This document shows, piece after piece, positions 1 through 64,000 of a stretch of 64,000 nt of DNA. The stretch covers positions 124,001-188,000 of the forward strand of contig NZ_CABVHK010000007.1 of NCBI RefSeq assembly GCF_902497785.1, given 5' to 3'. The stretch is from Pseudomonas fluorescens (GTDB taxonomy: Bacteria; Pseudomonadota; Gammaproteobacteria; Pseudomonadales; Pseudomonadaceae). Below the pieces are notes generated by a model that was given only the letters and a program-made list of their open reading frames with translations, was not told the origin of the DNA and searched no databases. Positions within the stretch are counted from its first letter, which is position 1; every line of letters begins with the position of its first letter. The translations under genes and the position numbers were made by a program.

Positions 1-1204
1 CATTCGCTTCCACGTCGGCATCGCCGAGGTTGTCGAGGATGTCGCAGATCCAGCCGGCCAGCGTGACGCACTGGCTCACCTTGAAGCCGCGCGTGGTCAC
101 CGCCGGGGTGCCGATGCGCAGGCCGGACGTGACGAACGGTGACTGTGGATCGTTCGGCACAGCGTTCTTGTTCACGGTGATGTGGGAGCGACCGAGCGCT
201 GCATCCGCCTCTTTGCCGGTGAGGCCCTGACGGATCAGGCTGACCAGGAACAGGTGGTTATCGGTGCCACCGGACACTACATCGTAGCCGCGTTTGATAA
301 ACACGCCGGCCATGGCCTGGGCGTTGTCGATCACTTGTTGTTGATAAGCCTTGAAACCAGGCTCCAGCGCTTCCTTGAAGCACACCGCCTTACCGGCGAT
401 CACGTGCATCAGCGGGCCGCCCTGGGCACCCGGGAACACGGCGGAGTTGAGCTTTTTCTCGATTTCTTCGTTGGCCTTGCACAGGATCAGGCCACCACGC
501 GGACCGCGCAGGGTCTTGTGGGTGGTGGTGGTGACCACATCGGCGTACGGCAGCGGATTCGGGTACAGACCGGCAGCGACCAGACCGGCGACGTGCGCCA
601 TGTCGACGAACAGCAGCGCACCGACCTTGTCGGCGATCTGCCGGAAGCGCGGGAAGTCGAGGGTCTTGGAGTAGGCCGAGAAGCCGGCGACGATCATCTT
701 CGGCTTGCACTCGACGGCCAGGCGCTCGACTTCGTCGTAGTCGATCAAGCCGGTCTTGGTGTCAATGCCGTACTGCACGGCGTTGTACAACTTGCCCGAG
801 GACGACACTTTGGCACCGTGGGTCAGGTGACCGCCATGGGCCAGGCTCATGCCGAGGATGGTGTCGCCGGCGTTCAGCAGGGCCAGGTAAACAGCGCTGT
901 TGGCCGAGGAACCGGAGTGCGGCTGGACGTTGGCGTAATCGGCGCCGAACAGTTGCTTGGCGCGCTCGATGGCCAGGGCTTCGACTTTGTCGACGTGCTC
1001 GCAACCACCGTAGTAGCGCTTGCCCGGATAACCTTCGGCGTATTTGTTGGTCAGGCCACTGCCTTGCGCTTCCATGACGCGTTTGCTGGTGTAGTTCTCT
1101 GACGCGATCAGCTCGATGTGATCTTCCTGGCGTTGCTCCTCGGCATTCATCGCCGCCAGCAGTGCATCGTCGTAACCCTTGATCTGGTCTTGCTTGCTGA
1201 ACAT
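1..1204 (-). CDS. glyA: Serine hydroxymethyltransferase (3' end outside window)
   Basis: PLP enzyme interconverting glycine and serine with a tetrahydrofolate one-carbon unit. The reverse-strand reading starts [19 protein letters not shown], then [11 protein letters not shown], and carries the PLP-lysine motif [14 protein letters not shown]. About 401 codons are present; the family is about 417 residues, so some 16 C-terminal residues lie beyond position 1. A GGGAGAG ribosome site precedes the ATG. In P. aeruginosa the equivalent glyA1 heads the sarcosine-oxidase operon, so soxBDAG probably follows outside the window (inference). Here it would turn the glycine left from betaine demethylation into serine using the released one-carbon units. 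Confidence 0.97.
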
Positions 1205-1393
1205 CGCATCTCTCCCAGCGGCGGCGGTGCGCCATTCGTCTCGGTGAGGCACGTACCTTGCGGCAGTGCCCTTTGATGCGATGGTATGACCGGCGCAGAC
1301 AGGTCAAATGCCTACGGACGCCACGCAAAGGTGCGTTTACGACATGGACTGAAATGGACTCATCCGACTCGATCGCGAGATCAACATAGATCA

Positions 1394-1485
1394 CTGTGGG
1401 AGCGGGCTTGCCCGCGAATGCGGTTTGTCATCCGCCACTGATGTTGGCTGACCTGACGCATTCGCGGGCAAGCCCGCTCCCACAG
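1394..1485. repeat. REP palindrome, family B (GTGGGAGCGGGCTTGCCCGCG)
   Basis: Two inverted copies of CTGTGGGAGCGGGCTTGCCC flank a short spacer, between the glyA leader and the end of the TraX-like gene. The stop codon of that gene lies immediately beyond the repeat. Same family at 7979, 18174, 22453, 24225, 50284 and 51827. Confidence 0.9.
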
Positions 1486-1487
1486 GG

Positions 1488-2198
1488 TTATGGGGTGATC
1501 TGGCGGATGAGTAACAGCGCAAGGAAATGCGCGGGATAGAGCGCATACGCCCACCGCCGCATCGGTGGCGGTTTTAAGTGACGGGCATGTCGCAACAAGA
1601 CCAGCCCAAGACAGGGCGCGATCAGACAAGTGGCGATCCCGAGGATGGCCGCACTGTTGCCGAACCGGGCGGAATTGAACAGCACTTCCCATTGATTGGC
1701 AGCCAGGCACACCAGCCCCGGCAGCAGGCTGAAATACCACGGCCGTTTGATCACCAGCAGCATCGTCAGCGGCAACAGAACACCAAAGAAACCGAACATC
1801 AGGCGCTCCGGGAACAGCGCCGCCAGCGTTAGAGCGCCGGCCGCGAGCAAACGCGACTGCAGCATTTCGTGCTGCCAACCCCGCGCTACCAGCAATCCCA
1901 ACGCCAGCGTGGGCAATACGTTCAAGGTGTCGGGATCAGGAATAAACAGGCGATACGGGATTTCGCTGAGGGCACTGAACAGCACCAACCAACCCAGATA
2001 CCGCCACAGATGTGTGACTTCCCGTGAGCGAGCAAGATTCGCCGCCATCGCCAGACAAAACCACGGAAACGCCAACCGTCCCGGCACATACAGGATATCG
2101 ACGGAATAACCGACATATCGCAGGTGATCGAGCACCATGCTCAACAACGCCAGCCACTTGAGCAGATCCAGTGCCCCATCCCTTTGCGTCATGTGCAT
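1488..2198 (-). CDS. TraX family inner-membrane protein
   Basis: A 236-residue, strongly hydrophobic protein with many predicted membrane segments. It matches the TraX family (PF05857): an N-terminal GALDLLKWLALLSMVLDH, a central PGRLAFPWFCLAMAANLAR, and the typical C-terminal YALYPAHFLALLL. F-plasmid TraX acetylates pilin; chromosomal homologues have no assigned role, though the fold resembles membrane acyltransferases. The open frame extends upstream to 2366, but that part overlaps the divergent ltaE promoter and lacks family similarity, so the start at 2198 (or the ATG at 2192) is preferred. It lies between glyA and ltaE, as in other Pseudomonas. Confidence 0.85.
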   Translation of the reverse strand: MHMTQRDGALDLLKWLALLSMVLDHLRYVGYSVDILYVPGRLAFPWFCLAMAANLARSREVTHLWRYLGWLVLFSALSEIPYRLFIPDPDTLNVLPTLALGLLVARGWQHEMLQSRLLAAGALTLAALFPERLMFGFFGVLLPLTMLLVIKRPWYFSLLPGLVCLAANQWEVLFNSARFGNSAAILGIATCLIAPCLGLVLLRHARHLKPPPMRRWAYALYPAHFLALLLIRQITP

Positions 2199-2331
2199 AA
2201 TTGTCCGTCGTCTTTGTATTGTTCTGTCAGACGCATCCCGTGTGCTCGCCGGATGATCTTCGGTAAAGTGCGCACCATCATTGACCACGAGGCGCTTCAC
2301 CATAAGCGACTCGACCACGGAAAGCAGGGCC

Positions 2332-3372
2332 ATGACCGATAAGAGCCAACAATTCGCCAGCGACAACTATTCCGGTATCTGCCCTGAAGCCTGGGCGGCC
2401 ATGGAACAGGCCAACCACGGCCACCAGCGCGCTTACGGTGACGATGAATGGACCGCTCGCGCGTCCGATGATTTCCGCAAACTGTTCGAAACCGACTGCG
2501 AAGTGTTCTTCGCCTTCAACGGCACCGCCGCCAACTCGCTGGCGCTGTCGTCGCTGTGCCAGAGTTACCACAGCGTGATCTGCTCGGAAACCGCCCACGT
2601 CGAAACCGACGAATGTGGCGCGCCGGAATTCTTTTCCAACGGTTCCAAGCTGCTGGTGGCGCGCACTGAAAACGGCAAGCTGACCCCGGAATCGATCCGC
2701 GAAGTCGCCCTCAAACGCCAGGACATTCACTACCCGAAACCGCGCGTCGTGACCCTGACCCAGGCCACTGAAGTCGGCAGCGTCTACACCCCGGAAGAAA
2801 TCCGCGCCATCAGCGCCACCTGCAAAGAGCTAGGCCTGAACCTGCACATGGACGGCGCCCGTTTCTCCAATGCTTGCGCATTTCTGGGATGCTCGCCAGC
2901 GGACCTGACCTGGAAGGCCGGGGTCGATGTCTTGTGCTTCGGCGGCACGAAAAACGGCATGGCGGTGGGTGAAGCGATTTTGTTCTTCAACCATAAACTG
3001 GCCGAAGACTTCGACTACCGCTGCAAACAGGCCGGCCAACTGGCGTCGAAAATGCGCTTCCTGTCGGCGCCGTGGGTCGGGATCCTGGAAAACGACGCCT
3101 GGCTCAAATACGCCCGCCACGCCAACCACTGCGCGCAATTGCTCGCCGAACTGGTCAGCGACATACCGGGCGTGGAACTGATGTTCCCGGTGCAGGCCAA
3201 CGGGGTATTCCTGCAACTCTCGGAACCGGCCATCGCCGCGCTGACGGCCAAGAGCTGGCGCTTCTACACCTTCATCGGCAACGGCGGCGCACGGTTCATG
3301 TGCTCGTGGGATACCGAAGAAGAACGCGTGCGGGAATTGGCGGCGGATATCCGTGAAGTGATGTCGCGCTAA
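2332..3372 (+). CDS. ltaE: Low-specificity L-threonine aldolase
   Basis: PLP enzyme (346 residues) cleaving L-threonine and L-allo-threonine to glycine and acetaldehyde. The PLP-binding lysine is K207 in CFGGTKNGM, the position known for the Pseudomonas enzyme, and HMDGARFSNA provides the cofactor aspartate region. The frame is open from 2281, but the start at 2332 (MTDKSQQFASDNYSGI) gives the family length. It is divergent from the TraX-like gene by 133 bp. In P. aeruginosa ltaA lies in the same betaine cluster, linking threonine and glycine metabolism. Confidence 0.95.
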   Translation: MTDKSQQFASDNYSGICPEAWAAMEQANHGHQRAYGDDEWTARASDDFRKLFETDCEVFFAFNGTAANSLALSSLCQSYHSVICSETAHVETDECGAPEFFSNGSKLLVARTENGKLTPESIREVALKRQDIHYPKPRVVTLTQATEVGSVYTPEEIRAISATCKELGLNLHMDGARFSNACAFLGCSPADLTWKAGVDVLCFGGTKNGMAVGEAILFFNHKLAEDFDYRCKQAGQLASKMRFLSAPWVGILENDAWLKYARHANHCAQLLAELVSDIPGVELMFPVQANGVFLQLSEPAIAALTAKSWRFYTFIGNGGARFMCSWDTEEERVRELAADIREVMSR

Positions 3373-3398
3373 CTGTCCGCGCACTGCACCAATCCCCT

Positions 3399-3528
3399 GT
3401 GGCGAGGGAGCTTGCTCCCGCTCGGCGGCGTAGCCGTCGTAAAACCGGCCAACGGGGTCTGCCTGATAGACCGCACTCATAGGGTTTGGGGCTGCTCCGC
3501 AGCCCAGCGGGAGCAAGCTCCCTCGCCA
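3399..3528. repeat. REP palindrome, family C (GGCGAGGGAGCTTGCTCCCGC)
   Basis: Inverted arms TGTGGCGAGGGAGCTTGCTC and the complementary GAGCAAGCTCCCTCGCCAC enclose about 85 bp containing a secondary GGCGTAGCC / GGGCTGCTCCGCAGCCC hairpin. Related elements at 26503, 36223, 43439 and 57338 often carry GGGGATTTATCCCC instead. Confidence 0.88.
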
Positions 3529-3605
3529 CTCAACACAGCGTCTTGGTCTACATTGTCCTGCGAGCCGTTCCACTCGCTCAAACAATAATAAGCAGGAGCT
3601 AACGC

Positions 3606-4433
3606 ATGTCGCTAAAAGACAAAACCCTGTTCATCACCGGCGCCAGTCGCGGCATTGGTCGTGAGATCGCGCTGCGGGCGGCGCGGGATGGGGCCAACAT
3701 TGTGATTGCGGCCAAAAGCGCCGAGCCCCATGCCAAGTTGCCGGGTACGATTTTCAGTGTGGCAAAGGAAGTTGAAGCCGCTGGCGGCAAGGCCCTGGCG
3801 CTGCAAGTGGATGTGCGTGATGAAGTCGCGGTGCGTGATGCTTTGGCCCAGGCCAACGAACATTTCGGCGCTATTGATGCCTTGATCAACAATGCCGGCG
3901 CGATCAAGTTGACCGGCGTCCAGCACATCGAACTCAAGCGTTTCGACCTGATGCACCAGATCAACACCCGCGCGGTATTGCTGTGCAGTCAGGCGGCGCT
4001 GCCCTATTTGAAGAAGTCCGGCGGGCATATTCTCAACCTGTCGCCGCCGCTGAATCTGGCGAGCAAATGGTTCGCCCAATACAGCCCGTACACCGTGACC
4101 AAATACGGCATGAGCATGCTTACATTGGGCATGAGCGAGGAATTCAAGCATTACGGCATCAGCGTCAATTCGCTGTGGCCGCAGACGATGATCGCCACCG
4201 CTGCCATCGAATTTCAGTTGGGATCACGTGAGTCTTTCAAACATGCGCGCACGCCCGCGATCATGGCGGACGCCGCCCACGTCATTCTGAGCAGCACTGA
4301 ACGCAGCATCACCGGTCGGTTGCTAATTGATGAAGAGATTCTGGGTGAATACGGAGTAACGGATTTTCAAATCTATCGATTCGCGCCCGACACGACCGAC
4401 CCGCTGATGACAGACCTCTTTATCGACGACTGA
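3606..4433 (+). CDS. SDR family oxidoreductase, HSDL2-like
   Basis: Short-chain dehydrogenase of 275 residues. It has the cofactor motif TGASRGIGRE at residues 11-20, NNAG at about 97-100, a catalytic YTVTK near 162-166 and an upstream serine in LNLSPPLNL. The extended SPPLNL and a C-terminal YGVTDFQIYRF stretch resemble the hydroxysteroid-dehydrogenase-like protein 2 subgroup, whose bacterial substrates are not established. AGGAG lies 8 bases before the ATG. A REP element on each side suggests a single-gene unit. A role in betaine metabolism is not implied by the sequence. Confidence 0.88.
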   Translation: MSLKDKTLFITGASRGIGREIALRAARDGANIVIAAKSAEPHAKLPGTIFSVAKEVEAAGGKALALQVDVRDEVAVRDALAQANEHFGAIDALINNAGAIKLTGVQHIELKRFDLMHQINTRAVLLCSQAALPYLKKSGGHILNLSPPLNLASKWFAQYSPYTVTKYGMSMLTLGMSEEFKHYGISVNSLWPQTMIATAAIEFQLGSRESFKHARTPAIMADAAHVILSSTERSITGRLLIDEEILGEYGVTDFQIYRFAPDTTDPLMTDLFIDD

Positions 4434-4442
4434 AACGAACCC

Positions 4443-4525
4443 GTAGGAGCTGCCGAAGGCTGCGATCTTTTGACTTTGCTTTTTAGCATCAAGATCAAAA
4501 GATCGCAGCCTTCGGCAGCTCCTAC
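4443..4525. repeat. REP palindrome, family A (GTAGGAGCTGCCGAAGGCTG)
   Basis: Inverted arms GTAGGAGCTGCCGAAGGCTG...GATCTTTTG and the complement ending CGGCAGCTCCTAC. It lies between the convergent SDR gene and gbcB. Family A is the commonest in the window (12 copies). Confidence 0.92.
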
Positions 4526-4538
4526 AGGGGCTATTCAG

Positions 4539-5639
4539 CTAGAAATCGATACGCACATCACCCTTCGGCACGCTGCAGCACGACAGGATGAACCCGTCCG
4601 CTTCGTCTTCCTCGGTGATGCCGCCGTTGTGATCCATCTCGACTTCACCACCGAGTTTCATCACTTTGCACGTCCCGCAAATCCCCATGCCGCACGCCTT
4701 GGGAATCAGCAAGCCAACCTTGGCCGCCGCGGCGTGAACGGTCTCGCCCGGCGCCACGCGAATACTTTTGCCAGACGCGGTGAATTCCACTTGATGCAGG
4801 TCTGCGGCATCGACTTCCGGGGCATCCGCCGCTTGTTCCGCCTGCTCGACCGCGTCGGCGCGAGCTTCCGGTGGCGTCGCACCGAAGGACTCTTCGTGAT
4901 ACCGCGACATGTCGAAACCCACCGATTCCAGCATGCGCTTGACCGCATTCATATACGGCGTCGGGCCGCAGCAGAACACCTCGCGCTCCATGAAGTCCGG
5001 GGTCATCAACTCGAGCATTTTGTGATTCAGGTAACCGCGATAACCGGCCCAAGGTTCACCCAGACCGTGCTTCTCGCAGATCAGGTGCAGGCTGAAGTTA
5101 TCGATCCGCGACGCCATGTGTTCCAGCTCGCGGTGATAAATGATGTCTTTGGGCGAACGGGCGCTGTGGATAAACACCATATCGATATTGCCGTTGGTGT
5201 CGTAAAACCAGCGCGCCATCGACATCACCGGGGTGATGCCAACGCCGCCGCTGAGGTACAGCACTTTCGGCGCGGTGAAGTCCATGGCGTTGAACAGCCC
5301 GACCGGGCCGTGCACGGCCAGCTCCTGACCTTCGTGCAGCGTGTCGTGCAACCAGTTCGACACCTTGCCGCCCGGCACGCGCTTGATCGTCACCGAGAAG
5401 CTGTAGGGCACTGATGGCGAGCTGGAAATGGTGTAGGAGCGCATGATCGGCTGGCCTTCGATTTCCAGCTCCAGGGTGACGAACTGACCCGGCTTGAAGA
5501 AGAACAGGATCGGTTGATCAGCCATAAAACAGAAGGTGCGCACGTCCCAGGTTTCCTGGATGACTTTGACGCAACGGACGATGTGTCGACCGTTGGCCCA
5601 GGTCTGGGTGGTTACCGGATTCAGGAAGCTGTTGGACAT
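4539..5639 (-). CDS. gbcB: Glycine betaine demethylase reductase subunit
   Basis: Electron-transfer partner of the Rieske oxygenase GbcA (366 residues). The N-terminal two thirds is a ferredoxin-NADP reductase-type module: flavin motif RSYTISSSP, nucleotide motif LSGGVGITPVMSM, and CCGPTPYM. The C-terminal domain is a plant-type 2Fe-2S ferredoxin with ACGMGICGTCKV and a final Cys in ILSCCS. It passes electrons from NAD(P)H to GbcA for conversion of glycine betaine to dimethylglycine plus formaldehyde. The start at 5639 (MSNSFLNPV) is preferred over the ATG four codons upstream and gives the length known in P. aeruginosa. It is divergent from gbcA. Confidence 0.96.
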   Translation of the reverse strand: MSNSFLNPVTTQTWANGRHIVRCVKVIQETWDVRTFCFMADQPILFFFKPGQFVTLELEIEGQPIMRSYTISSSPSVPYSFSVTIKRVPGGKVSNWLHDTLHEGQELAVHGPVGLFNAMDFTAPKVLYLSGGVGITPVMSMARWFYDTNGNIDMVFIHSARSPKDIIYHRELEHMASRIDNFSLHLICEKHGLGEPWAGYRGYLNHKMLELMTPDFMEREVFCCGPTPYMNAVKRMLESVGFDMSRYHEESFGATPPEARADAVEQAEQAADAPEVDAADLHQVEFTASGKSIRVAPGETVHAAAAKVGLLIPKACGMGICGTCKVMKLGGEVEMDHNGGITEEDEADGFILSCCSVPKGDVRIDF

Positions 5640-5934
5640 GCTGTTCTCCACCGCCGATGGTCGGCCTTATGTTGGCGATTCTGCGTATAGCGCAGATCGC
5701 CCATTTACCTATCTGCGACATTCACATACTTATCGCGACCAGCCCCCAACGACCGGGGGTTCGGCGTCGGGAACAGAGTGGGCCATGTCGCTCGTGGATA
5801 AGGTTCCGGGCAACGGCGGCCCCACACTCGCCCCATACCAATACACAACCTTTACACCTTGCGTAGCAATCCTGAGCAGCAACCTGATTAGCCACTTTCG
5901 CCGGCCACACAGAATGGCCCTGAGGATCACATCG
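5640..5934. promoter_or_regulatory. Divergent gbcB-gbcA promoter region
   Basis: 295 bp between the divergent start codons. In P. aeruginosa this interval is activated by the AraC-family regulator GbdR. Two GCGAC elements occur 20 bp apart (CGAC at 5716-5719 and 5736-5739) with a third CGAC at 5750. I could not assign -35/-10 elements with confidence. Confidence 0.6.
5674..5701 (-). promoter_or_regulatory. Inverted repeat in the gbcB leader/operator region
   Basis: GGCGATTCTGCG and CGCAGATCGCC form an 11-bp stem with one bulged T around TATAG, 35 bp before the gbcB start. It could be an operator or a leader stem-loop; the sequence does not decide. Confidence 0.45.
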
Positions 5935-7230
5935 ATGGACGTCACCGCAAAAATCAGCCTGGGCGATCCGCTGGAACCCGCACGCAAGGCCACCGCGCAG
6001 ATGCTGCAAGAGCGTGAACGCACGTACTCGCTGCCGCAGCCGTTTTACTCTGACGAGCGGCTGTTTGATATCGACATGCAGGAAATCTTCCAGAAAGAGT
6101 GGTTGATTGCCGGCATGGCCTGCGAGATCCCGAGCAAGGGCAACTACCTGACCCTGCAAGTCGGCAAGAACCCGATCATCGTGATTCGCGGCGCCGAAGG
6201 CGTGATCCATGCGTTCCACAACGTCTGCCGCCACCGCGGTTCGCGCCTGTGCACCAGTGAAAAAGGCAAGGTCGCCAAACTGGTCTGCCACTACCACCAG
6301 TGGACCTACGAACTGGACGGTCGCCTGTTGTTCGCCGGCACCGAAATGGGCGCCGATTTCGACATGAAGCAGTACGGCCTGAAACCGGTGAACGTGAAGA
6401 CCGCCGGCGGCTATGTCTTCATCAGCTTGTCGGAGAATCCGCCAGCCATTGATGACTTCCTGTCGACGCTGAACCATTACATGGAACCGTACGACATGGA
6501 GAACACCAAGGTGGCGATCACCACCACCTTGATGGAAAAGGCCAACTGGAAACTGGTGCTGGAAAACAACCGCGAGTGCTACCACTGCAACGCGTCGCAC
6601 CCGGAACTGCTGAAAACCCTGCTGGAATGGGACGACGTCACCGACCCGCGCGCCGACCAGGCGTTCAAGGACCACGTCGCCGCCTCCGCTGCCGCCTGGG
6701 AAGCCGAGAAGATTCCTTACGCCCACGCCAGCTTCGGCCTGCGTAACCGCATCGTGCGCATGCCGCTTCTCAAAGGCACCGTGTCGATGACCCTAGACGG
6801 CAAACAGGGCTGCGCGAAACTCATGGGCCGCATCAAGAACCCGGACCTCGGTTCGATGCGCATCCTGCACCTGCCGCACTCCTGGAACCACTGCATGGGC
6901 GACCACATCATCGTGTTCACCGTGTGGCCGATCAGTGCCCAGGAAACCATGGTCACCACCAAGTGGATCGTGCACAAGGATGCCGTTGAAGGCGTGGACT
7001 ATGACGTGGAGCGCATGCGCCAGGTCTGGGATGCGACCAATGATCAGGACCGGCGTCTGGCCGAAGAGAACCAGCGTGGGATCAATTCCACGGCGTACCA
7101 GCCCGGGCCTTATTCGAAGACCTACGAATTTGGTGTGGTGAATTTTGTGGATTGGTACAGCGAGCGGTTGCTGAACAATCTGGGCGCCGAGCCTGCGCCG
7201 TACCTCAAAGGCGTGCCGGTTCAGGGTTAA
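5935..7230 (+). CDS. gbcA: Glycine betaine demethylase, Rieske oxygenase subunit
   Basis: Catalytic subunit (431 residues) of the two-component monooxygenase that demethylates glycine betaine to dimethylglycine. The Rieske 2Fe-2S ligands are C98, H100, C118 and H121 (CRHRGSRLC ... CHYHQW). The mononuclear iron site is in NNRECYHCNASH, with H217 and H222; the third ligand is a downstream aspartate. The frame is open from 5536, but only the part from 5935 (MDVTAKISLG) is protein-like and it matches the family length; AGGAT lies 9 bases upstream. It works with gbcB on the other strand and is expected to be induced through GbdR. Confidence 0.97.
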   Translation: MDVTAKISLGDPLEPARKATAQMLQERERTYSLPQPFYSDERLFDIDMQEIFQKEWLIAGMACEIPSKGNYLTLQVGKNPIIVIRGAEGVIHAFHNVCRHRGSRLCTSEKGKVAKLVCHYHQWTYELDGRLLFAGTEMGADFDMKQYGLKPVNVKTAGGYVFISLSENPPAIDDFLSTLNHYMEPYDMENTKVAITTTLMEKANWKLVLENNRECYHCNASHPELLKTLLEWDDVTDPRADQAFKDHVAASAAAWEAEKIPYAHASFGLRNRIVRMPLLKGTVSMTLDGKQGCAKLMGRIKNPDLGSMRILHLPHSWNHCMGDHIIVFTVWPISAQETMVTTKWIVHKDAVEGVDYDVERMRQVWDATNDQDRRLAEENQRGINSTAYQPGPYSKTYEFGVVNFVDWYSERLLNNLGAEPAPYLKGVPVQG

Positions 7231-7235
7231 ATAAA

Positions 7236-7315
7236 GATCAAAAGATCGCAGCCTGCGGCAGCTCCTACAGGGTTTTGTGTACACCTGTAGGAGCTGCCGC
7301 AGGCTGCGATCTTTT
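7236..7315. repeat. REP palindrome, family A, tails outward
   Basis: Family A pair in the reverse arrangement (GATCAAAAGATCGCAGCCTG ... CAGGCTGCGATCTTTTT), directly after the gbcA stop. With its T-run it could also end gbcA transcription. Confidence 0.88.
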
Positions 7316-7410
7316 TAGTCGCAACACTCATACCGCTTAGAACTGTACGAAATATGATCTATTGCGTTCAGCGCTATACCCACCGTGGCCCCCAGCCATC
7401 CGCAAACAAG

Positions 7411-7419
7411 TTATCCACA
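7411..7419 (+). promoter_or_regulatory. Consensus DnaA box, copy 1
   Basis: TTATCCACA, preceded by CGCAAACAAG and followed by CCTCCGCCCACAGTTAATGG. First of four units with the same orientation. Confidence 0.7.
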
Positions 7420-7592
7420 CCTCCGCCCACAGTTAATGGGGACAAGTGCAGGGTGAAGGATAACTTTCCCCGCAGAAAGCCAAGAAAATCCGTGACTTAT
7501 CCAAAAGCCGGTTTTTAACGTTCGATTGGTCGTTTTTTAATCTAACGCTTTAAAGCCACGTGCGACGTGGCCTGTAGAAGATCGCAAACACG

Positions 7593-7601
7593 TTATCCAC
7601 A
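7593..7601 (+). promoter_or_regulatory. Consensus DnaA box, copy 2
   Basis: TTATCCACA, preceded by CGCAAACACG and followed by GAAGCGCCAACAGACTTTGG, 182 bp after copy 1. Confidence 0.7.
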
Positions 7602-7774
7602 GAAGCGCCAACAGACTTTGGGGGCAACTTCGGCACATCTGTGGAAAACTGCTGCAAGCCTCGATAATTCAACGTTTGCGAGCCGTTTCAGACCCTGAAT
7701 TGACAAATTGATCAAATTTCACACAACTGCCTGAACACCCCGAATCATAAGGCCTGCAGCGGACAGCGAACATC

Positions 7775-7783
7775 TTATCCACA
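7775..7783 (+). promoter_or_regulatory. Consensus DnaA box, copy 3
   Basis: TTATCCACA, preceded by AGCGAACATC and followed by GAAGCGCCAACAGAGATTGG, exactly 182 bp after copy 2. Confidence 0.7.
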
Positions 7784-7934
7784 GAAGCGCCAACAGAGAT
7801 TGGGGGCAACTATTTTCCCCCGCATGGCTTTTTCCTCAGAAAAAGTCCGTAAAAACCGTAAGTTAGGTTGTGTATTTTTTGTACGGAGGCTTGCAGGGCT
7901 TGATCTGCCTGGGGAACAGCGAGGAACAAACATG

Positions 7935-7943
7935 TTATCCACA
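7935..7943 (+). promoter_or_regulatory. Consensus DnaA box, copy 4
   Basis: TTATCCACA, preceded by AACAAACATG and followed by GAACGGCTAACAGGGATTGT, 160 bp after copy 3; the most diverged unit. Confidence 0.68.
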
Positions 7944-7978
7944 GAACGGCTAACAGGGATTGTGGGTAAAACCGTCCA

Positions 7979-8069
7979 CTGTGGGAGCGAGCCTGCTCGC
8001 GAAGCAATTTTTCAGGCGAAATAGATGTTGGATGTCCGTCCGTCATCGCGAGCAGGCTCGCTCCCACAG
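7979..8069. repeat. REP palindrome, family B
   Basis: Arms CTGTGGGAGCGAGCCTGCTC and the complementary GAGCAGGCTCGCTCCCACAG, just beyond the last DnaA-box unit and before the convergent acetyltransferase gene. Confidence 0.9.
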
Positions 8070-8085
8070 GATTCGCGGTTCTGCC

Positions 8086-8652
8086 CTATGGCCGATACAT
8101 CAGATAAGCCTCACCCGTCACCCGAATCATCGGATGTGGCGTGATTTGGCAGGTATCGACGATACGAAAGCCATGCCGTTCATAGAACCGACGCGCACCG
8201 GTGTTCGCGGCGTAGTCGATCAGGCTCAGGCCATTGAGCCCCAGCTGATTGGCACGGTCGTAGGCGTAGGCAAGAAATTGTTGGCCCAGCCCCTGATTGC
8301 GCCAGCCTTCATGCAGCGCCAGGCTGGAAATGTACAGCGTGTCGGGGATTTCCATCGTGGCGTAGGGTGCCAGGACTGGATCGGTGACCGGCTCCGCGAA
8401 GGGATCGTGACGCATCACGTAGCTGTGCAGCATGCCGATGACCTGGCCGCCGGCCTCGGCGATCAGGCAGTTCTGCCAGGAGAAATCCACATCGTCACGG
8501 GCGTAGCGCTGGGCGCCGACGTCGAGCAGATCCTGGCCGGGCTCTGCCAGCTGGCTCCAGATGTAATCTGCAGCGCCTTCGGATGAAATCTGGAATAAAC
8601 GAGCAATCTCCCGCGCATCACTGCGCAGGGCAGAACGAAATTCAACAGCCAT
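8086..8652 (-). CDS. GNAT family N-acetyltransferase
   Basis: Acetyl-CoA-dependent N-acyltransferase fold of 188 residues. The acetyl-CoA pyrophosphate loop is in LALHEGWRNQGLGQQFLAYA (Q/R-x-x-G-x-G/A type), and the C-terminal strand NTGARRFYERHGFRIVDT is typical. The substrate cannot be told from sequence. It stands alone between REP elements, next to the electron-transfer flavoprotein genes but probably not in their operon, because a family A REP and 105 bp separate it from etfB. Confidence 0.88.
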   Translation of the reverse strand: MAVEFRSALRSDAREIARLFQISSEGAADYIWSQLAEPGQDLLDVGAQRYARDDVDFSWQNCLIAEAGGQVIGMLHSYVMRHDPFAEPVTDPVLAPYATMEIPDTLYISSLALHEGWRNQGLGQQFLAYAYDRANQLGLNGLSLIDYAANTGARRFYERHGFRIVDTCQITPHPMIRVTGEAYLMYRP

Positions 8653-8665
8653 ACTTTTCCCTTAT

Positions 8666-8748
8666 GTAGGAGCTGCCGAAGGCTGCGATCTCTTGACTTT
8701 GATTTTTAAAAACAAGATCAAAAGATCGCAGCCTGCGGCAGCTCCTAC
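8666..8748. repeat. REP palindrome, family A
   Basis: Arms GTAGGAGCTGCCGAAGGCTG and CAGCCTGCGGCAGCTCCTAC; the inner bases of the two arms do not match exactly (GAAGG against CCTGC). Lies after etfB. Confidence 0.9.
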
Positions 8749-8757
8749 CAATATTCG

Positions 8758-9528
8758 TTAGCGGACCACGCCTTCTTCGATCAGCAATTTGAGGATGGCT
8801 TCCGCACCCGCTTGCGCCGTCACGCCTTTGAGTACTTGCCCACCCCCGCCGCTGGCTTTCGCCGTGGCGGCTTTCATGCGATCAGCGCCGCTTTTGGCCT
8901 TGATCACTTTCAAGCGTTTGGGCCGTGGCTTGGCCGGTTGCAGGGTGGCGACCGCCAACAGTTCATCGTCGACCACTTCGACCTCATCGGCCTGCAACGC
9001 CCCGCGCCGTGCGGGTCCGTAGGCGCTCTGCCGCGGTTTGGGCGCGGCGTTATCCACAGTCGCCAGAAACGGCAAGCGCACCTTCAAACGACGTCGCTGG
9101 CCACGGGGCAAAGCTTGCAGGACAAGCGCCGAACCGCCGTCGATGGATTCCACCTGCGCCAGTCCCACCACCAGCGGCCAGCCAAGCCTTTCCGCCAACA
9201 GAAACGGCAACATGCCCGAGCCTTCGCCGGTCTCCGCCTGACTCCCAGTGAGCACAACCTGAGCGCCGGCATCGCGCAAATACGCGGTCAACGCCGGCAA
9301 GGCATCGGCGCCTTCCGGTTGTTCCAACACGTGGAGTTGCTCAAGGCCCATGCCCAGATACGCACGCAGCGCAGGCTCGGCGACGTCGCCGGCATGCAGT
9401 ACTTGCAGGTTATCCCCAGCCAGTTGCAGTCCCAGTTCCACCGCCCGCGCATCTTGCTCCGCGCGACGTGGCCGGCCGGAGGTCGGGTGGGCGCCGATGG
9501 ACACCAGGCTGATGATTTTCGTGCTCAT
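8758..9528 (-). CDS. etfB: Electron transfer flavoprotein beta subunit (dimethylglycine pathway)
   Basis: 256-residue EtfB-like protein, distinct from the housekeeping EtfB. It shows the nucleotide-binding strands with VLTGSQAETGEGSGMLPFLLAE, where the usual EtfB motif is G-x-x-x-x-D, and the RRRLKVRLPFLATVDN segment corresponding to the family's lead into the recognition loop. With EtfA it should take electrons from DgcA/DgcB and hand them to the quinone pool. It is the last gene of the dipeptidase-DUF5943-dgcA-dgcB-etfA-etfB operon, 15 bp after etfA. A perfect DnaA box (9050-9058) lies within the coding sequence. Confidence 0.88.
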   Translation of the reverse strand: MSTKIISLVSIGAHPTSGRPRRAEQDARAVELGLQLAGDNLQVLHAGDVAEPALRAYLGMGLEQLHVLEQPEGADALPALTAYLRDAGAQVVLTGSQAETGEGSGMLPFLLAERLGWPLVVGLAQVESIDGGSALVLQALPRGQRRRLKVRLPFLATVDNAAPKPRQSAYGPARRGALQADEVEVVDDELLAVATLQPAKPRPKRLKVIKAKSGADRMKAATAKASGGGGQVLKGVTAQAGAEAILKLLIEEGVVR

Positions 9529-9543
9529 AACCCTTTCCTTCCC

Positions 9544-10764
9544 TTAAGCCGCATCGCGCTTGGCGTCGTTGCGGTAAGCCGCTACTGCATCGATCAAGGC
9601 TTGAAGTATCCCGGCGCTTTCGCCGATCACCGACAGGTCGGCCCGTTTGATCATGTCGCAGCTAGGGTCGAGGTTGATCGCCACCACCTTGTCGCAGGCA
9701 CCAATGCCTTGCAGGTGCTGGATCGCCCCGGAAATCCCCACCGCCACATAGACCCGCGCGGTGACCCAGGTGCCGGACGCGCCGACCTGACGGTCGCGCG
9801 CCATGAAACCATCGTCCACCGCCACTCGGGACGCGCCTTCAGTGGCGCCGAGCGCTTCGGCAGTCCTGTGGAAAAGTCCCCAGTCCTTGACGCCGTTGCC
9901 GCCCGAGAAGATGAACTCGGCTTCGGCCATCGGAATTGCCGCCGGATCCACGGCCACGGCGCCCAGATCCTCGATCCGCGACAGACTTCGCGCCACGGTT
10001 GTGGATAACTCCACTGGCAAGGCTTCGTGTCGGGTTTCGCTGACGGGTTCGGCACATTCGACGGCAGCCAGGATCAGGCGTGGAACCGGGCGTGCAAGAT
10101 CTTGCAGACCCGCACCGGCACGGCCGATGCATTCCTGATCCTTGACCTGCCAGACCCGCGTGGCCGGGCGTTCGCCCAGTGCAGCGGCAAAGCGTCGACC
10201 GAGTTCGCCACCACCGCTACGGCTGTCCGGCAATAGCCAGTGTCGGGGGTTGAACTGGTTATCCACAGCCCGCAGGCCCTGGACTCGCTGTTCCGGTGCA
10301 TAACCACTGAATTCCTCTCCATCAAGCACCAACAAGCGATCGACGCCAGCCGTGGCGAAGGCATTCTCTTTGTGCTCGCCGAAGACCACGGCCAACACCG
10401 CGCCGTCCTTGCCGGCCAACTGATGCGCCAGCCCGAGCAAGTCACGGTCGTGACTGCTCAGGCGGCCACCGACCATGTCCGGCACCACGCTGATGTAAAA
10501 CGCAGGTGCAGGCACTTGATGCAGCGGCAATTGCACTTCAACCGCGGCCGTACGCTTGCTCACGCCGCCCTGTTGAGCGCCGCTGCGGTCAATACGCTTG
10601 ATCCCGTTAGGGCCAATAAAACCGATCCCATGGGGATTCTTGCGGATGACCCCGTTCGGGCCCATCCAGCTGTGTAGCGCCGGTTGCATGGCCGCGTGCA
10701 GCGGGTGCAGGCGGTTACGGGCAATCCATTCGGCGCGGGGGTCGCGGCGGATAATGTCGCTCAT
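9544..10764 (-). CDS. etfA: Electron transfer flavoprotein alpha subunit (dimethylglycine pathway)
   Basis: 406-residue EtfA. The C-terminal FAD domain has EFIFSGGNGVKD, the QVGASGTWVTARVYVAVGIS loop and SGAIQHLQGIGACDKVVAIN. An unusual N-terminal extension of about 80 residues (WMGPNGVIRKNPHGIGFIGP, repeating PNG and IG motifs) is typical of the Pseudomonas demethylation-linked EtfA. The ATG overlaps the dgcB stop by one base (TGATG), so translation is probably coupled. Two perfect DnaA boxes (10000-10008 reverse, 10259-10267 forward) fall inside the gene. Confidence 0.92.
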   Translation of the reverse strand: MSDIIRRDPRAEWIARNRLHPLHAAMQPALHSWMGPNGVIRKNPHGIGFIGPNGIKRIDRSGAQQGGVSKRTAAVEVQLPLHQVPAPAFYISVVPDMVGGRLSSHDRDLLGLAHQLAGKDGAVLAVVFGEHKENAFATAGVDRLLVLDGEEFSGYAPEQRVQGLRAVDNQFNPRHWLLPDSRSGGGELGRRFAAALGERPATRVWQVKDQECIGRAGAGLQDLARPVPRLILAAVECAEPVSETRHEALPVELSTTVARSLSRIEDLGAVAVDPAAIPMAEAEFIFSGGNGVKDWGLFHRTAEALGATEGASRVAVDDGFMARDRQVGASGTWVTARVYVAVGISGAIQHLQGIGACDKVVAINLDPSCDMIKRADLSVIGESAGILQALIDAVAAYRNDAKRDAA

Positions 10765-12713
10765 CAGTGGGCCTCCGCAGGTTCACGTTGGGCCGGCGTG
10801 ATCGGCTTGCTCGGTGCCGCGTCTTCGAGCAATGCATCGGCCACCAGTTCGGCGATGTCCTTGATCAACGGACGCGGTTCAACCACGCCTTCGAGCATCG
10901 CGGTGCATTGTGGACAACCCACGGCCACCAGTTCGGCGCCGGTTTCGCGGATGTCTTCCATGCGCATGTCGGGGATCCGCTGCTTGCCCGGGATGTCGGT
11001 GATTGGTGCGCCGCCGCCACCGCCGCAGCAGCGCGAACGGAAGCCGGAACGTTGCATCTCTTTTACTTCAATCCCGAGGGCGCGCAACACTTCGCGCGGC
11101 GCCTCGTATTCGCCGTTGTAGCGCCCGAGGTAGCAGGGGTCGTGATAGGTCACGCTGCTGCCTTTGTGCTGGCCGAGATTCAGCGCGCCGGCGCCGATGA
11201 TTTCGGCCATGTAGGTGCTGTGGTGCTGCACCAGGTAATGACCGTCGAATGCGCCGTACTCGTTTTTCAGCACGTGGAAGCTGTGCGGATCGCAAGTGAC
11301 GATTCGGTTGAAGCTGTACTTGGCCAAGGTCTGGATGTTGCGCTTGGCCAACAGCTGGAAGGTTGCTTCGTCACCCAGACGCCGGGCCACGTCGCCGCTG
11401 TCACGTTCTTCGAGGCCGAGCACCGCAAAGTCGACCTTGGCCGCTTTCAGCACTTTGACGAAGGCGCGCAAGGTGCGTTGGTTGCGCATGTCGAAGGCGC
11501 CGTCGCCGACCCAGAACAGCACGTCGACGGATTTTTTCTCGCTCATCAGATTGAGGTTCAAATCCGCCGCCCAGTTCATCCGCCCGCCCGGGGCGAAACC
11601 GCCCGGGTTGTCGGTGGCGATCAGGTTTTCCAGGACTTCGGCGCCCTTGTTCGGGGTCGCGCCTTTCTCCAGGGTCAGGTGACGGCGCATGTCGACGATG
11701 GCGTCGACATGCTCGATCATCATCGGGCATTCCTCGACGCAGGCACGACAGGTGGTGCAGGACCACAGGGTTTCAGCGTCGACCAGACCGTTGACGATCG
11801 GTTGATGTGGATTGCCGGCGTGCAAACCGACTTCTTTGCCAGGGTACGGGCTGCCGGCGAACTTGGCGTCAGTGCCGCCGGCGAGGCCAACGACCATGTC
11901 CTGAATCAGTTTTTTCGGGTTCAGCGGCTGGCCAGCGGCGAATGCCGGGCACGCCGCTTCGCACTTGCCGCACTGTACACAGGCGTCGAAACCAAGGAGC
12001 TGGTTCCAGGTGAAATCCTTGGGTTTTTCCACGCCCAGCGGTGCGTTCGGGTCGTTGAGGTCCAGCGGTTTCAAACCGGTGGAACGGCCGCCACCAAAGC
12101 GTTCGGCGCGACGGTGCCAGGCCAGGTGCAGCGCGCCGGCGAAGGCGTGTTTCATCGGCCCGCCCCAGGTCATGCCGAAAAACAGTTCGCTGACGCCCCA
12201 CAGCACACCGACGCCGAGGATTGCAGCGACGATCCAGCCACCGAAGTTTTCCGGGAGGATTCCGGCGACGGGCAGGGTCAACAAAAAGAAGCTCGCCGAA
12301 AACGCCAACAGGCTTTTCGGCAAACGCATCCACGGGCCTTTGGACAAACGGGCCGGTGGGTTACGCCGACGCAGATAAACGAAGATCGCACCGACGAACA
12401 TCACCACCGTCATCAACAGCAGTGCATAACCGAGAATGCGGTTATGCAGGCCAAACCCGTGCACCAGAATCGCCAGCACCGCTGACGCCACCGCGCCACC
12501 GGCCGTGGCGACGTGGGTGTTGGCGATGTACTTGTCCCGAGCGACCACGTGGTGCAAATCCACCATGTAGCGCTTGGGCATGGCGAACAGGCCGCCGATC
12601 AGGTCGACTTTCGAAGCCCGGCCCCGGCGCCACATAGCCACCCGCCGCAACGCGCCGAGGACAGCAAGGCCCAGGGCAGCGAACAACAGGATTGGAAGAA
12701 GGGTGTTCAACAT
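10764..12713 (-). CDS. dgcB: Dimethylglycine catabolism iron-sulfur membrane protein
   Basis: 649-residue protein needed for dimethylglycine oxidation in P. aeruginosa. It has an N-terminal hydrophobic part with several membrane helices (about residues 1-190), two 4Fe-4S ferredoxin motifs (CVQCGKCEAACP and CTTCRACVEECP) and a C-terminal CCG (heterodisulfide reductase-like) region with HDPCYLGRYNG and RCCGGGGGAP. This architecture suggests a membrane-bound electron relay accepting electrons from DgcA or the ETF pair. A family A REP separates it from dgcA upstream; etfA overlaps its stop codon. Confidence 0.94.
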   Translation of the reverse strand: MLNTLLPILLFAALGLAVLGALRRVAMWRRGRASKVDLIGGLFAMPKRYMVDLHHVVARDKYIANTHVATAGGAVASAVLAILVHGFGLHNRILGYALLLMTVVMFVGAIFVYLRRRNPPARLSKGPWMRLPKSLLAFSASFFLLTLPVAGILPENFGGWIVAAILGVGVLWGVSELFFGMTWGGPMKHAFAGALHLAWHRRAERFGGGRSTGLKPLDLNDPNAPLGVEKPKDFTWNQLLGFDACVQCGKCEAACPAFAAGQPLNPKKLIQDMVVGLAGGTDAKFAGSPYPGKEVGLHAGNPHQPIVNGLVDAETLWSCTTCRACVEECPMMIEHVDAIVDMRRHLTLEKGATPNKGAEVLENLIATDNPGGFAPGGRMNWAADLNLNLMSEKKSVDVLFWVGDGAFDMRNQRTLRAFVKVLKAAKVDFAVLGLEERDSGDVARRLGDEATFQLLAKRNIQTLAKYSFNRIVTCDPHSFHVLKNEYGAFDGHYLVQHHSTYMAEIIGAGALNLGQHKGSSVTYHDPCYLGRYNGEYEAPREVLRALGIEVKEMQRSGFRSRCCGGGGGAPITDIPGKQRIPDMRMEDIRETGAELVAVGCPQCTAMLEGVVEPRPLIKDIAELVADALLEDAAPSKPITPAQREPAEAH

Positions 12714-12755
12714 GGTGAAGCTCCCACCAGTACAACTTGGAGAAACGCGGTCGGC

Positions 12756-12843
12756 GTAGGAGCTGCCGCAGGCTGCGATCTTTTGATCTTTGAAAGTCGC
12801 GACCTCTAAAGATCAAAAGATCGCAGCCTTCGGCAGCTCCTAC
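12756..12843. repeat. REP palindrome, family A, inside the dgc operon
   Basis: Arms GTAGGAGCTGCCGCAGGCTG and CAGCCTTCGGCAGCTCCTAC between dgcA and dgcB. A position inside an operon could affect relative transcript stability. Confidence 0.9.
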
Positions 12844-12858
12844 AGGGGTTAGCCCGGC

Positions 12859-14919
12859 TTAGAAATCCTTACATAGCCGCAGCGCGTCATAGATGGCGGC
12901 GTGGGTGTTGCGTTGCGCCACGCAGTCGCCGATGCGAAACAGCAAGTAGCCATCGCCCGGTTGACTCAGCGAAGGTTGCGGCTTGATCGCGAACAAGGCT
13001 TCGATGTCCATCTGGCCTTTGTTGCGCGAGCCTTCCTTCATGGCGTAGTAGATTTCTTCGTCCGGACGCACGCCGTTCTCGACGACAACCTGATCCACCA
13101 CCCGCTCCTCTTTGGCACCGGTGTACTCGTTTTCCAGTACCGCGATCAGCTTGTCGCCTTCGCGGTAGACCTTCTCCAGCATCATGTCCCCGGTCATGAT
13201 CACTTCTTTGGGGTACATGCTGCGGTAGTAAGTCGGGAACGAGGTGCCGCCAATCGCCACGCCCGGTTTGATGTCGTCCGTCACGATCTCGACCTGGCTG
13301 CCCTTGTCGGCAAGGTAGTCGGCGGCAGACATGCCGGTGAACTCGCAAATGGTGTCGTATACCAGCACGTTCTTGCCCGGTGCGACCTTGCCGTCGAGGA
13401 TGTCCCAGCTGCTGACCACCAGGCCTTCCGCCGCACCCCAATGTTCGTTTTGCTCTAGGAACGGATGACCGCCGACGGCGAGCACCACCACGTCCGGACG
13501 CAGATCCAGGATGGTTGCCGCATCGGCCGCCACGCCAAGGCGCAGGTCAACTTTCAAGCGCGCCAGCTCCAGCTGGAACCAGCGCGTGATACCGGCGATC
13601 TGGTCCCGCTGCGGCGCTTTCGAGGCGGTGGTGATCTGCCCGCCGATGAATTCTTTTTTCTCGAACAGGGTCACGTCGTGGCCACGTTCAGCGGACACCC
13701 GCGCCGCTTCCATCCCGGCAGGACCGGCACCGACCACCACGACTTTGCGCTTCACACCGGTCGATTTCTCGATGATGTGTGGCACACCCATGTATTCACG
13801 GGACGTCGCGGCGTTCTGGATGCACAGCACGTCCAGGCCTTGATACTGACGGTCGATGCAGTAGTTGGCGCCGACGCATTGTTTGATCTGGTCGACCTGG
13901 CCCATCTTGATCTTGGCGATCAGGTGCGGGTCGGCGATGTGCGCGCGGGTCATGCCGACCATGTCGACGTAACCGCCTTCCAGAATCCGCGTGGCCTGGT
14001 TCGGGTCTTTGATGTTCTGCGCGTGCAACACCGGCGCCTTGACCACTTCCTTGATGCCGGCGGCCAAATGCAGGAACGGCTCCGGTGGATAACTCATGTT
14101 CGGGATAACGTTGGCCAGGGTGTTGTGGGTGTCGCACCCCGAACCGACCACGCCGATGAAATCGATCATGCCGGTGTCGTCGTAATACTTGGCGATCTGC
14201 TTCATGTCCTCGTGGGACAAGCCGTCCGGGTGGAACTCATCACCACACAGACGGATGCCGACGCAGAAATCCGGACCGACTTCAGCCCGCACAGCCTTGA
14301 TCACTTCGAGGCCGAAACGCATGCGGTTCTCGAAGCTGCCGCCCCATTCGTCGGTACGCTTGTTGACGCGAGGGCTCCAGAACTGGTCGATCATGTGCTG
14401 GTGCACTGCCGACAATTCAACGCCATCCAGCCCACCCGCTTTGGCCCGCGCAGCGGCGCTGGCATAGTTGCCGATCACCCGCCAGATTTCTTCCGGCTCG
14501 ATGGTTTTACAGGTCGCGCGGTGCACCGGCTCACGGATGCCCGACGGCGACAGCAGGGTTGGCCAATGCTCACCGTCCCAACGCGAACGGCGGCCCATGT
14601 GGGTAATCTGGATCATGATCTTGGCGCCATGCTTGTGCATGGCATCGGCCAGGTTCTGGAAGTGCGGAATGATCCGGTCGTCGGCCAGGTTGACCGACTT
14701 CCACCAGCCTTGCGGGCTGTCGATGGCCACGCTGGAGGAACCGCCGCAAATCGCCAGGCCGATCCCGCCCTTGGCTTTCTCTTCGTAATACTTGACGTAC
14801 CGGTCGGTGGTCATGCCGCCGTCGGTCGCATAGACCTCGGCGTGCGCGGTGCTGAGCACGCGGTTGCGGATGGTCAGTTTGCCGATCTGGATCGGCTGGA
14901 ACATTGCTTCGAAAGCCAT
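12859..14919 (-). CDS. dgcA: Dimethylglycine demethylase, FMN/Fe-S/NAD(P)-type
   Basis: 686-residue member of the old-yellow-enzyme/trimethylamine dehydrogenase family that demethylates dimethylglycine to sarcosine. Residues 1-340 form the FMN barrel (GKLTIRNRVLSTAHAE, GVELSAVHQHMIDQFWSP). The Fe-S segment follows, then an FAD/NAD domain with VVVGAGPAGMEAARV at about 390. In trimethylamine dehydrogenase the cluster uses C-x2-C-x2-C plus a later Cys. Here the segment reads C348-V-G-A351-N-Y-C354 with a later C366, so one ligand is alanine. The gene is 15 bp downstream of the DUF5943 gene, with GAGGAA before the ATG. Confidence 0.94.
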   Translation of the reverse strand: MAFEAMFQPIQIGKLTIRNRVLSTAHAEVYATDGGMTTDRYVKYYEEKAKGGIGLAICGGSSSVAIDSPQGWWKSVNLADDRIIPHFQNLADAMHKHGAKIMIQITHMGRRSRWDGEHWPTLLSPSGIREPVHRATCKTIEPEEIWRVIGNYASAAARAKAGGLDGVELSAVHQHMIDQFWSPRVNKRTDEWGGSFENRMRFGLEVIKAVRAEVGPDFCVGIRLCGDEFHPDGLSHEDMKQIAKYYDDTGMIDFIGVVGSGCDTHNTLANVIPNMSYPPEPFLHLAAGIKEVVKAPVLHAQNIKDPNQATRILEGGYVDMVGMTRAHIADPHLIAKIKMGQVDQIKQCVGANYCIDRQYQGLDVLCIQNAATSREYMGVPHIIEKSTGVKRKVVVVGAGPAGMEAARVSAERGHDVTLFEKKEFIGGQITTASKAPQRDQIAGITRWFQLELARLKVDLRLGVAADAATILDLRPDVVVLAVGGHPFLEQNEHWGAAEGLVVSSWDILDGKVAPGKNVLVYDTICEFTGMSAADYLADKGSQVEIVTDDIKPGVAIGGTSFPTYYRSMYPKEVIMTGDMMLEKVYREGDKLIAVLENEYTGAKEERVVDQVVVENGVRPDEEIYYAMKEGSRNKGQMDIEALFAIKPQPSLSQPGDGYLLFRIGDCVAQRNTHAAIYDALRLCKDF

Positions 14920-14934
14920 GACGGGTTCCTCGAC

Positions 14935-15465
14935 TTACAACGGCTTGACGGTGAATAAACCGTCGTCGTGGCCTTCTTCGGAGCCACCGTAGACTTGCTC
15001 GGCAACTGTGCGAATGTTGCTGCCGCGAGCCTGCAGAATCTGGTCCATCGCACCGGCAAACCAGCCGGTGAACATGTAGTCGACCTTGCGCCCGACCTTC
15101 CCGTACACGTAGACGAACGCCGAGTGTTCGAGCTTGACGCTGGCGGTGCCTTTGTCGAGGTCGATGTCCTGGATCTTGAACAGGCCCCAGCCGCGTTGCG
15201 ACAGGCGTTTCATGTAGTGCTCGAACACCGCAACGCCTTCCAGGCCGTGGCATTCAGCTTCTTTCTCACACCAGTGCCAGGCGGATTTGTAGCCGGCCTT
15301 GTAGAGGATTTCCGCGTAGGCCTCAGCGCCCAAAACTTCTTCGATACCCATGTGGTTGTTGACGAAGAAGTGACGCGGCACGTACAGCATCGGCAGGGCG
15401 TCCGAGGTCCAGACACCGGTCTCGCTGTCGACTTCGATTGGCAATTGCGGGGCGATCTTGGCCAT
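14935..15465 (-). CDS. DUF5943 domain protein of the dimethylglycine operon
   Basis: 176 residues, soluble, no signal peptide. It contains VPRHFFVNNHMGIEEVLGAEAYAEIL and a cysteine/histidine-rich WHWCEKEAECHGLEG, then KVDYMFTGWFAGAMDQIL. I recognise it as the DUF5943 protein always found next to dgcA (PA5397 in P. aeruginosa). The fold recalls the V4R/4-vinyl-reductase type of small-ligand domain, but this is only an impression. Its function is not known; its place between the dipeptidase and dgcA suggests an accessory role in dimethylglycine oxidation. Ribosome site GGAG. Confidence 0.85.
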   Translation of the reverse strand: MAKIAPQLPIEVDSETGVWTSDALPMLYVPRHFFVNNHMGIEEVLGAEAYAEILYKAGYKSAWHWCEKEAECHGLEGVAVFEHYMKRLSQRGWGLFKIQDIDLDKGTASVKLEHSAFVYVYGKVGRKVDYMFTGWFAGAMDQILQARGSNIRTVAEQVYGGSEEGHDDGLFTVKPL

Positions 15466-15542
15466 GGAAACTTAACTCCAGAAAATTCGTGGTGTTGCCC
15501 CGGCGCGGACGGCCGGGGAAAGGATTTTTCAGATGCGGCGGC

Positions 15543-16520
15543 TTATTCGCCCCAGACGTCTTTCAAAACATTCACCCAGTTCTCGCCCATGATCTTGCGG
15601 ACCACGCGCTCGGAGTGGCCGCGCTTGAGCAGGGTTTCGGTCAGGTTCGGGAACTCGCCGACGGTGCGGATACCCAGCGGATTGATGATCTTGCCGAAGC
15701 TGGTCAGGCGGCGGGCGTAGCCCTTGTCATGGGTCAGGTATTCGAAGAAGTCCTGGCCATGGCCCTGGGTGAAGTCGGTGCCGATGCCGATGGCGTCTTC
15801 ACCGACGATATTCATGGTGTATTCGATGGCTTCGGCGTAGTCGTCGATGGTCGAATCGATGCCCTTGGCGAGAAACGGCGCGAACATGGTCACGCCGACG
15901 AAACCGCCGTGATCGGCAATAAACTTAAGCTCTTCATCGGATTTGTTGCGCGGGTGGATTTTCAGGCCCGACGGCAGGCAGTGGGAGTAGCACACCGGTT
16001 TTTTCGATTCGAGGATCACTTCTTCAGAAGTTTTCGAGCCGACGTGGGACAGGTCGCACATGACGCCTACGCGGTTCATCTCGGCAACGATTTCGCGGCC
16101 GAAACCCGACAGGCCGCCATCGCGCTCGTAGCAACCGGTGCCCACCAGGTTCTGGGTGTTGTAGCACATCTGCACGATGCCGACGCCGAGCTGCTTGAAC
16201 ACCTCGACATAGCCGATCTGGTCTTCAAACGCGTGGGCATTCTGGAAGCCAAACAGGATGCCGGTCTTGCCCTGCTCCTTGGCTTTACGGATGTCGGCGG
16301 TGGTGCGCACCGGAATCACCAGGTCGCTGTTCTCGCGGATCAGCTTCTGGCTGGCGGCGATGTTGTTGACGGTGGCCTGAAAGCCCTCCCACACCGACAC
16401 GGTGCAGTTGGCCGCGGTCAGACCGCCCTTGCGCATGTCTTCAAACAGCTCACGGTTCCACTTGGCGATAATCAGCCCGTCGATAACGATGCTGTCGGCG
16501 TGCAATTCGGCTGGGCTCAT
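15543..16520 (-). CDS. Membrane dipeptidase (peptidase M19) family protein
   Basis: 325-residue renal-dipeptidase-like metallohydrolase. The frame is open to 16700, but MSPAELHADSIVIDGL at 16520 starts the family domain. Motifs seen are an N-terminal HADSIVIDGL (H-x-D expected in M19; here the pattern is modified), GFQNAHAFED, CDLSHVGSKTSEEVI and YSHCLPSGLKIHPRNKSDEEL. It heads the dgc operon, as PA5396 does in P. aeruginosa. The substrate is unknown; an amidohydrolase on an N-methylated peptide or amide that feeds the pathway is a possible inference. Upstream sequence holds GAC elements 21 bp apart. Confidence 0.88.
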   Translation of the reverse strand: MSPAELHADSIVIDGLIIAKWNRELFEDMRKGGLTAANCTVSVWEGFQATVNNIAASQKLIRENSDLVIPVRTTADIRKAKEQGKTGILFGFQNAHAFEDQIGYVEVFKQLGVGIVQMCYNTQNLVGTGCYERDGGLSGFGREIVAEMNRVGVMCDLSHVGSKTSEEVILESKKPVCYSHCLPSGLKIHPRNKSDEELKFIADHGGFVGVTMFAPFLAKGIDSTIDDYAEAIEYTMNIVGEDAIGIGTDFTQGHGQDFFEYLTHDKGYARRLTSFGKIINPLGIRTVGEFPNLTETLLKRGHSERVVRKIMGENWVNVLKDVWGE

Positions 16521-16636
16521 CAGGCAGTCCCCTATTAGCGATTCATGCGCCGAATCGTGTGCCGGCGCTTTGGGGCCAGCATATGCCTGAGGACCGGGGC
16601 AGCCGGGTGCAAAAACGACAGGGGGTTTGCCGAAAG

Positions 16637-16664
16637 CGTCAATCCGCGACAAAGGGTCGTCGCC
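16637..16664 (-). promoter_or_regulatory. Possible GbdR-type site before the dgc operon
   Basis: On the minus strand, CGAC (16662-16659) and TGAC (16641-16638) have exactly 21-bp spacing, about 120-140 bp upstream of the dipeptidase start. The pair resembles the CGAC core of the clearer direct repeat before cbcX. The match is short. Confidence 0.35.
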
Positions 16665-16740
16665 GGGCACAATCGCCCACCTGTTCAAGGGCCTGCGCAT
16701 GCGCCAGAATTCGCGGCATTACGGAAAATGGGGTGACGCA

Positions 16741-17142
16741 ATGAAATCGATCTTCCTGGCTTTGGCACTGATAGCGACCGGCGTACAGGCGGCCGAAGAG
16801 TCCGACAACAACCCCTGCGACGCAGTCGAAAACGACATCCAGACCCTGGAATGCTCGGTCTACGGCCGAACCACCGCCGAAGACCTGCTCAAGGACAACT
16901 ACCAGAGCCTGACCGAACGCCTGCAAACAACCTACGGCAAAAACCCGACGCAACTGGCCGACATCACCGCCAAACTCAAGGCCGCGCAACAACAGTGGCT
17001 CAAGACCCGGGATGCCGATTGCGCAGTGGAAGCCTTTCCGGCGACCAGCGGCAGCAAAGCGTTCACCATTGCGCAGAATGATTGCGTGGCACGGATGAGT
17101 GACGAGCGGTCGGAGTTTTTGGAGTCGATTGGGCAGGAGTGA
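16741..17142 (+). CDS. LprI/DUF1311 family periplasmic protein
   Basis: 133 residues with a clear signal peptide (MKSIFLALALIATGVQA, cleavage near residue 18). The mature part has the DUF1311/LprI pattern: four cysteines, with NPCDAVENDIQTLECSVYG near the start, a helical middle (DITAKLKAAQQQWLKTRDADC) and a C-terminal CVARMSDERSEFLE. Mycobacterial LprI inhibits lysozyme, and other DUF1311 proteins are of unknown role. The start at 16741 is chosen because the open frame upstream precedes the signal peptide and belongs to the dgc promoter region. Monocistronic, divergent from the dgc operon. Confidence 0.86.
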   Translation: MKSIFLALALIATGVQAAEESDNNPCDAVENDIQTLECSVYGRTTAEDLLKDNYQSLTERLQTTYGKNPTQLADITAKLKAAQQQWLKTRDADCAVEAFPATSGSKAFTIAQNDCVARMSDERSEFLESIGQE

Positions 17143-17309
17143 TGCCGTTCGTTTGTCGGATGCTGGCGCCGCCGCCAGCTTTCGCCCCTCTAGAAATGAT
17201 CTTTCCCACAGATGCGGCTGACCGGGCCTACAGCGCTCCCACCACTCCGGAGCAGACCCTATCGGTTGGGCAACATCCCGCCATGCTTCGTTTATTGGCC
17301 GGCAGAGAA

Positions 17310-17349
17310 ATATAAGTAAGGATTCGCAAATCTTATAAAAGACTTATAT
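17310..17349. promoter_or_regulatory. Inverted-repeat operator/promoter before the XRE-type gene
   Basis: Perfect 8-bp arms ATATAAGT (17310-17317) and ACTTATAT (17342-17349) with an AT-rich TCTTATAAAAGA between them, ending 6 bp before the first possible start codon of the helix-turn-helix gene. The position fits autoregulation. Confidence 0.55.
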
Positions 17350-17355
17350 CCTGCC

Positions 17356-17709
17356 ATGAACAGCATCCACAGGTCAAAAAACGCGATGAACGCACCTACT
17401 GACGTTCAAATCATCAACGACGCAGAGGGAAATCCTGCTTTCGTGGTCATCCCCTATGCGCAATATGTGGCGCAGAAGATTGAGCCCGATCTGATCCCCC
17501 ATGAAGTGGTCAGCCGCATCGTCGACGGCGCGACCCCGATTCGTGCCTGGCGCGAACACTTGAACCTTACACAGGATGAAGTGGCCAAACGAATGGGTAT
17601 CTCCCAACCGGCGTTTGCGCAGCAGGAAACCGTCGCGAAGCCGCGCAGGGCCACACGCGAGCGAGTCGCTGCGGCGTTTGGTATCAGCGCGAATCAACTC
17701 GAGTTGTAA
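17356..17709 (+). CDS. XRE-family helix-turn-helix protein with antitoxin-like N-terminus
   Basis: 117 residues (107 if the second ATG at 17386, MNAPTDVQ, is used; neither start has a strong ribosome site). Residues 18-45 (IINDAEGNPAFVVIPYAQYV) resemble the Phd/YefM-type strand-turn-strand. Residues 63-117 are a classic XRE helix-turn-helix (LNLTQDEVAKRMGISQPAFA). The architecture is like HigA/MqsA-style antitoxins. No toxin of a recognised family is adjacent, but a DUF3010 gene follows after 32 bp and may be cotranscribed. The inverted repeat just upstream suggests it represses itself. Confidence 0.8.
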   Translation: MNSIHRSKNAMNAPTDVQIINDAEGNPAFVVIPYAQYVAQKIEPDLIPHEVVSRIVDGATPIRAWREHLNLTQDEVAKRMGISQPAFAQQETVAKPRRATRERVAAAFGISANQLEL

Positions 17710-17741
17710 GCTGCACCAAACCATTTGTGAAAGGAACCAAA

Positions 17742-18158
17742 ATGAAAATCTGCGGCATCGAAATCAAAGGCAGCGAAGCGATCATCGCCGTGGCGTCCCT
17801 CGACGGTATGGCGCTGAGCCACGTTGCATTGACCACCAAGAAAATCGCCCTCGACGATGACGACGAGGCGGCCAATGTCAAAGTCTTTGCCGCTCAGGTA
17901 GCGTCGTTTGTGCGCGAGAATTCCATTGACCGAATCGCGATCAAGAAGCGCAGCAAGAAAGGTGAGTTTGCCGGTGGGCCGACGACGTTCAAGATCGAGG
18001 GTGTTTTCCAGTTGCTGGAGAGTTGCGAGGTGACGCTGCTGTCGCCGCAGACGATCAATGCGCAGAACAAGAAGTTTGATTTTGAGCTGCCGGCGACGTT
18101 GAACAAGTATCAGCATGAGGCTTACAAAGCGGCCTGTTCGGCGCTGATGAAGAAGTAG
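17742..18158 (+). CDS. DUF3010 family protein
   Basis: 138 residues, soluble. The N-terminus MKICGIEIKGSEAIIAVASL resembles the first beta strand of RNase H/RuvC-like folds, with glutamate where nucleases carry aspartate. The centre (VRENSIDRIAIKKRSKKGEF) and the end (LPATLNKYQHEAYKAACSAL) match DUF3010, a proteobacterial family without known function. GAAAGGA lies 8 bases before this ATG, so 17742 is chosen over the ATG five codons upstream. It is probably in one transcript with the preceding helix-turn-helix gene and is followed by a REP element. Confidence 0.82.
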   Translation: MKICGIEIKGSEAIIAVASLDGMALSHVALTTKKIALDDDDEAANVKVFAAQVASFVRENSIDRIAIKKRSKKGEFAGGPTTFKIEGVFQLLESCEVTLLSPQTINAQNKKFDFELPATLNKYQHEAYKAACSALMKK

Positions 18159-18173
18159 AGTTAAACAGATTCC

Positions 18174-18266
18174 CTGTGGGAGCGGGCTTGCCCGCGATGG
18201 CGGTGTGTCAGTTACCATCATTGTTGAATGTGCCCGCCTCATCGCGGGCAAGCCCGACTCCCACAG
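18174..18266. repeat. REP palindrome, family B
   Basis: Arms CTGTGGGAGCGGGCTTGCCC and GGGCAAGCCCGACTCCCACAG (one mismatch) between the convergent DUF3010 gene and cdhR. Confidence 0.9.
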
Positions 18267-18279
18267 ATTTCTCTATCGT

Positions 18280-19224
18280 TCATGCCTTCGCGGTACGCCG
18301 ATCCTCCCTTGGACACCGCTCAAACCGCGCCCGATAACTACGGGTGAAATACGACGGCGATTCAAACCCGCACGCGATACTCACTTCCAGCACGCTCATG
18401 TCCGTCTGCCGCAACAACTGCCGAGCCTTTTCCAGCCTTAACCGCAAATAGAAATTACTCGGCGTGTCGTTCAAATGCAGGCGAAACAATCGCTCCAGCT
18501 GCCGTCGCGTCACTTTGATCAACTCGGCCAGCGCCAGCGTGCTCAGCGGCGGCTCGCTGTGTTGCTCCATCTCCCCGATAACCTGCACCAGTTTTTTGTT
18601 GCTGATGCCATAGCGCGTGGCGACTTCCATGCGCTGGTGGTCTTTGCGCGGACGAATGCGCCCGAGTACGAATTGTTCGCTGACCTGGATCGCCAGTTCC
18701 GGGCCGTGGGCCTGGGCGATGAGGTCGAGCATCAGGTCGATGGACGCGGTGCCGCCGGCGGAGGTGATGCGGCGGCGGTCGATCTCGAACAGCTCCTGGG
18801 TGACGCTGAGCTGTGGATAAGACTCCTTGAACGCGTCGATGGCTTCCCAGTGCAGGGTCAGGCGATGACCGTCGAGAAGGCCCGCTTCGGCGAGGACAAA
18901 ACTGCCAGTGTCGATGGCGCCGAGGGTCACCCCTTCGATGTCCAGTCGGCGCAGCCAGTGCTCCAGCGCCGGGGTGGCGAATTTCAACGGTTCGAAGCCG
19001 GCGATTACCAGTAACGTTGCGCCTTTCCTCAGCGGTTCCAGCGCCGCATCGGCGTTGACCGACATGCCGTTACTGGCCAGCACCGCCCCGCCATCTGCAC
19101 TCAGCACATGCCAGCGATACAGTTCGCCGCGAAAGCGATTGGCAACGCGCAGCGGCTCGATGGCCGAGATAAAACCGATGGCCGAAAAACCCGGCATCAA
19201 CAAGAAGTAGAAATCCTGGGACAT
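18280..19224 (-). CDS. cdhR: Carnitine catabolism transcriptional activator, AraC/GlxA type
   Basis: 314 residues: an N-terminal DJ-1/PfpI (amidotransferase-like) ligand domain (about 1-190, FLLMPGFSAIGFISAIEPLR) and a C-terminal AraC helix-turn-helix pair (about 215-310, LAELIKVTRRQLERLFRLHL and VSIACGFESPSYFTRSYRARF). It is the neighbour of and divergent from caiX-cdhCAB, exactly as CdhR in P. aeruginosa, where it activates that operon in response to carnitine. The ATG at 19224 begins the conserved MSQDFYFLLMPGF; the longer frame runs into the promoter. A perfect DnaA box (18812-18820, reverse) lies inside. Confidence 0.94.
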   Translation of the reverse strand: MSQDFYFLLMPGFSAIGFISAIEPLRVANRFRGELYRWHVLSADGGAVLASNGMSVNADAALEPLRKGATLLVIAGFEPLKFATPALEHWLRRLDIEGVTLGAIDTGSFVLAEAGLLDGHRLTLHWEAIDAFKESYPQLSVTQELFEIDRRRITSAGGTASIDLMLDLIAQAHGPELAIQVSEQFVLGRIRPRKDHQRMEVATRYGISNKKLVQVIGEMEQHSEPPLSTLALAELIKVTRRQLERLFRLHLNDTPSNFYLRLRLEKARQLLRQTDMSVLEVSIACGFESPSYFTRSYRARFERCPREDRRTAKA

Positions 19225-19294
19225 GGAGCGCACTCGGTTGGCGGGTAGCGTGTGGGTGTTGATACGCCACTTGCCGAAGGCATTCAAGAGCAGA

Positions 19295-19329
19295 GGTCGC
19301 TGCAGTGCAAGAGCGGGTCGCCGTAGTGC
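19295..19329 (+). promoter_or_regulatory. Direct repeat, probable CdhR operator of caiX
   Basis: GGTCGCTGCAGTGC (19295-19308) and GGTCGCCGTAGTGC (19316-19329) agree at 12 of 14 positions with a 21-bp period, two helical turns, as expected for an AraC-type dimer. A possible -10 box TATGCT lies at 19344-19349, so the second copy would cover the -35 region. The copy-to-caiX distance is about 90 bp. Confidence 0.65.
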
Positions 19330-19417
19330 GTGTTTACGGGGACTATGCTGCGTAACTTGGCATCACCGGCGCACAGACGCCGGAATCCACAATAATGAAC
19401 TGCCGAGGAAACCTGAG

Positions 19418-20362
19418 ATGAAACGACTGATCAGCAGCTGTGTTCTTGCACTCAGCGGTACCGCTTTCCTGAGCGCCAGTGTCATGGCCGCCGAACCCGC
19501 GTCTTGCCAGAACGTGCGCATGGGCGTGGTCAACTGGACCGACGTGATCGCCACCAGCGCCATGACCCAGGTTCTGCTCGACGGCCTCGGCTACAACACC
19601 AAACAAACCAGCGCCTCCCAGCAAATCATTTTCGCCGGGATTCGCGACCAGCGCCTGGACCTGTTTCTGGGCTACTGGAACCCGCTGATGACGCAGACCA
19701 TCACGCCGTTTGTCGACGCCAATCAGGTCAAGGTCCTTGAAGCGCCCAGCCTGAAGGACGCCCGCGCCACCCTCGCCGTCCCGACTTACCTCGCCGACAA
19801 GGGCCTGAAAACCTTCGCCGACATTGCCAAATTCGAGAAAGAACTGGGTGGCAAAATTTACGGCATTGAGCCGGGTTCGGGCGCCAACACCCAAATCAAA
19901 GCGATGATTGCCAAGAATCAGTTCGGCCTCGGCAAGTTCCAGCTGGTCGAGTCCAGCGAGGCCGGCATGCTCGCGGCAGTGGATCGCGCCGTGCGCCGCA
20001 AAGAAGCCGTGGTGTTCTTCGGCTGGGCGCCGCACCCGATGAACGTCAACGTGCAGATGACTTATCTGACCGGCAGCGAAGACGCTCTGGGTCCGAACGA
20101 AGGCATGGCCACCGTGTGGACCGTCACCGCACCGAAGTACACCGAACAATGCCCGAACATCGGTCGCCTGCTGAGCAATCTGACCTACACCGCCGAAGAC
20201 GAGAGCCGGATGATGCAGCCGCTGCTGGATCACAAGGACGCGTTTGAATCGGCCAAGCAATGGCTCAAGGATCACCCGCAAGACAAACAGCGCTGGCTCG
20301 AAGGCGTGACGACCTTCGATGGCAAACCGGCGGCTGACAATCTGAAACTCACCACCAAGTAA
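19418..20362 (+). CDS. caiX: Carnitine substrate-binding protein
   Basis: 314 residues with a signal peptide (MKRLISSCVLALSG...MAAEP, cleavage near residue 24), then an OpuAC-type quaternary-amine binding protein (VVNWTDVIATSAMTQVLLDG, LFLGYWNPLM, VVFFGWAPHPMN; the aromatic residues likely form the cation box). It has no own permease or ATPase nearby. In P. aeruginosa CaiX delivers carnitine to the shared CbcWV core, which is also in this window at 29.5-31.5 kb. First gene of caiX-cdhC-cdhA-cdhB; the start at 19418 is fixed by the signal peptide. Confidence 0.95.
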   Translation: MKRLISSCVLALSGTAFLSASVMAAEPASCQNVRMGVVNWTDVIATSAMTQVLLDGLGYNTKQTSASQQIIFAGIRDQRLDLFLGYWNPLMTQTITPFVDANQVKVLEAPSLKDARATLAVPTYLADKGLKTFADIAKFEKELGGKIYGIEPGSGANTQIKAMIAKNQFGLGKFQLVESSEAGMLAAVDRAVRRKEAVVFFGWAPHPMNVNVQMTYLTGSEDALGPNEGMATVWTVTAPKYTEQCPNIGRLLSNLTYTAEDESRMMQPLLDHKDAFESAKQWLKDHPQDKQRWLEGVTTFDGKPAADNLKLTTK

Positions 20363-20437
20363 AGCCCAACCGAATCACCGATTCGCAGCCCCGCATGGGC
20401 TGCGAACGGGACAACCACGCCTGTAAGGAACCCTCAA

Positions 20438-21325
20438 ATGAATCACGACGTCATCATCACCTGCGCACTCACCGGTGCTGGCGACACGACCGCCAAGAGC
20501 CCACACGTGCCGGTCACCCCGAAACAAATCGCCGCTGCCGCCGTGGAAGCCGCCAAGGCCGGCGCCACCGTAGTCCACTGCCACGTGCGCAACCCCGAAA
20601 CCGGCAAGTTCAGCCGTGACGTGGCGCTGTATCGCGAAGTCATGGAGCGCATCCGCGAAGCCGACGTCGACATCATCGTCAACCTCACCGCCGGCATGGG
20701 CGGCGACCTGGAAATCGGCGCGGGCGAGAACCCGATGGAGTTCGGCCCGAACACCGATCTGGTCGGCCCGCTGACCCGTCTGGCACACGTCGAAGAACTG
20801 CTGCCGGAAATCTGCACCCTCGATTGCGGCACCCTGAACTTCGGCGACGGCGACACCATTTACGTGTCCACCCCGGCGCAACTGCGGGCGGGCGCCAAAC
20901 GCATTCAGGAGCTGGGCGTGAAGGCCGAGCTGGAAATCTTCGACACCGGTCATCTGTGGTTCGCCAAGCAAATGATCAAGGAAGGCTTGCTCGACGACCC
21001 GCTGTTTCAACTGTGCCTGGGCATCCCGTGGGGCGCGCCGGCCGACACCACCACCATGAAAGCCATGGTCGACAACTTGCCGGCCAATGCAGTCTGGGCC
21101 GGCTTCGGCATTGGTCGCATGCAGATGCCGATGGCCGCACAGGCAGTGTTGCTCGGCGGCAACGTGCGGGTCGGGCTGGAAGACAACATCTGGCTGGACA
21201 AGGGCGTATTGGCGACCAATGGCCAACTGGTCGAACGCGCCTCGGAGATCCTCAGCCGCCTCGGCGCCCGCGTTCTTACACCGGCAGAAGGCCGGGCAAA
21301 AATGGGCCTGACCAAGCGCGGTTAA
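20438..21325 (+). CDS. cdhC: Dehydrocarnitine cleavage enzyme (BKACE family)
   Basis: 295-residue beta-keto acid cleavage enzyme (DUF849). The zinc histidines are in [12 protein letters not shown] (H-x-H), and [20 protein letters not shown] plus [13 protein letters not shown] provide the other active-site segments. It combines 3-dehydrocarnitine with acetyl-CoA to give betainyl-CoA and acetoacetate. It lies 75 bp after caiX with an AAGGAA ribosome site. A family A REP separates it from cdhA. Confidence 0.94.
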
Positions 21326-21340
21326 CCAAACCTACACCCC

Positions 21341-21422
21341 GTAGGAGCTGCCGAAGGCTGCGATCTTTTGATCTTGATCTTAAAAACCAAATCAAAAGAT
21401 CGCAGCCTTCGGCAGCTCCTAC
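21341..21422. repeat. REP palindrome, family A, inside the cdh operon
   Basis: Near-perfect arms GTAGGAGCTGCCGAAGGCTG and CAGCCTTCGGCAGCTCCTAC between cdhC and cdhA. Confidence 0.92.
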
Positions 21423-21453
21423 GGGGATTACCGAATTCATTCAGGAAATCGCC

Positions 21454-22419
21454 ATGAGTTTTATCACCGAAATCAAAACCTTCGCCGCCCTGGGCAGCGG
21501 TGTCATCGGCAGCGGTTGGGTATCCCGCGCCCTCGCCCACGGCCTCGATGTCGTGGCCTGGGACCCGGCGCCCGGTGCCGAAACGGCCCTGCGCAAACGG
21601 GTCGCCAATGCCTGGGGCGCGCTGGAGAAACAAGGCCTGGCACCCGGCGCATCGCAGGAGCGGTTGCGCTTTGTCGCGACCATCGAAGAGTGTGTTCGCG
21701 ACGCGGATTTCATCCAGGAGAGCGCCCCTGAACGCCTCGATCTGAAACTGGAACTGCACAGCAAAATCAGCGCGGCGGCCAAGCCCGATGCGTTGATCGG
21801 TTCCAGCACGTCGGGCCTGTTGCCGAGCGAGTTCTACGAGAGCTCGACCCACCCGCAACGCTGCGTGGTCGGCCACCCGTTCAACCCGGTTTATCTGCTG
21901 CCGCTGGTGGAAGTAGTCGGCGGCAAGAACACCGCGCCGGAGGCCATTCAAGCAGCGATAAAAGTCTACGAATCCCTGGGCATGCGCCCGCTGCATGTGC
22001 GTAAGGAAGTGCCAGGCTTTATCGCCGACCGCTTGCTCGAAGCACTGTGGCGCGAGGCGCTGCACCTGGTGAACGATGGTGTGGCAACGACCGGTGAAAT
22101 CGACGACGCGATTCGTTTTGGCGCGGGTCTGCGCTGGTCGTTCATGGGCACGTTTTTGACCTACACCCTGGCCGGCGGCGATGCGGGGATGCGGCACTTC
22201 ATGGCGCAGTTCGGTCCGGCGTTGCAGTTGCCGTGGACCTATCTTCCTGCCCCGGAACTGACTGACAAATTGATCGATGATGTGGTGGACGGCACCAGCG
22301 AGCAGTTGGGCAACCACAGCATTTCGGCGCTGGAGCGCTATCGTGATGATTGCCTGCTCGCGGTGCTGGAGGCGGTGAAAACCACCAAAGAGAAGCATGG
22401 GATGGCGTTTAGCGAGTAA
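21454..22419 (+). CDS. cdhA: L-carnitine 3-dehydrogenase
   Basis: 321 residues, 3-hydroxyacyl-CoA dehydrogenase fold. The NAD-binding [13 protein letters not shown] is at about residues 14-26, followed by [21 protein letters not shown] and the catalytic region [20 protein letters not shown]. It oxidises L-carnitine to 3-dehydrocarnitine with NAD. The length equals characterised Pseudomonas carnitine dehydrogenases. The frame is open far upstream, overlapping cdhC, but the ATG at 21454 after AGGAAAT is the only reasonable start. Confidence 0.95.
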
Positions 22420-22452
22420 CCCTCAGCTTAGGGGCCGGCAGGTCTGGCCCCA

Positions 22453-22514
22453 TCGCGAGCAAGCTCGCTCCCACCGGTTTTGCGCCGTCCTTGTGGGAGC
22501 GAGCTTGCTCGCGA
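22453..22514. repeat. REP palindrome, family B, tails outward
   Basis: ATCGCGAGCAAGCTCGCTCC and the inverted GGGAGCGAGCTTGCTCGCGA flank a 20-bp spacer between cdhA and cdhB. Confidence 0.9.
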
Positions 22515-22554
22515 TTGCGGCAGTCCAGTCACTACACATCTTGGATCATTCATC

Positions 22555-23031
22555 ATGCCCACCCTCACTACCTACCAAACCAAAATCATCCCCGACTGGG
22601 TCGACTACAACGGCCACCTGCGCGACGCGTTTTACCTGCTGATCTTCAGCTACGCCACCGACGCCTTGATGGACAGCCTGGGCATGGATAGCAACAACCG
22701 CGAAGCCAGCGGCCATTCGTTGTTCACCCTCGAACTGCACCTCAATTACCTGCACGAAGTGAAGCTCAATGCCGACGTTGAAGTGCGCACGCAAATCATC
22801 GGTCACGACAGTAAACGCCTGCACCTCTACCACAGCCTGCATCTGGCGGGCGATGCCAAGGAACTGGCGGGCAATGAACAAATGCTGCTGCACGTCGACC
22901 TCGCCGGGCCACGATCCGCGCCGTTCAGCGAAGAAACGCTGGGCAGGTTGCAAGCCATGGTCGCCGCGCAGTCCGACCTGCCGACTCCCGACTACATCGG
23001 CCGAGTGATCGCTTTACCGGCAAAAAAATAA
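22555..23031 (+). CDS. cdhB: Betainyl-CoA thioesterase
   Basis: 158-residue hot-dog-fold thioesterase with the 4-hydroxybenzoyl-CoA-thioesterase-like segment DWVDYNGHLRDAFYLLIFSYATDALM, where the aspartate at about residue 17 and the H-x-x-D pattern are typical of the active site. It hydrolyses the betainyl-CoA made by CdhC to glycine betaine and CoA, finishing carnitine breakdown. It follows cdhA after a REP; the dioxygenase gene begins 13 bp after its stop. Confidence 0.92.
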   Translation: MPTLTTYQTKIIPDWVDYNGHLRDAFYLLIFSYATDALMDSLGMDSNNREASGHSLFTLELHLNYLHEVKLNADVEVRTQIIGHDSKRLHLYHSLHLAGDAKELAGNEQMLLHVDLAGPRSAPFSEETLGRLQAMVAAQSDLPTPDYIGRVIALPAKK

Positions 23032-23044
23032 CAAGGAGATCGCC

Positions 23045-24208
23045 ATGAACACTGCCGCTGCATTTGCCGACTTTCGTACCTATCCGTTGATCAGCGCGCT
23101 CAGTGGCGTGCAGCTCCAGGCGGATTGCGTTCTGGTGACATGGGCCGATGACCGTGTCAGCCCTTTCCACCATCAATGGCTGCGCGACAACTGCCCGTGC
23201 CCGCAATGTGTCTACGCGGTGACCCGTGAGCAGGTGCTGGAAATCGTTGATGTGGCAGAGAACCTGACAGCGATAAACACCTGGATCGATGGAGAAGGTT
23301 GTCTTTGCGTCGATTGGCAGGACGGCCATCAGAGTCGTTTCGATCCGGGCTGGTTACGGGCCCACGCCTATGACGACGAATCCCGTGCAGAACGCCGGGC
23401 TGGCAAGCCGAAATCCTGGCTGTGGAAAAGCGACTTGCAGCTGCCCGTGTTCGACTATCAAGCGCTGATGACCGACAACGACGCCTTGCTGCAATGGTTG
23501 CTGGCGGTGCGGGATATCGGCTTGACGCAAGTGCGCGGCGTGCCCACCGAACCGGGCTCGTTGAAGCTAATCGCGCAGCGGATTTCATTCATCCGCGAAA
23601 GCAATTTCGGCGTGTTGTTCAACGTGCAATCCAAAGCCGATGCCGACAGCAATGCCTACACCGCTTTCAACTTGCCGCTGCACAGCGACCTGCCAACGCG
23701 GGAGCTGCAACCGGGGCTGCAATTTCTGCATTGCCTGGTCAATGACGCGGACGGAGGCGAGAGTATCTTCGTCGATGGTTTTGCCATTGCCGAGGCCTTG
23801 CGTCAGGAAGATCCCGAGGCGTTCCAGAGCCTCTGCGAGGTCCCTGTGGAATTTCGCAACAAAGACCGCCACAGCGACTATCGCTGCCTGGCGCCGATCA
23901 TTGCTCTGGATGCGCTGGGGCAGGTGTCGGAAATCCGCATGGCGAACTTTTTGCGCGGGCCGTTCGAGGCTTCGGTGGAGCAGATGCCCAGGTTGTATCG
24001 CGCTTATCGCCGCTTTATTGCGATGACTCGCGAACCGCGATTCCGGGTGATGCAACGGCTGAATCCGGGGGAATTGTGGTGCTTCGATAACCGCCGCACC
24101 CTGCATGCGCGCAATGCGTTTGATCCCGCGACAGGCGCCCGGCATTTTCAGGGTTGTTATGTCGATCGGGATGAGTTGTTGTCGCGGATTCTCGTGTTGC
24201 AACGTTAG
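23045..24208 (+). CDS. Gamma-butyrobetaine 2-oxoglutarate dioxygenase
   Basis: 387 residues. The N-terminal zinc domain has LRDNCPCPQCV (C50, C52, C55; a histidine near 95 is the likely fourth ligand). The C-terminal TauD-type double-stranded helix has iron ligands H213 and D215 (PLHSDLPTR) and a distal histidine in NRRTLHARNAF near 357. The two-domain layout is that of gamma-butyrobetaine hydroxylase (Pseudomonas sp. AK1, human BBOX1), which makes L-carnitine. AAGGAGAT lies just before the ATG. It is 13 bp after cdhB, so butyrobetaine is fed directly into the carnitine pathway. Confidence 0.93.
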   Translation: MNTAAAFADFRTYPLISALSGVQLQADCVLVTWADDRVSPFHHQWLRDNCPCPQCVYAVTREQVLEIVDVAENLTAINTWIDGEGCLCVDWQDGHQSRFDPGWLRAHAYDDESRAERRAGKPKSWLWKSDLQLPVFDYQALMTDNDALLQWLLAVRDIGLTQVRGVPTEPGSLKLIAQRISFIRESNFGVLFNVQSKADADSNAYTAFNLPLHSDLPTRELQPGLQFLHCLVNDADGGESIFVDGFAIAEALRQEDPEAFQSLCEVPVEFRNKDRHSDYRCLAPIIALDALGQVSEIRMANFLRGPFEASVEQMPRLYRAYRRFIAMTREPRFRVMQRLNPGELWCFDNRRTLHARNAFDPATGARHFQGCYVDRDELLSRILVLQR

Positions 24209-24224
24209 ATCGAGTTAACGTTCA

Positions 24225-24311
24225 TCGCGGGCAAGCCCGCTCCCACAGGTTCGATGGCGCTCGCGAAATCTGCGGCAACCCCAATCTTGTGGGAGCGGGC
24301 TTGCCCGCGAT
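24225..24311. repeat. REP palindrome, family B, tails outward
   Basis: TCGCGGGCAAGCCCGCTCCC and the inverted GGGAGCGGGCTTGCCCGCGA end the caiX-cdhCAB-dioxygenase transcription unit. Confidence 0.9.
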
Positions 24312-24352
24312 GGCGTCTGCACAGGCAACACAAAAACCCCCGAATCACAGGC

Positions 24353-24387
24353 AAAAAAACCCCGATCAAGCCGTGACAGGATCGGGG
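24353..24387 (-). terminator. Hairpin terminator acting on the minus strand
   Basis: Arms CCCCGATC (24360-24367) and GATCGGGG (24380-24387) with a run of seven A on the plus strand just left of it. Read on the minus strand this is a stem followed by a T-run. The nearest minus-strand gene upstream is gbdR, more than 500 bp away. Confidence 0.5.
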
Positions 24388-24602
24388 CAGAGGTGGGTAC
24401 TGTTGAGGAGCCGTTGCGCGAGGGTGACCAAACCTTCGTGTTGCCAGCTGAATCCAGTGTGCCCCCTCCCCTCGAAGGCAAGTTAGCCGAAAACGACCTG
24501 TTCATAGCCATTGCGGCCATTGCGGCAATTCACCCTTGCCCGCTACCCCGCACCCCTACCAGAATCAAGCCACGACACCGTTCCCTGAAGAAGGATTGCG
24601 TC

Positions 24603-24866
24603 ATGATGCACGCCGATTTGATAGACCAGGAAGACCTGTTGGGCCAGCTGAAATCGCTGGGTTTTCAAGTGCCGGGCGGATCAACCGCCGAGCAGGCTTG
24701 CGAGTGCGCGGTGCGCGGCTTGAACGATGAGCGGGCGATGATCCTGCGCACGATGGTCAAGCAGATGTACACCAGCAGCGCGACCATTCTGCCGGCCGTG
24801 CGCCAGGCGATAGACAAGCAATTGTTGCCGGCGTTGGCGGCGTATCAGCAGAGCCGTAGCGCCTGA
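24603..24866 (+). CDS. Small conserved hypothetical protein next to gbdR
   Basis: 87 residues, probably cytoplasmic and helical (LIDQEDLLGQLKSLGFQVP, then MILRTMVKQMYTSSATILPAV), no signal peptide and no family I recognise. GAAGGA lies 8-13 bases before the ATG. The first of two adjacent ATG codons (MMHADL) is taken. A small hypothetical gene occupies the same place beside gbdR in P. aeruginosa, which supports it as real. It is convergent with gbdR, separated by a REP. Confidence 0.68.
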   Translation: MMHADLIDQEDLLGQLKSLGFQVPGGSTAEQACECAVRGLNDERAMILRTMVKQMYTSSATILPAVRQAIDKQLLPALAAYQQSRSA

Positions 24867-24874
24867 CAGAAAGC

Positions 24875-24943
24875 AAAAGATCGCAGCCTTCGGCAGCTCC
24901 TACGCCGACCTCTGTAGGAGCTGCCGCAGGCTGCGATCTTTTT
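24875..24943. repeat. REP palindrome, family A, tails outward
   Basis: AAAAGATCGCAGCCTTCGGC and GCCGCAGGCTGCGATCTTTTT between two convergent genes; the inner bases of the arms differ. Confidence 0.9.
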
Positions 24944-24947
24944 CTGT

Positions 24948-26051
24948 TTAAAGCCTTACGCTGGCGAAAGTCGACTCGTTGCGCGCCTGACTCAGCGCCG
25001 ACAACGGCCCGGACAACGGTGACAGCACCAACGCTTGCGGCAGCGGCATCATCGCCACTTGCTGCGTGGTGTTGGAGCCTACGCGCTCGTCACGTGGTGG
25101 AATGCCGAAGTATTCGCGGTAGCACTTGGAAAAGTGCGGCGTGGACACAAACCCGCACACCGATGCCACTTCGATGATCGACATCGGCGTTTGCTTGAGC
25201 AACTGCCGGGCGCGGATCAGGCGCAGTTTCAGGTAGTAACGCGACGGCGAGCAGTGCAGGTATTTCTGGAACAGGCGCTCGAGCTGGCGACGGGACACGG
25301 CGACGTACACCGCCAGTTCGTCGAGGTCGATCGGCTCTTCGAGGTTGGCTTCCATCAGCGCGACGATTTCCTGCAATTTCGGCTGGTTGGTACCGAGCAT
25401 GTGCTTGAGCGGCACGCGCTGGTGATCCTGCTCGTTGCGGATGCGCTCGTAGACAAACATCTCCGAAATCGCCGCCGACAATTCACGGCCATGATCGCGG
25501 CTGATCAGGTGCAACATCATGTCCAGCGGCGCGGTGCCGCCGGAGCTGGTGAAACGGTTGCGGTCGAGGGTGAACAGGCGCGTGCTCATGGCCACACGCG
25601 GGAAGGCTTCCTGCATCGACGCCAGGCATTCCCAGTGCACGCTGCAATCGAAACCGTCCAGCAGACCGGCGCAGGCCAGGGCCCAGCTGCCGGTGCAGAC
25701 CGCGCCAAGGCGCTTGGACTGACGCGCCTGGCTTTGCAGCCATGAAACGTGTTCGCGGGTGACGGTGCGCTGAATGCCGATACCGCCGCAGACGATGATG
25801 GTGTCCAGGGACGGTGCTTTGTGCATGGAGGCGTCGGGGGTGATCTGCAGACCATCACTGGCCCAGACCTGACCGCCGTCGACGGTGAGTGTGGTCCAGC
25901 GATACAGCTCGCGACCGGACAATTGGTTGGCCATCCGCAGGGGTTCTACGGCAGAGGCCAGAGAAATAAGCGTGAAATTGTCCAGCAGCAGAAAGCCGAT
26001 GGATTGAGGCGCACGGTTCTGGGGTTGGGCCCCGGAGTTGGACGTCGTCAT
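24948..26051 (-). CDS. gbdR: Glycine betaine/dimethylglycine-responsive activator
   Basis: 367 residues. The N-terminal DJ-1/PfpI ligand domain (about 15-200, IGFLLLDNFTLISLASAVEPLR; the cysteine in GAVCTGSWALACAG occupies the nucleophile-elbow region) is followed by an AraC DNA-binding domain (about 235-335, LAVYVAVSRRQLERLFQKYL; VASVCGFVSTPHFSKCYREYF). Length and context match GbdR of P. aeruginosa, which activates gbcAB, dgcAB, glyA-sox, cbcXWV and sdaB genes in response to glycine betaine and dimethylglycine. GAGGAG precedes the ATG. Upstream there is a strong sigma-54 promoter match. Confidence 0.95.
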   Translation of the reverse strand: MTTSNSGAQPQNRAPQSIGFLLLDNFTLISLASAVEPLRMANQLSGRELYRWTTLTVDGGQVWASDGLQITPDASMHKAPSLDTIIVCGGIGIQRTVTREHVSWLQSQARQSKRLGAVCTGSWALACAGLLDGFDCSVHWECLASMQEAFPRVAMSTRLFTLDRNRFTSSGGTAPLDMMLHLISRDHGRELSAAISEMFVYERIRNEQDHQRVPLKHMLGTNQPKLQEIVALMEANLEEPIDLDELAVYVAVSRRQLERLFQKYLHCSPSRYYLKLRLIRARQLLKQTPMSIIEVASVCGFVSTPHFSKCYREYFGIPPRDERVGSNTTQQVAMMPLPQALVLSPLSGPLSALSQARNESTFASVRL

Positions 26052-26166
26052 CGCGGTATCTCCTCACACAAAGCGGGTGATGGCCTCAGGCGGAGGCTCT
26101 TGTTATTGCCATCGTTCTCGCGTGGGAGACGGGCTTTGTAATGACAGAGCAAATGCCATGCCTAAA

Positions 26167-26184
26167 ATTGAATGCGCGTTCAAT
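26167..26184. promoter_or_regulatory. Palindrome ATTGAATGCGCGTTCAAT in the gbdR leader
   Basis: 18-bp inverted repeat, one mismatched pair, 116 bp upstream of the gbdR start and downstream of the sigma-54 promoter. Its outer ATTGAA/TTCAAT arms equal those of the BetI operator at 33929 but are 6 bp apart instead of 2. Confidence 0.45.
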
Positions 26185-26259
26185 AACTCCTGAAAACGAC
26201 GTCGTGATGTGTCTGGATATGACGCGAAAGGCGGCTGAGATTTAAGTGCCATCAATGGC

Positions 26260-26275
26260 TGCAAGTGCATTGCCA
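26260..26275 (-). promoter_or_regulatory. Sigma-54 promoter of gbdR
   Basis: On the minus strand TGGCAATGCACTTGCA matches the RpoN consensus TGGCAC-N5-TTGC(A) at nearly every fixed base, with GG and GC exactly 10 bp apart. It predicts a leader of about 200 nt. RpoN/NtrC/CbrB control of gbdR is known in P. aeruginosa. Confidence 0.7.
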
Positions 26276-26394
26276 CGTTGCGGGTGAGCAAATCGGTAGC
26301 ACTTGTGGGAACTGGGCTGCGGCGACTCGGGAGAGAGTGTCACCGCAGGCACGACGGACAGACGATCGGGGCCGGTTTGGATCCCTGACTTGTC

Positions 26395-26436
26395 GCGTGT
26401 CGCTTATCTCTAAGCGACGCGCCAAAACGTGGCGCG
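26395..26436. promoter_or_regulatory. Two overlapping hairpins upstream of the gbdR promoter
   Basis: GTCGCTTA/TAAGCGAC (26399-26406 and 26411-26418, 4-bp loop) and CGCGCCA/TGGCGCG (26418-26424 and 26430-26436). They lie 120-175 bp upstream of the sigma-54 promoter, a usual distance for enhancer-binding proteins, but match neither an NtrC nor a CbrB site that I recognise. Confidence 0.4.
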
Positions 26437-26502
26437 GTTTGAATCGGGTGTTCACTTAGCGCGCAGTTTTGACTGGTCAGGTCGGGCTTAGCGAGGTCGG
26501 TT

Positions 26503-26597
26503 GTGGTGAGGGGATTTATCCCCGTTCGGCTGCGCAGCAGTCGTATAAATTTTGGGGCCGCTTCGCAGCCCAACGGGGATAAATCCCCTCGCCACAG
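26503..26597. repeat. REP palindrome, family C (GGGGATTTATCCCC type)
   Basis: GTGGTGAGGGGATTTATCCC and GGGGATAAATCCCCTCGCC with a GGCTGCGCAGCAG / GCTTCGCAGCCC inner part, upstream of gbdR and after sdaB. Confidence 0.88.
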
Positions 26598-26661
26598 AAA
26601 TGCCCTCACCACAGGAATTTCCTTGGCTTCAGAATTCTCCCCACCACAGGTCAACTCGGTC

Positions 26662-28038
26662 TCAACACTCCACCGCACTCACCGCCAACCCGCCTCGCGA
26701 AGTCTCCTTGTATTTGTCATGCATATCCGCCCCGGTATCGCGCATGGTGCGGATCACCCGGTCCAGCGATATAAAGTGCTGACCATCCCCGCGCAATGCC
26801 ATTTGCGCCGCGTTGATCGCCTTCACCGCGGCAATCGCGTTGCGCTCGATACAGGGCACCTGCACCAGTCCGCCCACTGGATCGCAGGTCAGACCAAGGT
26901 TGTGTTCCAGGCCGATTTCCGCCGCGTTGCACAATTGCTCTGGCGTGGCGCCGAGAATCTCCGCCAACCCGGCTGCCGCCATCGCGCAGGCCGACCCGAC
27001 TTCGCCCTGGCAACCGACTTCAGCGCCCGAGATCGACGCGTTCTTTTTGCACAAAATCCCCACCGCTGCGGCGCTGAGGAAATAGTCGACCACGTTGGCG
27101 TCGGTCACGGCCTCGCTGAATTTCATGAAGTAGTGCAACACCGCCGGAATAATCCCCGCCGCGCCATTGGTGGGGGCCGTGACCATGCGCCCGCCGGCGG
27201 CGTTTTCTTCGTTGACCGCCAAGGCGAACAGGTTGACCCACTCCATGGCGCTCAGGGTCGAGCCGATCACGTTGGGTTTGCCCAGCTCTTGCAGGCTGCG
27301 GTGCAGTTTGGCCGCACGCCGGCGCACATTGAGACCGCCGGGCAAGATGCCTTCGTGTTTGAGGCCTTGTTCGACGCAATCCTGCATGGCCCGCCAGAGT
27401 TTCATCAGCCCGGCGCGTATTTCTTCTTCGCTGCGCCACACCTTTTCGTTGGCCATCATCAATTCGGCCACCCGCAGGTTGTGCTGTTGGCACAGGCTGA
27501 GCAGCTCGACGGCACTGGAGAAATCGTACGGCAGCTCGGTGCGATCCAGATCCACCACGCCGCTGGAAGCCTGGGCTTCGTCGACGACAAAACCGCCGCC
27601 AATGGAATAGTAAGTGTCACGATGCAGCTCACCGTGATCGTCTTCGGCAATCAGCGTCATGGCGTTGGGATGGAATGGCAGGTTTTCGTCGATCAGGCGC
27701 ATGTCGCGAGCCCAGATAAACGGCACCGACAAGCGACCGTCGAGTAATAGCGTGTGGGTTTCGCGCAGGGTTTCGATGCGGATGCCGATTTGCGACGGAT
27801 CGATCGCATCCGGCCACTCGCTCATCAGGCCCATGATCACCGCGTTGTCGCTGCCGTGACCGATACCGGTGGCGGACAACGAACCATAGAGCTGAACTTC
27901 GACACGCCGTACTTGTTCCAGAAGTCCCTGTTCACGCAAACCTTGCACGAACAGCGCCGCGGCGCGCATCGGCCCCACGGTGTGCGAACTGGAAGGGCCG
28001 ATGCCGATTTTGAACAGGTCGAAAACGCTGATAGCCAT
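26662..28038 (-). CDS. sdaB: L-serine ammonia-lyase, 4Fe-4S type
   Basis: 458 residues, single-chain L-serine dehydratase converting serine to pyruvate and ammonia. N-terminal [19 protein letters not shown] is the family signature. The C-terminal half has the Fe-S cysteines in [20 protein letters not shown] and [19 protein letters not shown]. It completes the route from betaine-derived glycine through GlyA and serine to pyruvate. The start at 28038 (MAISVFDLF) is chosen after GGAG; the longer frame upstream is unrelated. It is divergent from cbcX. Confidence 0.96.
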
Positions 28039-28473
28039 TACTGCCGAACTCCTGGATGTGCCAACTCCGGACGCAAAAGCGCCCAGTGACGGAGCTGCTA
28101 CGCTCAAGCTGCAATCCGCCGGGATGGCCGCATCATCGGGCTTTTGCGGTGTCGTTCGACGTCTCACACCGACGCACTCATGTCCACGAACGCCGCGCTG
28201 GTTTTACGCTGTGGTTTCGCCGTTTTTTTGCGGTTCAGGTGGGCAAAAGGGGCTGAAAAAATCTGTAAACGACGTCACCGACACTGGATGCGACCATCCC
28301 TGTACTGGATACGACGCACCCTGTAGGCGTCAGATTTTCACTGGTACATGATCGTATCGACTCGATTGCAAGGCGCCGTGGTAGAGATGTCTCCAAAACG
28401 CCATCCAACCGCAACCTATAAGTGCGGTGGTCCAGTCGGAACACTGCCAAAAAAAACACCAAGGAGTCCATCC
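28039..28473. promoter_or_regulatory. Divergent sdaB-cbcX control region
   Basis: 435 bp with no gene. It contains the 21-bp direct repeat at 28283-28324 described separately. Open frames running into it are extensions of sdaB and cbcX. Confidence 0.55.
28283..28324 (+). promoter_or_regulatory. 21-bp direct repeat, probable GbdR site
   Basis: ACTGGATGCGACCATCCCTG and ACTGGATACGACGCACCCTG (each followed by T) are adjacent 21-bp units identical at 17 positions, 150-190 bp upstream of cbcX. The unit length and tandem arrangement fit an AraC-family dimer; GbdR is the expected regulator. Confidence 0.55.
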
Positions 28474-29421
28474 ATGAAAGGTTCCCCGTCGTTGTTGTTG
28501 GCCGCCATGCTTAGTCTGCCGGTTCTGGCGCAAGCCGCCGAACCGGCGCAATGCAGTACCGTAAACTTCTCCGATGTCGGCTGGACTGACATTACCGTCA
28601 CCACCGCCACCACCAGCGTCGTCCTCGATGCCCTGGGCTACAAAACCAAAACCACGATGATTTCCGTGCCGGTGACCTACAAGTCCCTGGCCGACGGCAA
28701 GAACATGGACGTTTTCCTCGGTAACTGGATGCCGACCATGGAAAACGACATCAAGGCCTACCGCGATGCCGGCACCGTGGACACCCTGCGCGCCAACCTG
28801 GAAAACGCAAAATACACACTCGCCGTTCCGGAAGAGTTGTATAACAAAGGTCTGAAAGATTTCGCCGACATCGCCAAGTTCAAGAAAGAACTCGACGGCA
28901 AGATATACGGCATCGAACCGGGTAACGACGGCAACCGCCTGATCCAGAGCATGATCGACAAGAACGCCTTCGGCTTGAAAGACGCCGGCTTCAAGGTGGT
29001 CGAGTCCAGCGAGGCCGGCATGCTCTCGCAAGTCGATCGCGCCCAGCGCCGCAACACCGCCGTGGTGTTCCTGGGCTGGGAACCGCACCCGATGAACACG
29101 CGATTCAAGATGAAATACCTGACCGGCGGCGACGACTTCTTCGGCCCCAATTTCGGTCAGGCAACCATCTACACCAACACCCGCAAGGGTTACGCCCAGG
29201 AATGCAGCAACGTTGGACAGTTGCTGAAAAACCTGGTGTTCACCCTCGACATGGAAAGCACGCTGATGGGCAACGTCCTGGACGACAAAATGAAGCCTGA
29301 CGCGGCCGCCAAGGCCTGGCTGAAAAAAAATCCACAGGTGCTCGATACCTGGCTCGCTGGCGTGACCACCATTGACGGTAAACCAGGCCTGGAAGCCGTG
29401 AAAGCCAAGCTCGCGCAGTAA
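28474..29421 (+). CDS. cbcX: Choline/betaine ABC transporter substrate-binding protein
   Basis: 315 residues with a signal peptide (MKGSPSLLLAAMLSLPVLAQAAEP, cleavage near 22), then an OpuAC-like fold with VGWTDITVTTATTSVVLDAL, VFLGNWMPTM and VVFLGWEPHPMNTRF, whose tryptophans and tyrosines should cage the quaternary ammonium group. About 60 percent of its segments parallel CaiX, so the two are paralogues. AAGGAG stands 8 bases before the ATG. First gene of cbcXWV. Confidence 0.95.
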   Translation: MKGSPSLLLAAMLSLPVLAQAAEPAQCSTVNFSDVGWTDITVTTATTSVVLDALGYKTKTTMISVPVTYKSLADGKNMDVFLGNWMPTMENDIKAYRDAGTVDTLRANLENAKYTLAVPEELYNKGLKDFADIAKFKKELDGKIYGIEPGNDGNRLIQSMIDKNAFGLKDAGFKVVESSEAGMLSQVDRAQRRNTAVVFLGWEPHPMNTRFKMKYLTGGDDFFGPNFGQATIYTNTRKGYAQECSNVGQLLKNLVFTLDMESTLMGNVLDDKMKPDAAAKAWLKKNPQVLDTWLAGVTTIDGKPGLEAVKAKLAQ

Positions 29422-29493
29422 GAAGCACCGCTTACGCCGGATGGCTTCGGCCGTCCGGGCTGTTTATTTCCTTGCATGCGGACGTTCACTACC

Positions 29494-30339
29494 ATGCTGA
29501 TTGATCAGAAAATACCTCTAGGCCAGTACATCGCGGGCTTCGTTGAATGGTTGACGCAACACGGCGCCAACACCTTCGACGCAATCGCCGTGTCACTGGA
29601 AACGATGATCCACGGCGTGACGTTTGCGCTCACCTGGTTCAACCCGCTGGCATTGATCGGCCTCATCGCGCTACTGGCTCACTTCATTCAACGAAAGTGG
29701 GGGCTGACGGTTTTCGTCATCGCTTCCTTCCTGCTGATTCTCAATCTGGGGTACTGGCAGGAAACCATGGAAACCCTCGCCCAGGTGCTGTTCGCCACCC
29801 TGGTCTGCGTGGTCATCGGCGTACCCTTGGGTATCGTTGCCGCGCACAAACCGATGTTCTACACCCTGATGCGTCCGGTGCTCGATCTGATGCAGACCGT
29901 ACCGACCTTCGTTTACCTCATTCCTACCCTGACCCTCTTCGGGCTGGGTGTGGTCCCGGGCCTGATCTCCACGGTGGTGTTCGCGATTGCCGCGCCGATC
30001 CGCCTGACCTACCTGGGTATCCGTGATGTTCCCGCAGAATTGATGGACGCCGGCAAAGCCTTCGGCTGTTCGCGCCGCCAACTGCTCGCACGCATCGAAC
30101 TGCCCTACGCCATGCCAAGCATCGCGGCCGGTATCACCCAGTGCATCATGCTGTCGCTGTCGATGGTGGTGATCGCGGCACTGGTGGGGGCCGACGGCCT
30201 GGGCAAACCCGTGGTCAACGCACTGAACACGGCTGATATCGCTCTGGGCTTCGAAGCCGGTCTGGCGATCGTATTGCTGGCGATCATGCTCGACCGTATC
30301 TGCAAACAACCCGACGCTAAAGTAGGGGGTGACGCATGA
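29494..30339 (+). CDS. cbcW: Choline/betaine ABC transporter permease
   Basis: 281 residues, inner-membrane OpuAB-like permease with about seven hydrophobic segments. The ABC-permease coupling loop is DVPAELMDAGKAFGCSRRQLL (EAA motif). The family prefers the start at 29494 (MLIDQKIPLGQY); the frame also allows an ATG six codons upstream, and neither has a good ribosome site. It overlaps cbcV by four bases (ATGA), so both are probably translated together. It also serves CaiX in P. aeruginosa. Confidence 0.94.
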   Translation: MLIDQKIPLGQYIAGFVEWLTQHGANTFDAIAVSLETMIHGVTFALTWFNPLALIGLIALLAHFIQRKWGLTVFVIASFLLILNLGYWQETMETLAQVLFATLVCVVIGVPLGIVAAHKPMFYTLMRPVLDLMQTVPTFVYLIPTLTLFGLGVVPGLISTVVFAIAAPIRLTYLGIRDVPAELMDAGKAFGCSRRQLLARIELPYAMPSIAAGITQCIMLSLSMVVIAALVGADGLGKPVVNALNTADIALGFEAGLAIVLLAIMLDRICKQPDAKVGGDA

Positions 30340-31514
30340 GCATTATTCGCTTCGAAGACGTCGACGTAATCTTCTCCAAAGACCCGCGCGAGGCCTTGAA
30401 ACTGCTTGACCAAGGCATGACCCGTGACCAGATCCTGAAAAAGACCGGGCAGATTGTCGGCGTTGAAAAAGCCAGTCTGGACGTTGAAAAGGGTGAAATC
30501 TGCGTGCTGATGGGCCTCTCCGGCTCGGGCAAATCCAGCCTGCTGCGCTGCATCAACGGGCTCAATACCGTGAGCCGCGGCAAGCTGTTCGTCGAACACG
30601 AAGGCCAGCAGATCGACATCGCTTCATGCACCCCGGCCGAACTGAAAATGATGCGCACCAAGCGCATCGCCATGGTGTTCCAGAAGTTCGCCCTGATGCC
30701 TTGGCTGACGGTGCGCGAAAACATCAGCTTCGGTCTGGAAATGCAGGGTCGCCCAGAGAAAGAACGGCGCAAGCTGGTGGACGAAAAGCTGGAGCTGGTG
30801 GGCCTGACCCAGTGGCGCAACAAGAAACCCGACGAGCTTTCCGGCGGTATGCAGCAGCGCGTCGGCCTGGCCCGCGCCCTGGCGATGGACGCCGACATTC
30901 TGCTGATGGACGAACCGTTCTCGGCCCTCGACCCGCTGATTCGCCAAGGCCTGCAAGACGAACTGCTGGCGCTGCAAAGCAAGCTGAACAAAACCATCGT
31001 CTTCGTCAGCCACGATCTCGATGAGGCACTGAAGCTGGGCAGCCGTATCGCAATCATGAAAGACGGTCGGATTGTCCAGTACAGCAAGCCTGAAGAAATC
31101 GTGCTGAACCCGGCAGATGACTATGTGCGGACCTTTGTCGCGCACACCAACCCGCTGAACGTTCTGTGCGGTCGCAGCCTGATGCGAACCCTCGACAACT
31201 GCAAACGCATCAACGGTTCGGTGTGTCTCGATCCGGGCGGTGATTCGTGGCTCGACCTGGCCGAAGGCAACACCATCAAAGGCGCACGCCAGAATGGCGA
31301 GAGCCTGGACCTGCAGAACTGGATTCCAGGGCAGGCGGTTGAAGGTCTGGGTCGCCGGCCGACGCTGGTGGATTCGAACATCGGCATGCGCGATGCGCTG
31401 CAGATTCGTTATCAGACCGGCAACAAACTGGTGCTGCACGACAACAACAAAGTGGTCGGGATACTCGGCGACAGCGAGTTGTATCACGCGCTGCTCGGCA
31501 AGAACCTGGGGTAA
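30336..31514 (+). CDS. cbcV: Choline/betaine ABC transporter ATP-binding protein
   Basis: 392 residues. ATPase domain with Walker A GLSGSGKSS (about 65-73), signature LSGGMQQRVGLARA, Walker B ILLMDEPFSALDP and switch histidine in VFVSHDLDE, followed by a C-terminal CBS-type region (about 290-390) as in ProV/OpuAA, where CBS domains sense ionic strength. The start overlaps the cbcW stop. A strong terminator follows directly. Confidence 0.95.
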   Translation: MSIIRFEDVDVIFSKDPREALKLLDQGMTRDQILKKTGQIVGVEKASLDVEKGEICVLMGLSGSGKSSLLRCINGLNTVSRGKLFVEHEGQQIDIASCTPAELKMMRTKRIAMVFQKFALMPWLTVRENISFGLEMQGRPEKERRKLVDEKLELVGLTQWRNKKPDELSGGMQQRVGLARALAMDADILLMDEPFSALDPLIRQGLQDELLALQSKLNKTIVFVSHDLDEALKLGSRIAIMKDGRIVQYSKPEEIVLNPADDYVRTFVAHTNPLNVLCGRSLMRTLDNCKRINGSVCLDPGGDSWLDLAEGNTIKGARQNGESLDLQNWIPGQAVEGLGRRPTLVDSNIGMRDALQIRYQTGNKLVLHDNNKVVGILGDSELYHALLGKNLG

Positions 31515-31524
31515 GACCGCAGAC

Positions 31525-31559
31525 ACAAAAACGCCGCGAGAGGATCGCGGCGTTTTTGT
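31525..31559. terminator. Bidirectional intrinsic terminator between cbcV and betT
   Basis: ACAAAAACGCCGCG / CGCGGCGTTTTTGT form a perfect 14-bp stem around AGAGGAT, with T-runs on both strands. It serves the convergent cbcXWV and betT. Confidence 0.92.
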
Positions 31560-31570
31560 TTGAGGAGCAA

Positions 31571-31645
31571 GATCAAAAGATCGCAGCCTTCGGCAGCTCC
31601 TACGGAATGCGATCGACGTATGAGCTGCCGAAGGCTGCGATCTTT
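31571..31645. repeat. REP palindrome, family A, tails outward
   Basis: GATCAAAAGATCGCAGCCTT and a decayed inverted copy (GTATGAGCTGCCGAAGGCTG) between cbcV and betT. Confidence 0.85.
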
Positions 31646-31689
31646 AAAGTTTTGACGCGGTGTCACTGAAACACCGCGCCATTTACACC

Positions 31690-33696
31690 TTAGCTATAAA
31701 CCCGGCCAAGGAGCTGCCGATGGCTTTCAAACTGATCGAGCACGTCACGGGTGATCTGATCCTGGGTGAAACCCATCAAGTCGTAATCCTGGCTGCCGTT
31801 GTGCAGGTACACCTCGGCGCGGTAGTAGCGCGCGCGTGGCTCGTCAGCGCTCTCAGCCGAAACCGTTTCGCTCGCCGCCGCCAGATACCCATCCAGGCTC
31901 ACTTCGTAGACAAAAGGGTTGCCCTCTTCCATCTCGATGCGCACGCCCATGCACCGCTTGGACTTGCCCAGCAATGTTTGCACCTCCAGACCCTGAGCGC
32001 GCAATTGCACGGTCGCATCTTCCAGCGCCGGGCTGACTTGCTTGTCCATGAAACGCTGAACGATCGACTGGTTCGGTTGCAGGTCCAGTTGCGTCAGACG
32101 CTCGCTGAAACCACGCCGACCGCGTGCCGCCAGTTCCGCTTGCTCCTGTTCGATCTGCACGTCCTGACGCATGGCCTTGTGCAAGCCGAACATGAAGAAC
32201 ACCAGCACCACCGAGAACGGCAGACCGGCCAGCACCACCATGGTTTGCATGGCTTCGAAGTTGCCGGCAAACAACAGGCCGATGGTCACCAGCGTGATCA
32301 CCGCCGACCAGAAGATCCGCAGCCAGTGCGGGGCGTCTTCGTCGACGTTGCCGCCCTTGCACGACAGGTTGGCCATCATCACCGCGCCGGAATCCGCCGG
32401 GGTCAGGAACAGCACGAAGCCGACAAAGATCGACACGCCGATCACCACTTTCGACGCCGGGTAATGCTCCAGCAACTGATAGATCGCCATCGACGGCTGT
32501 TCCAGCGCCGTCTTCCCGAGCTCCACCGCCCCGTGGTTCATCACCAGGTCCAGGGCCGAGTTGCCGAAGATCGACAGCCACGCCAAGGTGAAACCCAGCG
32601 GGATCAGCAGCACGCCGGCCACCAGCTCACGCACGGTGCGACCACGGGAGATACGCGCGATGAACATGCCTACGAATGGCGCCCAGGAAATCCACCACGC
32701 CCAGTAGAACAGGGTCCACAGGCCCAACCAGCGGTCGGACTTGTCACTGTCGCCTTCGTACACATACAGATCGAAAGTCTTCAGCACCACGCCGTTCAGA
32801 TAATCGCCGACGTTTTGCACGAAGCCGTTGAGCAGGTGCAAGGTCGGGCCGAACAGCAGGACGAAAATCAGCAGGCCGCTGAACAGCACGATGTTCAGGT
32901 TGGACAGGCGCCGAATGCCGTTTTCCACGCCGGACACGGCGGCGATGGTGGCCACGGTGCTCATCACAATGATCACGATCAACAGGTTGGTGTTGCTGTG
33001 TTCCATGCCGAACAGGTTTTCCAGGCCCGACGACACTTGCAGCGAACCAATCCCCAGGTTCGTCACCAGCCCCAGCAGGGTCACGAACATGCCGAAGCCG
33101 TCCACCGCGTGACCGGCCGCGCCTTTGACCCAACGCTCGCCCACCAGCGGATACAGCGCCGAACGCAAAGCCAGCGGCTGGTTATGCCGGTAGGCAAAGT
33201 ACGCGACGGCGAGGCCGACCAGTGCGTAGATCGCCCAACCGTGCAAACCCCAGTGCAGGAAGGTCAGCTGCACCGCCTGACGCGCGGCCATGTTGCTGGC
33301 CGAAACGCCTTCCGGCGGGTTGAAGTAGTGATCCAGCGGCTCGGAAGCGCCGAAGTACAGCAGCGAGATGCCGATACCCGACGAGAACAGCATCCCCGCC
33401 CAGGCGCCGTAGCTGAAGTCCGGCGTGTCGTCCTTGCTGCCCAGCTTGAGCTTGCCGTAGGACGAAAACGCCAGACCGACGACGAACACCAGATAGGCGG
33501 CAATCACCACCATGTAGTACCAGCCGAAGCTGCGGGACAGCCAGGCCTGCGCCGTTGCAAGCAATCTGCCGGCCTCTTGCGGGGCGATGATCAGAATGGC
33601 GGTCAACAGCAGGATCAGCGCGGTAGAGGTGTAGAACACCCAACCGTTGACCGTCACCTTATCGGGCGGGGTCTTTATAAGAGAGGCAGAACTCAT
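31690..33696 (-). CDS. betT: High-affinity choline transporter, BCCT family
   Basis: 668 residues. Twelve membrane segments fill residues 15-510, with the BCCT tryptophan region FYWAWWISWAPFVGMFIARI and GMLFSSGIGISLLYFGASEP. A long cytoplasmic C-terminal tail of about 150 residues (ELAARGRRGFSERLTQLDLQ onward) is typical of osmotically regulated BetT. It imports choline in symport, probably with protons. It is divergent from betIBA with the BetI palindrome between them. Confidence 0.94.
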   Translation of the reverse strand: MSSASLIKTPPDKVTVNGWVFYTSTALILLLTAILIIAPQEAGRLLATAQAWLSRSFGWYYMVVIAAYLVFVVGLAFSSYGKLKLGSKDDTPDFSYGAWAGMLFSSGIGISLLYFGASEPLDHYFNPPEGVSASNMAARQAVQLTFLHWGLHGWAIYALVGLAVAYFAYRHNQPLALRSALYPLVGERWVKGAAGHAVDGFGMFVTLLGLVTNLGIGSLQVSSGLENLFGMEHSNTNLLIVIIVMSTVATIAAVSGVENGIRRLSNLNIVLFSGLLIFVLLFGPTLHLLNGFVQNVGDYLNGVVLKTFDLYVYEGDSDKSDRWLGLWTLFYWAWWISWAPFVGMFIARISRGRTVRELVAGVLLIPLGFTLAWLSIFGNSALDLVMNHGAVELGKTALEQPSMAIYQLLEHYPASKVVIGVSIFVGFVLFLTPADSGAVMMANLSCKGGNVDEDAPHWLRIFWSAVITLVTIGLLFAGNFEAMQTMVVLAGLPFSVVLVFFMFGLHKAMRQDVQIEQEQAELAARGRRGFSERLTQLDLQPNQSIVQRFMDKQVSPALEDATVQLRAQGLEVQTLLGKSKRCMGVRIEMEEGNPFVYEVSLDGYLAAASETVSAESADEPRARYYRAEVYLHNGSQDYDLMGFTQDQITRDVLDQFESHRQLLGRVYS

Positions 33697-34018
33697 GGCA
33701 CAGATGCTCCAGGCAGTGCGAGAGAAGAACGCAAGGCAACGCGTTACCCGACCAATCGGTTAGTTGGCAGCCGACCGGCGGGTGATATAAAGACACCCCG
33801 AAAAAAGCCCGAAGCCCGGGAGCGCCAGTGCGCACGGGTTTCGAGCAGTTTTGAATGTCGGTTTGCCGCCATTTACTCGTAGGAAATTTCTGTAAATAGC
33901 GACGATTTGTCGCAGATCTTATTCTTTGTTGATTGAACGTTCAATCAAAACAAAATAGACTGGTCCTCAATCCGATAGACGTCTGACGTCTGCCGGAAGG
34001 CCTAAGGAGATGTGCAAG
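33697..34018. promoter_or_regulatory. Divergent betT-betI control region
   Basis: 322 bp without genes. It contains the BetI operator and, just upstream of it, a GCGAC-GATTT-GTCGC inverted repeat at 33899-33913. Confidence 0.6.
33929..33948. promoter_or_regulatory. BetI operator
   Basis: TTGATTGAACGTTCAATCAA is a perfect 20-bp palindrome, 71 bp before betI. It shares the ATTGxACGTTCAAT core with the E. coli bet operator. TetR-type BetI should repress both divergent units until choline is present. Confidence 0.85.
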
Positions 34019-34612
34019 ATGCCCAAGGTCGGTATGCAACCCATCCGTCGCCAGCAGTTGATCGAAGCCACATTGCAGGCCGTTGATCAGGTCGGGATGG
34101 GGGATGCCAGCATTGCGTTGATCGCCCGTCTGGCCGGTGTCTCGAATGGCATCATCAGTCATTACTTTCAGGACAAGAACGGCCTGATCGCTGCCACGGC
34201 GCAGTACCTGATGAGTGTCCTCAGCGAGAACGTCACCGCGCGCCGGCAGGCGCTCACAGATGACAGCCCGCGGGCGCATCTGCAGGTGATCATCGAAGGC
34301 AACTTCGACGCCAGCCAGGTCAATGGCCCGGCAATGAAAACCTGGCTGGCCTTCTGGGCCACCAGCATGCACCACCCGTCTTTGCACAGGTTGCAGCGGA
34401 TCAACGATCACCGTCTGTATTCCAACCTGTGCTGCCAGTTCCGCCGTGTATTGCCGCTCGATGACGCGCGCAGTGCCGCCCGGGGCCTGGCAGCCCTCAT
34501 TGACGGTTTGTGGTTGCGCGGTGCGCTGTCCGGAGATGCTTTCGACACCGAACAGGCGCACCGGATCGCTTACGAATACATGGATTTCCAATTGGCCAAG
34601 CAGGTGAGTTAG
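34019..34612 (+). CDS. betI: Choline-responsive TetR-family repressor
   Basis: 197 residues. N-terminal TetR helix-turn-helix (about 10-55: [39 protein letters not shown]) and a helical ligand domain with [28 protein letters not shown] lies 8 bases before the ATG at 34019; an ATG at 34010 overlaps that ribosome site and is rejected. First gene of betIBA, 109 bp upstream of betB. Confidence 0.96.
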
Positions 34613-34721
34613 AGCACACATAACCGCTCAACCCCTGAACTGCTACTGATCGGTGTTGCCACAACTATATGGCTCCAACGCAGTGGCTTACGCCAACCAC
34701 TTATGCACTTGCGAGGACACT

Positions 34722-36194
34722 ATGGCCCGTTTCGAACTGCAAAAACTCTACATCGATGGCGGTTACTCCGACGCCAGCAGCGACGCCACTTTCGAAGCCA
34801 TCAACCCGGCTACCGGTGAAGTCCTCGCAAACGTCCAGCGTGCGACCAAGGAAGACGTCGAGCGCGCTGTGGTCAGCGCCGAAAAGGGCCAGAAAATCTG
34901 GGCCGCGATGACCGCCATGGAGCGTTCGCGCATCCTGCGCCGTGCCGTTGACATCCTGCGCGAGCGCAACGATGAACTGGCCGCCCTGGAAACCCTGGAC
35001 ACCGGCAAGTCGTTCTCCGAAACCAAGTACGTCGACATCGTCACCGGCGCTGACGTACTGGAATACTACGCAGGCCTGGTGCCCGCCATCGAAGGCGAGC
35101 AGATTCCACTGCGCACCACTTCGTTCGTTTACACCCGTCGCGAGCCGCTGGGCGTCGTCGCCGGTATCGGCGCGTGGAACTACCCTATCCAGATCGCCCT
35201 GTGGAAATCCGCACCCGCCCTGGCGGCCGGTAACGCGATGATCTTCAAGCCAAGCGAAGTCACCTCGCTGACCACGCTGAAACTGGCCGAGATCTACACC
35301 GAAGCTGGCGTTCCGGCAGGCGTGTTCAACGTGCTGACCGGCAGCGGCCGTGAAGTCGGCACCTGGCTGACCGAACACCCGCGCATCGACAAGATTTACT
35401 TCACCGGCGGCACCGACACCGGCAAGAAAGTCATGGCCAGCGCGTCCGCGTCGTCGCTGAAAGACGTGACCATGGAACTGGGCGGCAAGTCCCCACTGAT
35501 CATTTTCGACGACGCCGATCTCGATCGCGCTGCCGACACCGCGATGATGGCCAACTTCTACAGCTCCGGCCAGGTCTGCACCAACGGCACTCGCGTGTTC
35601 GTACCGACGCACCTGAAAGCCGCGTTTGAAGCCAAGATCGCTGAGCGTGTTGCGCGCATCCGCATCGGCAACCCGGAAGACGAGAACACCAACTTCGGCC
35701 CGCTGGTCAGCTTTGCCCACATGGAAAGCGTGCTGGGTTACATCGCCAAAGGTAAGGAAGAAGGCGCTCGCGTGCTGTGCGGCGGCAACCGTCTGACCGA
35801 CGGCGAATTCGCCAAAGGCGCGTTCGTGGCACCGACCGTGTTCACCGACTGCACCGACGAGATGACTATCGTGCGCGAAGAAATCTTCGGCCCGGTGATG
35901 AGCATCCTGACCTACGACACCGAAGAAGAAGTGATCCGTCGTGCCAACGACACCGACTTCGGCCTGGCCGCCGGTATCGTCACCAAGGACCTGAACCGCG
36001 CTCACCGCGTGATTCATCAACTGGAAGCCGGTATCTGCTGGATCAACGCCTGGGGCGAGTCCGACGCGAAGATGCCGGTCGGCGGCTACAAGCAATCCGG
36101 TGTGGGCCGTGAGAACGGCATCAGCTCGCTGAACAACTTCACCCGCATCAAATCGGTACAGGTTGAGCTGGGCGATTACGCCTCGGTTTTCTGA
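34722..36194 (+). CDS. betB: Betaine aldehyde dehydrogenase
   Basis: 490-residue aldehyde dehydrogenase oxidising betaine aldehyde to glycine betaine with NAD(P). The active-site glutamate is in [16 protein letters not shown], the catalytic cysteine in [13 protein letters not shown], and cofactor motif [12 protein letters not shown]. The start at 34722 ([13 protein letters not shown]) gives the known length; the frame upstream is part of the betI-betB gap. A family C REP lies between it and betA. Confidence 0.97.
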
Positions 36195-36222
36195 GACCCG
36201 CGAAGTCTGGAGCAAGCGCCTT

Positions 36223-36355
36223 TGTGGCGAGGGGATTTATCCCCGTTGGGGCTGCGCAGCGGCCCCTATCCAGACACCGCGACTCTTTAGATAGAACCAG
36301 TCGCTGAGTTTACGACTGCTGCGCAGCCGGACGGGGATAAATCCCCTCGCCACAG
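36223..36355. repeat. REP palindrome, family C, inside betIBA
   Basis: TGTGGCGAGGGGATTTATCC and GGGGATAAATCCCCTCGCC plus an inner GGCTGCGCAGC / GCTGCGCAGCC hairpin between betB and betA. Confidence 0.9.
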
Positions 36356-36411
36356 GTTGCGCGGCGTCAAGGCGACTGCGACCTGAACCAACTTCAAAGA
36401 GGGTGCATTCA

Positions 36412-38115
36412 ATGTCCCAAGAATTCGATTACATCATCATCGGTGCCGGCTCGGCCGGTAACACCCTGGCGACCCGTCTGACTGAAGACGAAGGCGTCAC
36501 CGTCCTGCTGCTCGAAGCAGGCGGCCCGGACTATCGCCTGGATTTCCGCACGCAAATGCCGGCCGCCCTGGCGTTCCCGTTGCAGGGTCGTCGCTACAAC
36601 TGGGCCTACGAAACCGATCCAGAGCCACACATGGACGGTCGTCGCATGGAATGCGGTCGCGGCAAGGGCCTGGGCGGTTCTTCGCTGATCAACGGCATGT
36701 GCTATATCCGCGGCAACGCGATGGACTACGACAACTGGTCGAAACTGCCAGGCCTGGAAGACTGGGATTACCTGAACTGCCTGCCGTATTTCCGCAAGGC
36801 TGAAACCCGCGACATCGGCCCGAACGACTACCACGGTGGCGACGGTCCGGTCAGCGTGACCACGCCGAAAGCCGGCAACAACCCGCTGTTCCACGCGATG
36901 GTTGAAGCCGGCGTGCAAGCCGGTTACCCGCGCACCGAAGACTTGAACGGTTACCAGCAAGAAGGGTTCGGCCCGATGGACCGCACCGTGACGCCGAACG
37001 GCCGTCGCGCCAGCACCGCTCGCGGTTACCTGGACACAGCCAAGAAGCGCTCGACCCTGACCATCGTCACCCACGCCCTGACCGACAAGATCCTGTTCGA
37101 AGGCAAGCGTGCGGTCGGCGTGCGTTACCTGATCGGCGCCGCTGAAGAGCGTGTTGAAGCTCGCGCCCGCAAAGAAGTGCTGCTGTGCTCCGGCGCCATC
37201 GCTTCGCCGCAGATCCTGCAACGCTCCGGCGTCGGCCCGGCCGAACTGCTGAACAAGCTCGACATCCCGGTAGTCCACGACCTGCCAGGCGTCGGCGAAA
37301 ACCTGCAGGATCACCTCGAGCTGTACCTGCAATACGCCTGCACCCAACCGGTCTCCCTGTACCCGTCGCTGCTCTGGTACAACCAGCCGGCCATCGGTGC
37401 CGAATGGCTGTTCAACGGCACCGGCATCGGCGCCAGCAACCAGTTCGAAGCCGGCGGTTTCATTCGCACCCGTGAAGATTTCGACTGGCCGAACATTCAG
37501 TACCACTTCCTGCCGGTTGCGATTAACTACAACGGCAGCAATGGCGTGAAAGAGCATGGCTTCCAGGCGCATATGGGTTCCATGCGTTCGCCGAGCCGTG
37601 GTCGCATCCAGGCCAAGTCGAAAGATCCGCGCGAATACCCGAGCATTCTCTTCAACTACATGGCCACCGAGCAGGACTGGCAGGAATTCCGCGACGGCAT
37701 CCGCCTGACCCGTGAAATCATGCAGCAGCCGGCACTGGACGCTTTCCGGGGTCGCGAGATCAGCCCGGGCATCGACGTGCAAACCGACGAGCAGCTGGAC
37801 AAGTTCATCCGCGAACACGCCGAAACCGCGTTCCACCCGTCCTGCTCGTGCAAAATGGGCACCGACGACATGGCCGTGGTCGATGGCGAAGGTCGTGTGC
37901 ATGGCCTGCAAGCCCTGCGCGTGGTCGATGCCTCGATCATGCCGATCATCACCACCGGCAACCTGAATGCGCCGACGATCATGATCGCCGAAAAAATCGC
38001 CGACAAGATCCGCGGTCGCCAACCATTGCCGCGCAGCACGGCGGATTACTACGTGGCCGGCGATGCGCCGGTGCGTGGCAAGCCGTTGCGGGATGTGAGC
38101 CTGACTGCTCAGTAA
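36412..38115 (+). CDS. betA: Choline dehydrogenase
   Basis: 567-residue GMC flavoprotein, membrane-associated, oxidising choline to betaine aldehyde (and further) with electrons to the respiratory chain. The FAD motif [19 protein letters not shown] is at the N-terminus, [14 protein letters not shown] follows, and the active-site histidine is in [11 protein letters not shown]. The start at 36412 after AAAGAGGG is preferred to the ATG three codons upstream. Followed by an intrinsic terminator. Confidence 0.97.
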
Positions 38116-38130
38116 CATTGGCCCACTAGT

Positions 38131-38171
38131 TTAAAAAACCGTCAACCTTCCGAGTCGGCGGTTTTTTTTCG
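38131..38171 (+). terminator. Terminator after betA
   Basis: AAAAAACCG and CGGTTTTTT arms close a 17-base loop, followed by a run of T, 16 bp after the betA stop. Confidence 0.75.
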
Positions 38172-38328
38172 TCTAACACAAGTTAATTCCTCAGCCAACA
38201 ATCTACACATCAAGCAATTAAATAATAAGGCTATATCTTTACAAAACTAGAAACACTTGCATTTACACACACTTAAGAACTTCCATTACTATCCGCGCCC
38301 CTGCTTAAGCTGGCCGCTAACAATATTC
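38172..38328 (+). promoter_or_regulatory. AT-rich upstream region of the dioxygenase-azlCD operon
   Basis: Abrupt drop in GC after the betA terminator. It contains AATTAAATAATAAGGCTATA and other -10-like sequences, so a promoter is likely here, but I cannot place it exactly. Confidence 0.4.
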
Positions 38329-39336
38329 ATGGAAATCAATATCTTGCACGACCTCGACCGAATTACCGACGTGACTTTCTTTCGAGAAAAAATCTCAGAA
38401 GAAAAGACAATCATGCTGGACTTCGGCTATTTAACTGGCGTCATTGAGTCTTGGTGGAAAAAAAACAACAACCAAGGCACGCACATCTTAAAATCCCAAT
38501 TAATCAGCCTTTTTCTAACTTACCTGCGCGCCGAAGATATTTCCTACTTCGACACAGTAGGACTGGAGAATGGCAGCGCTGCAGTTTGTATAAAAAATAT
38601 ATTCAACCTTGACTCGCCGAAACTGGCGTTAACTGTGCACGAGGCTTTGGCTGACCTGTTTCATCTCACTGACATAAAATACGAATACGAAGAACACAAA
38701 GCGTTGTTTCTAAAACCCTCGGCAGAACAGTATCGGGAATGGGGCAACGGGCATGGTGATATCACACCACATTCCGATGATTTATATGAAAATCTGAATG
38801 TTGATTATTTGGCCTTGACCGTTTGCCGCGACGTGACAAAAACCCCTACGGCCTACTATTTCCCGAGTGACTTGCTCTGCGAATTGAACGATCAAGAGAT
38901 TCGCGAACTACTGACGATGAAAGCTGCGTTTATTTCCGGCAAAAACGTCAGCGGACTAAAAAAACGGGTTCGCCATGTGGTTGAGTTTTCTCAGACCCAC
39001 GGCTTTCACTTTTCGCTGGATTTTCGTGTTGACTCGCAGAACGGTGAGCGGATGCGTGCGACAAACGGCGGCCAACACGTCCTGGACAAAATACGGGCAG
39101 GTCTTTGCGACGCGAAAAGTCACGTCTCAATCGCTGAAACCGGCACGTTCCTGATCGTGGCCAACCACAAAGTATTGCATGCACGGCCGATGCTCAATCT
39201 CCATGCCGACGAGGTTCGCGAACAGGCGAACAATTCGACGTTCAACAATACGCCTCGACTATTGTTCCGAAGCAAAGGCCCTAGAAAGCAATACTATCCA
39301 CTGGATGAAACAGCTTGCACGCGGGAGGCATGTTGA
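38329..39336 (+). CDS. Clavaminate-synthase-like Fe(II)/2-oxoglutarate dioxygenase
   Basis: 335 residues, cytoplasmic. The iron site is H148-x-D150 (ITPHSDDLYENLN) and a distal histidine H284 in ANHKVLHARPML; arginines at 310 and 314 (PRLLFRSKGPR) are candidates for binding 2-oxoglutarate. Size and layout fit the AsnO/VioC/clavaminate synthase group, which hydroxylates free amino acids; the substrate here is unknown. The start at 38329 gives the family length, although no clear ribosome site is seen (a TTG at 38257 would be the longer option). AT-rich codons differ from the neighbours. The stop overlaps the azlC start (TGATG). Confidence 0.82.
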   Translation: MEINILHDLDRITDVTFFREKISEEKTIMLDFGYLTGVIESWWKKNNNQGTHILKSQLISLFLTYLRAEDISYFDTVGLENGSAAVCIKNIFNLDSPKLALTVHEALADLFHLTDIKYEYEEHKALFLKPSAEQYREWGNGHGDITPHSDDLYENLNVDYLALTVCRDVTKTPTAYYFPSDLLCELNDQEIRELLTMKAAFISGKNVSGLKKRVRHVVEFSQTHGFHFSLDFRVDSQNGERMRATNGGQHVLDKIRAGLCDAKSHVSIAETGTFLIVANHKVLHARPMLNLHADEVREQANNSTFNNTPRLLFRSKGPRKQYYPLDETACTREAC

Positions 39337-40061
39337 TGGTTGCCGCGCACGCACCTGCTCAATCTTCATCTGCTTGCGTATTTAAAGAAGGGGCACGCGA
39401 TGCAATCACGTTCGGCGTCGCGTTTATCTTTCTTTACCTATCAATTGGCATTTTAAGCGCTTCGCAATCACTAACCTTAAGCCAGGCTCTTGCAACGACC
39501 CTGCTTATATTCTCCACTCCACTGCAGTTTTTGATAGTACAGAACCATCACGACGGTTGGATGCTGCTCCCCATCATCATGGCGCTCAATGCTCGCTTCG
39601 TTTTACTCTCCGCAACCCTTGCGCCATATATAAGAAACACTTCAACCATGACCACCATGGCCTCGTTAATCCTGATTACCCCGTCGATATTCACCGGATG
39701 CGTCACTCGTTTCAAACGGCGAACCGACCACCCTTTTAGTTATTTGATCGGGCTGGGGCTTCCGATATTCGGCGTGTCGGTTATCTGCACCTATATCGGT
39801 TTCGTTGCCGGTGCAGAATTGACCTCGCCGATTATCTATGCAGCCATGACACTTCTATTACCACTTCAATTCACCGCCTTGGCCGGGAAGCACTGGCCTC
39901 ATCATGCGGAAGTATCGAGTTACTGGCTCGGCTTCGTCGGTGCGCCATTCCTGGTCTATTTATTCAAGGATTACAGCTTGCTTTGCACCCCTTTCCTGAT
40001 CGGCGGCTTGATCGTGCTTATTGAAAACAATTACAAAAAACGAGAAATGGTGGACTCATGA
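39336..40061 (+). CDS. azlC: AzlC family amino-acid exporter, large subunit
   Basis: 241 residues with seven or eight hydrophobic segments. AzlC signatures are GARDAITFGVAFIFLYLSIG near the N-terminus and LLPIIMALNARFVLLSATLAPY. AzlCD pairs export branched-chain amino acids and toxic analogues such as azaleucine. A GGGAGG site at 39323-39328 is ideally spaced for the ATG at 39336, which overlaps the dioxygenase stop, so coupling is likely; an ATG at 39330 is too close to the site. Codon use is AT-rich, like the gene before. Confidence 0.88.
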   Translation: MVAAHAPAQSSSACVFKEGARDAITFGVAFIFLYLSIGILSASQSLTLSQALATTLLIFSTPLQFLIVQNHHDGWMLLPIIMALNARFVLLSATLAPYIRNTSTMTTMASLILITPSIFTGCVTRFKRRTDHPFSYLIGLGLPIFGVSVICTYIGFVAGAELTSPIIYAAMTLLLPLQFTALAGKHWPHHAEVSSYWLGFVGAPFLVYLFKDYSLLCTPFLIGGLIVLIENNYKKREMVDS

Positions 40062-40402
40062 CAATCTGGCTTCTTATCGCGTTTTCAGCTTTTACCGCCT
40101 TCGCATTTCGTGCCCTGCCCTTCGCCTTCAAAAACAGCAATGCACTCACACAAACCCAAGGTTCCCTCTACCGCTTTATCAGCTACAGCGCGCAAGCCAT
40201 GTTGGGGGTCATTATTTACGACACTGCATTCAACAAGATGGATGGATTAACACTGATACAGCAGTTTCAAATTCTGGATGCGCTGAAAATGTTTTTGCTT
40301 GTGGGCACCTTCATCGCCGTCGCCAAAACGAAGAAGATCCTGCCTGCTTTTTTTGCCAGCCTCTTCATTTATGTCGCAGCGTTCGCCTATCTGAACAGTT
40401 GA
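40058..40402 (+). CDS. azlD: AzlD family amino-acid exporter, small subunit
   Basis: 114 residues, four hydrophobic segments. The AzlD N-terminus AFTAFAFRALPFAFKN (the family has T-x-x-x-R-x-x-P) is clear. Partner of AzlC: the start overlaps the azlC stop by four bases (ATGA). Last gene of the AT-rich operon; the GC content rises again within about 50 bp after its stop. Confidence 0.88.
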   Translation: MTIWLLIAFSAFTAFAFRALPFAFKNSNALTQTQGSLYRFISYSAQAMLGVIIYDTAFNKMDGLTLIQQFQILDALKMFLLVGTFIAVAKTKKILPAFFASLFIYVAAFAYLNS

Positions 40403-40631
40403 AAGCAGCCTTCGTCTGGAGAAGTCTTGATCGCGAGCAAGCCGCAATGGGGTGTTCGCGAACTTCCGATTAATCAGCCAAGTGGGCACGCGCCCTCTGC
40501 ACTACCTGATCCTTTCCCACACCGCCCCACCCTTGATCTACCCTTCGCCCAAGCCTAATCTAGCGCCACACAAACGTTTCACCCCCTCGCAACACCGCTG
40601 CATCGCCACTCCATACCAGGGAGGTTCCCGA

Positions 40632-42077
40632 ATGTTCGATTTCCACCCCCAGCTCAAGCAGCGCTTCGCTGCCTTGCGCACGGGCGCTGAATTCTTTTCG
40701 CTGCGTTATGTGCGCGAGTCCGGCCAGTACTTGTCGGTGCGCAAGAACGTTGCCGAACCTCCGGGCATGAGCCGTGACGAAGGTGCGATGTTGACCGTGC
40801 GCGTCAACGGCGTTGAAGCCTATGCCGCGACCAACGACCTGTCGCCATCCGGCCTGCAAGCCGCGCTGGACCAGGCCGAACTGCAAGCTCGTCGACTCAA
40901 GCCCCACGCCTTGCTCGACCTGCGCGACCACGCCGTTTCCAGCGACCGCGCCGATTACCTTTCGCCGAACCTTGACCAGCCCTTCCCGTCCCTGAGCGAT
41001 TGCTACCAATTGCTCGGCGCCGAGTCCGCGGCTGTGCCCAAGGACGAGCGCCTGGTGAACTGGCAAGTGAGCATCGGCATTACCCACGTCGAGCAGATTT
41101 ACCTCAACAGCGCTGGTGCCGAGTTGCGCCAGGCCCAACGTTTCGTGTATCCGAGCCTCGACGTTACGGCCTACGACGGCAACGACAGCCAGACCCGCAC
41201 CCTTGGCCGGGAAAATTTCGGCCAGCAGGGCGGCTTTGATGTGATCAGCCGCTGTGGCCTGATCGGCGCCGGCCCGAAAATCGCCGATCAAGCGCTGCAA
41301 TTGCTGCTGGCACCAAACACGCCGCAAGGTCCGCGTGACCTGCTGTTGATGCCGGACCAGATGATGCTGCAGATTCACGAATCCATCGGTCACCCGCTGG
41401 AACTGGACCGCATCCTCGGCGACGAGCGCAATTACGCCGGCACCAGTTTCGTCAAGGCAGCCGACTTCGGCCATCTGCAATATGGCTCGAAACTGCTCAA
41501 CGTAACCTTCGACCCGGATATCCCCGAGCAGCTCGCCAGCTATGGTCATGACGACGACGGCACCGCCGCGAGCAAACAGTTTTTGATCAAGGAAGGTTTG
41601 CTGCTGCGGCCATTGGGCGGTGCGTTGTCGCAATTCCGCGCCGGCATGGCCGGTGTCGCCAACAGCCGTGCCTGTGGCTGGAACCGACCACCGATCGATC
41701 GCATGGCCAACCTCAACATCGAGCCCGGCGATCAACCGCTGGAACAACTCATCGGCAACATCGAACACGGCATTTTGATGAGCACCAACCGCTCGTGGTC
41801 GATCGACGATGCGCGCAACAAATTCCAGTTCGGCTGCGAATGGGGCCAGTTGATCGAGAACGGCGAACTGACGGGCGTGGTGAAAAACCCGAATTACCGG
41901 GCGATTTCCGCGCAGTTCTGGAAAAGCCTCAGCGCCGTTGGCGACGCCAGCACGTTCAAGGTCCTTGGCACGCCGAACTGTGGCAAGGGCGAACCGAATC
42001 AGGTGATCCGCGTCGGCCATGCGTCGCCGGCCTGCGTGTTCAACAACGTGGATGTGTTTGGGGGAGATGCCTCATGA
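40632..42077 (+). CDS. TldD-like metalloprotease subunit (paralogue)
   Basis: 481 residues. The zinc motif HESIGHPLELDR (H-E-x3-H) sits near residue 255, and the third-ligand cysteine is probably in LGTPNCGKGEP near 455. TldD works with TldE/PmbA as a processive protease on unfolded peptides and in RiPP or CcdA processing. The sequence departs from the housekeeping TldD expected elsewhere in the genome, so this is likely a second pair. The start at 40632 (MFDFHPQLKQRF) follows GGGAGG; upstream open sequence is not protein-like. It overlaps the next gene by four bases (ATGA). Confidence 0.88.
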   Translation: MFDFHPQLKQRFAALRTGAEFFSLRYVRESGQYLSVRKNVAEPPGMSRDEGAMLTVRVNGVEAYAATNDLSPSGLQAALDQAELQARRLKPHALLDLRDHAVSSDRADYLSPNLDQPFPSLSDCYQLLGAESAAVPKDERLVNWQVSIGITHVEQIYLNSAGAELRQAQRFVYPSLDVTAYDGNDSQTRTLGRENFGQQGGFDVISRCGLIGAGPKIADQALQLLLAPNTPQGPRDLLLMPDQMMLQIHESIGHPLELDRILGDERNYAGTSFVKAADFGHLQYGSKLLNVTFDPDIPEQLASYGHDDDGTAASKQFLIKEGLLLRPLGGALSQFRAGMAGVANSRACGWNRPPIDRMANLNIEPGDQPLEQLIGNIEHGILMSTNRSWSIDDARNKFQFGCEWGQLIENGELTGVVKNPNYRAISAQFWKSLSAVGDASTFKVLGTPNCGKGEPNQVIRVGHASPACVFNNVDVFGGDAS

Positions 42078-43411
42078 GTATGTCCAAAGATCAGGCCGAG
42101 TCGTTTAAAACACTGGTCAACTGGCTGCGCGAGGCAATTCGCGAGCCGGAGCAATTCACCCTCAGCTACGCCGCCGAGTCGTCGGCCTTCGTGCGTTTCA
42201 ACCACGCGAAGGTGCGTCAGGCCGGTCAGGTGCAGCAGGCGAGCATCGGTTTCAAACTGATCAACGAGGGGCGTCATGCCGACCTCGACATCACGCTATC
42301 GGGTGACGCAAGCGTTGATGTCCAGCGTTTGTCCGATGGTCTGCAACAGTTGCGCGACACCCTGCCGCTGCTGCCGCAGGATCCGTACCTGCTGCTGAAT
42401 CACAATGGCTGGCAGAGCAAAAACGTGCAGGAACATCCACTGCCGGATACCGAGCACGTGGTCGCACAAATCACTGAAGCGGCTGAAGGTCTGGATCTGG
42501 TGGGTTTCTATGCGGCCGGGCCGATCAGTCGCGGCTTCGCCAGCTCATCGGGCGCGTTTGGCTGGCATCAGGCCAATAGCTTCAACTTCGATTTCAGCCT
42601 GTTTCACGACAACGGTCAGGCCGTGAAAGCCAGTTATGCCGGGCACGACTGGAACGACGAAGGCTTTGCCAGACGCTTCCAGCAGGCGCGCGAACAGTTG
42701 GCGTTTCTGGGCAGACCGCAACGGACCCTGGCACCGGGTCAGTACCGCGCTTACCTGGCGCCGGCGGCGCTGGAAGAAATCATGGGCATGTTGTCCTGGG
42801 GTGGCTTCTCGGCGCAGTCGATTGCGAGCAAGAGCAGTCCGTTGCAGAAGCTCTATGCCGGCGATCAATCGTTCAGCCCGCTGGTGTCTCTGGATGAAAA
42901 AGTCAGCGGTTCTTTGAGTCCGGCGTTTTCCGGCGAAGGCTATCCACGCAGTGATTTGCGACTGATCATCGAGGGCAAGGCCGGTGCGCAACTGGTCGGT
43001 TCACGCAGTGCGGCCGAGTACGGTTTGACAGCCAACGGCGCCAGCGGCGGTGAAATGCCGAACGCATTGAACATGGCGGCCGGCACCTTGCCGGATGCCC
43101 AGATTCTCAAGCAACTGGGCACCGGGCTTTACATCAGCAACCTCTGGTACCTGAACTACTCGGACCAACCGATGGCGCGCATGACCGGCATGACGCGGTT
43201 TGCGACTTTCTGGGTGGAAAACGGCGAGATTCAGGCACCGGTCAGCACCATGCGCTTTGATGACAGTGCCTACAGCTTGCTCGGATCGCAGCTGGAAGCG
43301 TTGACCGAAGAACGCGAGTTGCTGCTGTCGGCGAGCACTTACAGCCAGCGGGCCACGGCTTCGGCGTTGTTGCCGGGCGCCCTGATCAGCCGCCTGACCT
43401 TGCCCCTATAG
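42074..43411 (+). CDS. TldE/PmbA-like subunit (paralogue)
   Basis: 445 residues, same fold as the preceding gene but without the H-E-x3-H zinc motif, as expected for the non-catalytic TldE partner. Segments such as EEIMGMLSWGGFSAQSIASK and GTGLYISNLWYLNYSDQPMARM are typical of PmbA/TldE C-terminal domains. Translation is coupled to the TldD-like gene by ATGA. The substrate is unknown. Confidence 0.87.
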   Translation: MSMSKDQAESFKTLVNWLREAIREPEQFTLSYAAESSAFVRFNHAKVRQAGQVQQASIGFKLINEGRHADLDITLSGDASVDVQRLSDGLQQLRDTLPLLPQDPYLLLNHNGWQSKNVQEHPLPDTEHVVAQITEAAEGLDLVGFYAAGPISRGFASSSGAFGWHQANSFNFDFSLFHDNGQAVKASYAGHDWNDEGFARRFQQAREQLAFLGRPQRTLAPGQYRAYLAPAALEEIMGMLSWGGFSAQSIASKSSPLQKLYAGDQSFSPLVSLDEKVSGSLSPAFSGEGYPRSDLRLIIEGKAGAQLVGSRSAAEYGLTANGASGGEMPNALNMAAGTLPDAQILKQLGTGLYISNLWYLNYSDQPMARMTGMTRFATFWVENGEIQAPVSTMRFDDSAYSLLGSQLEALTEERELLLSASTYSQRATASALLPGALISRLTLPL

Positions 43412-43438
43412 ACACAGATCCCCAGCACACAGGGCTCC

Positions 43439-43568
43439 TGTGGCGAGGGGATTTATCCCCGTCGGCTGCGCAGCAGTCGCAAACCAGTGAACGCGGTGTG
43501 CCTGTTACTCCGTAGTGAAAGGTTTTGGGGTCGCTTCGCGACCCGACGGGGATGAATCCCCTCGCCAC
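43439..43568. repeat. REP palindrome, family C
   Basis: TGTGGCGAGGGGATTTATCC and GGGGATGAATCCCCTCGCCACA with inner GGCTGCGCAGCAG/GCTTCGCGACC parts, after the TldE-like gene. Confidence 0.9.
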
Positions 43569-43599
43569 AATGGTTCCCGGCTAACCCAACTGAGGTCCC

Positions 43600-45027
43600 A
43601 TGCCCAACCGTCCACCTCTCGACGCTGTTACCGCCCGCTGGGTGCCGTGGGTCGTTGCCATTGCCTTCTTCATGCAATCGCTCGACGGCACGATCCTCAA
43701 CACCGCGCTGCCGGCCATGGCCCGCGACCTGGCGGAAAACCCGCTGCGCATGCAGGGCGTGATCATTGCCTACATGCTCACCGTCGCCCTGCTGATCCCC
43801 GCTTCGGGCTGGATCGCCGACCGTTTCGGCACCAAGAAAATCTTCTTCGGCGCGATCCTTTTGTTCAGCCTCGGCTCGTTGCTCTGCGCCCTTTCGAGCA
43901 CCCTGAGCACGCTGATCGGCGCCCGAGTGATCCAGGGCCTGGGCGGTGCGTTGATGCTGCCCGTCGGGCGACTGGTGGTACTGCGCGCCTACCCGCGTTC
44001 GGAACTGGTGCGGATCATGGGCTTCATCACCATTCCCGGTCTGCTCGGCCCGTTGCTCGGCCCGACCATGGGCGGCTGGATGGTCGAATACCTGACCTGG
44101 CACTGGATCTTCCTGATCAACCTGCCGGTCGGCGCCATCGGTTGCTATGCCGTGTGGAGATTCATTCCCGATCTGCGCGGCACCGAGCGCACGCGCTTCG
44201 ACAGCCTGGGCTTTTTGCTGTTTGGCGCGGCGATGATCCTGATCACCATCGCCATGGAAGGTCTCGGCGAATTGCACCTGCCGCACTTGCGGGTGATGTT
44301 GCTGCTGTTCGGCGGCATGGCGTGCCTGGCGGCATATTGGCTGCGGGCCGGGCACATCGATAACCCGCTGTTTGCGCCGTCGCTGTTCAAGACCCGGACT
44401 TTTGCCGTGGGCATTCTCGGCAACCTGTTTGCCCGTCTGGGCAGTGGCGCGCTGCCGTTTCTCGTACCGTTGCTGCTGCAAGTGGCGCTGGGGTATTCGC
44501 CGTCCCAAGCCGGCATGAGCATGTTGCCGCTGGCGGCGGCGGCGATGGTCGCCAAGTCGGTGGCGCGACCGCTGATCGAGCGCCTGGGTTATCGCATCGT
44601 GCTCACCGGCAACACCCTGGCGCTGGGCCTGATGCTGGCGAGCATGGGCCTGGTCAGCGAGCAGACACCGTACTGGCTGCTGTTGGGAATGCTGGCGATT
44701 CTCGGCGCGATCAACTCGTTGCAGTTCACCGCGATGAACACCGTGACCCTGATCGACCTCGACGACGCCAGCGCCAGCAGTGGCAACAGCCTGCTGTCGG
44801 TGGTTGCGCAATTGTCCCTGAGTCTTGGCGTGGCCTGCGCTGGCGCCCTGCTTGGCGGCTTTACCGCAGAGGTCGGAAACGATGGTGTGGACACGGTTCT
44901 GGGCGCGTTTCAACTCACGTTTGTGACGGTCGGAATCATGGCGATGCTGGCCGCGACGATCTTTTCGCAGCTCTCACGGGAAGACGGACGGCGCGTCAAG
45001 CGTCCGGAACAACACATAGAGCCTTAG
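43600..45027 (+). CDS. MFS multidrug transporter, DHA2/MdtD type
   Basis: 475 residues with about 14 membrane segments, the DHA2 (EmrB/QacA) layout. Motif A is GWIADRFGTKKIF after helix 2, and motif C-like GLLGPLLGPTMGGWMVE follows in helix 5. N-terminal FFMQSLDGTILNTALPAMARDL carries the D-x-T-I-x-x-x-A-L-P signature. It probably exports drugs or metabolites by proton antiport. MdtD of enterobacteria is the closest named relative. Single-gene unit. Confidence 0.9.
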   Translation: MPNRPPLDAVTARWVPWVVAIAFFMQSLDGTILNTALPAMARDLAENPLRMQGVIIAYMLTVALLIPASGWIADRFGTKKIFFGAILLFSLGSLLCALSSTLSTLIGARVIQGLGGALMLPVGRLVVLRAYPRSELVRIMGFITIPGLLGPLLGPTMGGWMVEYLTWHWIFLINLPVGAIGCYAVWRFIPDLRGTERTRFDSLGFLLFGAAMILITIAMEGLGELHLPHLRVMLLLFGGMACLAAYWLRAGHIDNPLFAPSLFKTRTFAVGILGNLFARLGSGALPFLVPLLLQVALGYSPSQAGMSMLPLAAAAMVAKSVARPLIERLGYRIVLTGNTLALGLMLASMGLVSEQTPYWLLLGMLAILGAINSLQFTAMNTVTLIDLDDASASSGNSLLSVVAQLSLSLGVACAGALLGGFTAEVGNDGVDTVLGAFQLTFVTVGIMAMLAATIFSQLSREDGRRVKRPEQHIEP

Positions 45028-45084
45028 GGCGAATGGCCACCGGGCTGGTACACTGCGCGACATTTTGTTTTGCAGGCCAGTCCC

Positions 45085-46470
45085 GTGACCACCATCGCCA
45101 CCGCTTTTAATACTTTGCCGCTGTCCGCCGCCATGCTGGCTAACCTCGACTCCCTCGGTTATGCCCAGATGACGCCGATTCAGGCGCAAAGCTTGCCGGT
45201 GATCCTCAAGGGGATGGACCTGATCGCCCAGGCCAAGACCGGCAGCGGCAAGACCGCGGCCTTCGGTATCGGCCTGCTGAACCCGATCAACCCGCGCTTC
45301 TTCGGTTGCCAGGCACTGGTGATTTGCCCGACTCGCGAGCTGGCGGACCAGGTTGCCAAGGAAATCCGTCGACTGGCCCGTTCCGAAGACAACATCAAGG
45401 TTCTGACCTTGTGCGGCGGCGTGGCGTTCGGCCCGCAAATCGGCTCGCTGGAACATGGCGCGCACATCATCGTCGGCACTCCGGGGCGTATCCAGCAGCA
45501 CTTGCGCAAGGGTTCGCTGATCCTTCACGGCTTGAACACGCTGATCCTCGACGAAGCCGACCGCATGCTCGACATGGGTTTCTACGATTCCATCGAAGAA
45601 ATCATCGCCCAGTGCCCGGAACGTCGCCAGACCCTGCTGTTCTCCGCCACTTATCCGGTGGGCATCAAGCAGTTGGCTTCGAAGTTCATGCGTAACCCGC
45701 AGCAAGTCAAAGCCGAAGCGTTCCACGACGACACACAGATCGAGCAGCGCTTCTACGAGATTTCCCCCGACGAGCGCATGGAGGCCGTGGTCAAAGTCCT
45801 CGCGCATCACCGCCCGGCGTCCTGCGTCGCTTTCTGCTTCACCAAGCAGCAGGTTCAGGAAACCGTCGATCACCTGACGTCCAAAGGCATCTCCGCCGTC
45901 GGCCTGCATGGCGATCTGGAACAGCGTGATCGTGACCAGGTGCTGGCGATGTTCGCCAATCGCAGCACTTCGGTGCTGGTTGCCACCGACGTCGCCGCCC
46001 GCGGTCTGGACATTGATGCCCTGGACATGGTGCTCAACGTCGAGCTGGCCCGTGATTCGGAAATCCACATCCACCGTGTGGGCCGTACCGGTCGCGCCGG
46101 TGAGAAAGGCATTGCGATCAGCCTGGTGGCGCCATCCGAAGCGCACCGCGCCCAGGCCATCGAGCAGCTGCAGAAGTCGCCGTTGAGCTGGGATCAGCTG
46201 GACAACCTCAAGTCCCAGGGCGGCGGCCCGTTGCTGCCGGTGATGAGCACGTTGGTGATCGGCGCTGGCCGTAAAGACAAGGTGCGTCCGGGCGACATTC
46301 TTGGCGCACTGACCGGCGATGCCGGGATTCCGGGCGCCCAGGTTGGCAAGATCGCGATCTTCGACTTCCAGGCTTACGTGGCGGTTGAACGCGGGATCGC
46401 CAAACAGGCCTTGCAGCGCCTGAACGACGGCAAAATCAAAGGCCGCTCGTTGCGCGTGCGTATCCTGTAA
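45085..46470 (+). CDS. dbpA: ATP-dependent RNA helicase, 23S rRNA-specific
   Basis: 461 residues. DEAD-box motifs in order: Q region TPIQAQSLPV, AKTGSGKTAAFG (I), PTRELADQ (Ia), GTPGRIQQH (Ib), ILDEADRML (II), FSATYP (III), FCFTKQQVQ (IV), VATDVAARGLDI (V), HRVGRTGRAG (VI). The C-terminal domain (residues 385-461, GDILGALTGDAGIPGAQVGK) is the DbpA RNA-binding RRM that recognises helix 92 of 23S rRNA. GTG at 45085 (MTTIATAFNTLPLS) is preferred; an upstream TTG at 45070 is possible. Confidence 0.94.
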   Translation: MTTIATAFNTLPLSAAMLANLDSLGYAQMTPIQAQSLPVILKGMDLIAQAKTGSGKTAAFGIGLLNPINPRFFGCQALVICPTRELADQVAKEIRRLARSEDNIKVLTLCGGVAFGPQIGSLEHGAHIIVGTPGRIQQHLRKGSLILHGLNTLILDEADRMLDMGFYDSIEEIIAQCPERRQTLLFSATYPVGIKQLASKFMRNPQQVKAEAFHDDTQIEQRFYEISPDERMEAVVKVLAHHRPASCVAFCFTKQQVQETVDHLTSKGISAVGLHGDLEQRDRDQVLAMFANRSTSVLVATDVAARGLDIDALDMVLNVELARDSEIHIHRVGRTGRAGEKGIAISLVAPSEAHRAQAIEQLQKSPLSWDQLDNLKSQGGGPLLPVMSTLVIGAGRKDKVRPGDILGALTGDAGIPGAQVGKIAIFDFQAYVAVERGIAKQALQRLNDGKIKGRSLRVRIL

Positions 46471-46488
46471 GCACACCGCACACCCCCT

Positions 46489-46588
46489 GTAGGAGCTGTC
46501 GAGTAAAACGAGGCTGCGATCTTTTGACTTTAGATTTTTAAAGGCAAGATCAAAAGATCGCAGCCTCGTTTTACTCGACAGCTCCTAC
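46489..46588. repeat. REP palindrome, family A, extended-stem variant
   Basis: GTAGGAGCTGTCGAGTAAAA and its exact complement TTTTACTCGACAGCTCCTAC. The GTCGAGTAAAACGAGG insert replaces GCCGAAGG in both arms. Confidence 0.92.
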
Positions 46589-46615
46589 AGGCTTTTCTAT
46601 TCCGAGGACACCGTT

Positions 46616-47794
46616 TTGCGCTCTACCGAAGTCGTGATCATTGGCGCTGGCGCCGCAGGGTTGATGTGTGCGCTGACCGCCGCCGGGCGTGGGCGCAAGG
46701 TGATGTTGCTCGACCATGCGAACAAGGCCGGCAAGAAAATCCTGATGTCGGGCGGTGGCCGCTGCAATTTCACCAATATGTACAGCGAACCCGGTAATTT
46801 CCTCTCGCAAAACGAACACTTCTGCAAATCTGCACTGGCGCGCTACACCCAGTGGGATTTCATCGGCATGGTCGCCAAACACGGCGTGCCGTACCACGAG
46901 AAAAAGCTCGGCCAGCTGTTCTGCGATAACAAATCCAGCGACATCCTCGACATGCTGCTCAACGAGTGCGACCAAGTCGGTGTCAGCCTGCATCTGGACA
47001 CCTCGATCCAGACCATCGAGAAGCTGGAAAGCGGTTACCTGCTGGACACCACGCTGGGCCAGATCACCTGCCAATCGCTGGTCATCGCCACCGGCGGGCT
47101 ATCGATTCCGACCTTGGGCGCCAGCGGTTTCGGTTACCAGGTCGCCCGGCAGTTTGGCCATGACTTGCTGCCGACCCGCGCCGGCCTGGTGCCGTTCACC
47201 ATCACCGATCAGCTCAAAGAGCTGTGCACCGAGTTGTCCGGGACCTCGGTCGATTGCCTGGTGAGCTGCAACGAGCAGAGTTTCCGCGAGAACATCCTGT
47301 TCACCCACCGCGGCCTCAGCGGGCCGGCGATTTTGCAGATTTCTTCGTTCTGGGAATCCGGCGACACGGTTGAAATCAACCTGATGCCCGATCACGACGT
47401 GCCGGGCTGGCTGCAACAGCAGCAAGCCGAACGCCCGAACAGCGAGTTGAAAACCCTGCTCGGCGAGATCTTCACCAAGAAGATGGCCAACCTGCTGGCG
47501 GATAACTGGTTCGTCTCCAAACCGATGAAGCAATACACCCACGCTGAAATCGCCGACATCGCCGAGAAGCTGGCGAGCTGGAAAGTGGTGCCGGCCGGGA
47601 CCGAAGGGTATCGCACGGCGGAAGTGACATTGGGTGGCGTCGATACGCGTGAGGTGTCGTCCAAGACCATGGAATCCCTGAAAAGCCCGGGTCTGTATTT
47701 TGTCGGCGAAGTGCTTGATGTCACCGGCCACCTCGGCGGTTTCAACTTCCAGTGGGCCTGGGCTTCAGGTTACGCCGCCGCGCAGTACGTCTGA
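46616..47794 (+). CDS. HI0933/YhiN family flavoprotein
   Basis: 392 residues. The N-terminal FAD motif is VVIIGAGAAGLMCALTAAGRG, then HANKAGKKILMSGGGRCNFTN, the HI0933 signature; C-terminal DVTGHLGGFNFQWAWASGYAAA closes the FAD fold. It is a predicted NAD(P)/FAD-dependent oxidoreductase of unknown substrate. The start is a TTG at 46616 preceded by GAGGA; no ATG fits before the FAD motif. It lies between two extended-stem REP elements. Confidence 0.9.
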   Translation: MRSTEVVIIGAGAAGLMCALTAAGRGRKVMLLDHANKAGKKILMSGGGRCNFTNMYSEPGNFLSQNEHFCKSALARYTQWDFIGMVAKHGVPYHEKKLGQLFCDNKSSDILDMLLNECDQVGVSLHLDTSIQTIEKLESGYLLDTTLGQITCQSLVIATGGLSIPTLGASGFGYQVARQFGHDLLPTRAGLVPFTITDQLKELCTELSGTSVDCLVSCNEQSFRENILFTHRGLSGPAILQISSFWESGDTVEINLMPDHDVPGWLQQQQAERPNSELKTLLGEIFTKKMANLLADNWFVSKPMKQYTHAEIADIAEKLASWKVVPAGTEGYRTAEVTLGGVDTREVSSKTMESLKSPGLYFVGEVLDVTGHLGGFNFQWAWASGYAAAQYV

Positions 47795-47842
47795 CACCAT
47801 CGCCCCCTGATCAACCGCCCCGACCTGATCACTCTGTTCCCC

Positions 47843-47935
47843 GTAGGAGCTGTCGAGTGAAACGAGGCTGCGATCTTTTGATCTTAAAAAACAAAGTCAA
47901 AAGATCGCAGCCTCGTTTCACTCGACAGCTCCTAC
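47843..47935. repeat. REP palindrome, family A, extended-stem variant
   Basis: GTAGGAGCTGTCGAGTGAAA and TTTCACTCGACAGCTCCTAC; both arms carry the same G for A change relative to the copy at 46489. Confidence 0.92.
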
Positions 47936-48074
47936 AGGGGGATTGCATTTCAAATGCTGGAATGGTTCGCACAGAGAAGGAACAGATTTTGCTGTCAGAT
48001 GTGATCGGCGCCATTGCGTCGGCGTCATTACTGGCTCAATTTAGCGTCATTGCCTCGGAAGGCCCTCGCACTTC

Positions 48075-50258
48075 ATGCCATCGACCCCATTCCATCAGTC
48101 ACTGCGTCGCCTCTGGGCGCTGGATAAATTCAGCTACAGCGTGCGGGTATTCATCGCCCTGACCGGCAGCATGGCGCTGTGTTGGTATCAGGATGAAATG
48201 GGGCTGCTGATCCCGTTGTTCCTCGGGATCATCGCCAGCGCCCTGGCCGAGACCGACGACAGTTGGCAGGGTCGCCTCAACTCGCTGGCCGTGACGCTGG
48301 TGTGCTTCAGCATTGCCGCCCTCTCTGTCGAACTGCTGTTCCCCTACCCCATCATTTTTGTCATTGCCCTGGCATTGGCGAGTTTCGGCCTGACCATGCT
48401 CGGCGCCCTCGGCGAACGCTATGGTGCGATTGCCTCGGCGACGCTGATTCTGTCGGTCTACACCATGATCGGCGTGGACCAGCGCGGCGGCGCGGTGACC
48501 GATTTCTGGCACGAGCCGCTGCTGCTGGTGGCTGGCGCGGCCTGGTACGGCGCGCTGTCGGTGTTGTGGCAGGCGATGTTTTCCAATCAACCGGTGCAGC
48601 AAAGTCTGGCGCGGTTATTCCGGGAGCTGGGGTTTTACCTGAAGCTGAAATCCTCGCTGTTCGAGCCGATCCGGCAGATGGACGTGGAGGCACGGCGCCT
48701 GGAACTGGCCCAGCAGAACGGGCGCGTGGTGGCGGCACTGAACGCGGCCAAGGAAATCATTCTGCACCGGGTGGGCAATGGTCGACCGGGCTCGAAAGTC
48801 AGCCGCTACCTCAAGCTTTACTTCCTTGCCCAGGATATCCACGAGCGCGCCAGTTCGTCGCACTACCCATACAACGCGCTGGCCGACGCCTTCTTCCACA
48901 GTGATGTGCTGTTCCGCTGTCAGCGCCTGTTACGCCAGCAAGGCAAAGCGTGCCGGGCGCTGGCGGAATCGATCCAGATGCGTCAGCCGTTCATCTATGA
49001 CGCCAGTTTCGCCGAAGCCCTGAGCGATCTGCACGCGTCCCTCGAACACCTGCGCGTGCAAAGCAACCCGGCCTGGCGCGGACTGCTGCGGTCATTGCGC
49101 GCACTGGCCGCCAACCTGGGCACGCTGGACCGTTTGCTCAGCGACGCGAGCAACCCCGACGCCCTCGCCGACGCCACCGACAGCAGCCTGCTCGACCGCT
49201 CACCGCGCAGCTTCAAGGATGTGTGGATTCGCTTGCGCACGCAGCTGACACCCACTTCGCTGCTGTTCCGTCATGCCCTGCGTTTGCCCCTGGCGTTGAG
49301 CATCGGCTACGGCATGGTGCATTTGATTCACCCGTCGCAAGGTTACTGGATCATCCTCACCACGCTGTTTGTGTGTCAGCCGAACTACGGCGCGACGCGG
49401 CGCAAACTCGGTCAGCGGATCATCGGCACCGCCATCGGCCTGACCGTCGCCTGGGCGTTGTTCGATCTGTTTCCCAATCCGCTGGTGCAGTCGTGTTTCG
49501 CCATCGCCGCCGGGGTGGTGTTCTTTATCAACCGCACCACCCGCTACACCCTGGCCACGGCCGCGATCACCTTGATGGTGCTGTTCTGCTTCAATCAGGT
49601 CGGCGACGGTTACGGGCTATTCCTGCCGCGGCTGTTCGATACCCTGCTTGGCAGCCTGATTGCCGGGCTCGCGGTGTTCCTGTTCCTGCCGGACTGGCAG
49701 GGCCGTCGCCTGAACAAAGTGCTGGCCAATACCCTCACTTGCAACAGCATTTACCTGCGCCAGATCATGCAGCAATACGCCGCCGGCAAAAGCGATGACC
49801 TGGCTTATCGCCTGGCCCGCCGCAACGCGCACAACGCCGATGCGGCGCTGTCGACCACGCTGGCCAACATGCTGATGGAGCCCGGGCATTTCCGCAAAGA
49901 GGCGGATGTCGGCTTCCGCTTCCTGGTGCTGTCGCACACCTTGCTCAGCTATCTGTCAGGCCTGGGCGCGCACCGCGAAACCCAGCTGCCGGCGGACGTG
50001 CGTGAACACCTGATCGAGGGCGCCGGGGTGAAGTTGGCGGCCAGTATCGATGAGATCGCCCAAGGGCTGGCGAGCAAGCTGCCGATTGCAATTCAAAGCG
50101 ATGAGGAAGAAGCGCTGGCCAACGAGCTGGAACAGATGCCGGACGAGATCGATGAAGGTCAGCGATTGGTGCAGACGCAGTTAGCGTTGATCTGCCGGCA
50201 GTTGGGACCGTTGCGCACGCTGGCGGCGCATCTCATCAAGGACACCCGCGAGGTCTGA
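48075..50258 (+). CDS. yccS: YccS-like FUSC family membrane protein
   Basis: 727 residues. Two membrane blocks of about five segments each (residues 22-165 and 395-540) flank soluble helical regions, the YccS/YhfK architecture. The second block contains SQGYWIILTTLFVCQPNYGATRRKLGQRIIGTAIG, split here as the FUSC signature VCQPNYGATRRKLGQR. The family includes aromatic-acid and aluminium-resistance efflux proteins; the substrate is not known. It appears monocistronic, followed by a REP. Confidence 0.88.
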   Translation: MPSTPFHQSLRRLWALDKFSYSVRVFIALTGSMALCWYQDEMGLLIPLFLGIIASALAETDDSWQGRLNSLAVTLVCFSIAALSVELLFPYPIIFVIALALASFGLTMLGALGERYGAIASATLILSVYTMIGVDQRGGAVTDFWHEPLLLVAGAAWYGALSVLWQAMFSNQPVQQSLARLFRELGFYLKLKSSLFEPIRQMDVEARRLELAQQNGRVVAALNAAKEIILHRVGNGRPGSKVSRYLKLYFLAQDIHERASSSHYPYNALADAFFHSDVLFRCQRLLRQQGKACRALAESIQMRQPFIYDASFAEALSDLHASLEHLRVQSNPAWRGLLRSLRALAANLGTLDRLLSDASNPDALADATDSSLLDRSPRSFKDVWIRLRTQLTPTSLLFRHALRLPLALSIGYGMVHLIHPSQGYWIILTTLFVCQPNYGATRRKLGQRIIGTAIGLTVAWALFDLFPNPLVQSCFAIAAGVVFFINRTTRYTLATAAITLMVLFCFNQVGDGYGLFLPRLFDTLLGSLIAGLAVFLFLPDWQGRRLNKVLANTLTCNSIYLRQIMQQYAAGKSDDLAYRLARRNAHNADAALSTTLANMLMEPGHFRKEADVGFRFLVLSHTLLSYLSGLGAHRETQLPADVREHLIEGAGVKLAASIDEIAQGLASKLPIAIQSDEEEALANELEQMPDEIDEGQRLVQTQLALICRQLGPLRTLAAHLIKDTREV

Positions 50259-50283
50259 GATGTGTAGTAGCTGGGGTGCCTCA

Positions 50284-50346
50284 TCGCGAGCAGGCTCGCT
50301 CCCACACTGGAATGCACTTCAAATGTGGGAGCGAGCCTGCTCGCGA
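50284..50346. repeat. REP palindrome, family B, tails outward
   Basis: TCGCGAGCAGGCTCGCTCCC and GGGAGCGAGCCTGCTCGCGA between convergent genes. Confidence 0.9.
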
Positions 50347-50372
50347 AGGGCCATCAGCCTCAACACAGAAAC

Positions 50373-51110
50373 TCACATCCCATGCTGCTTCAATAACCGC
50401 GCATAACTCCCATCCGCCTTCATCTCGGCAATCTCCCGATCAAAACCGGCGACGATCTGTTCATGCTGCGGATTTTTCAGGCTCACCAGAATGTGCAGGC
50501 TGTTCTCGCTCAACGGTTTGGGCAGGAACTCAACGGCATTGCGCACCTTGGCGGATTCACGGGCCAGGTAGTACCGCGCGACGTATTCATCCTCCAGCGT
50601 CAGCTTGACCCGGTCGGCGGCAACCATGCGCACGGCCATGGAGAAGCTATGCACCGGGACTTTCTGTAGCGAAGCATCCTCATCAAACACCGGCGAGTAG
50701 GCGTAACCGCGCACCACCGCAATCGGGTACATGTGCAATTGCTGCAGATTGTTGAATTCAATCGGCGCGTCCTTGCGCTTGAGGAAGCGCACGCGGTTGA
50801 CCAAGTATTCGCCGGAAAACTGGCCAAGCCTTGTGCGGTCTTCGGTGTACCAGGCGTTAACCAGCACATCGTAGCGGCCCTCGCCTATACCGAGCAGGGC
50901 GCGTGCCCAAGGCACCTGTTCAAAATCGCTGGCATAGCCGGCCCGGGCCAGCGCCGTGCTGACGATGTCAGTGGCCAACCCACCATTGACCAGCGTGGCG
51001 TCGGTAAAGGGCGGCCATAAATCGGCGACCAATCGCAACTTTTCCGCTGCCGCGCTCTGAGTCAGCAACAGCAATCCGATCAAGGCCAACGCTCGATGCA
51101 ATCGCAGCAT
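50373..51110 (-). CDS. Periplasmic solute-binding protein, family 3-like
   Basis: 245 residues with a signal peptide (MLRLHRALALIGLLLLTQSAAAEK, cleavage near 22), then a SBP_bac_3 fold: LRLVADLWPPFTDATLVNGGLATDIV, EQVPWARALLGIGEGRYDVLVN and a C-terminal FDREIAEMKADGSYARLLKQHG. No permease or ATPase gene is adjacent, so it is an orphan binding protein, as is common in Pseudomonas. The ligand is unknown; the family binds amino acids. Confidence 0.88.
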   Translation of the reverse strand: MLRLHRALALIGLLLLTQSAAAEKLRLVADLWPPFTDATLVNGGLATDIVSTALARAGYASDFEQVPWARALLGIGEGRYDVLVNAWYTEDRTRLGQFSGEYLVNRVRFLKRKDAPIEFNNLQQLHMYPIAVVRGYAYSPVFDEDASLQKVPVHSFSMAVRMVAADRVKLTLEDEYVARYYLARESAKVRNAVEFLPKPLSENSLHILVSLKNPQHEQIVAGFDREIAEMKADGSYARLLKQHGM

Positions 51111-51366
51111 GCTCGAAAATCCTTAGCGGGCGGGCGGCCCGACGTGTCTTCAGCCAAAACTCCAAGGCCCCGTACCGGCACAACCCAGGCACTAACACTA
51201 GCTCATCGACGCCACTGCACAGCGCTGCATCCCAGATTACACAAAGAAGACAACACCGCACGAAATGAATGATGGCATTTTGGCCTTTATCACAGATTTC
51301 TCCGCCATAAAGACTTCTGCGGTCGGGGCGCTTAGTATCGGAGCCACTGGATCAAGGAATGTGAAG

Positions 51367-51819
51367 ATGACAATCGATTGGGTCTGCAAACACCATAGCG
51401 ATCTGGGCAAAGAGCAGCTGTACGCTGTTTTGCAGTTGCGCGTGGAAGTGTTCGTCGTGGAACAGAAATGCGTCTATCAGGACGTGGACGGCCAGGATCT
51501 GGAAGGTGACACCTGCCATTTGATGGCGTGGGACGGGGATCGACTGGTCGCGTACCTGCGGTTGCTCGATCCTGAGTTACAGGGTGGCGACGTGGTGATC
51601 GGTCGGGTGATTACCGCAGCGGATTATCGCGGGAAAGGGTTGGGTCACGAGCTGATCGCCCAGGCGTTGAAGCAGGCGGAGAAGCGCTGGCCGGACGTGC
51701 CTGTTTATCTGTCGGCGCAGGCGCATTTGCAGGGCTATTACGGGCGGTATGGATTTGTGGTGGCGGGTGAGGAATATGTCGAGGATGGTATTCCACACAT
51801 TGGGATGCGTCGGTCTTGA
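51367..51819 (+). CDS. elaA: ElaA-like GNAT acetyltransferase
   Basis: 150 residues. ElaA signature LYAVLQLRVEVFVVEQKCVY-QDVDGQDLEGD near the N-terminus (two segments), the acetyl-CoA loop RVITAADYRGKGLGHELI, and the end YYGRYGFVVAGEEYVEDGIPH-IGM. Substrate unknown. The ATG at 51367 follows GTGAAG; upstream open sequence is promoter DNA. Divergent from the solute-binding protein gene by 256 bp. Confidence 0.92.
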   Translation: MTIDWVCKHHSDLGKEQLYAVLQLRVEVFVVEQKCVYQDVDGQDLEGDTCHLMAWDGDRLVAYLRLLDPELQGGDVVIGRVITAADYRGKGLGHELIAQALKQAEKRWPDVPVYLSAQAHLQGYYGRYGFVVAGEEYVEDGIPHIGMRRS

Positions 51820-51826
51820 GGGCCTC

Positions 51827-51919
51827 TTCGCGAGCAGGCTCGCTCCCACACTGGATCTCCTGTGAACTCACTTTTGTGAGCACCAGGGATCAACTGTGGG
51901 AGCGAGCCTGCTCGCGAAG
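51827..51919. repeat. REP palindrome, family B, tails outward
   Basis: TCGCGAGCAGGCTCGCTCCC and GGGAGCGAGCCTGCTCGCGA around a 50-bp spacer with a GAACTCACTTTTGTGAGC hairpin, between convergent genes. Confidence 0.9.
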
Positions 51920-51942
51920 CGTCCGACCAAACACCGCAGAAT

Positions 51943-52233
51943 CTAGGGATATTCCAACACCTGTTTGATCTGCGGCAAATGGCGCTCGATCCATCCCCGA
52001 TCAATCGCCCCCCACTCGCGAATCCGATAGCGGCCGGCGTGATTACGCGCACCCTCTTCCTGCTCGAACTCGCAAACAATGTCCAGATCCGCCAACGCCG
52101 CGATCGTGTCCTGAGCTGTGCGCCGGGGCATGCCAGTGGTTTCGGTCAACGCCGGGACACTGCTGGCCAACCCGCTGTCGATCAGATACGCCACGTACAA
52201 CCGGCGATAGAAGCTGCTCTTGGTTTTGCTCAC
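51943..52233 (-). CDS. Small winged-helix DNA-binding protein
   Basis: 96 residues, almost entirely one winged-helix domain: SFYRRLYVAYLIDSGLASSV, VPALTETTGMPRRTAQDTIA as the recognition-helix region, then a wing with GRYRIREWG. The start is GTG at 52233, with AAGGAAC upstream. No ligand domain is present, so it may act with a partner. The name of its target cannot be read from sequence. Confidence 0.78.
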   Translation of the reverse strand: MSKTKSSFYRRLYVAYLIDSGLASSVPALTETTGMPRRTAQDTIAALADLDIVCEFEQEEGARNHAGRYRIREWGAIDRGWIERHLPQIKQVLEYP

Positions 52234-52255
52234 GTCCCGTTCCTTGTCATTGGAA

Positions 52256-52330
52256 GATCAAAAGATCGCAGCCTTCGGCAGCTCCTACGCCGAAAGACGC
52301 TGTAGGAGCTGCCGAAGGCTGCGATCTTTT
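52256..52330. repeat. REP palindrome, family A, tails outward
   Basis: GATCAAAAGATCGCAGCCTT and AAGGCTGCGATCTTTTA; its right edge supplies the stop codon of the YgjP-like gene. Confidence 0.9.
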
Positions 52331-52820
52331 ATTGCATGTCCCGCCACGTCAGGTACACCCGCAAATCGAATTCGATCTGGTGATACCCCGGCAACATGTG
52401 TTCGCACAGTTTGTAGAACGCTTTGTTGTGATCCGATTCCTTGAAATGCGCCAGCTCATGCACCACGATCATTTTCAGGAATTCGGCGGGCGCTTCCTTG
52501 AACAATGAGGCCACGCGGATTTCTTTCTTGGCCTTGAGTTTGCCGCCCTGCACCCGGGAAATTGTGGTGTGCAGGCCGAGGGCGCGGTGGGTCAGGTCCA
52601 GGCGGTTGTCGAACAGCACCTTGTCGATGGCCGGGGCATTGCGCAGGTATTCCTGCTTGAGATCCAGCGCATAGGCGTACAGCGCCTTATCGCTCTGCAC
52701 GTCATGCTTTTGTGGATAACGCTGGCCCAGATAGTCGCCCAGCCGACCTTCGGTGATCAGCCGGCGCACCTGGTCCTGCAATGCAGCGGGATAGGCCTGG
52801 AGGAATTTCAACGCGGTCAT
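52329..52820 (-). CDS. YgjP-like zinc metalloprotease domain protein
   Basis: 163 residues, cytoplasmic. The zinc motif is VVHELAHFKESDHNKAF: H121-E122-x2-H125 and H131. This is the UPF0054/YgjP-WLM type of compact metallopeptidase, also seen in SprT-like enzymes. The preceding LGLHTTISRVQGGKLKAKKE-IRVASL is typical of YgjP. The substrate is unknown. The TAA stop lies at the very edge of a REP element. Confidence 0.86.
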   Translation of the reverse strand: MTALKFLQAYPAALQDQVRRLITEGRLGDYLGQRYPQKHDVQSDKALYAYALDLKQEYLRNAPAIDKVLFDNRLDLTHRALGLHTTISRVQGGKLKAKKEIRVASLFKEAPAEFLKMIVVHELAHFKESDHNKAFYKLCEHMLPGYHQIEFDLRVYLTWRDMQ

Positions 52821-52865
52821 CGGGGCGGCAACATCAGTGACGAAAAGGCCGCCAGTGTAGCGAAT

Positions 52866-54989
52866 TCAGCCCGTCAGCGCTTTCCAGTTGAACGGCCGGA
52901 CAAAGTCGCCGACGTCCTCGGCCTCTCTCGGGGACGCGACCAGGAAGCCTTGCACGTACTGGCAACCATTGGCGCGCAGCCACTCGTACTGCGCGAGGGT
53001 TTCCACCCCTTCGGCAATCACCAGCATTCCATATTGTTTGCACAGGTCGATCACATTGCGCACCAGCGCCGCGTCCCGCGAGGATTCCGGCAACCGGGCG
53101 ATGACATGCCGGTCGAGCTTGAGTGTGTCCAGTTCCAGATCACGCAAATGCGCCAGCGAGCACGGCCCCGAGCCAAAGTCATCCAGCGCCACCCGCACGC
53201 CCAGGTGATGCAGCAGGCGCAGCTGTTTTCGGGTTTCATCAGGGTTGAGCATCAAGGCCTCTTCGGTGACCTCCACCTCCAGATGCCGCGCCTGCAAGCC
53301 ATTACGCTCCAGCGCCAGACGCAACTCCGTGACCAGGTTGGGCATGCCGAACTGCGTGCTGCTCAGGCTCACGCCCAGTACCAGGTCATCGGCAAACAGG
53401 GATTCCCAGGCTTTGCGTTGCCCGGCGCTGCGTTGATAGATCCAGCTACCCAGCCGACTGATCAACCGCGCCTCTTCCAGCAAGGGTAGAAACAGCCCCG
53501 GCGGCACGTCGCCGACACTCGGATGCTGCCAGCGCAGCAACGCTTCGAAGCCGCGAATCTGCCCGCTGTCGATGGCCACCTGAGGCTGATACACCAGATT
53601 GAAATCACGGTTTTCGATGGCGCTACGCACACTTTCTTCGAGCATCAGCCGCGAGCGCGCCCGGCCGTTCATGTCATGATCATAAAAACGATATTGCTGA
53701 CGGCCGGCGCGCTTGGCTTCATACATGGCAATGTCGGACGCACGCAGCAAACCATCGAGACTGGCCCCACAATCCGGGTACGTGGCGATGCCAATGCTGG
53801 CGCCCAGGGCGATATCCAGCCCATCGATCTGCTGACAGATCGACACCCGCTCGATCAGCTTCTCGGCAATCTTCGCCGCTTGCTCGGGAAACTCCAGGTC
53901 CAGCAGCGCCGTGAACTCATCGCCGCCCATGCGCGCCAAGATGTCGAATGGCCGCAAGCACGCCTTCAATTGTTCGGAAACCCAGCGCAACACCCGGTCG
54001 CCGGCATCGTGGCCTAGGGAGTCGTTGACCCGCTTGAAACCGTCGAGGTCGAGGTACAGCAGCACCCAGGCGCGGTCGGTACGTTCGCCGCGCAGCAGCA
54101 GGTTTTCTACCGTCTGATAAAAGCCGCGACGATTGAGCAGCCCGGTCAGCGGATCGGTAACGGCCTGGAATTCCAGTTGCTGATGCAGGTGGCGCACCAC
54201 CGACATGTCCAGCACCGTCACCACCATGGCCTGTTGCTCGCTCGGTAACGGCGCGCACGACAGCGCTACGGGTACCTGTTGGCCGGGGGCTGTGCGCAGC
54301 AATGCGTCATGCAGGCGCAAGGTTTCCCCGCGTTTATAACCGGCCAGCAGTTCGGAATCGGTCCAGATCGGTATATGCGGCTTTTGCAGGAAATCGAGAA
54401 ACGCCTTGCCCTGCAAATCCTGCAGCGTGGCATTGAGCAAGCGCGACATCGCCGGGTTGGCAAAGCGAATCAGGCCGTCCTCGCCGACCACCAGAATGCC
54501 TTCGGCGGCGTTGTCCAGCACCGACGCATTGAAGGCGCGTGCGACCTCCAGATCGTGGCTCAGGCGCTGCAATGCCCGGCGATTGCGCTGATGCTCTAGC
54601 AACGCCTGAACCTTGGGCTTGAGAATCTGCGGGTCGAAGGGTTTGAACAGGTAATCCACCGCGCCACTGGCATAGCCCTTGAGCACGGCGTCCTGGGACT
54701 TTTCGTTGGCGGTGAGGAAAATAATCGGGGTCAGGCGGGTGCGCTGGCTGCCGCGCATCAGGCGCGCCACTTCAAACCCATCCATGCCGGGCATCTGCAC
54801 GTCCAGCAGCACCAGGTCGATATCGTGTTCGAGTAGCAGACTGAGGGCTTCGAAACCCGAGGCAGCGGTAATGACCTGCCAGTCCTGGCGCTGGAGCAAC
54901 GCGCGCATACTGATCAGGTTTTCAGGGTAATCATCGACGATTAACAGGGTTGAGGTGCCGTCGGCTGGCGTGGGTTGCGCGCATTCCAT
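52866..54989 (-). CDS. Response regulator with PAS, GGDEF and EAL domains
   Basis: 707 residues. Receiver domain at 14-130 with phosphoacceptor D63 (LVLLDVQMPGMDG); PAS about 150-265; GGDEF about 285-440 with intact RMGGDEF and an RPFD inhibitory site five residues before it; EAL about 450-700 with FEALLRW, LDDFGSG, DTLKLD and IAEGVET. Both cyclic-di-GMP synthesis and breakdown are therefore possible. In the EAL domain the metal-binding asparagine of the usual V-N-x-S motif is serine (LGVSLSSTQF). No histidine kinase is adjacent. A DnaA-box match lies nearby at 52711, inside the YgjP-like gene. Confidence 0.92.
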   Translation of the reverse strand: MECAQPTPADGTSTLLIVDDYPENLISMRALLQRQDWQVITAASGFEALSLLLEHDIDLVLLDVQMPGMDGFEVARLMRGSQRTRLTPIIFLTANEKSQDAVLKGYASGAVDYLFKPFDPQILKPKVQALLEHQRNRRALQRLSHDLEVARAFNASVLDNAAEGILVVGEDGLIRFANPAMSRLLNATLQDLQGKAFLDFLQKPHIPIWTDSELLAGYKRGETLRLHDALLRTAPGQQVPVALSCAPLPSEQQAMVVTVLDMSVVRHLHQQLEFQAVTDPLTGLLNRRGFYQTVENLLLRGERTDRAWVLLYLDLDGFKRVNDSLGHDAGDRVLRWVSEQLKACLRPFDILARMGGDEFTALLDLEFPEQAAKIAEKLIERVSICQQIDGLDIALGASIGIATYPDCGASLDGLLRASDIAMYEAKRAGRQQYRFYDHDMNGRARSRLMLEESVRSAIENRDFNLVYQPQVAIDSGQIRGFEALLRWQHPSVGDVPPGLFLPLLEEARLISRLGSWIYQRSAGQRKAWESLFADDLVLGVSLSSTQFGMPNLVTELRLALERNGLQARHLEVEVTEEALMLNPDETRKQLRLLHHLGVRVALDDFGSGPCSLAHLRDLELDTLKLDRHVIARLPESSRDAALVRNVIDLCKQYGMLVIAEGVETLAQYEWLRANGCQYVQGFLVASPREAEDVGDFVRPFNWKALTG

Positions 54990-55310
54990 GCTGCTTCTCT
55001 TATCTGGGCGTCAGGCCGGTTTCTTGTGAAAACCGGACACATGCTAAGCCTTCACTCTAGACCGGGATCCGCGAAAGCAGAAGGTATCAATAGGCCATCA
55101 TTTAACTAATAAGTTCATTTGCCGACTAACGGTCACCTCTACAGGCCCCTGAAACCGGGAAAGATGGCCTTTTAACAGGATTTTGACGTCATCCATCTGT
55201 CAGTCAGACGTTAACAAACGCCCCTTCTACGCTTATAAAGACCGCCCTCCAAGGCGCGTGCTAGAGCATCTGGTACGTCCGTGCTGCAAAATCTGTGGAA
55301 GCTTTTTTCT
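54990..55310. promoter_or_regulatory. Divergent region between the GGDEF-EAL and alginate lyase genes
   Basis: 321 bp without genes, AT-richer than its surroundings. TTGACG at about 55185 and TATAAA at about 55235 are possible promoter pieces, but are not spaced as one promoter. Confidence 0.4.
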
Positions 55311-55979
55311 ATGATCGATCTCGCAACCTGGAACCTCAGTGTTCCTGTCGGCAACCCGCCATACACCGTTGAAACAGCCAAATTGACGAAAGGGTTCAAG
55401 GATCAATACTTCCATTCCAACACCGGCACGCTGTTTTTCTGGTCACCGGTGACCGGCACCCGTACCGCAAACGCGAAATATCCCCGCACCGAACTGCGGG
55501 AAACCTACAGCAACGGCACCCTGCGAAACTGGTACTACCCGGATGCCGACAACTCTCTGCGCGCCACGTTGACGGTGAATCAGGTGCCGAGCTCGGGTAA
55601 AATCGTGATCGGCCAGATCCATGCCTACGAAAGCCAGAAGCCCATGGTAAAGGTCGAGTATCAATACAAGACCGGCCCCAAGGCCGGCAACATCGTAGCC
55701 AAGGTGCGCATGCACCCCGACGACGGCGAAGGCCGGGTAATCACCATCGCCACGGGCGTGAAGCTTGATCAGCAGTTTTCCTACCTCATTCACCTAAGCC
55801 CCGGCGGCGCATTGGGCATCAGTGCGGCAGGTTATCAGTGGGACACCGACATCAGCGCGAAATGGCGGGTCAAACCGTTGTACTTCAAGGCCGGGGTGTA
55901 TGTGCAGGACAACACCGGGTACACCAGCGAGGGCGGGAAAGTGACGTTCAGCAAGCTGGATATTGATCACGATAAGTAA
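55311..55979 (+). CDS. Polysaccharide lyase family 7 alginate lyase
   Basis: 222 residues, a single beta-jelly-roll PL7 domain. The three catalytic strands are present: RTELRET (R-T-E-L), GQIHAYES (Q-I-H) and YFKAGVYVQ (Y-x-K-A-G-x-Y-x-Q). No signal peptide is visible at either possible start. The size and lack of signal match the PA1167-type lyase of P. aeruginosa. The start at 55311 (MIDLATWNLSVPVG) follows TGGAAG; an earlier start at 55281 is less likely. It would cleave alginate by beta-elimination; how it reaches the polymer is unclear. Confidence 0.9.
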   Translation: MIDLATWNLSVPVGNPPYTVETAKLTKGFKDQYFHSNTGTLFFWSPVTGTRTANAKYPRTELRETYSNGTLRNWYYPDADNSLRATLTVNQVPSSGKIVIGQIHAYESQKPMVKVEYQYKTGPKAGNIVAKVRMHPDDGEGRVITIATGVKLDQQFSYLIHLSPGGALGISAAGYQWDTDISAKWRVKPLYFKAGVYVQDNTGYTSEGGKVTFSKLDIDHDK

Positions 55980-55983
55980 CGGC

Positions 55984-56062
55984 AAAAGATCGCAGCCTTC
56001 GGCAGCTCCTACATTGGTCAGATGTACGTCCTGTAGGAGCTGCCGAAGGCTGCGATCTTTTG
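55984..56062. repeat. REP palindrome, family A, tails outward
   Basis: AAAAGATCGCAGCCTTCGGC and GCCGAAGGCTGCGATCTTTTG, between convergent genes. Confidence 0.9.
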
Positions 56063-56076
56063 AACTTGATCCTGCA

Positions 56077-56114
56077 CCCACAAAAAACCCGCATTTCTGC
56101 GGGTTTTTTGTGGG
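56077..56114. terminator. Bidirectional intrinsic terminator after fba
   Basis: CCCACAAAAAACCCGCA and TGCGGGTTTTTTGTGGG form a perfect 17-bp stem around TTTC with T-runs on both strands, 17 bp after the fba stop. Confidence 0.95.
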
Positions 56115-56131
56115 GCTCAAACGCTGAAGGC

Positions 56132-57196
56132 TTAGTTGACCTTGGCGTTCAACTCACCTTTCAGATAACGCTGATACATCGCTTCCAGCGAGATCGGCTT
56201 GATCTTCGAAGCGTTGCCAGCCGTGCCAAACGCTTCGTAGCGCGCGATGCAAACGTCACGCATGGCAGTCACGGTGGCGCCAAAGAATTTACGTGGGTCG
56301 AATTCGCTCGGGTTGGTGGCCATCAGGCGACGCATCGCACCAGTGGACGCCAAACGCAGGTCGGTGTCGATGTTGACCTTGCGCACGCCGTGCTTGATGC
56401 CTTCGACGATTTCTTCAACCGGCACGCCGTAGGTTTCTTTGATGTCGCCGCCGTACTGGTTGATGATCGCCAGCCAGTCTTGTGGCACCGAAGAGGAACC
56501 GTGCATCACCAGGTGGGTATTCGGGATGCGTTTGTGGATTTCTTTGATGCGGTCGATTGCCAGCACGTCGCCGGTAGGCGGCTTGGTGAACTTGTACGCG
56601 CCGTGGCTGGTGCCGATGGCGATGGCCAGGGCGTCGACCTGAGTGCGTTTGACGAAGTCAGCGGCTTCTTCCGGGTCAGTCAGCATCTGGCTGTGATCGA
56701 GCACGCCTTCTGCGCCGATACCGTCTTCTTCACCGGCCATGCCGGTTTCCAGCGAACCCAGGCAGCCCAGCTCGCCTTCTACCGAAACGCCGCAGGCGTG
56801 AGCCAGGGCCACGGTTTGTTGGGTGACACGGATGTTGTAGTCGTAGTCGGTCGGGGTCTTGCCGTCTTCGCCCAGGGAACCGTCCATCATCACCGAGCTG
56901 AAGCCCAGTTGAATGGAGCGCTGGCAGACGTCAGGGCTGGTGCCGTGATCCTGGTGCATGCACACCGGGATATGCGGGAATTCTTCGATGGCGGCGAGGA
57001 TCAGGTGACGCAGGAACGGCGCGCCGGCGTATTTGCGAGCACCGGCCGAAGCCTGGACGATCACCGGGGAGTCAGTCTTGTCAGCGGCTTCCATGATGGC
57101 GCGCATCTGCTCAAGGTTGTTGACGTTGAAGGCTGGAACGCCGTAGCCGAACTCGGCTGCGTGGTCCAGCATCTGGCGCATGCTGATAAGTGCCAT
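56132..57196 (-). CDS. fba: Fructose-bisphosphate aldolase, class II
   Basis: 354-residue zinc aldolase (Calvin-type class IIB) interconverting fructose 1,6-bisphosphate and two triose phosphates. Zinc/active-site motifs are [36 protein letters not shown] and [10 protein letters not shown], with NIDTDLR near the end. GGGAGAG precedes the ATG. Placed with tkt, epd and pgk as in other Pseudomonas; two lipoprotein genes and a REP separate it from pgk, so it probably has its own promoter. Confidence 0.97.
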
Positions 57197-57337
57197 TGTG
57201 TGTGTCTCTCCCGGTTTGGGTCGTTAATCGTGCCAGCCTGCCGGAGCGGCGGCGGCTATTCAAGTTTTTGCAGATCGGGGGTTAATCCCGGGCTGCGAAT
57301 TCGGTACAACATAAATACTGAATGTGACGAAGCACCC

Positions 57338-57468
57338 GTGGCGAGCGAGCTTGCTCGCGTTCGGCTGCGAAGCAGTCGTAAACCGTTCGACCCGGTCTTT
57401 ATCAAACACCAGGTCGACTGGCTTTGGGAGCGCTTCGCACTCCAGCGGGAGCAAGCTCCCTCGCCACA
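57338..57468. repeat. REP palindrome, family C (GAGCTTGCTC type)
   Basis: GTGGCGAGCGAGCTTGCTCG and GCGGGAGCAAGCTCCCTCGCC with an inner GGCTGCGAAGCAG / GCGCTTCGCACTCC part, upstream of fba. Confidence 0.85.
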
Positions 57469-57484
57469 GAAGTCCTGCGATCTC

Positions 57485-57817
57485 TTACTGCGCTTTACAC
57501 CCGCGGCCAATCAAATCATTGGTGGCGACCCAGTAAACCAGGCCTTCCTCACCTTTCAGGTGAAACGCCAGCATGTCGTTGCTGTACAGCGAACCCGACG
57601 CGCCGGGTTCGTGCTTCAAGCGGTAAACCTGATCGGCCCCGCCGAGGCGCACATCGACGGCCTCGCGGCTGTCGTCGGTGAAGCGCCACACCACTTTGGC
57701 CTGGCTGTCGCACGTCCAGGTGGTCCAGCTGTCCGTCGATTCGGCCGGCTTGAACAGGTTGAAATTCGAACAACCTGCCAGCAGTGCCAGCGCCGTAATG
57801 GCGATAAAACCTTTCAT
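57485..57817 (-). CDS. MliC-like lipoprotein (lysozyme inhibitor family)
   Basis: 110 residues. Lipoprotein signal MKGFIAITALALLAGCSNF with lipobox L-A-G-C (C17). The mature part has the MliC pattern WTCDSQAKVVWRFTDDSREAV, YRLKHEPGASGSLYSNDMLAF and a final GRGCKAQ; the two cysteines could pair. MliC/PliC proteins inhibit c-type lysozyme in the periplasm. The start at 57817 is set by the signal. It follows another small lipoprotein gene on the same strand, 56 bp upstream. Confidence 0.85.
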   Translation of the reverse strand: MKGFIAITALALLAGCSNFNLFKPAESTDSWTTWTCDSQAKVVWRFTDDSREAVDVRLGGADQVYRLKHEPGASGSLYSNDMLAFHLKGEEGLVYWVATNDLIGRGCKAQ

Positions 57818-57873
57818 CCGTGTTCCTCGACTGACGGCGCACACCGCCAGTCCTGAGTAAGGAGTCAGACCCG

Positions 57874-58095
57874 TCAAGGGCAACCATGTTCCTTGGCGGG
57901 TGTGAGTGTTTCGTATTTGTCCAGGCCATCAGGCCCGGAACGCTTGTTGATCACCGGGTTGGTTTCCGCTTGCCAGTCAGCCTGGTAGCAGCCTTTGTCC
58001 ACCGCTTGCGGTGCAGGTTCCGGCTTGGCTTTGGGGTTACTCCCACACGCCGCCAGCGAACCCGCAACGATCAACAGCGCTAGCACCTTGACCAT
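57874..58095 (-). CDS. Small lipoprotein of unknown function
   Basis: 73 residues with a lipoprotein signal (MVKVLALLIVAGSLAACGSN, lipobox L-A-A-C, C17), then a proline-rich linker (PKAKPEPAPQ) and a short domain with two cysteines (GCYQADWQAETNP ... KEHGCP). I recognise no family, but a gene of this kind lies at the same place downstream of pgk in P. aeruginosa. It is 34 bp after pgk and may be in the same transcript. Confidence 0.75.
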   Translation of the reverse strand: MVKVLALLIVAGSLAACGSNPKAKPEPAPQAVDKGCYQADWQAETNPVINKRSGPDGLDKYETLTPAKEHGCP

Positions 58096-58129
58096 GTAAA
58101 CGCTCCCTTGCCTGGCCAAATCCGCGACC

Positions 58130-59293
58130 TCAGGCCTTGGCCCGACTTTCCAGTACTTCTACGGCGGGCAGTACTTTGCCTTCGACAAACTCAAGGAACG
58201 CGCCGCCACCGGTAGAAATGTAGGAGATCTGATCCGCCACGCCATATTTGTCGATGGCCGCCAGGGTGTCGCCGCCGCCCGCGATGGAAAACGCCGAGCT
58301 TTCTGCGATGGCCTGGGCCAACACTTTGGTGCCGTTACCGAACTGGTCGAATTCGAACACGCCGACCGGGCCGTTCCACAGAATGGTCCTGGAGGACTTC
58401 AGCAGCTCGGCGAAATTCGCCGCGGTCTGTGGGCCGATGTCGAGGATCATGTCGTCTGCCGCTACGTCGGCGATCAGCTTGACGGTCGCGGTGGCGCTTT
58501 CAGCGAATTCCTTGGCAACCACGACGTCCACTGGCAGCGGCACGCTGACTTTGGCGGCGATTTCGCGAGCGGTGTCCAGCAGGTCCGGCTCGTACAGGGA
58601 TTTGCCGACCGGGTGACCGGCTGCGGCAAGGAAGGTGTTGGCAATGCCGCCACCGACGATGAGCTGGTTGCAGATCTGGCTCAGGCTGTTCAGGACGTCG
58701 AGCTTGGTCGAGACCTTGGAGCCGGCCACGATGGCCGCCATTGGCTGGGCCGGCGCGCCCAGGGCTTTGCCCAGTGCGTCGAGTTCGGCCGCCAGCAACG
58801 GGCCCGCCGCCGCGACTTTGGCAAACTTGGCCACGCCGTGGGTCGAACCCTCGGCGCGGTGAGCGGTGCCGAAGGCGTCCATCACGAACACGTCGCACAG
58901 GGCGGCGTATTGTTGGGCCAGTTCGTCAGCGTTCTTTTTTTCACCCTTGTTGAAGCGCACGTTTTCGAACAAGACGATGTCGCCCGCCTTCACGTCAACG
59001 CCGCCCAGGTAATCAGCCACCAGCGGCACTTCACGACCGAGGGCCTTGCTCAGGTAATCAGCGACAGGCTTGAGGCTGTTCTCGGCCGAGAACTCGCCTT
59101 CGGTCGGGCGGCCAAGGTGCGAGCAGACCATCACGGCCGCGCCTTTTTCCAGGGCCAGCTTGATGGTCGGCAGCGAAGCCAGGATTCGCGCATCGCTGGT
59201 GACTACACCGTCCTTGACAGGGACGTTGAGGTCTTCGCGAATCAGTACGCGCTTACCTTGCAGATCGAGGTCGGTCATCTTCAACACGGTCAT
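58130..59293 (-). CDS. pgk: Phosphoglycerate kinase
   Basis: 387 residues, transfers phosphate between 1,3-bisphosphoglycerate and ADP. Motifs: [16 protein letters not shown] (substrate), [34 protein letters not shown], and the C-terminal nucleotide site [12 protein letters not shown] and [18 protein letters not shown] lies before the ATG at 59293. It starts 12 bp after the epd stop, so the two are co-transcribed. Confidence 0.97.
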
Positions 59294-59305
59294 GGGTCGC
59301 ACTTC

Positions 59306-60358
59306 CTACGGTTTTTTTGAAGTCGCTGTTTGCAGATAGTGTTCCGCAACATCCAGCATTCGGTTGGCAAACCCCCATTCGTTGTCGAACCAGGCCAGGA
59401 TGTTCACCAGCCGTGGGCCGGAAACTCGAGTCTGACTGGCATCGACGATCGCCGAATGAGGGTCATGGTTGAAATCACAGCTTGCGTGAGGCAACTCGGT
59501 GTAAGCCAGCAGGCCTTTGAGCGGGCCGCTGGTGGCGGCCTCGCGCAATATCCGGTTGACCTCGGTGGCGTCGGTGTCACTGACGGTCTGCATCGTAATG
59601 TCAAGGCAGGACACGTTCACGGTCGGCACCCGCACGGCTTTGGCTTGAATTCGCCCGGCAAGTTCCGGCAGCAGGCGTTCGATGCCCCGCGCCAGACCAG
59701 TGGACACCGGAATCACCGACTGAAACGCCGAACGGGTGCGGCGCAGGTCTTCGTGATGATAGGCGTCGATCACCGGCTGATCGTTCATCGCCGAGTGGAT
59801 GGTGGTGATCGACACGTATTCCAGACCAATGGCCTGATCCAGCAGGCGCAACAGCGGCACGCCGCAGTTGGTGGTGCAGGACGCGTTGGACACCAGCAGC
59901 TCGTCGCCGGTCAGGCAATCCTGGTTCACGCCGTAGACGATGGTGGCGTCGACATCCGCCTCGCTGGCCATCGGCTGGGAAAACAACACGCGCGGCGCGC
60001 CGGCGTCGAGGAAACGCTGGCCGTCTTCACGCGTGTGGTAAGCGCCGGAGCATTCCAGCACCAGATCGACGCCCAGCGACGCCCAATCGATGCCTTCGGG
60101 GGTGGCACTGCGCAGGACCTTCACGCAGTCGCCATTAATATGCAGACAATCGCCATCGATCTTCACTTCACCGGGAAAACGCCCGTGGGTGGAGTCGAAG
60201 CGTGTCAGGTATTCGATGCTGGCCATGTCCGCCAGATCGTTGATAGCGACAATTTCAAACCCGGCCGCCGAGCCTCGCTCAAACAACGCACGCAAGACGC
60301 AACGACCAATCCGGCCATAGCCGTTGAGTGCAACTTTGTAAGGACGCGGTTGAGGCAT
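59306..60358 (-). CDS. epd: Erythrose-4-phosphate dehydrogenase
   Basis: 350-residue GAPDH-family enzyme. The NAD-binding site is KVALNGYGRIGRCVLRALFE and the catalytic cysteine is in SNASCTTNCGVPLL. The order tkt-epd-pgk and the divergence from GapA identify it as Epd (first step of the deoxyxylulose-independent PLP route, erythrose-4-phosphate to 4-phosphoerythronate). A GapB-type activity cannot be ruled out from sequence. The start at 60358 (MPQPRPYKVALNG) is chosen. A REP separates it from tkt. Confidence 0.92.
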   Translation of the reverse strand: MPQPRPYKVALNGYGRIGRCVLRALFERGSAAGFEIVAINDLADMASIEYLTRFDSTHGRFPGEVKIDGDCLHINGDCVKVLRSATPEGIDWASLGVDLVLECSGAYHTREDGQRFLDAGAPRVLFSQPMASEADVDATIVYGVNQDCLTGDELLVSNASCTTNCGVPLLRLLDQAIGLEYVSITTIHSAMNDQPVIDAYHHEDLRRTRSAFQSVIPVSTGLARGIERLLPELAGRIQAKAVRVPTVNVSCLDITMQTVSDTDATEVNRILREAATSGPLKGLLAYTELPHASCDFNHDPHSAIVDASQTRVSGPRLVNILAWFDNEWGFANRMLDVAEHYLQTATSKKP

Positions 60359-60397
60359 GGGGTTCTCGATAAGCTCTCGTAAACAACACAAATCCCC

Positions 60398-60496
60398 GTA
60401 GGAGCTGCCGAGAGAAACGAGGCTGCGATCTTTTGATCTTGTTTTTTCGGATCAAGATCAAAAGATCGCAGCCTCGTTTCTCTCGGCAGCTCCTAC
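60398..60496. repeat. REP palindrome, family A, extended-stem variant
   Basis: GTAGGAGCTGCCGAGAGAAA and TTTCTCTCGGCAGCTCCTAC; the GAGAGAAACGAGG insert is matched exactly in both arms. Between tkt and epd. Confidence 0.92.
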
Positions 60497-60529
60497 GGGA
60501 TCGCGGCGGCCAGAGCCACCGCACCGTGC

Positions 60530-62527
60530 TTAGTCTTCCAGCAGCTCTTCAGCCTGACCCAGGATGTTTTCCAGGGTGAAGCCGAACTCTTCGAACAAGG
60601 CAGGCGCAGGCGCCGACTCGCCGAAGGTGGTCATGCCGATGACGCGGCCTTCCAGGCCCACGTATTTGTACCAGTAGTCCGCATGGGCGGCTTCGATGGC
60701 GATACGGGCGCTGACCTGCAACGGCAGAACCGCTTGCTTGTAGCCGGCGTCCTGGGCATCGAACACGCTGGTGCAAGGCATCGAAACCACACGCACCTTG
60801 CGGCCTTGCTCGGTCAGCTTGTCGTAAGCCTGAACCGCCAGGCCCACTTCCGAACCGGTCGAGATCAGGATCAGCTCAGGCTCGCCTGCGCAGTCCTTCA
60901 GCACGTAACCGCCACGGGCGATGTCAGCGATCTGCAGCGCACTGCGCTCCTGATGCTGCAAATTCTGACGCGAGAAGATCAGCGCCGAAGGGCCGTCCTT
61001 GCGTTCGATCGCCTGTTTCCAGCAAACGGCCGATTCAACGGCATCGGCCGGACGCCAGGTGTCGAGGTTCGGCGTGCTGCGCAGGCTGGTCAGTTGCTCG
61101 ATCGGCTGGTGAGTCGGGCCGTCTTCGCCCAGGCCGATGGAGTCGTGAGTGTAAACGAACAGCACGCGCTTCTTCATCAGCGCAGCCATGCGCACGGCAT
61201 TGCGCGCGTACTCCATGAACATCAGGAAGGTCGCGCCGTAAGGCACCAGGCCGCCGTGCAGAGCGACGCCGTTCATGATTGCGCTCATGCCGAATTCGCG
61301 AACGCCGTAGTACATGTAGTTGCCGCTGGCGTCTTCGGCGGTGACGCCCTTGCAACCTTTCCACAGGGTCAGGTTGGAACCGGCCAGGTCAGCCGAGCCG
61401 CCGAGGAATTCCGGCAACAACGGGCCGAAGGCATTCAGGGCGTTCTGGCTGGCTTTACGGCTGGCGATGGTTTCGCCCTTGGCCGCGACTTCAGCGATAT
61501 AAGCAGAGGCTTTTTCAGCGAAGTCCGCTGGCAGTTCGCCGCTCAGGCGACGGACCAGTTCGTTGGCTTCGGTCGGGAATGCCGCGGAGTAAGCAGCGAA
61601 ACGCTGATCCCACTCGGCTTCAACCGCGCGGCCGGCTTCCTTGGCGTCCCACTCGGCATAGATATCAACCGGAATTTCGAACGGACCGTGGTTCCATTTC
61701 AACGCAGCGCGGGTCAGCGCGATTTCCGCGTCACCCAGCGGGGCGCCGTGGCAGTCTTCTTTACCCTGCTTGTTCGGCGAACCGAAACCGATGGTGGTCT
61801 TGCAGCAGATCAGCGTTGGCTGCGTGCTTTTGCGTGCGGTCTCGATGGCGGTCTTGATCTCTTCCGGATCGTGGCCGTCAACATTACGGATCACTTGCCA
61901 GTTGTAGGCTTCGAAACGCTTCGGGGTGTCGTCGGTGAACCAGCCTTCGACTTCACCGTCGATGGAGATGCCGTTGTCATCGTAGAAAGCGATCAGCTTG
62001 CCCAGACCCAAAGTACCGGCCAGGGAGCCGACTTCGTGGGAGATGCCTTCCATCATGCAGCCATCACCGAGGAACACGTAGGTGTGGTGATCGACAATAT
62101 TGTGACCAGGACGGTTGAACTGCGCTGCCAGAACTTTTTCGGCCAGGGCGAAACCCACGGCGTTGGCCAGGCCTTGGCCCAGTGGACCGGTGGTGGTTTC
62201 AACGCCCGGGGTATAGCCGAATTCCGGGTGACCCGGGGTGCGGCTGTGCAGCTGACGGAAGTTTTTCAGGTCATCGATCGACAGGTCGTAGCCGGTCAGG
62301 TGCAGCAGCGAGTAGATCAGCATCGAGCCGTGGCCGTTGGACAGCACGAAGCGGTCACGGTCGGCGAACGACGGGTTACTCGGGTTGTGCTTCAGGTAGT
62401 CACGCCACAGTACTTCGGCGATATCCGCCATACCCATCGGGGCACCGGGATGGCCGCTGTTGGCTTTTTGCACGGCATCCATGCTGAGGGCACGAATGGC
62501 GTTGGCACGCTCACGACGGCTGGGCAT
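60530..62527 (-). CDS. tkt: Transketolase
   Basis: 665 residues, thiamine diphosphate enzyme of the pentose phosphate pathway. Key segments: [20 protein letters not shown] (N-terminus), [18 protein letters not shown] with the thiamine-binding G-D-G and then [25 protein letters not shown], and the second-subunit motif [26 protein letters not shown] lies before the ATG at 62527. It is divergent from the ArsR-methyltransferase gene by 272 bp. Confidence 0.97.
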
Positions 62528-62731
62528 CGCTGTTCTCCTGAGGGTTTTGAATAAAGAGTGAATAAAACGAATCGGAAAAAAGGCGAGCATTTTCCCTCAC
62601 CGACCCGCCCGGGGCAATGACAGATAGTCATCTGAAGGCGTTTTTCCGGTGGATAGATTCGCATTCGCCTGGTGAAACCTTTCCGCTGACGATTTGTAGA
62701 GTGACCCATTCCCCGAGAAGTGCCATCTATC

Positions 62732-62761
62732 GAGCAATATCAAAACTTTTTGATATTGCTC
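62732..62761. promoter_or_regulatory. Palindromic operator before the ArsR-methyltransferase gene
   Basis: GAGCAATATCAAAA and TTTTGATATTGCTC are perfect 14-bp arms around CT, 38 bp before the start codon. The ATATCAAAA core resembles sites described for SahR-type regulators of methionine metabolism (recalled from knowledge, not checked). Confidence 0.75.
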
Positions 62762-62799
62762 TTGCGGTGCTTTCGGAGCGTCACTAGACTGCTGGCCCT

Positions 62800-63795
62800 A
62801 TGAATTTACGCGTGCCTTCCATTCAACATGACGATTGCGACGAGCTGGCGGCCCTGTGCAAGGCCGGCGGCGATCCTCTGCGACTGAATGTACTGCGCGC
62901 GCTGGCCAACGATTCGTTTGGCGTTCTGGAACTGGCGCAGATTTTCGGCATCGGCCAGTCCGGCATGAGTCACCACCTCAAAGTGCTGGCCCAGGCCGAC
63001 CTGGTGGCGACACGCCGTGAAGGCAATGCGATTTTCTATCGTCGCGCCCTGCCCCACACCGACCTGCTGGGCGGCAAGCTGCACGCCGCACTGCTCGAAG
63101 AAGTGGACAACCTGACCCTGCCTGCCGATGTGCAATCGCGGATCGGTCAGGTCCATGGGCAACGGGCGGCGGCCAGCCAGGACTTTTTCTCACGGGTTGC
63201 GGAGAAGTTTCGCGCCCAGCAAGACCTGATTGCCGGCCTGCCGCAGTACCGCGAAAGCGTGGTGGCCTTGCTCGACAAACTGAGCTTTGGCGACAGCGCA
63301 ACAGCCATTGAAGTGGGCCCGGGCGACGGCGCTTTTCTGCCGGAACTGGCGCGGCGCTTCACCCACGTCACGGCGCTGGACAACAGCCAGGCGATGCTCG
63401 AACTGGCGCGCCAGGTCTGCGAACGTGAATCGCTGGCTAACGTCAGCCTGCAACTGGCCGATGCATTGAATGGTGTGAGCCTCAAGGCTGACTGCGTGGT
63501 ACTGAATATGGTGCTGCACCATTTCGCCGCGCCGGCCGATGCGCTCAAGCACATGGCCGATTTGCTGCAACCGGGCGGTAGCCTGCTCGTGACAGAGTTA
63601 TGTAGCCACAACCAGAGTTGGGCCAGGGAGGCCTGCGGTGATCTCTGGTTGGGGTTTGAACAGGACGATTTGGCCCGTTGGGCCACCGCTGCGGGACTCG
63701 TTCCCGGGGAAAGCCTCTATGTAGGCTTACGTAATGGTTTCCAGATTCAGGTCCGCCATTTTCAGCGACCGGCTGGCGACACTCACCATCGGTAA
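62800..63795 (+). CDS. ArsR-type regulator fused to a SAM methyltransferase domain
   Basis: 331 residues. ArsR winged helix at about 12-95 (GDPLRLNVLRALANDSFGVL, IGQSGMSHHLKVLAQADLVA, REGNAIFYRR) without the metal-binding cysteine pattern of ArsR. A class I methyltransferase domain follows at about 140-325, with AIEVGPGDGAFLPELARRF (G-x-G-x-G) and VVLNMVLHHFAAPADALKHM. It lies 18 bp before metK, and regulators of this build (SahR-like, PA0547) sense S-adenosylhomocysteine or SAM. The palindrome upstream suggests autoregulation, with metK co-transcribed. Confidence 0.88.
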   Translation: MNLRVPSIQHDDCDELAALCKAGGDPLRLNVLRALANDSFGVLELAQIFGIGQSGMSHHLKVLAQADLVATRREGNAIFYRRALPHTDLLGGKLHAALLEEVDNLTLPADVQSRIGQVHGQRAAASQDFFSRVAEKFRAQQDLIAGLPQYRESVVALLDKLSFGDSATAIEVGPGDGAFLPELARRFTHVTALDNSQAMLELARQVCERESLANVSLQLADALNGVSLKADCVVLNMVLHHFAAPADALKHMADLLQPGGSLLVTELCSHNQSWAREACGDLWLGFEQDDLARWATAAGLVPGESLYVGLRNGFQIQVRHFQRPAGDTHHR

Positions 63796-63813
63796 ATTCA
63801 GGAAAAAATCGAG

Positions 63814-64000
63814 ATGAGCGAATACTCCCTCTTCACCTCCGAGTCCGTGTCCGAAGGGCATCCGGACAAAATCGCCGACCAGATTTCCGATGCGGTGCTG
63901 GACGCCATCATTGCTGAAGACAAGTTCGCCCGCGTGGCGTGCGAGACTTTGGTGAAAACCGGCGTGGCAATCATTGCAGGTGAAGTCACCACGTCGGCCT
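63814..64000 (+). CDS. metK: S-adenosylmethionine synthase (5' end only)
   Basis: First 62 codons: [20 protein letters not shown] (the ATP-binding GHPDK motif), [20 protein letters not shown], then [20 protein letters not shown]. It makes SAM from methionine and ATP. The rest lies beyond the window edge. Its position right after the ArsR-methyltransferase gene suggests control by SAM-cycle metabolites. Confidence 0.96.

Follow-up and report, generated by a model that had tools for sequence, protein, structure and literature searches.

Organization of the DnaA-box array

The window analyzed here is a stretch of 64,000 nucleotides from a Pseudomonas fluorescens genome. It contains an 855-bp gap (7231-8085) between two genes that end towards each other: a Rieske oxygenase alpha-subunit gene with its stop at 7230, which we take to be gbcA, as in an earlier reading of the same DNA, and a GNAT acetyltransferase gene with its stop at 8086. 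Four perfect DnaA boxes, TTATCCACA, lie in this gap at 7411, 7593, 7775 and 7935, all on the + strand, at spacings of 182, 182 and 160 bp and within a 61-nt repeat family. The earlier note, which had described the gap after gbcA, the four same-strand boxes with these spacings and a fifth, near-consensus box on the other strand at 7640, was accurate on each point. The fifth box is TTTTCCACA at 7640-7648 (-), and 19 of the 30 arrays compared below keep a TTWTCCACA at this same position (+47 after unit 2). Allowing at most one mismatch, the window has 22 DnaA-like sites; 100 shuffles averaged 5.94 and never exceeded 14, so the cluster of boxes is not due to chance.

Features of the locus (window coordinates, strand where assigned; n/9, matches to the DnaA-box consensus)
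5935-7230, +: flanking gene, gbcA-type Rieske oxygenase alpha subunit, ending towards the array; Pfam domains from 5938-7230
7345-7969, +: whole array, four modules
7345-7359: Fis-type motif, module 1, offset -66
7371-7398, +: upstream (UP) element, module 1, diverged
7411-7419, +: strong DnaA box, module 1, DARS position III, TTATCCACA
7423-7431, +: weak site, position II, module 1, 5/9
7437-7445, -: inverted site, position I, module 1, 7/9
7528-7542: Fis-type motif, module 2, offset -65
7553-7580, +: UP element, module 2
7593-7601, +: strong DnaA box, module 2, position III
7605-7613, +: weak site, position II, module 2, 4/9
7619-7627, -: inverted site, position I, module 2, 6/9
7640-7648, -: extra DnaA box TTTTCCACA, conserved +47 after module 2
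7710-7724: Fis-type motif, module 3, offset -65
7735-7762, +: UP element, module 3
7775-7783, +: strong DnaA box, module 3, position III
7787-7795, +: weak site, position II, module 3, 4/9
7801-7809, -: inverted site, position I, module 3, 6/9
7870-7884: Fis-type motif, module 4, offset -65
7895-7922, +: UP element, module 4
7935-7943, +: strong DnaA box, module 4, position III
7947-7955, +: weak site, position II, module 4, 3/9
7961-7969, -: inverted site, position I, module 4, TTACCCACA, 8/9
8086-8652, -: flanking gene, GNAT acetyltransferase, ending towards the array

Perfect hairpins border the array on both sides, at 7240-7315 (32-nt arms) and 7979-8069 (24-nt arms); these may be repeat elements, or terminators that shield the array from transcription. 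A search of 7100-8200 against Rfam (E ≤ 1) returned six matches, none of which reached its gathering score or overlapped the array; they fall at 7229-7324 (hairpin) and 7118-7145 (gbcA coding sequence), and a small-RNA reading was dropped. The element CCGTNASTTA is found upstream of modules 2 and 4 (7490-7499 and 7856-7865), at offsets of -103 and -79, with 18 matches at each offset in the 30 arrays. Perfect DnaA boxes also occur within two etf genes (window 9050, 10000 and 10259); many of the relatives compared have them at comparable positions, a conservation that may be that of the protein only.

Architecture of the module

The 50-bp element of the earlier note is a real repeat, but only part of a module of ~100 bp, as conservation extends further upstream. 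The consensus of 132 units, drawn from 151 box contexts after 19 without ACAG or ACAA 7-15 bases after the box were dropped, shows conservation around the strong box between -40 and +36, and aligning 19 arrays revealed an additional conserved AT-rich element upstream. Each module has a Fis-type motif at -65/-66, a GC-rich element from -40 (the UP element) and three DnaA sites in the order strong (+), 3 bp, weak (+), 5 bp, weak to moderate (-). Of the letters that had been reported to flank every box, the preceding AAAC is replaced by GAAC in the third unit, and the extension GAAGCGCCAACAG is absent after box 1 and present as a variant after box 4.

The three sites follow the layout of the Escherichia coli DARS loci, with box I opposite to II and III and gaps of 5 and 3 bp; a passage of PMC5742627 describes this orientation and a spacing identical in both DARSs. 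As read from the E. coli genome, DARS1 (mirrored) is TAATACACA-3-TTATCCACA-5-inverted TTATCCACT and DARS2 is TCTTACACC-3-TTATCCACA-5-inverted TTATCCCAG. Matches to the consensus at III, II and I number 9, 3-5 and 6-8 in the window modules, 7, 9 and 8 in DARS1, and 5, 9 and 6 in DARS2. Site I of the array is thus near consensus (7, 6, 6 and 8 of 9), and its weakness does not count against a DARS since site I of DARS2 is itself 6/9. By these counts, the real difference between the array modules and a DARS is the perfect box at III instead of II.

For position-specific counts we used 113 units from 30 arrays, chosen for ACA at +18 and AACA or AACG at -6, with loci of fewer than three such units left out. 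Conservation at these ACA- and AACA-type positions and part of the signal at site II are therefore by construction; the Fis-type motif, the UP element and site I were not among the selection criteria. In these units the inverted 9-mer at +26 matches the box at 6.7 of 9 positions on average, and none of the 25 other offsets examined exceeds 3.8. A further 38 units of the same layout come from other loci and other genera, chosen for TTAT[CTG]CACA, ACA at +18 and TG at +26; three of them (L170) belong to an other-genus array that may itself be the array locus, and relatives are not independent in any of these counts. E. coli DnaA favors pairs of boxes with a gap of 2 or 3 bp (PMC11317965); the strong box and the partner 3 bp from it agree with this preference, as perhaps does the AACA 2 bp upstream of the strong box.

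Copies in the genome and conservation among relatives

A strict extended pattern with at most one mismatch occurs four times in the 6.64-Mb genome from which the window derives, three of these in the array, compared with two occurrences of a reversed control. A 77-nt sequence model built from 66 units detected nine matches at E ≤ 0.001 and ten at E ≤ 0.01: four modules in the array (locus A), two on contig C13 (locus B), two on C26 (locus C) and one on C6 (locus D), plus a tenth, weak match on C8 (E 0.003). So few modules make a small family of sites and not an ordinary repeat, and the dispersed repeat family that the earlier note had named beforehand as a finding that would refute its reading did not appear among these nine modules at four loci and the one match at E 0.003.

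The array is conserved in other Pseudomonas at the gbcA locus: at least three perfect boxes within 700 bp were found in 38 of 80 gbcA loci from named genomes, the best 80 of 597 candidate stretches. The other gbcA loci are not all true absences, because inserted genes can push the array beyond the 5 kb fetched; in locus L021 it begins 4.6 kb away from gbcA. Many of the gbcA loci have an etf gene with its end at the far side of the array. A scan of the family gave matches at E ≤ 0.001, many of them weak, in 243 of 298 genomes. The order-wide scan matched 21 of 194 genomes, including 14 outside the family with one weak match each. Within the genus, 96 genomes were matched, 63 of them at E ≤ 1e-10, and at least seven had none. 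The multi-copy module family is therefore typical of Pseudomonadaceae. In genome G115, from a different genus, seven weaker modules follow one another at C1:6007455-6008516, ~48 kb from dnaA.

Motifs and spacing around the strong boxes

The Fis core motif takes the form GNNYRNNWNNYRNNC. In its relaxed version it is found at -65/-66 in 112 of the 113 units, while 48 other offsets gave two matches in all; its background is 0.0022 per base. The strict form has 61 matches in the 113 upstream stretches, compared with a mean of 3.3 and a maximum of 10 after shuffling. All four window units carry the relaxed form and one the strict form, and at loci B-D of three genomes the strict form stands at -65 for two of eight boxes. 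A similar pattern, GnnYAnnnnnTRnnC, is given in a figure legend of PMC10380432. A Fis homologue is encoded in the genome itself; it shares 59% identity with the E. coli protein over residues 21-96 (E 1e-24). A candidate counterpart of the Fis site of DARS2, for which Fis is named as a cofactor in a passage of PMC4245941, is present in the array as a motif at a fixed offset.

In a consensus test only, the strict IHF consensus occurs in none of the 82 spacers between boxes, where only 0.56 would be expected by chance, and with one mismatch no position between boxes is enriched. Both DARS2 and datA need IHF. An alternative reading of the spacer motif as an I-site or IHF-like sequence was dropped, as the fixed 15-bp Fis pattern fits better.

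The 83 spacings between neighboring modules in the 30 arrays fall at 128-129, 150, 159-161, 171-172, 181-183 and 191-194 bp, with single cases of 217 and 354 bp. A period of 10.75 bp gives the 82 spacings shorter than 250 bp a vector length of 0.94, compared with 0.32 at a period of 9 and 0.30 at 13. With each of the 16 distinct values counted once, the vector length is 0.83, a figure that not one of 5000 random sets of 16 attained at periods of 9-13; when values one base apart are merged into seven clusters, an equally good result came from 63 of 5000 random sets. Helical spacing of the modules is likely, with support limited by the small number of independent events and the non-independence of related species.

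A canonical DARS-like core and the UP element

The pattern TTATCCACA-5-TGTGGATAA, with at most one mismatch, is found at exactly one place and with identical sequence in the window's genome and in seven of eight same-genus relatives; G042, the ninth same-genus genome, has two one-mismatch places instead, and three genomes of other genera have one to three places with the pattern. At the eight exact loci, CTGTTCACA stands 3 bp away on the III side. This canonical core has two perfect boxes, its position II box being perfect, unlike that of the array modules. In the window's genome it lies at C18:47102-47124 (locus L159), between an FKBP-type isomerase gene and a DUF1232 gene.

We scored the surroundings of these cores with a UP matrix trained on array units only. 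At the predicted offset, and taking the better of two orientations, the match ranks first or second of 5990 positions in all eight exact canonical loci; it had been seen by eye before scoring, and the E. coli offset had not been viewed beforehand. The Fis-type motif is also present in all eight, at -66. Ranks at the other cores are 1362 of 5990 in G042, 42 in G115, 11 in G121 and 8 in G195, and in E. coli the same offset ranks 2 of 3946 at DARS1 and 2227 of 8946 at DARS2. In a class-wide scan, the I-II core pattern occurs in 93 of 274 genomes, with no reversed control among the rows listed. Scoring 59 core orientations from 30 loci gave better UP ranks on the III-like side (27) than for the others (32; p = 0.004), and the top 2.1%, a cut taken from the sorted ranks afterwards, holds seven of the 27 III-like orientations and none of the 32 others. 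The UP element thus accompanies some, not all, DARS-type cores. By itself it is only an imperfect dyad, as its best 5-bp stem, picked among many, averages 2.9 of 5 pairs.

Outside the array, the second-best UP match in the window and 13 further stretches is at L095:6998 (score 14.0), after L098:5251 (14.4). It lies upstream of dnaA, in the presumed oriC of the window's genome, and no strong box stands at the module offset from it.

Many proteobacteria are said in a review to have sequences resembling DARS1 and DARS2 (PMC10380432, citing Fujimitsu 2009), and the canonical core may already be listed in the cited work.

Genomic position and distribution of DnaA boxes

In the assembly containing the window, the array is on contig C7 and dnaA on contig C8. 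In G071, a complete relative of 5,986,236 bp with dnaA at 54, the distance from dnaA to the array is 499 kb; locus B is 640 kb away on the other side, locus D 811 kb away on the array's side and the canonical core 2.01 Mb away on the side of B. In G275, also complete, dnaA is at 5,709,323, the array, B, D and C are 504, 641, 823 and 766 kb from it, and the canonical core is 1.85 Mb away on the array's side. At ~0.50 Mb from dnaA, the array is not oriC in these two relatives, and the earlier statement that it does not adjoin dnaA holds there as it does across the two contigs. That the boxes are intergenic and in tandem might suggest a DnaA-regulated promoter region, a second origin, a small-RNA cluster or a mobile repeat, and PMC4403523 describes a second autonomously replicating fragment in P. 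aeruginosa. Since both neighbors are transcribed towards the array, no promoter of theirs is expected in it; together with the ~0.5 Mb to dnaA in the two relatives, the lack of any Rfam match over the array at E ≤ 1 and a total of nine or ten modules, this makes all of these explanations very improbable.

The position bears differently on a datA-like role, in which an early-duplicated cluster would bind much DnaA and remove ATP-DnaA by titration or ATP hydrolysis. The E. coli DARS loci lie mid-arm, which the array does not in G071 and G275; in these two relatives it is a DnaA-box cluster near but outside oriC, as is datA (94.7 min, with oriC at 84.6 min, or ~0.47 Mb). The same-strand boxes of datA are 162 bp apart, within the 128-194 bp usual in the arrays, and the AACA with 2 bp before the strong box resembles the datA double box TTGTAAACA-gag-TTATCCACA. 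Weak sites beside a strong one could also favor ATP-DnaA, which according to a passage of PMC12371093 binds low-affinity boxes better. Set against this are the absence of IHF-type enrichment between the boxes and the UP element and Fis-type motif in common with the canonical DARS-like core, and we consider a datA-like role possible but rather unlikely. For either kind of locus, PMC5010248 states that E. coli holds the relative distances of datA and the DARSs and that transcription through them damages their function, which fits the place of the array between convergent genes.

Perfect DnaA boxes number 130 in the window's genome, compared with 16 for the reversed pattern. Of the 134 in G071, 124 are no further than 1.4 Mb from dnaA and the remaining 3.19 Mb has 10 (control, 18 in total), where 100 of the 134 are listed and the last 34 are taken to lie past the last one listed, at 5.56 Mb; the origin-side count is 110 if a 15-copy, 630-bp tandem repeat is counted once. 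This distribution, and the similar accumulation of boxes towards oriC reported for E. coli and Salmonella in a passage of PMC12371093, would agree with passive titration, the array being one of many origin-proximal sites that merely soak up DnaA. Titration alone does not call for fixed positions of the Fis-type motif, UP element and inverted site, or for helical spacing, and we regard it as improbable.

In the G071 repeat (C1:141182-150010), 15 copies of TTATCCACA follow each other at intervals of exactly 630 bp, the pattern of a tandem repeat. Among 100 of the 130 boxes in the window's genome, at least 41 are on the 285-kb dnaA contig C8 and at least 19 on the 306-kb C7.

A candidate DARS-type control locus

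On balance we lean, by no great measure, towards reading the array as a non-coding, DnaA-binding replication-control locus of four tandem DARS-type modules. Of the two suggestions in the earlier note, the datA/DARS-like locus gains from the DARS geometry and the near-helical spacing kept in many Pseudomonas, while the DnaA-controlled promoter region loses to the convergence of the flanking genes. Under the DARS-type reading, DnaA on the perfect box III would recruit more DnaA onto the weak site II and the weak to moderate site I, with Fis bound ~65 bp upstream of the strong box and a further factor on the GC-rich element between them. The tendency to whole-turn spacing suggests that the modules would face one side of the DNA and could assemble into a single large complex. 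The analogy with DARS makes release of ADP from DnaA, and so the re-formation of ATP-DnaA, the likeliest effect, and the early duplication of the locus, at ~0.5 Mb from the origin, would set its timing. The sequences themselves establish the architecture, its conservation and spacing, the position in two relatives and the layout in common with the canonical core; binding by DnaA and Fis, assembly of a complex and the direction of any effect we infer.

The DARS-type effect is favored because the composite layout is common to the canonical core and partly to DARS1. Counting against it are site II at 3-5/9 in the window when it is perfect in both E. coli DARSs, the missing UP match at DARS2 and the G042 core, an array nearer the origin than the mid-arm DARS loci, a UP element in the top 2.1% for only seven of 27 III-like core orientations, no strict IHF consensus in 82 spacers (0.56 expected) and a strict Fis form at two of eight boxes of loci B-D. 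As the strong box is shifted to III, a datA-type or purely titrating role is, for the two jointly, a serious possibility that falls somewhat short of probable.

Building on the DARS-type reading, we tentatively propose, as an idea still less secure, that Pseudomonadaceae have a second class of DARS geometry, in which the strong box has moved from II to III and the locus has become multi-copy and nearer to the origin. Its modules would form one phased complex dependent on Fis and a UP factor, opposing or balancing the canonical locus, and the UP element would be an old DARS1 cofactor site shared with E. coli. To our knowledge, the adjustment of DnaA activity is poorly known outside E. coli and its kin, and in the literature searched, which covers few subscription journals, no title or abstract opening describes a datA or DARS in Pseudomonas. 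The genus here gains candidate replication-control sites, the canonical DARS-like core among them. The finding also points to an element beside DARS1 in E. coli itself which, if the proposal is true, has been an unrecognised cofactor site.

Comparison with known systems

In comparison with DARS1 of E. coli (bioD-uvrB), the array has the same three-site core with gaps of 5 and 3 bp, a UP match at equal offset from III and an intergenic place. DARS1 differs in being a single module as opposed to four, in its perfect box at II with III at 7/9, in a location ~1.5 Mb from oriC by map positions, and in that no Fis-type motif was found upstream. DARS2 (mutH region) has the core gaps and orientations of the array modules; it is likewise a single module with the perfect box at II, has no UP match, needs IHF and has its Fis sites elsewhere.

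The datA locus resembles the array in its place near oriC, its same-strand boxes 162 bp apart and its double box with an AACA-ending partner. It differs in having an IHF site, where the array shows no IHF enrichment, and, by eye only, no DARS-type trio or UP element was recognised in it. Outside these E. coli loci, chromosomal DnaA-box clusters of Bacillus subtilis and Streptomyces coelicolor are termed datA-analogous in a passage of PMC5742627 and are said there to repress untimely initiation; like the array, as far as this published description goes, they are clusters of DnaA boxes on the chromosome.
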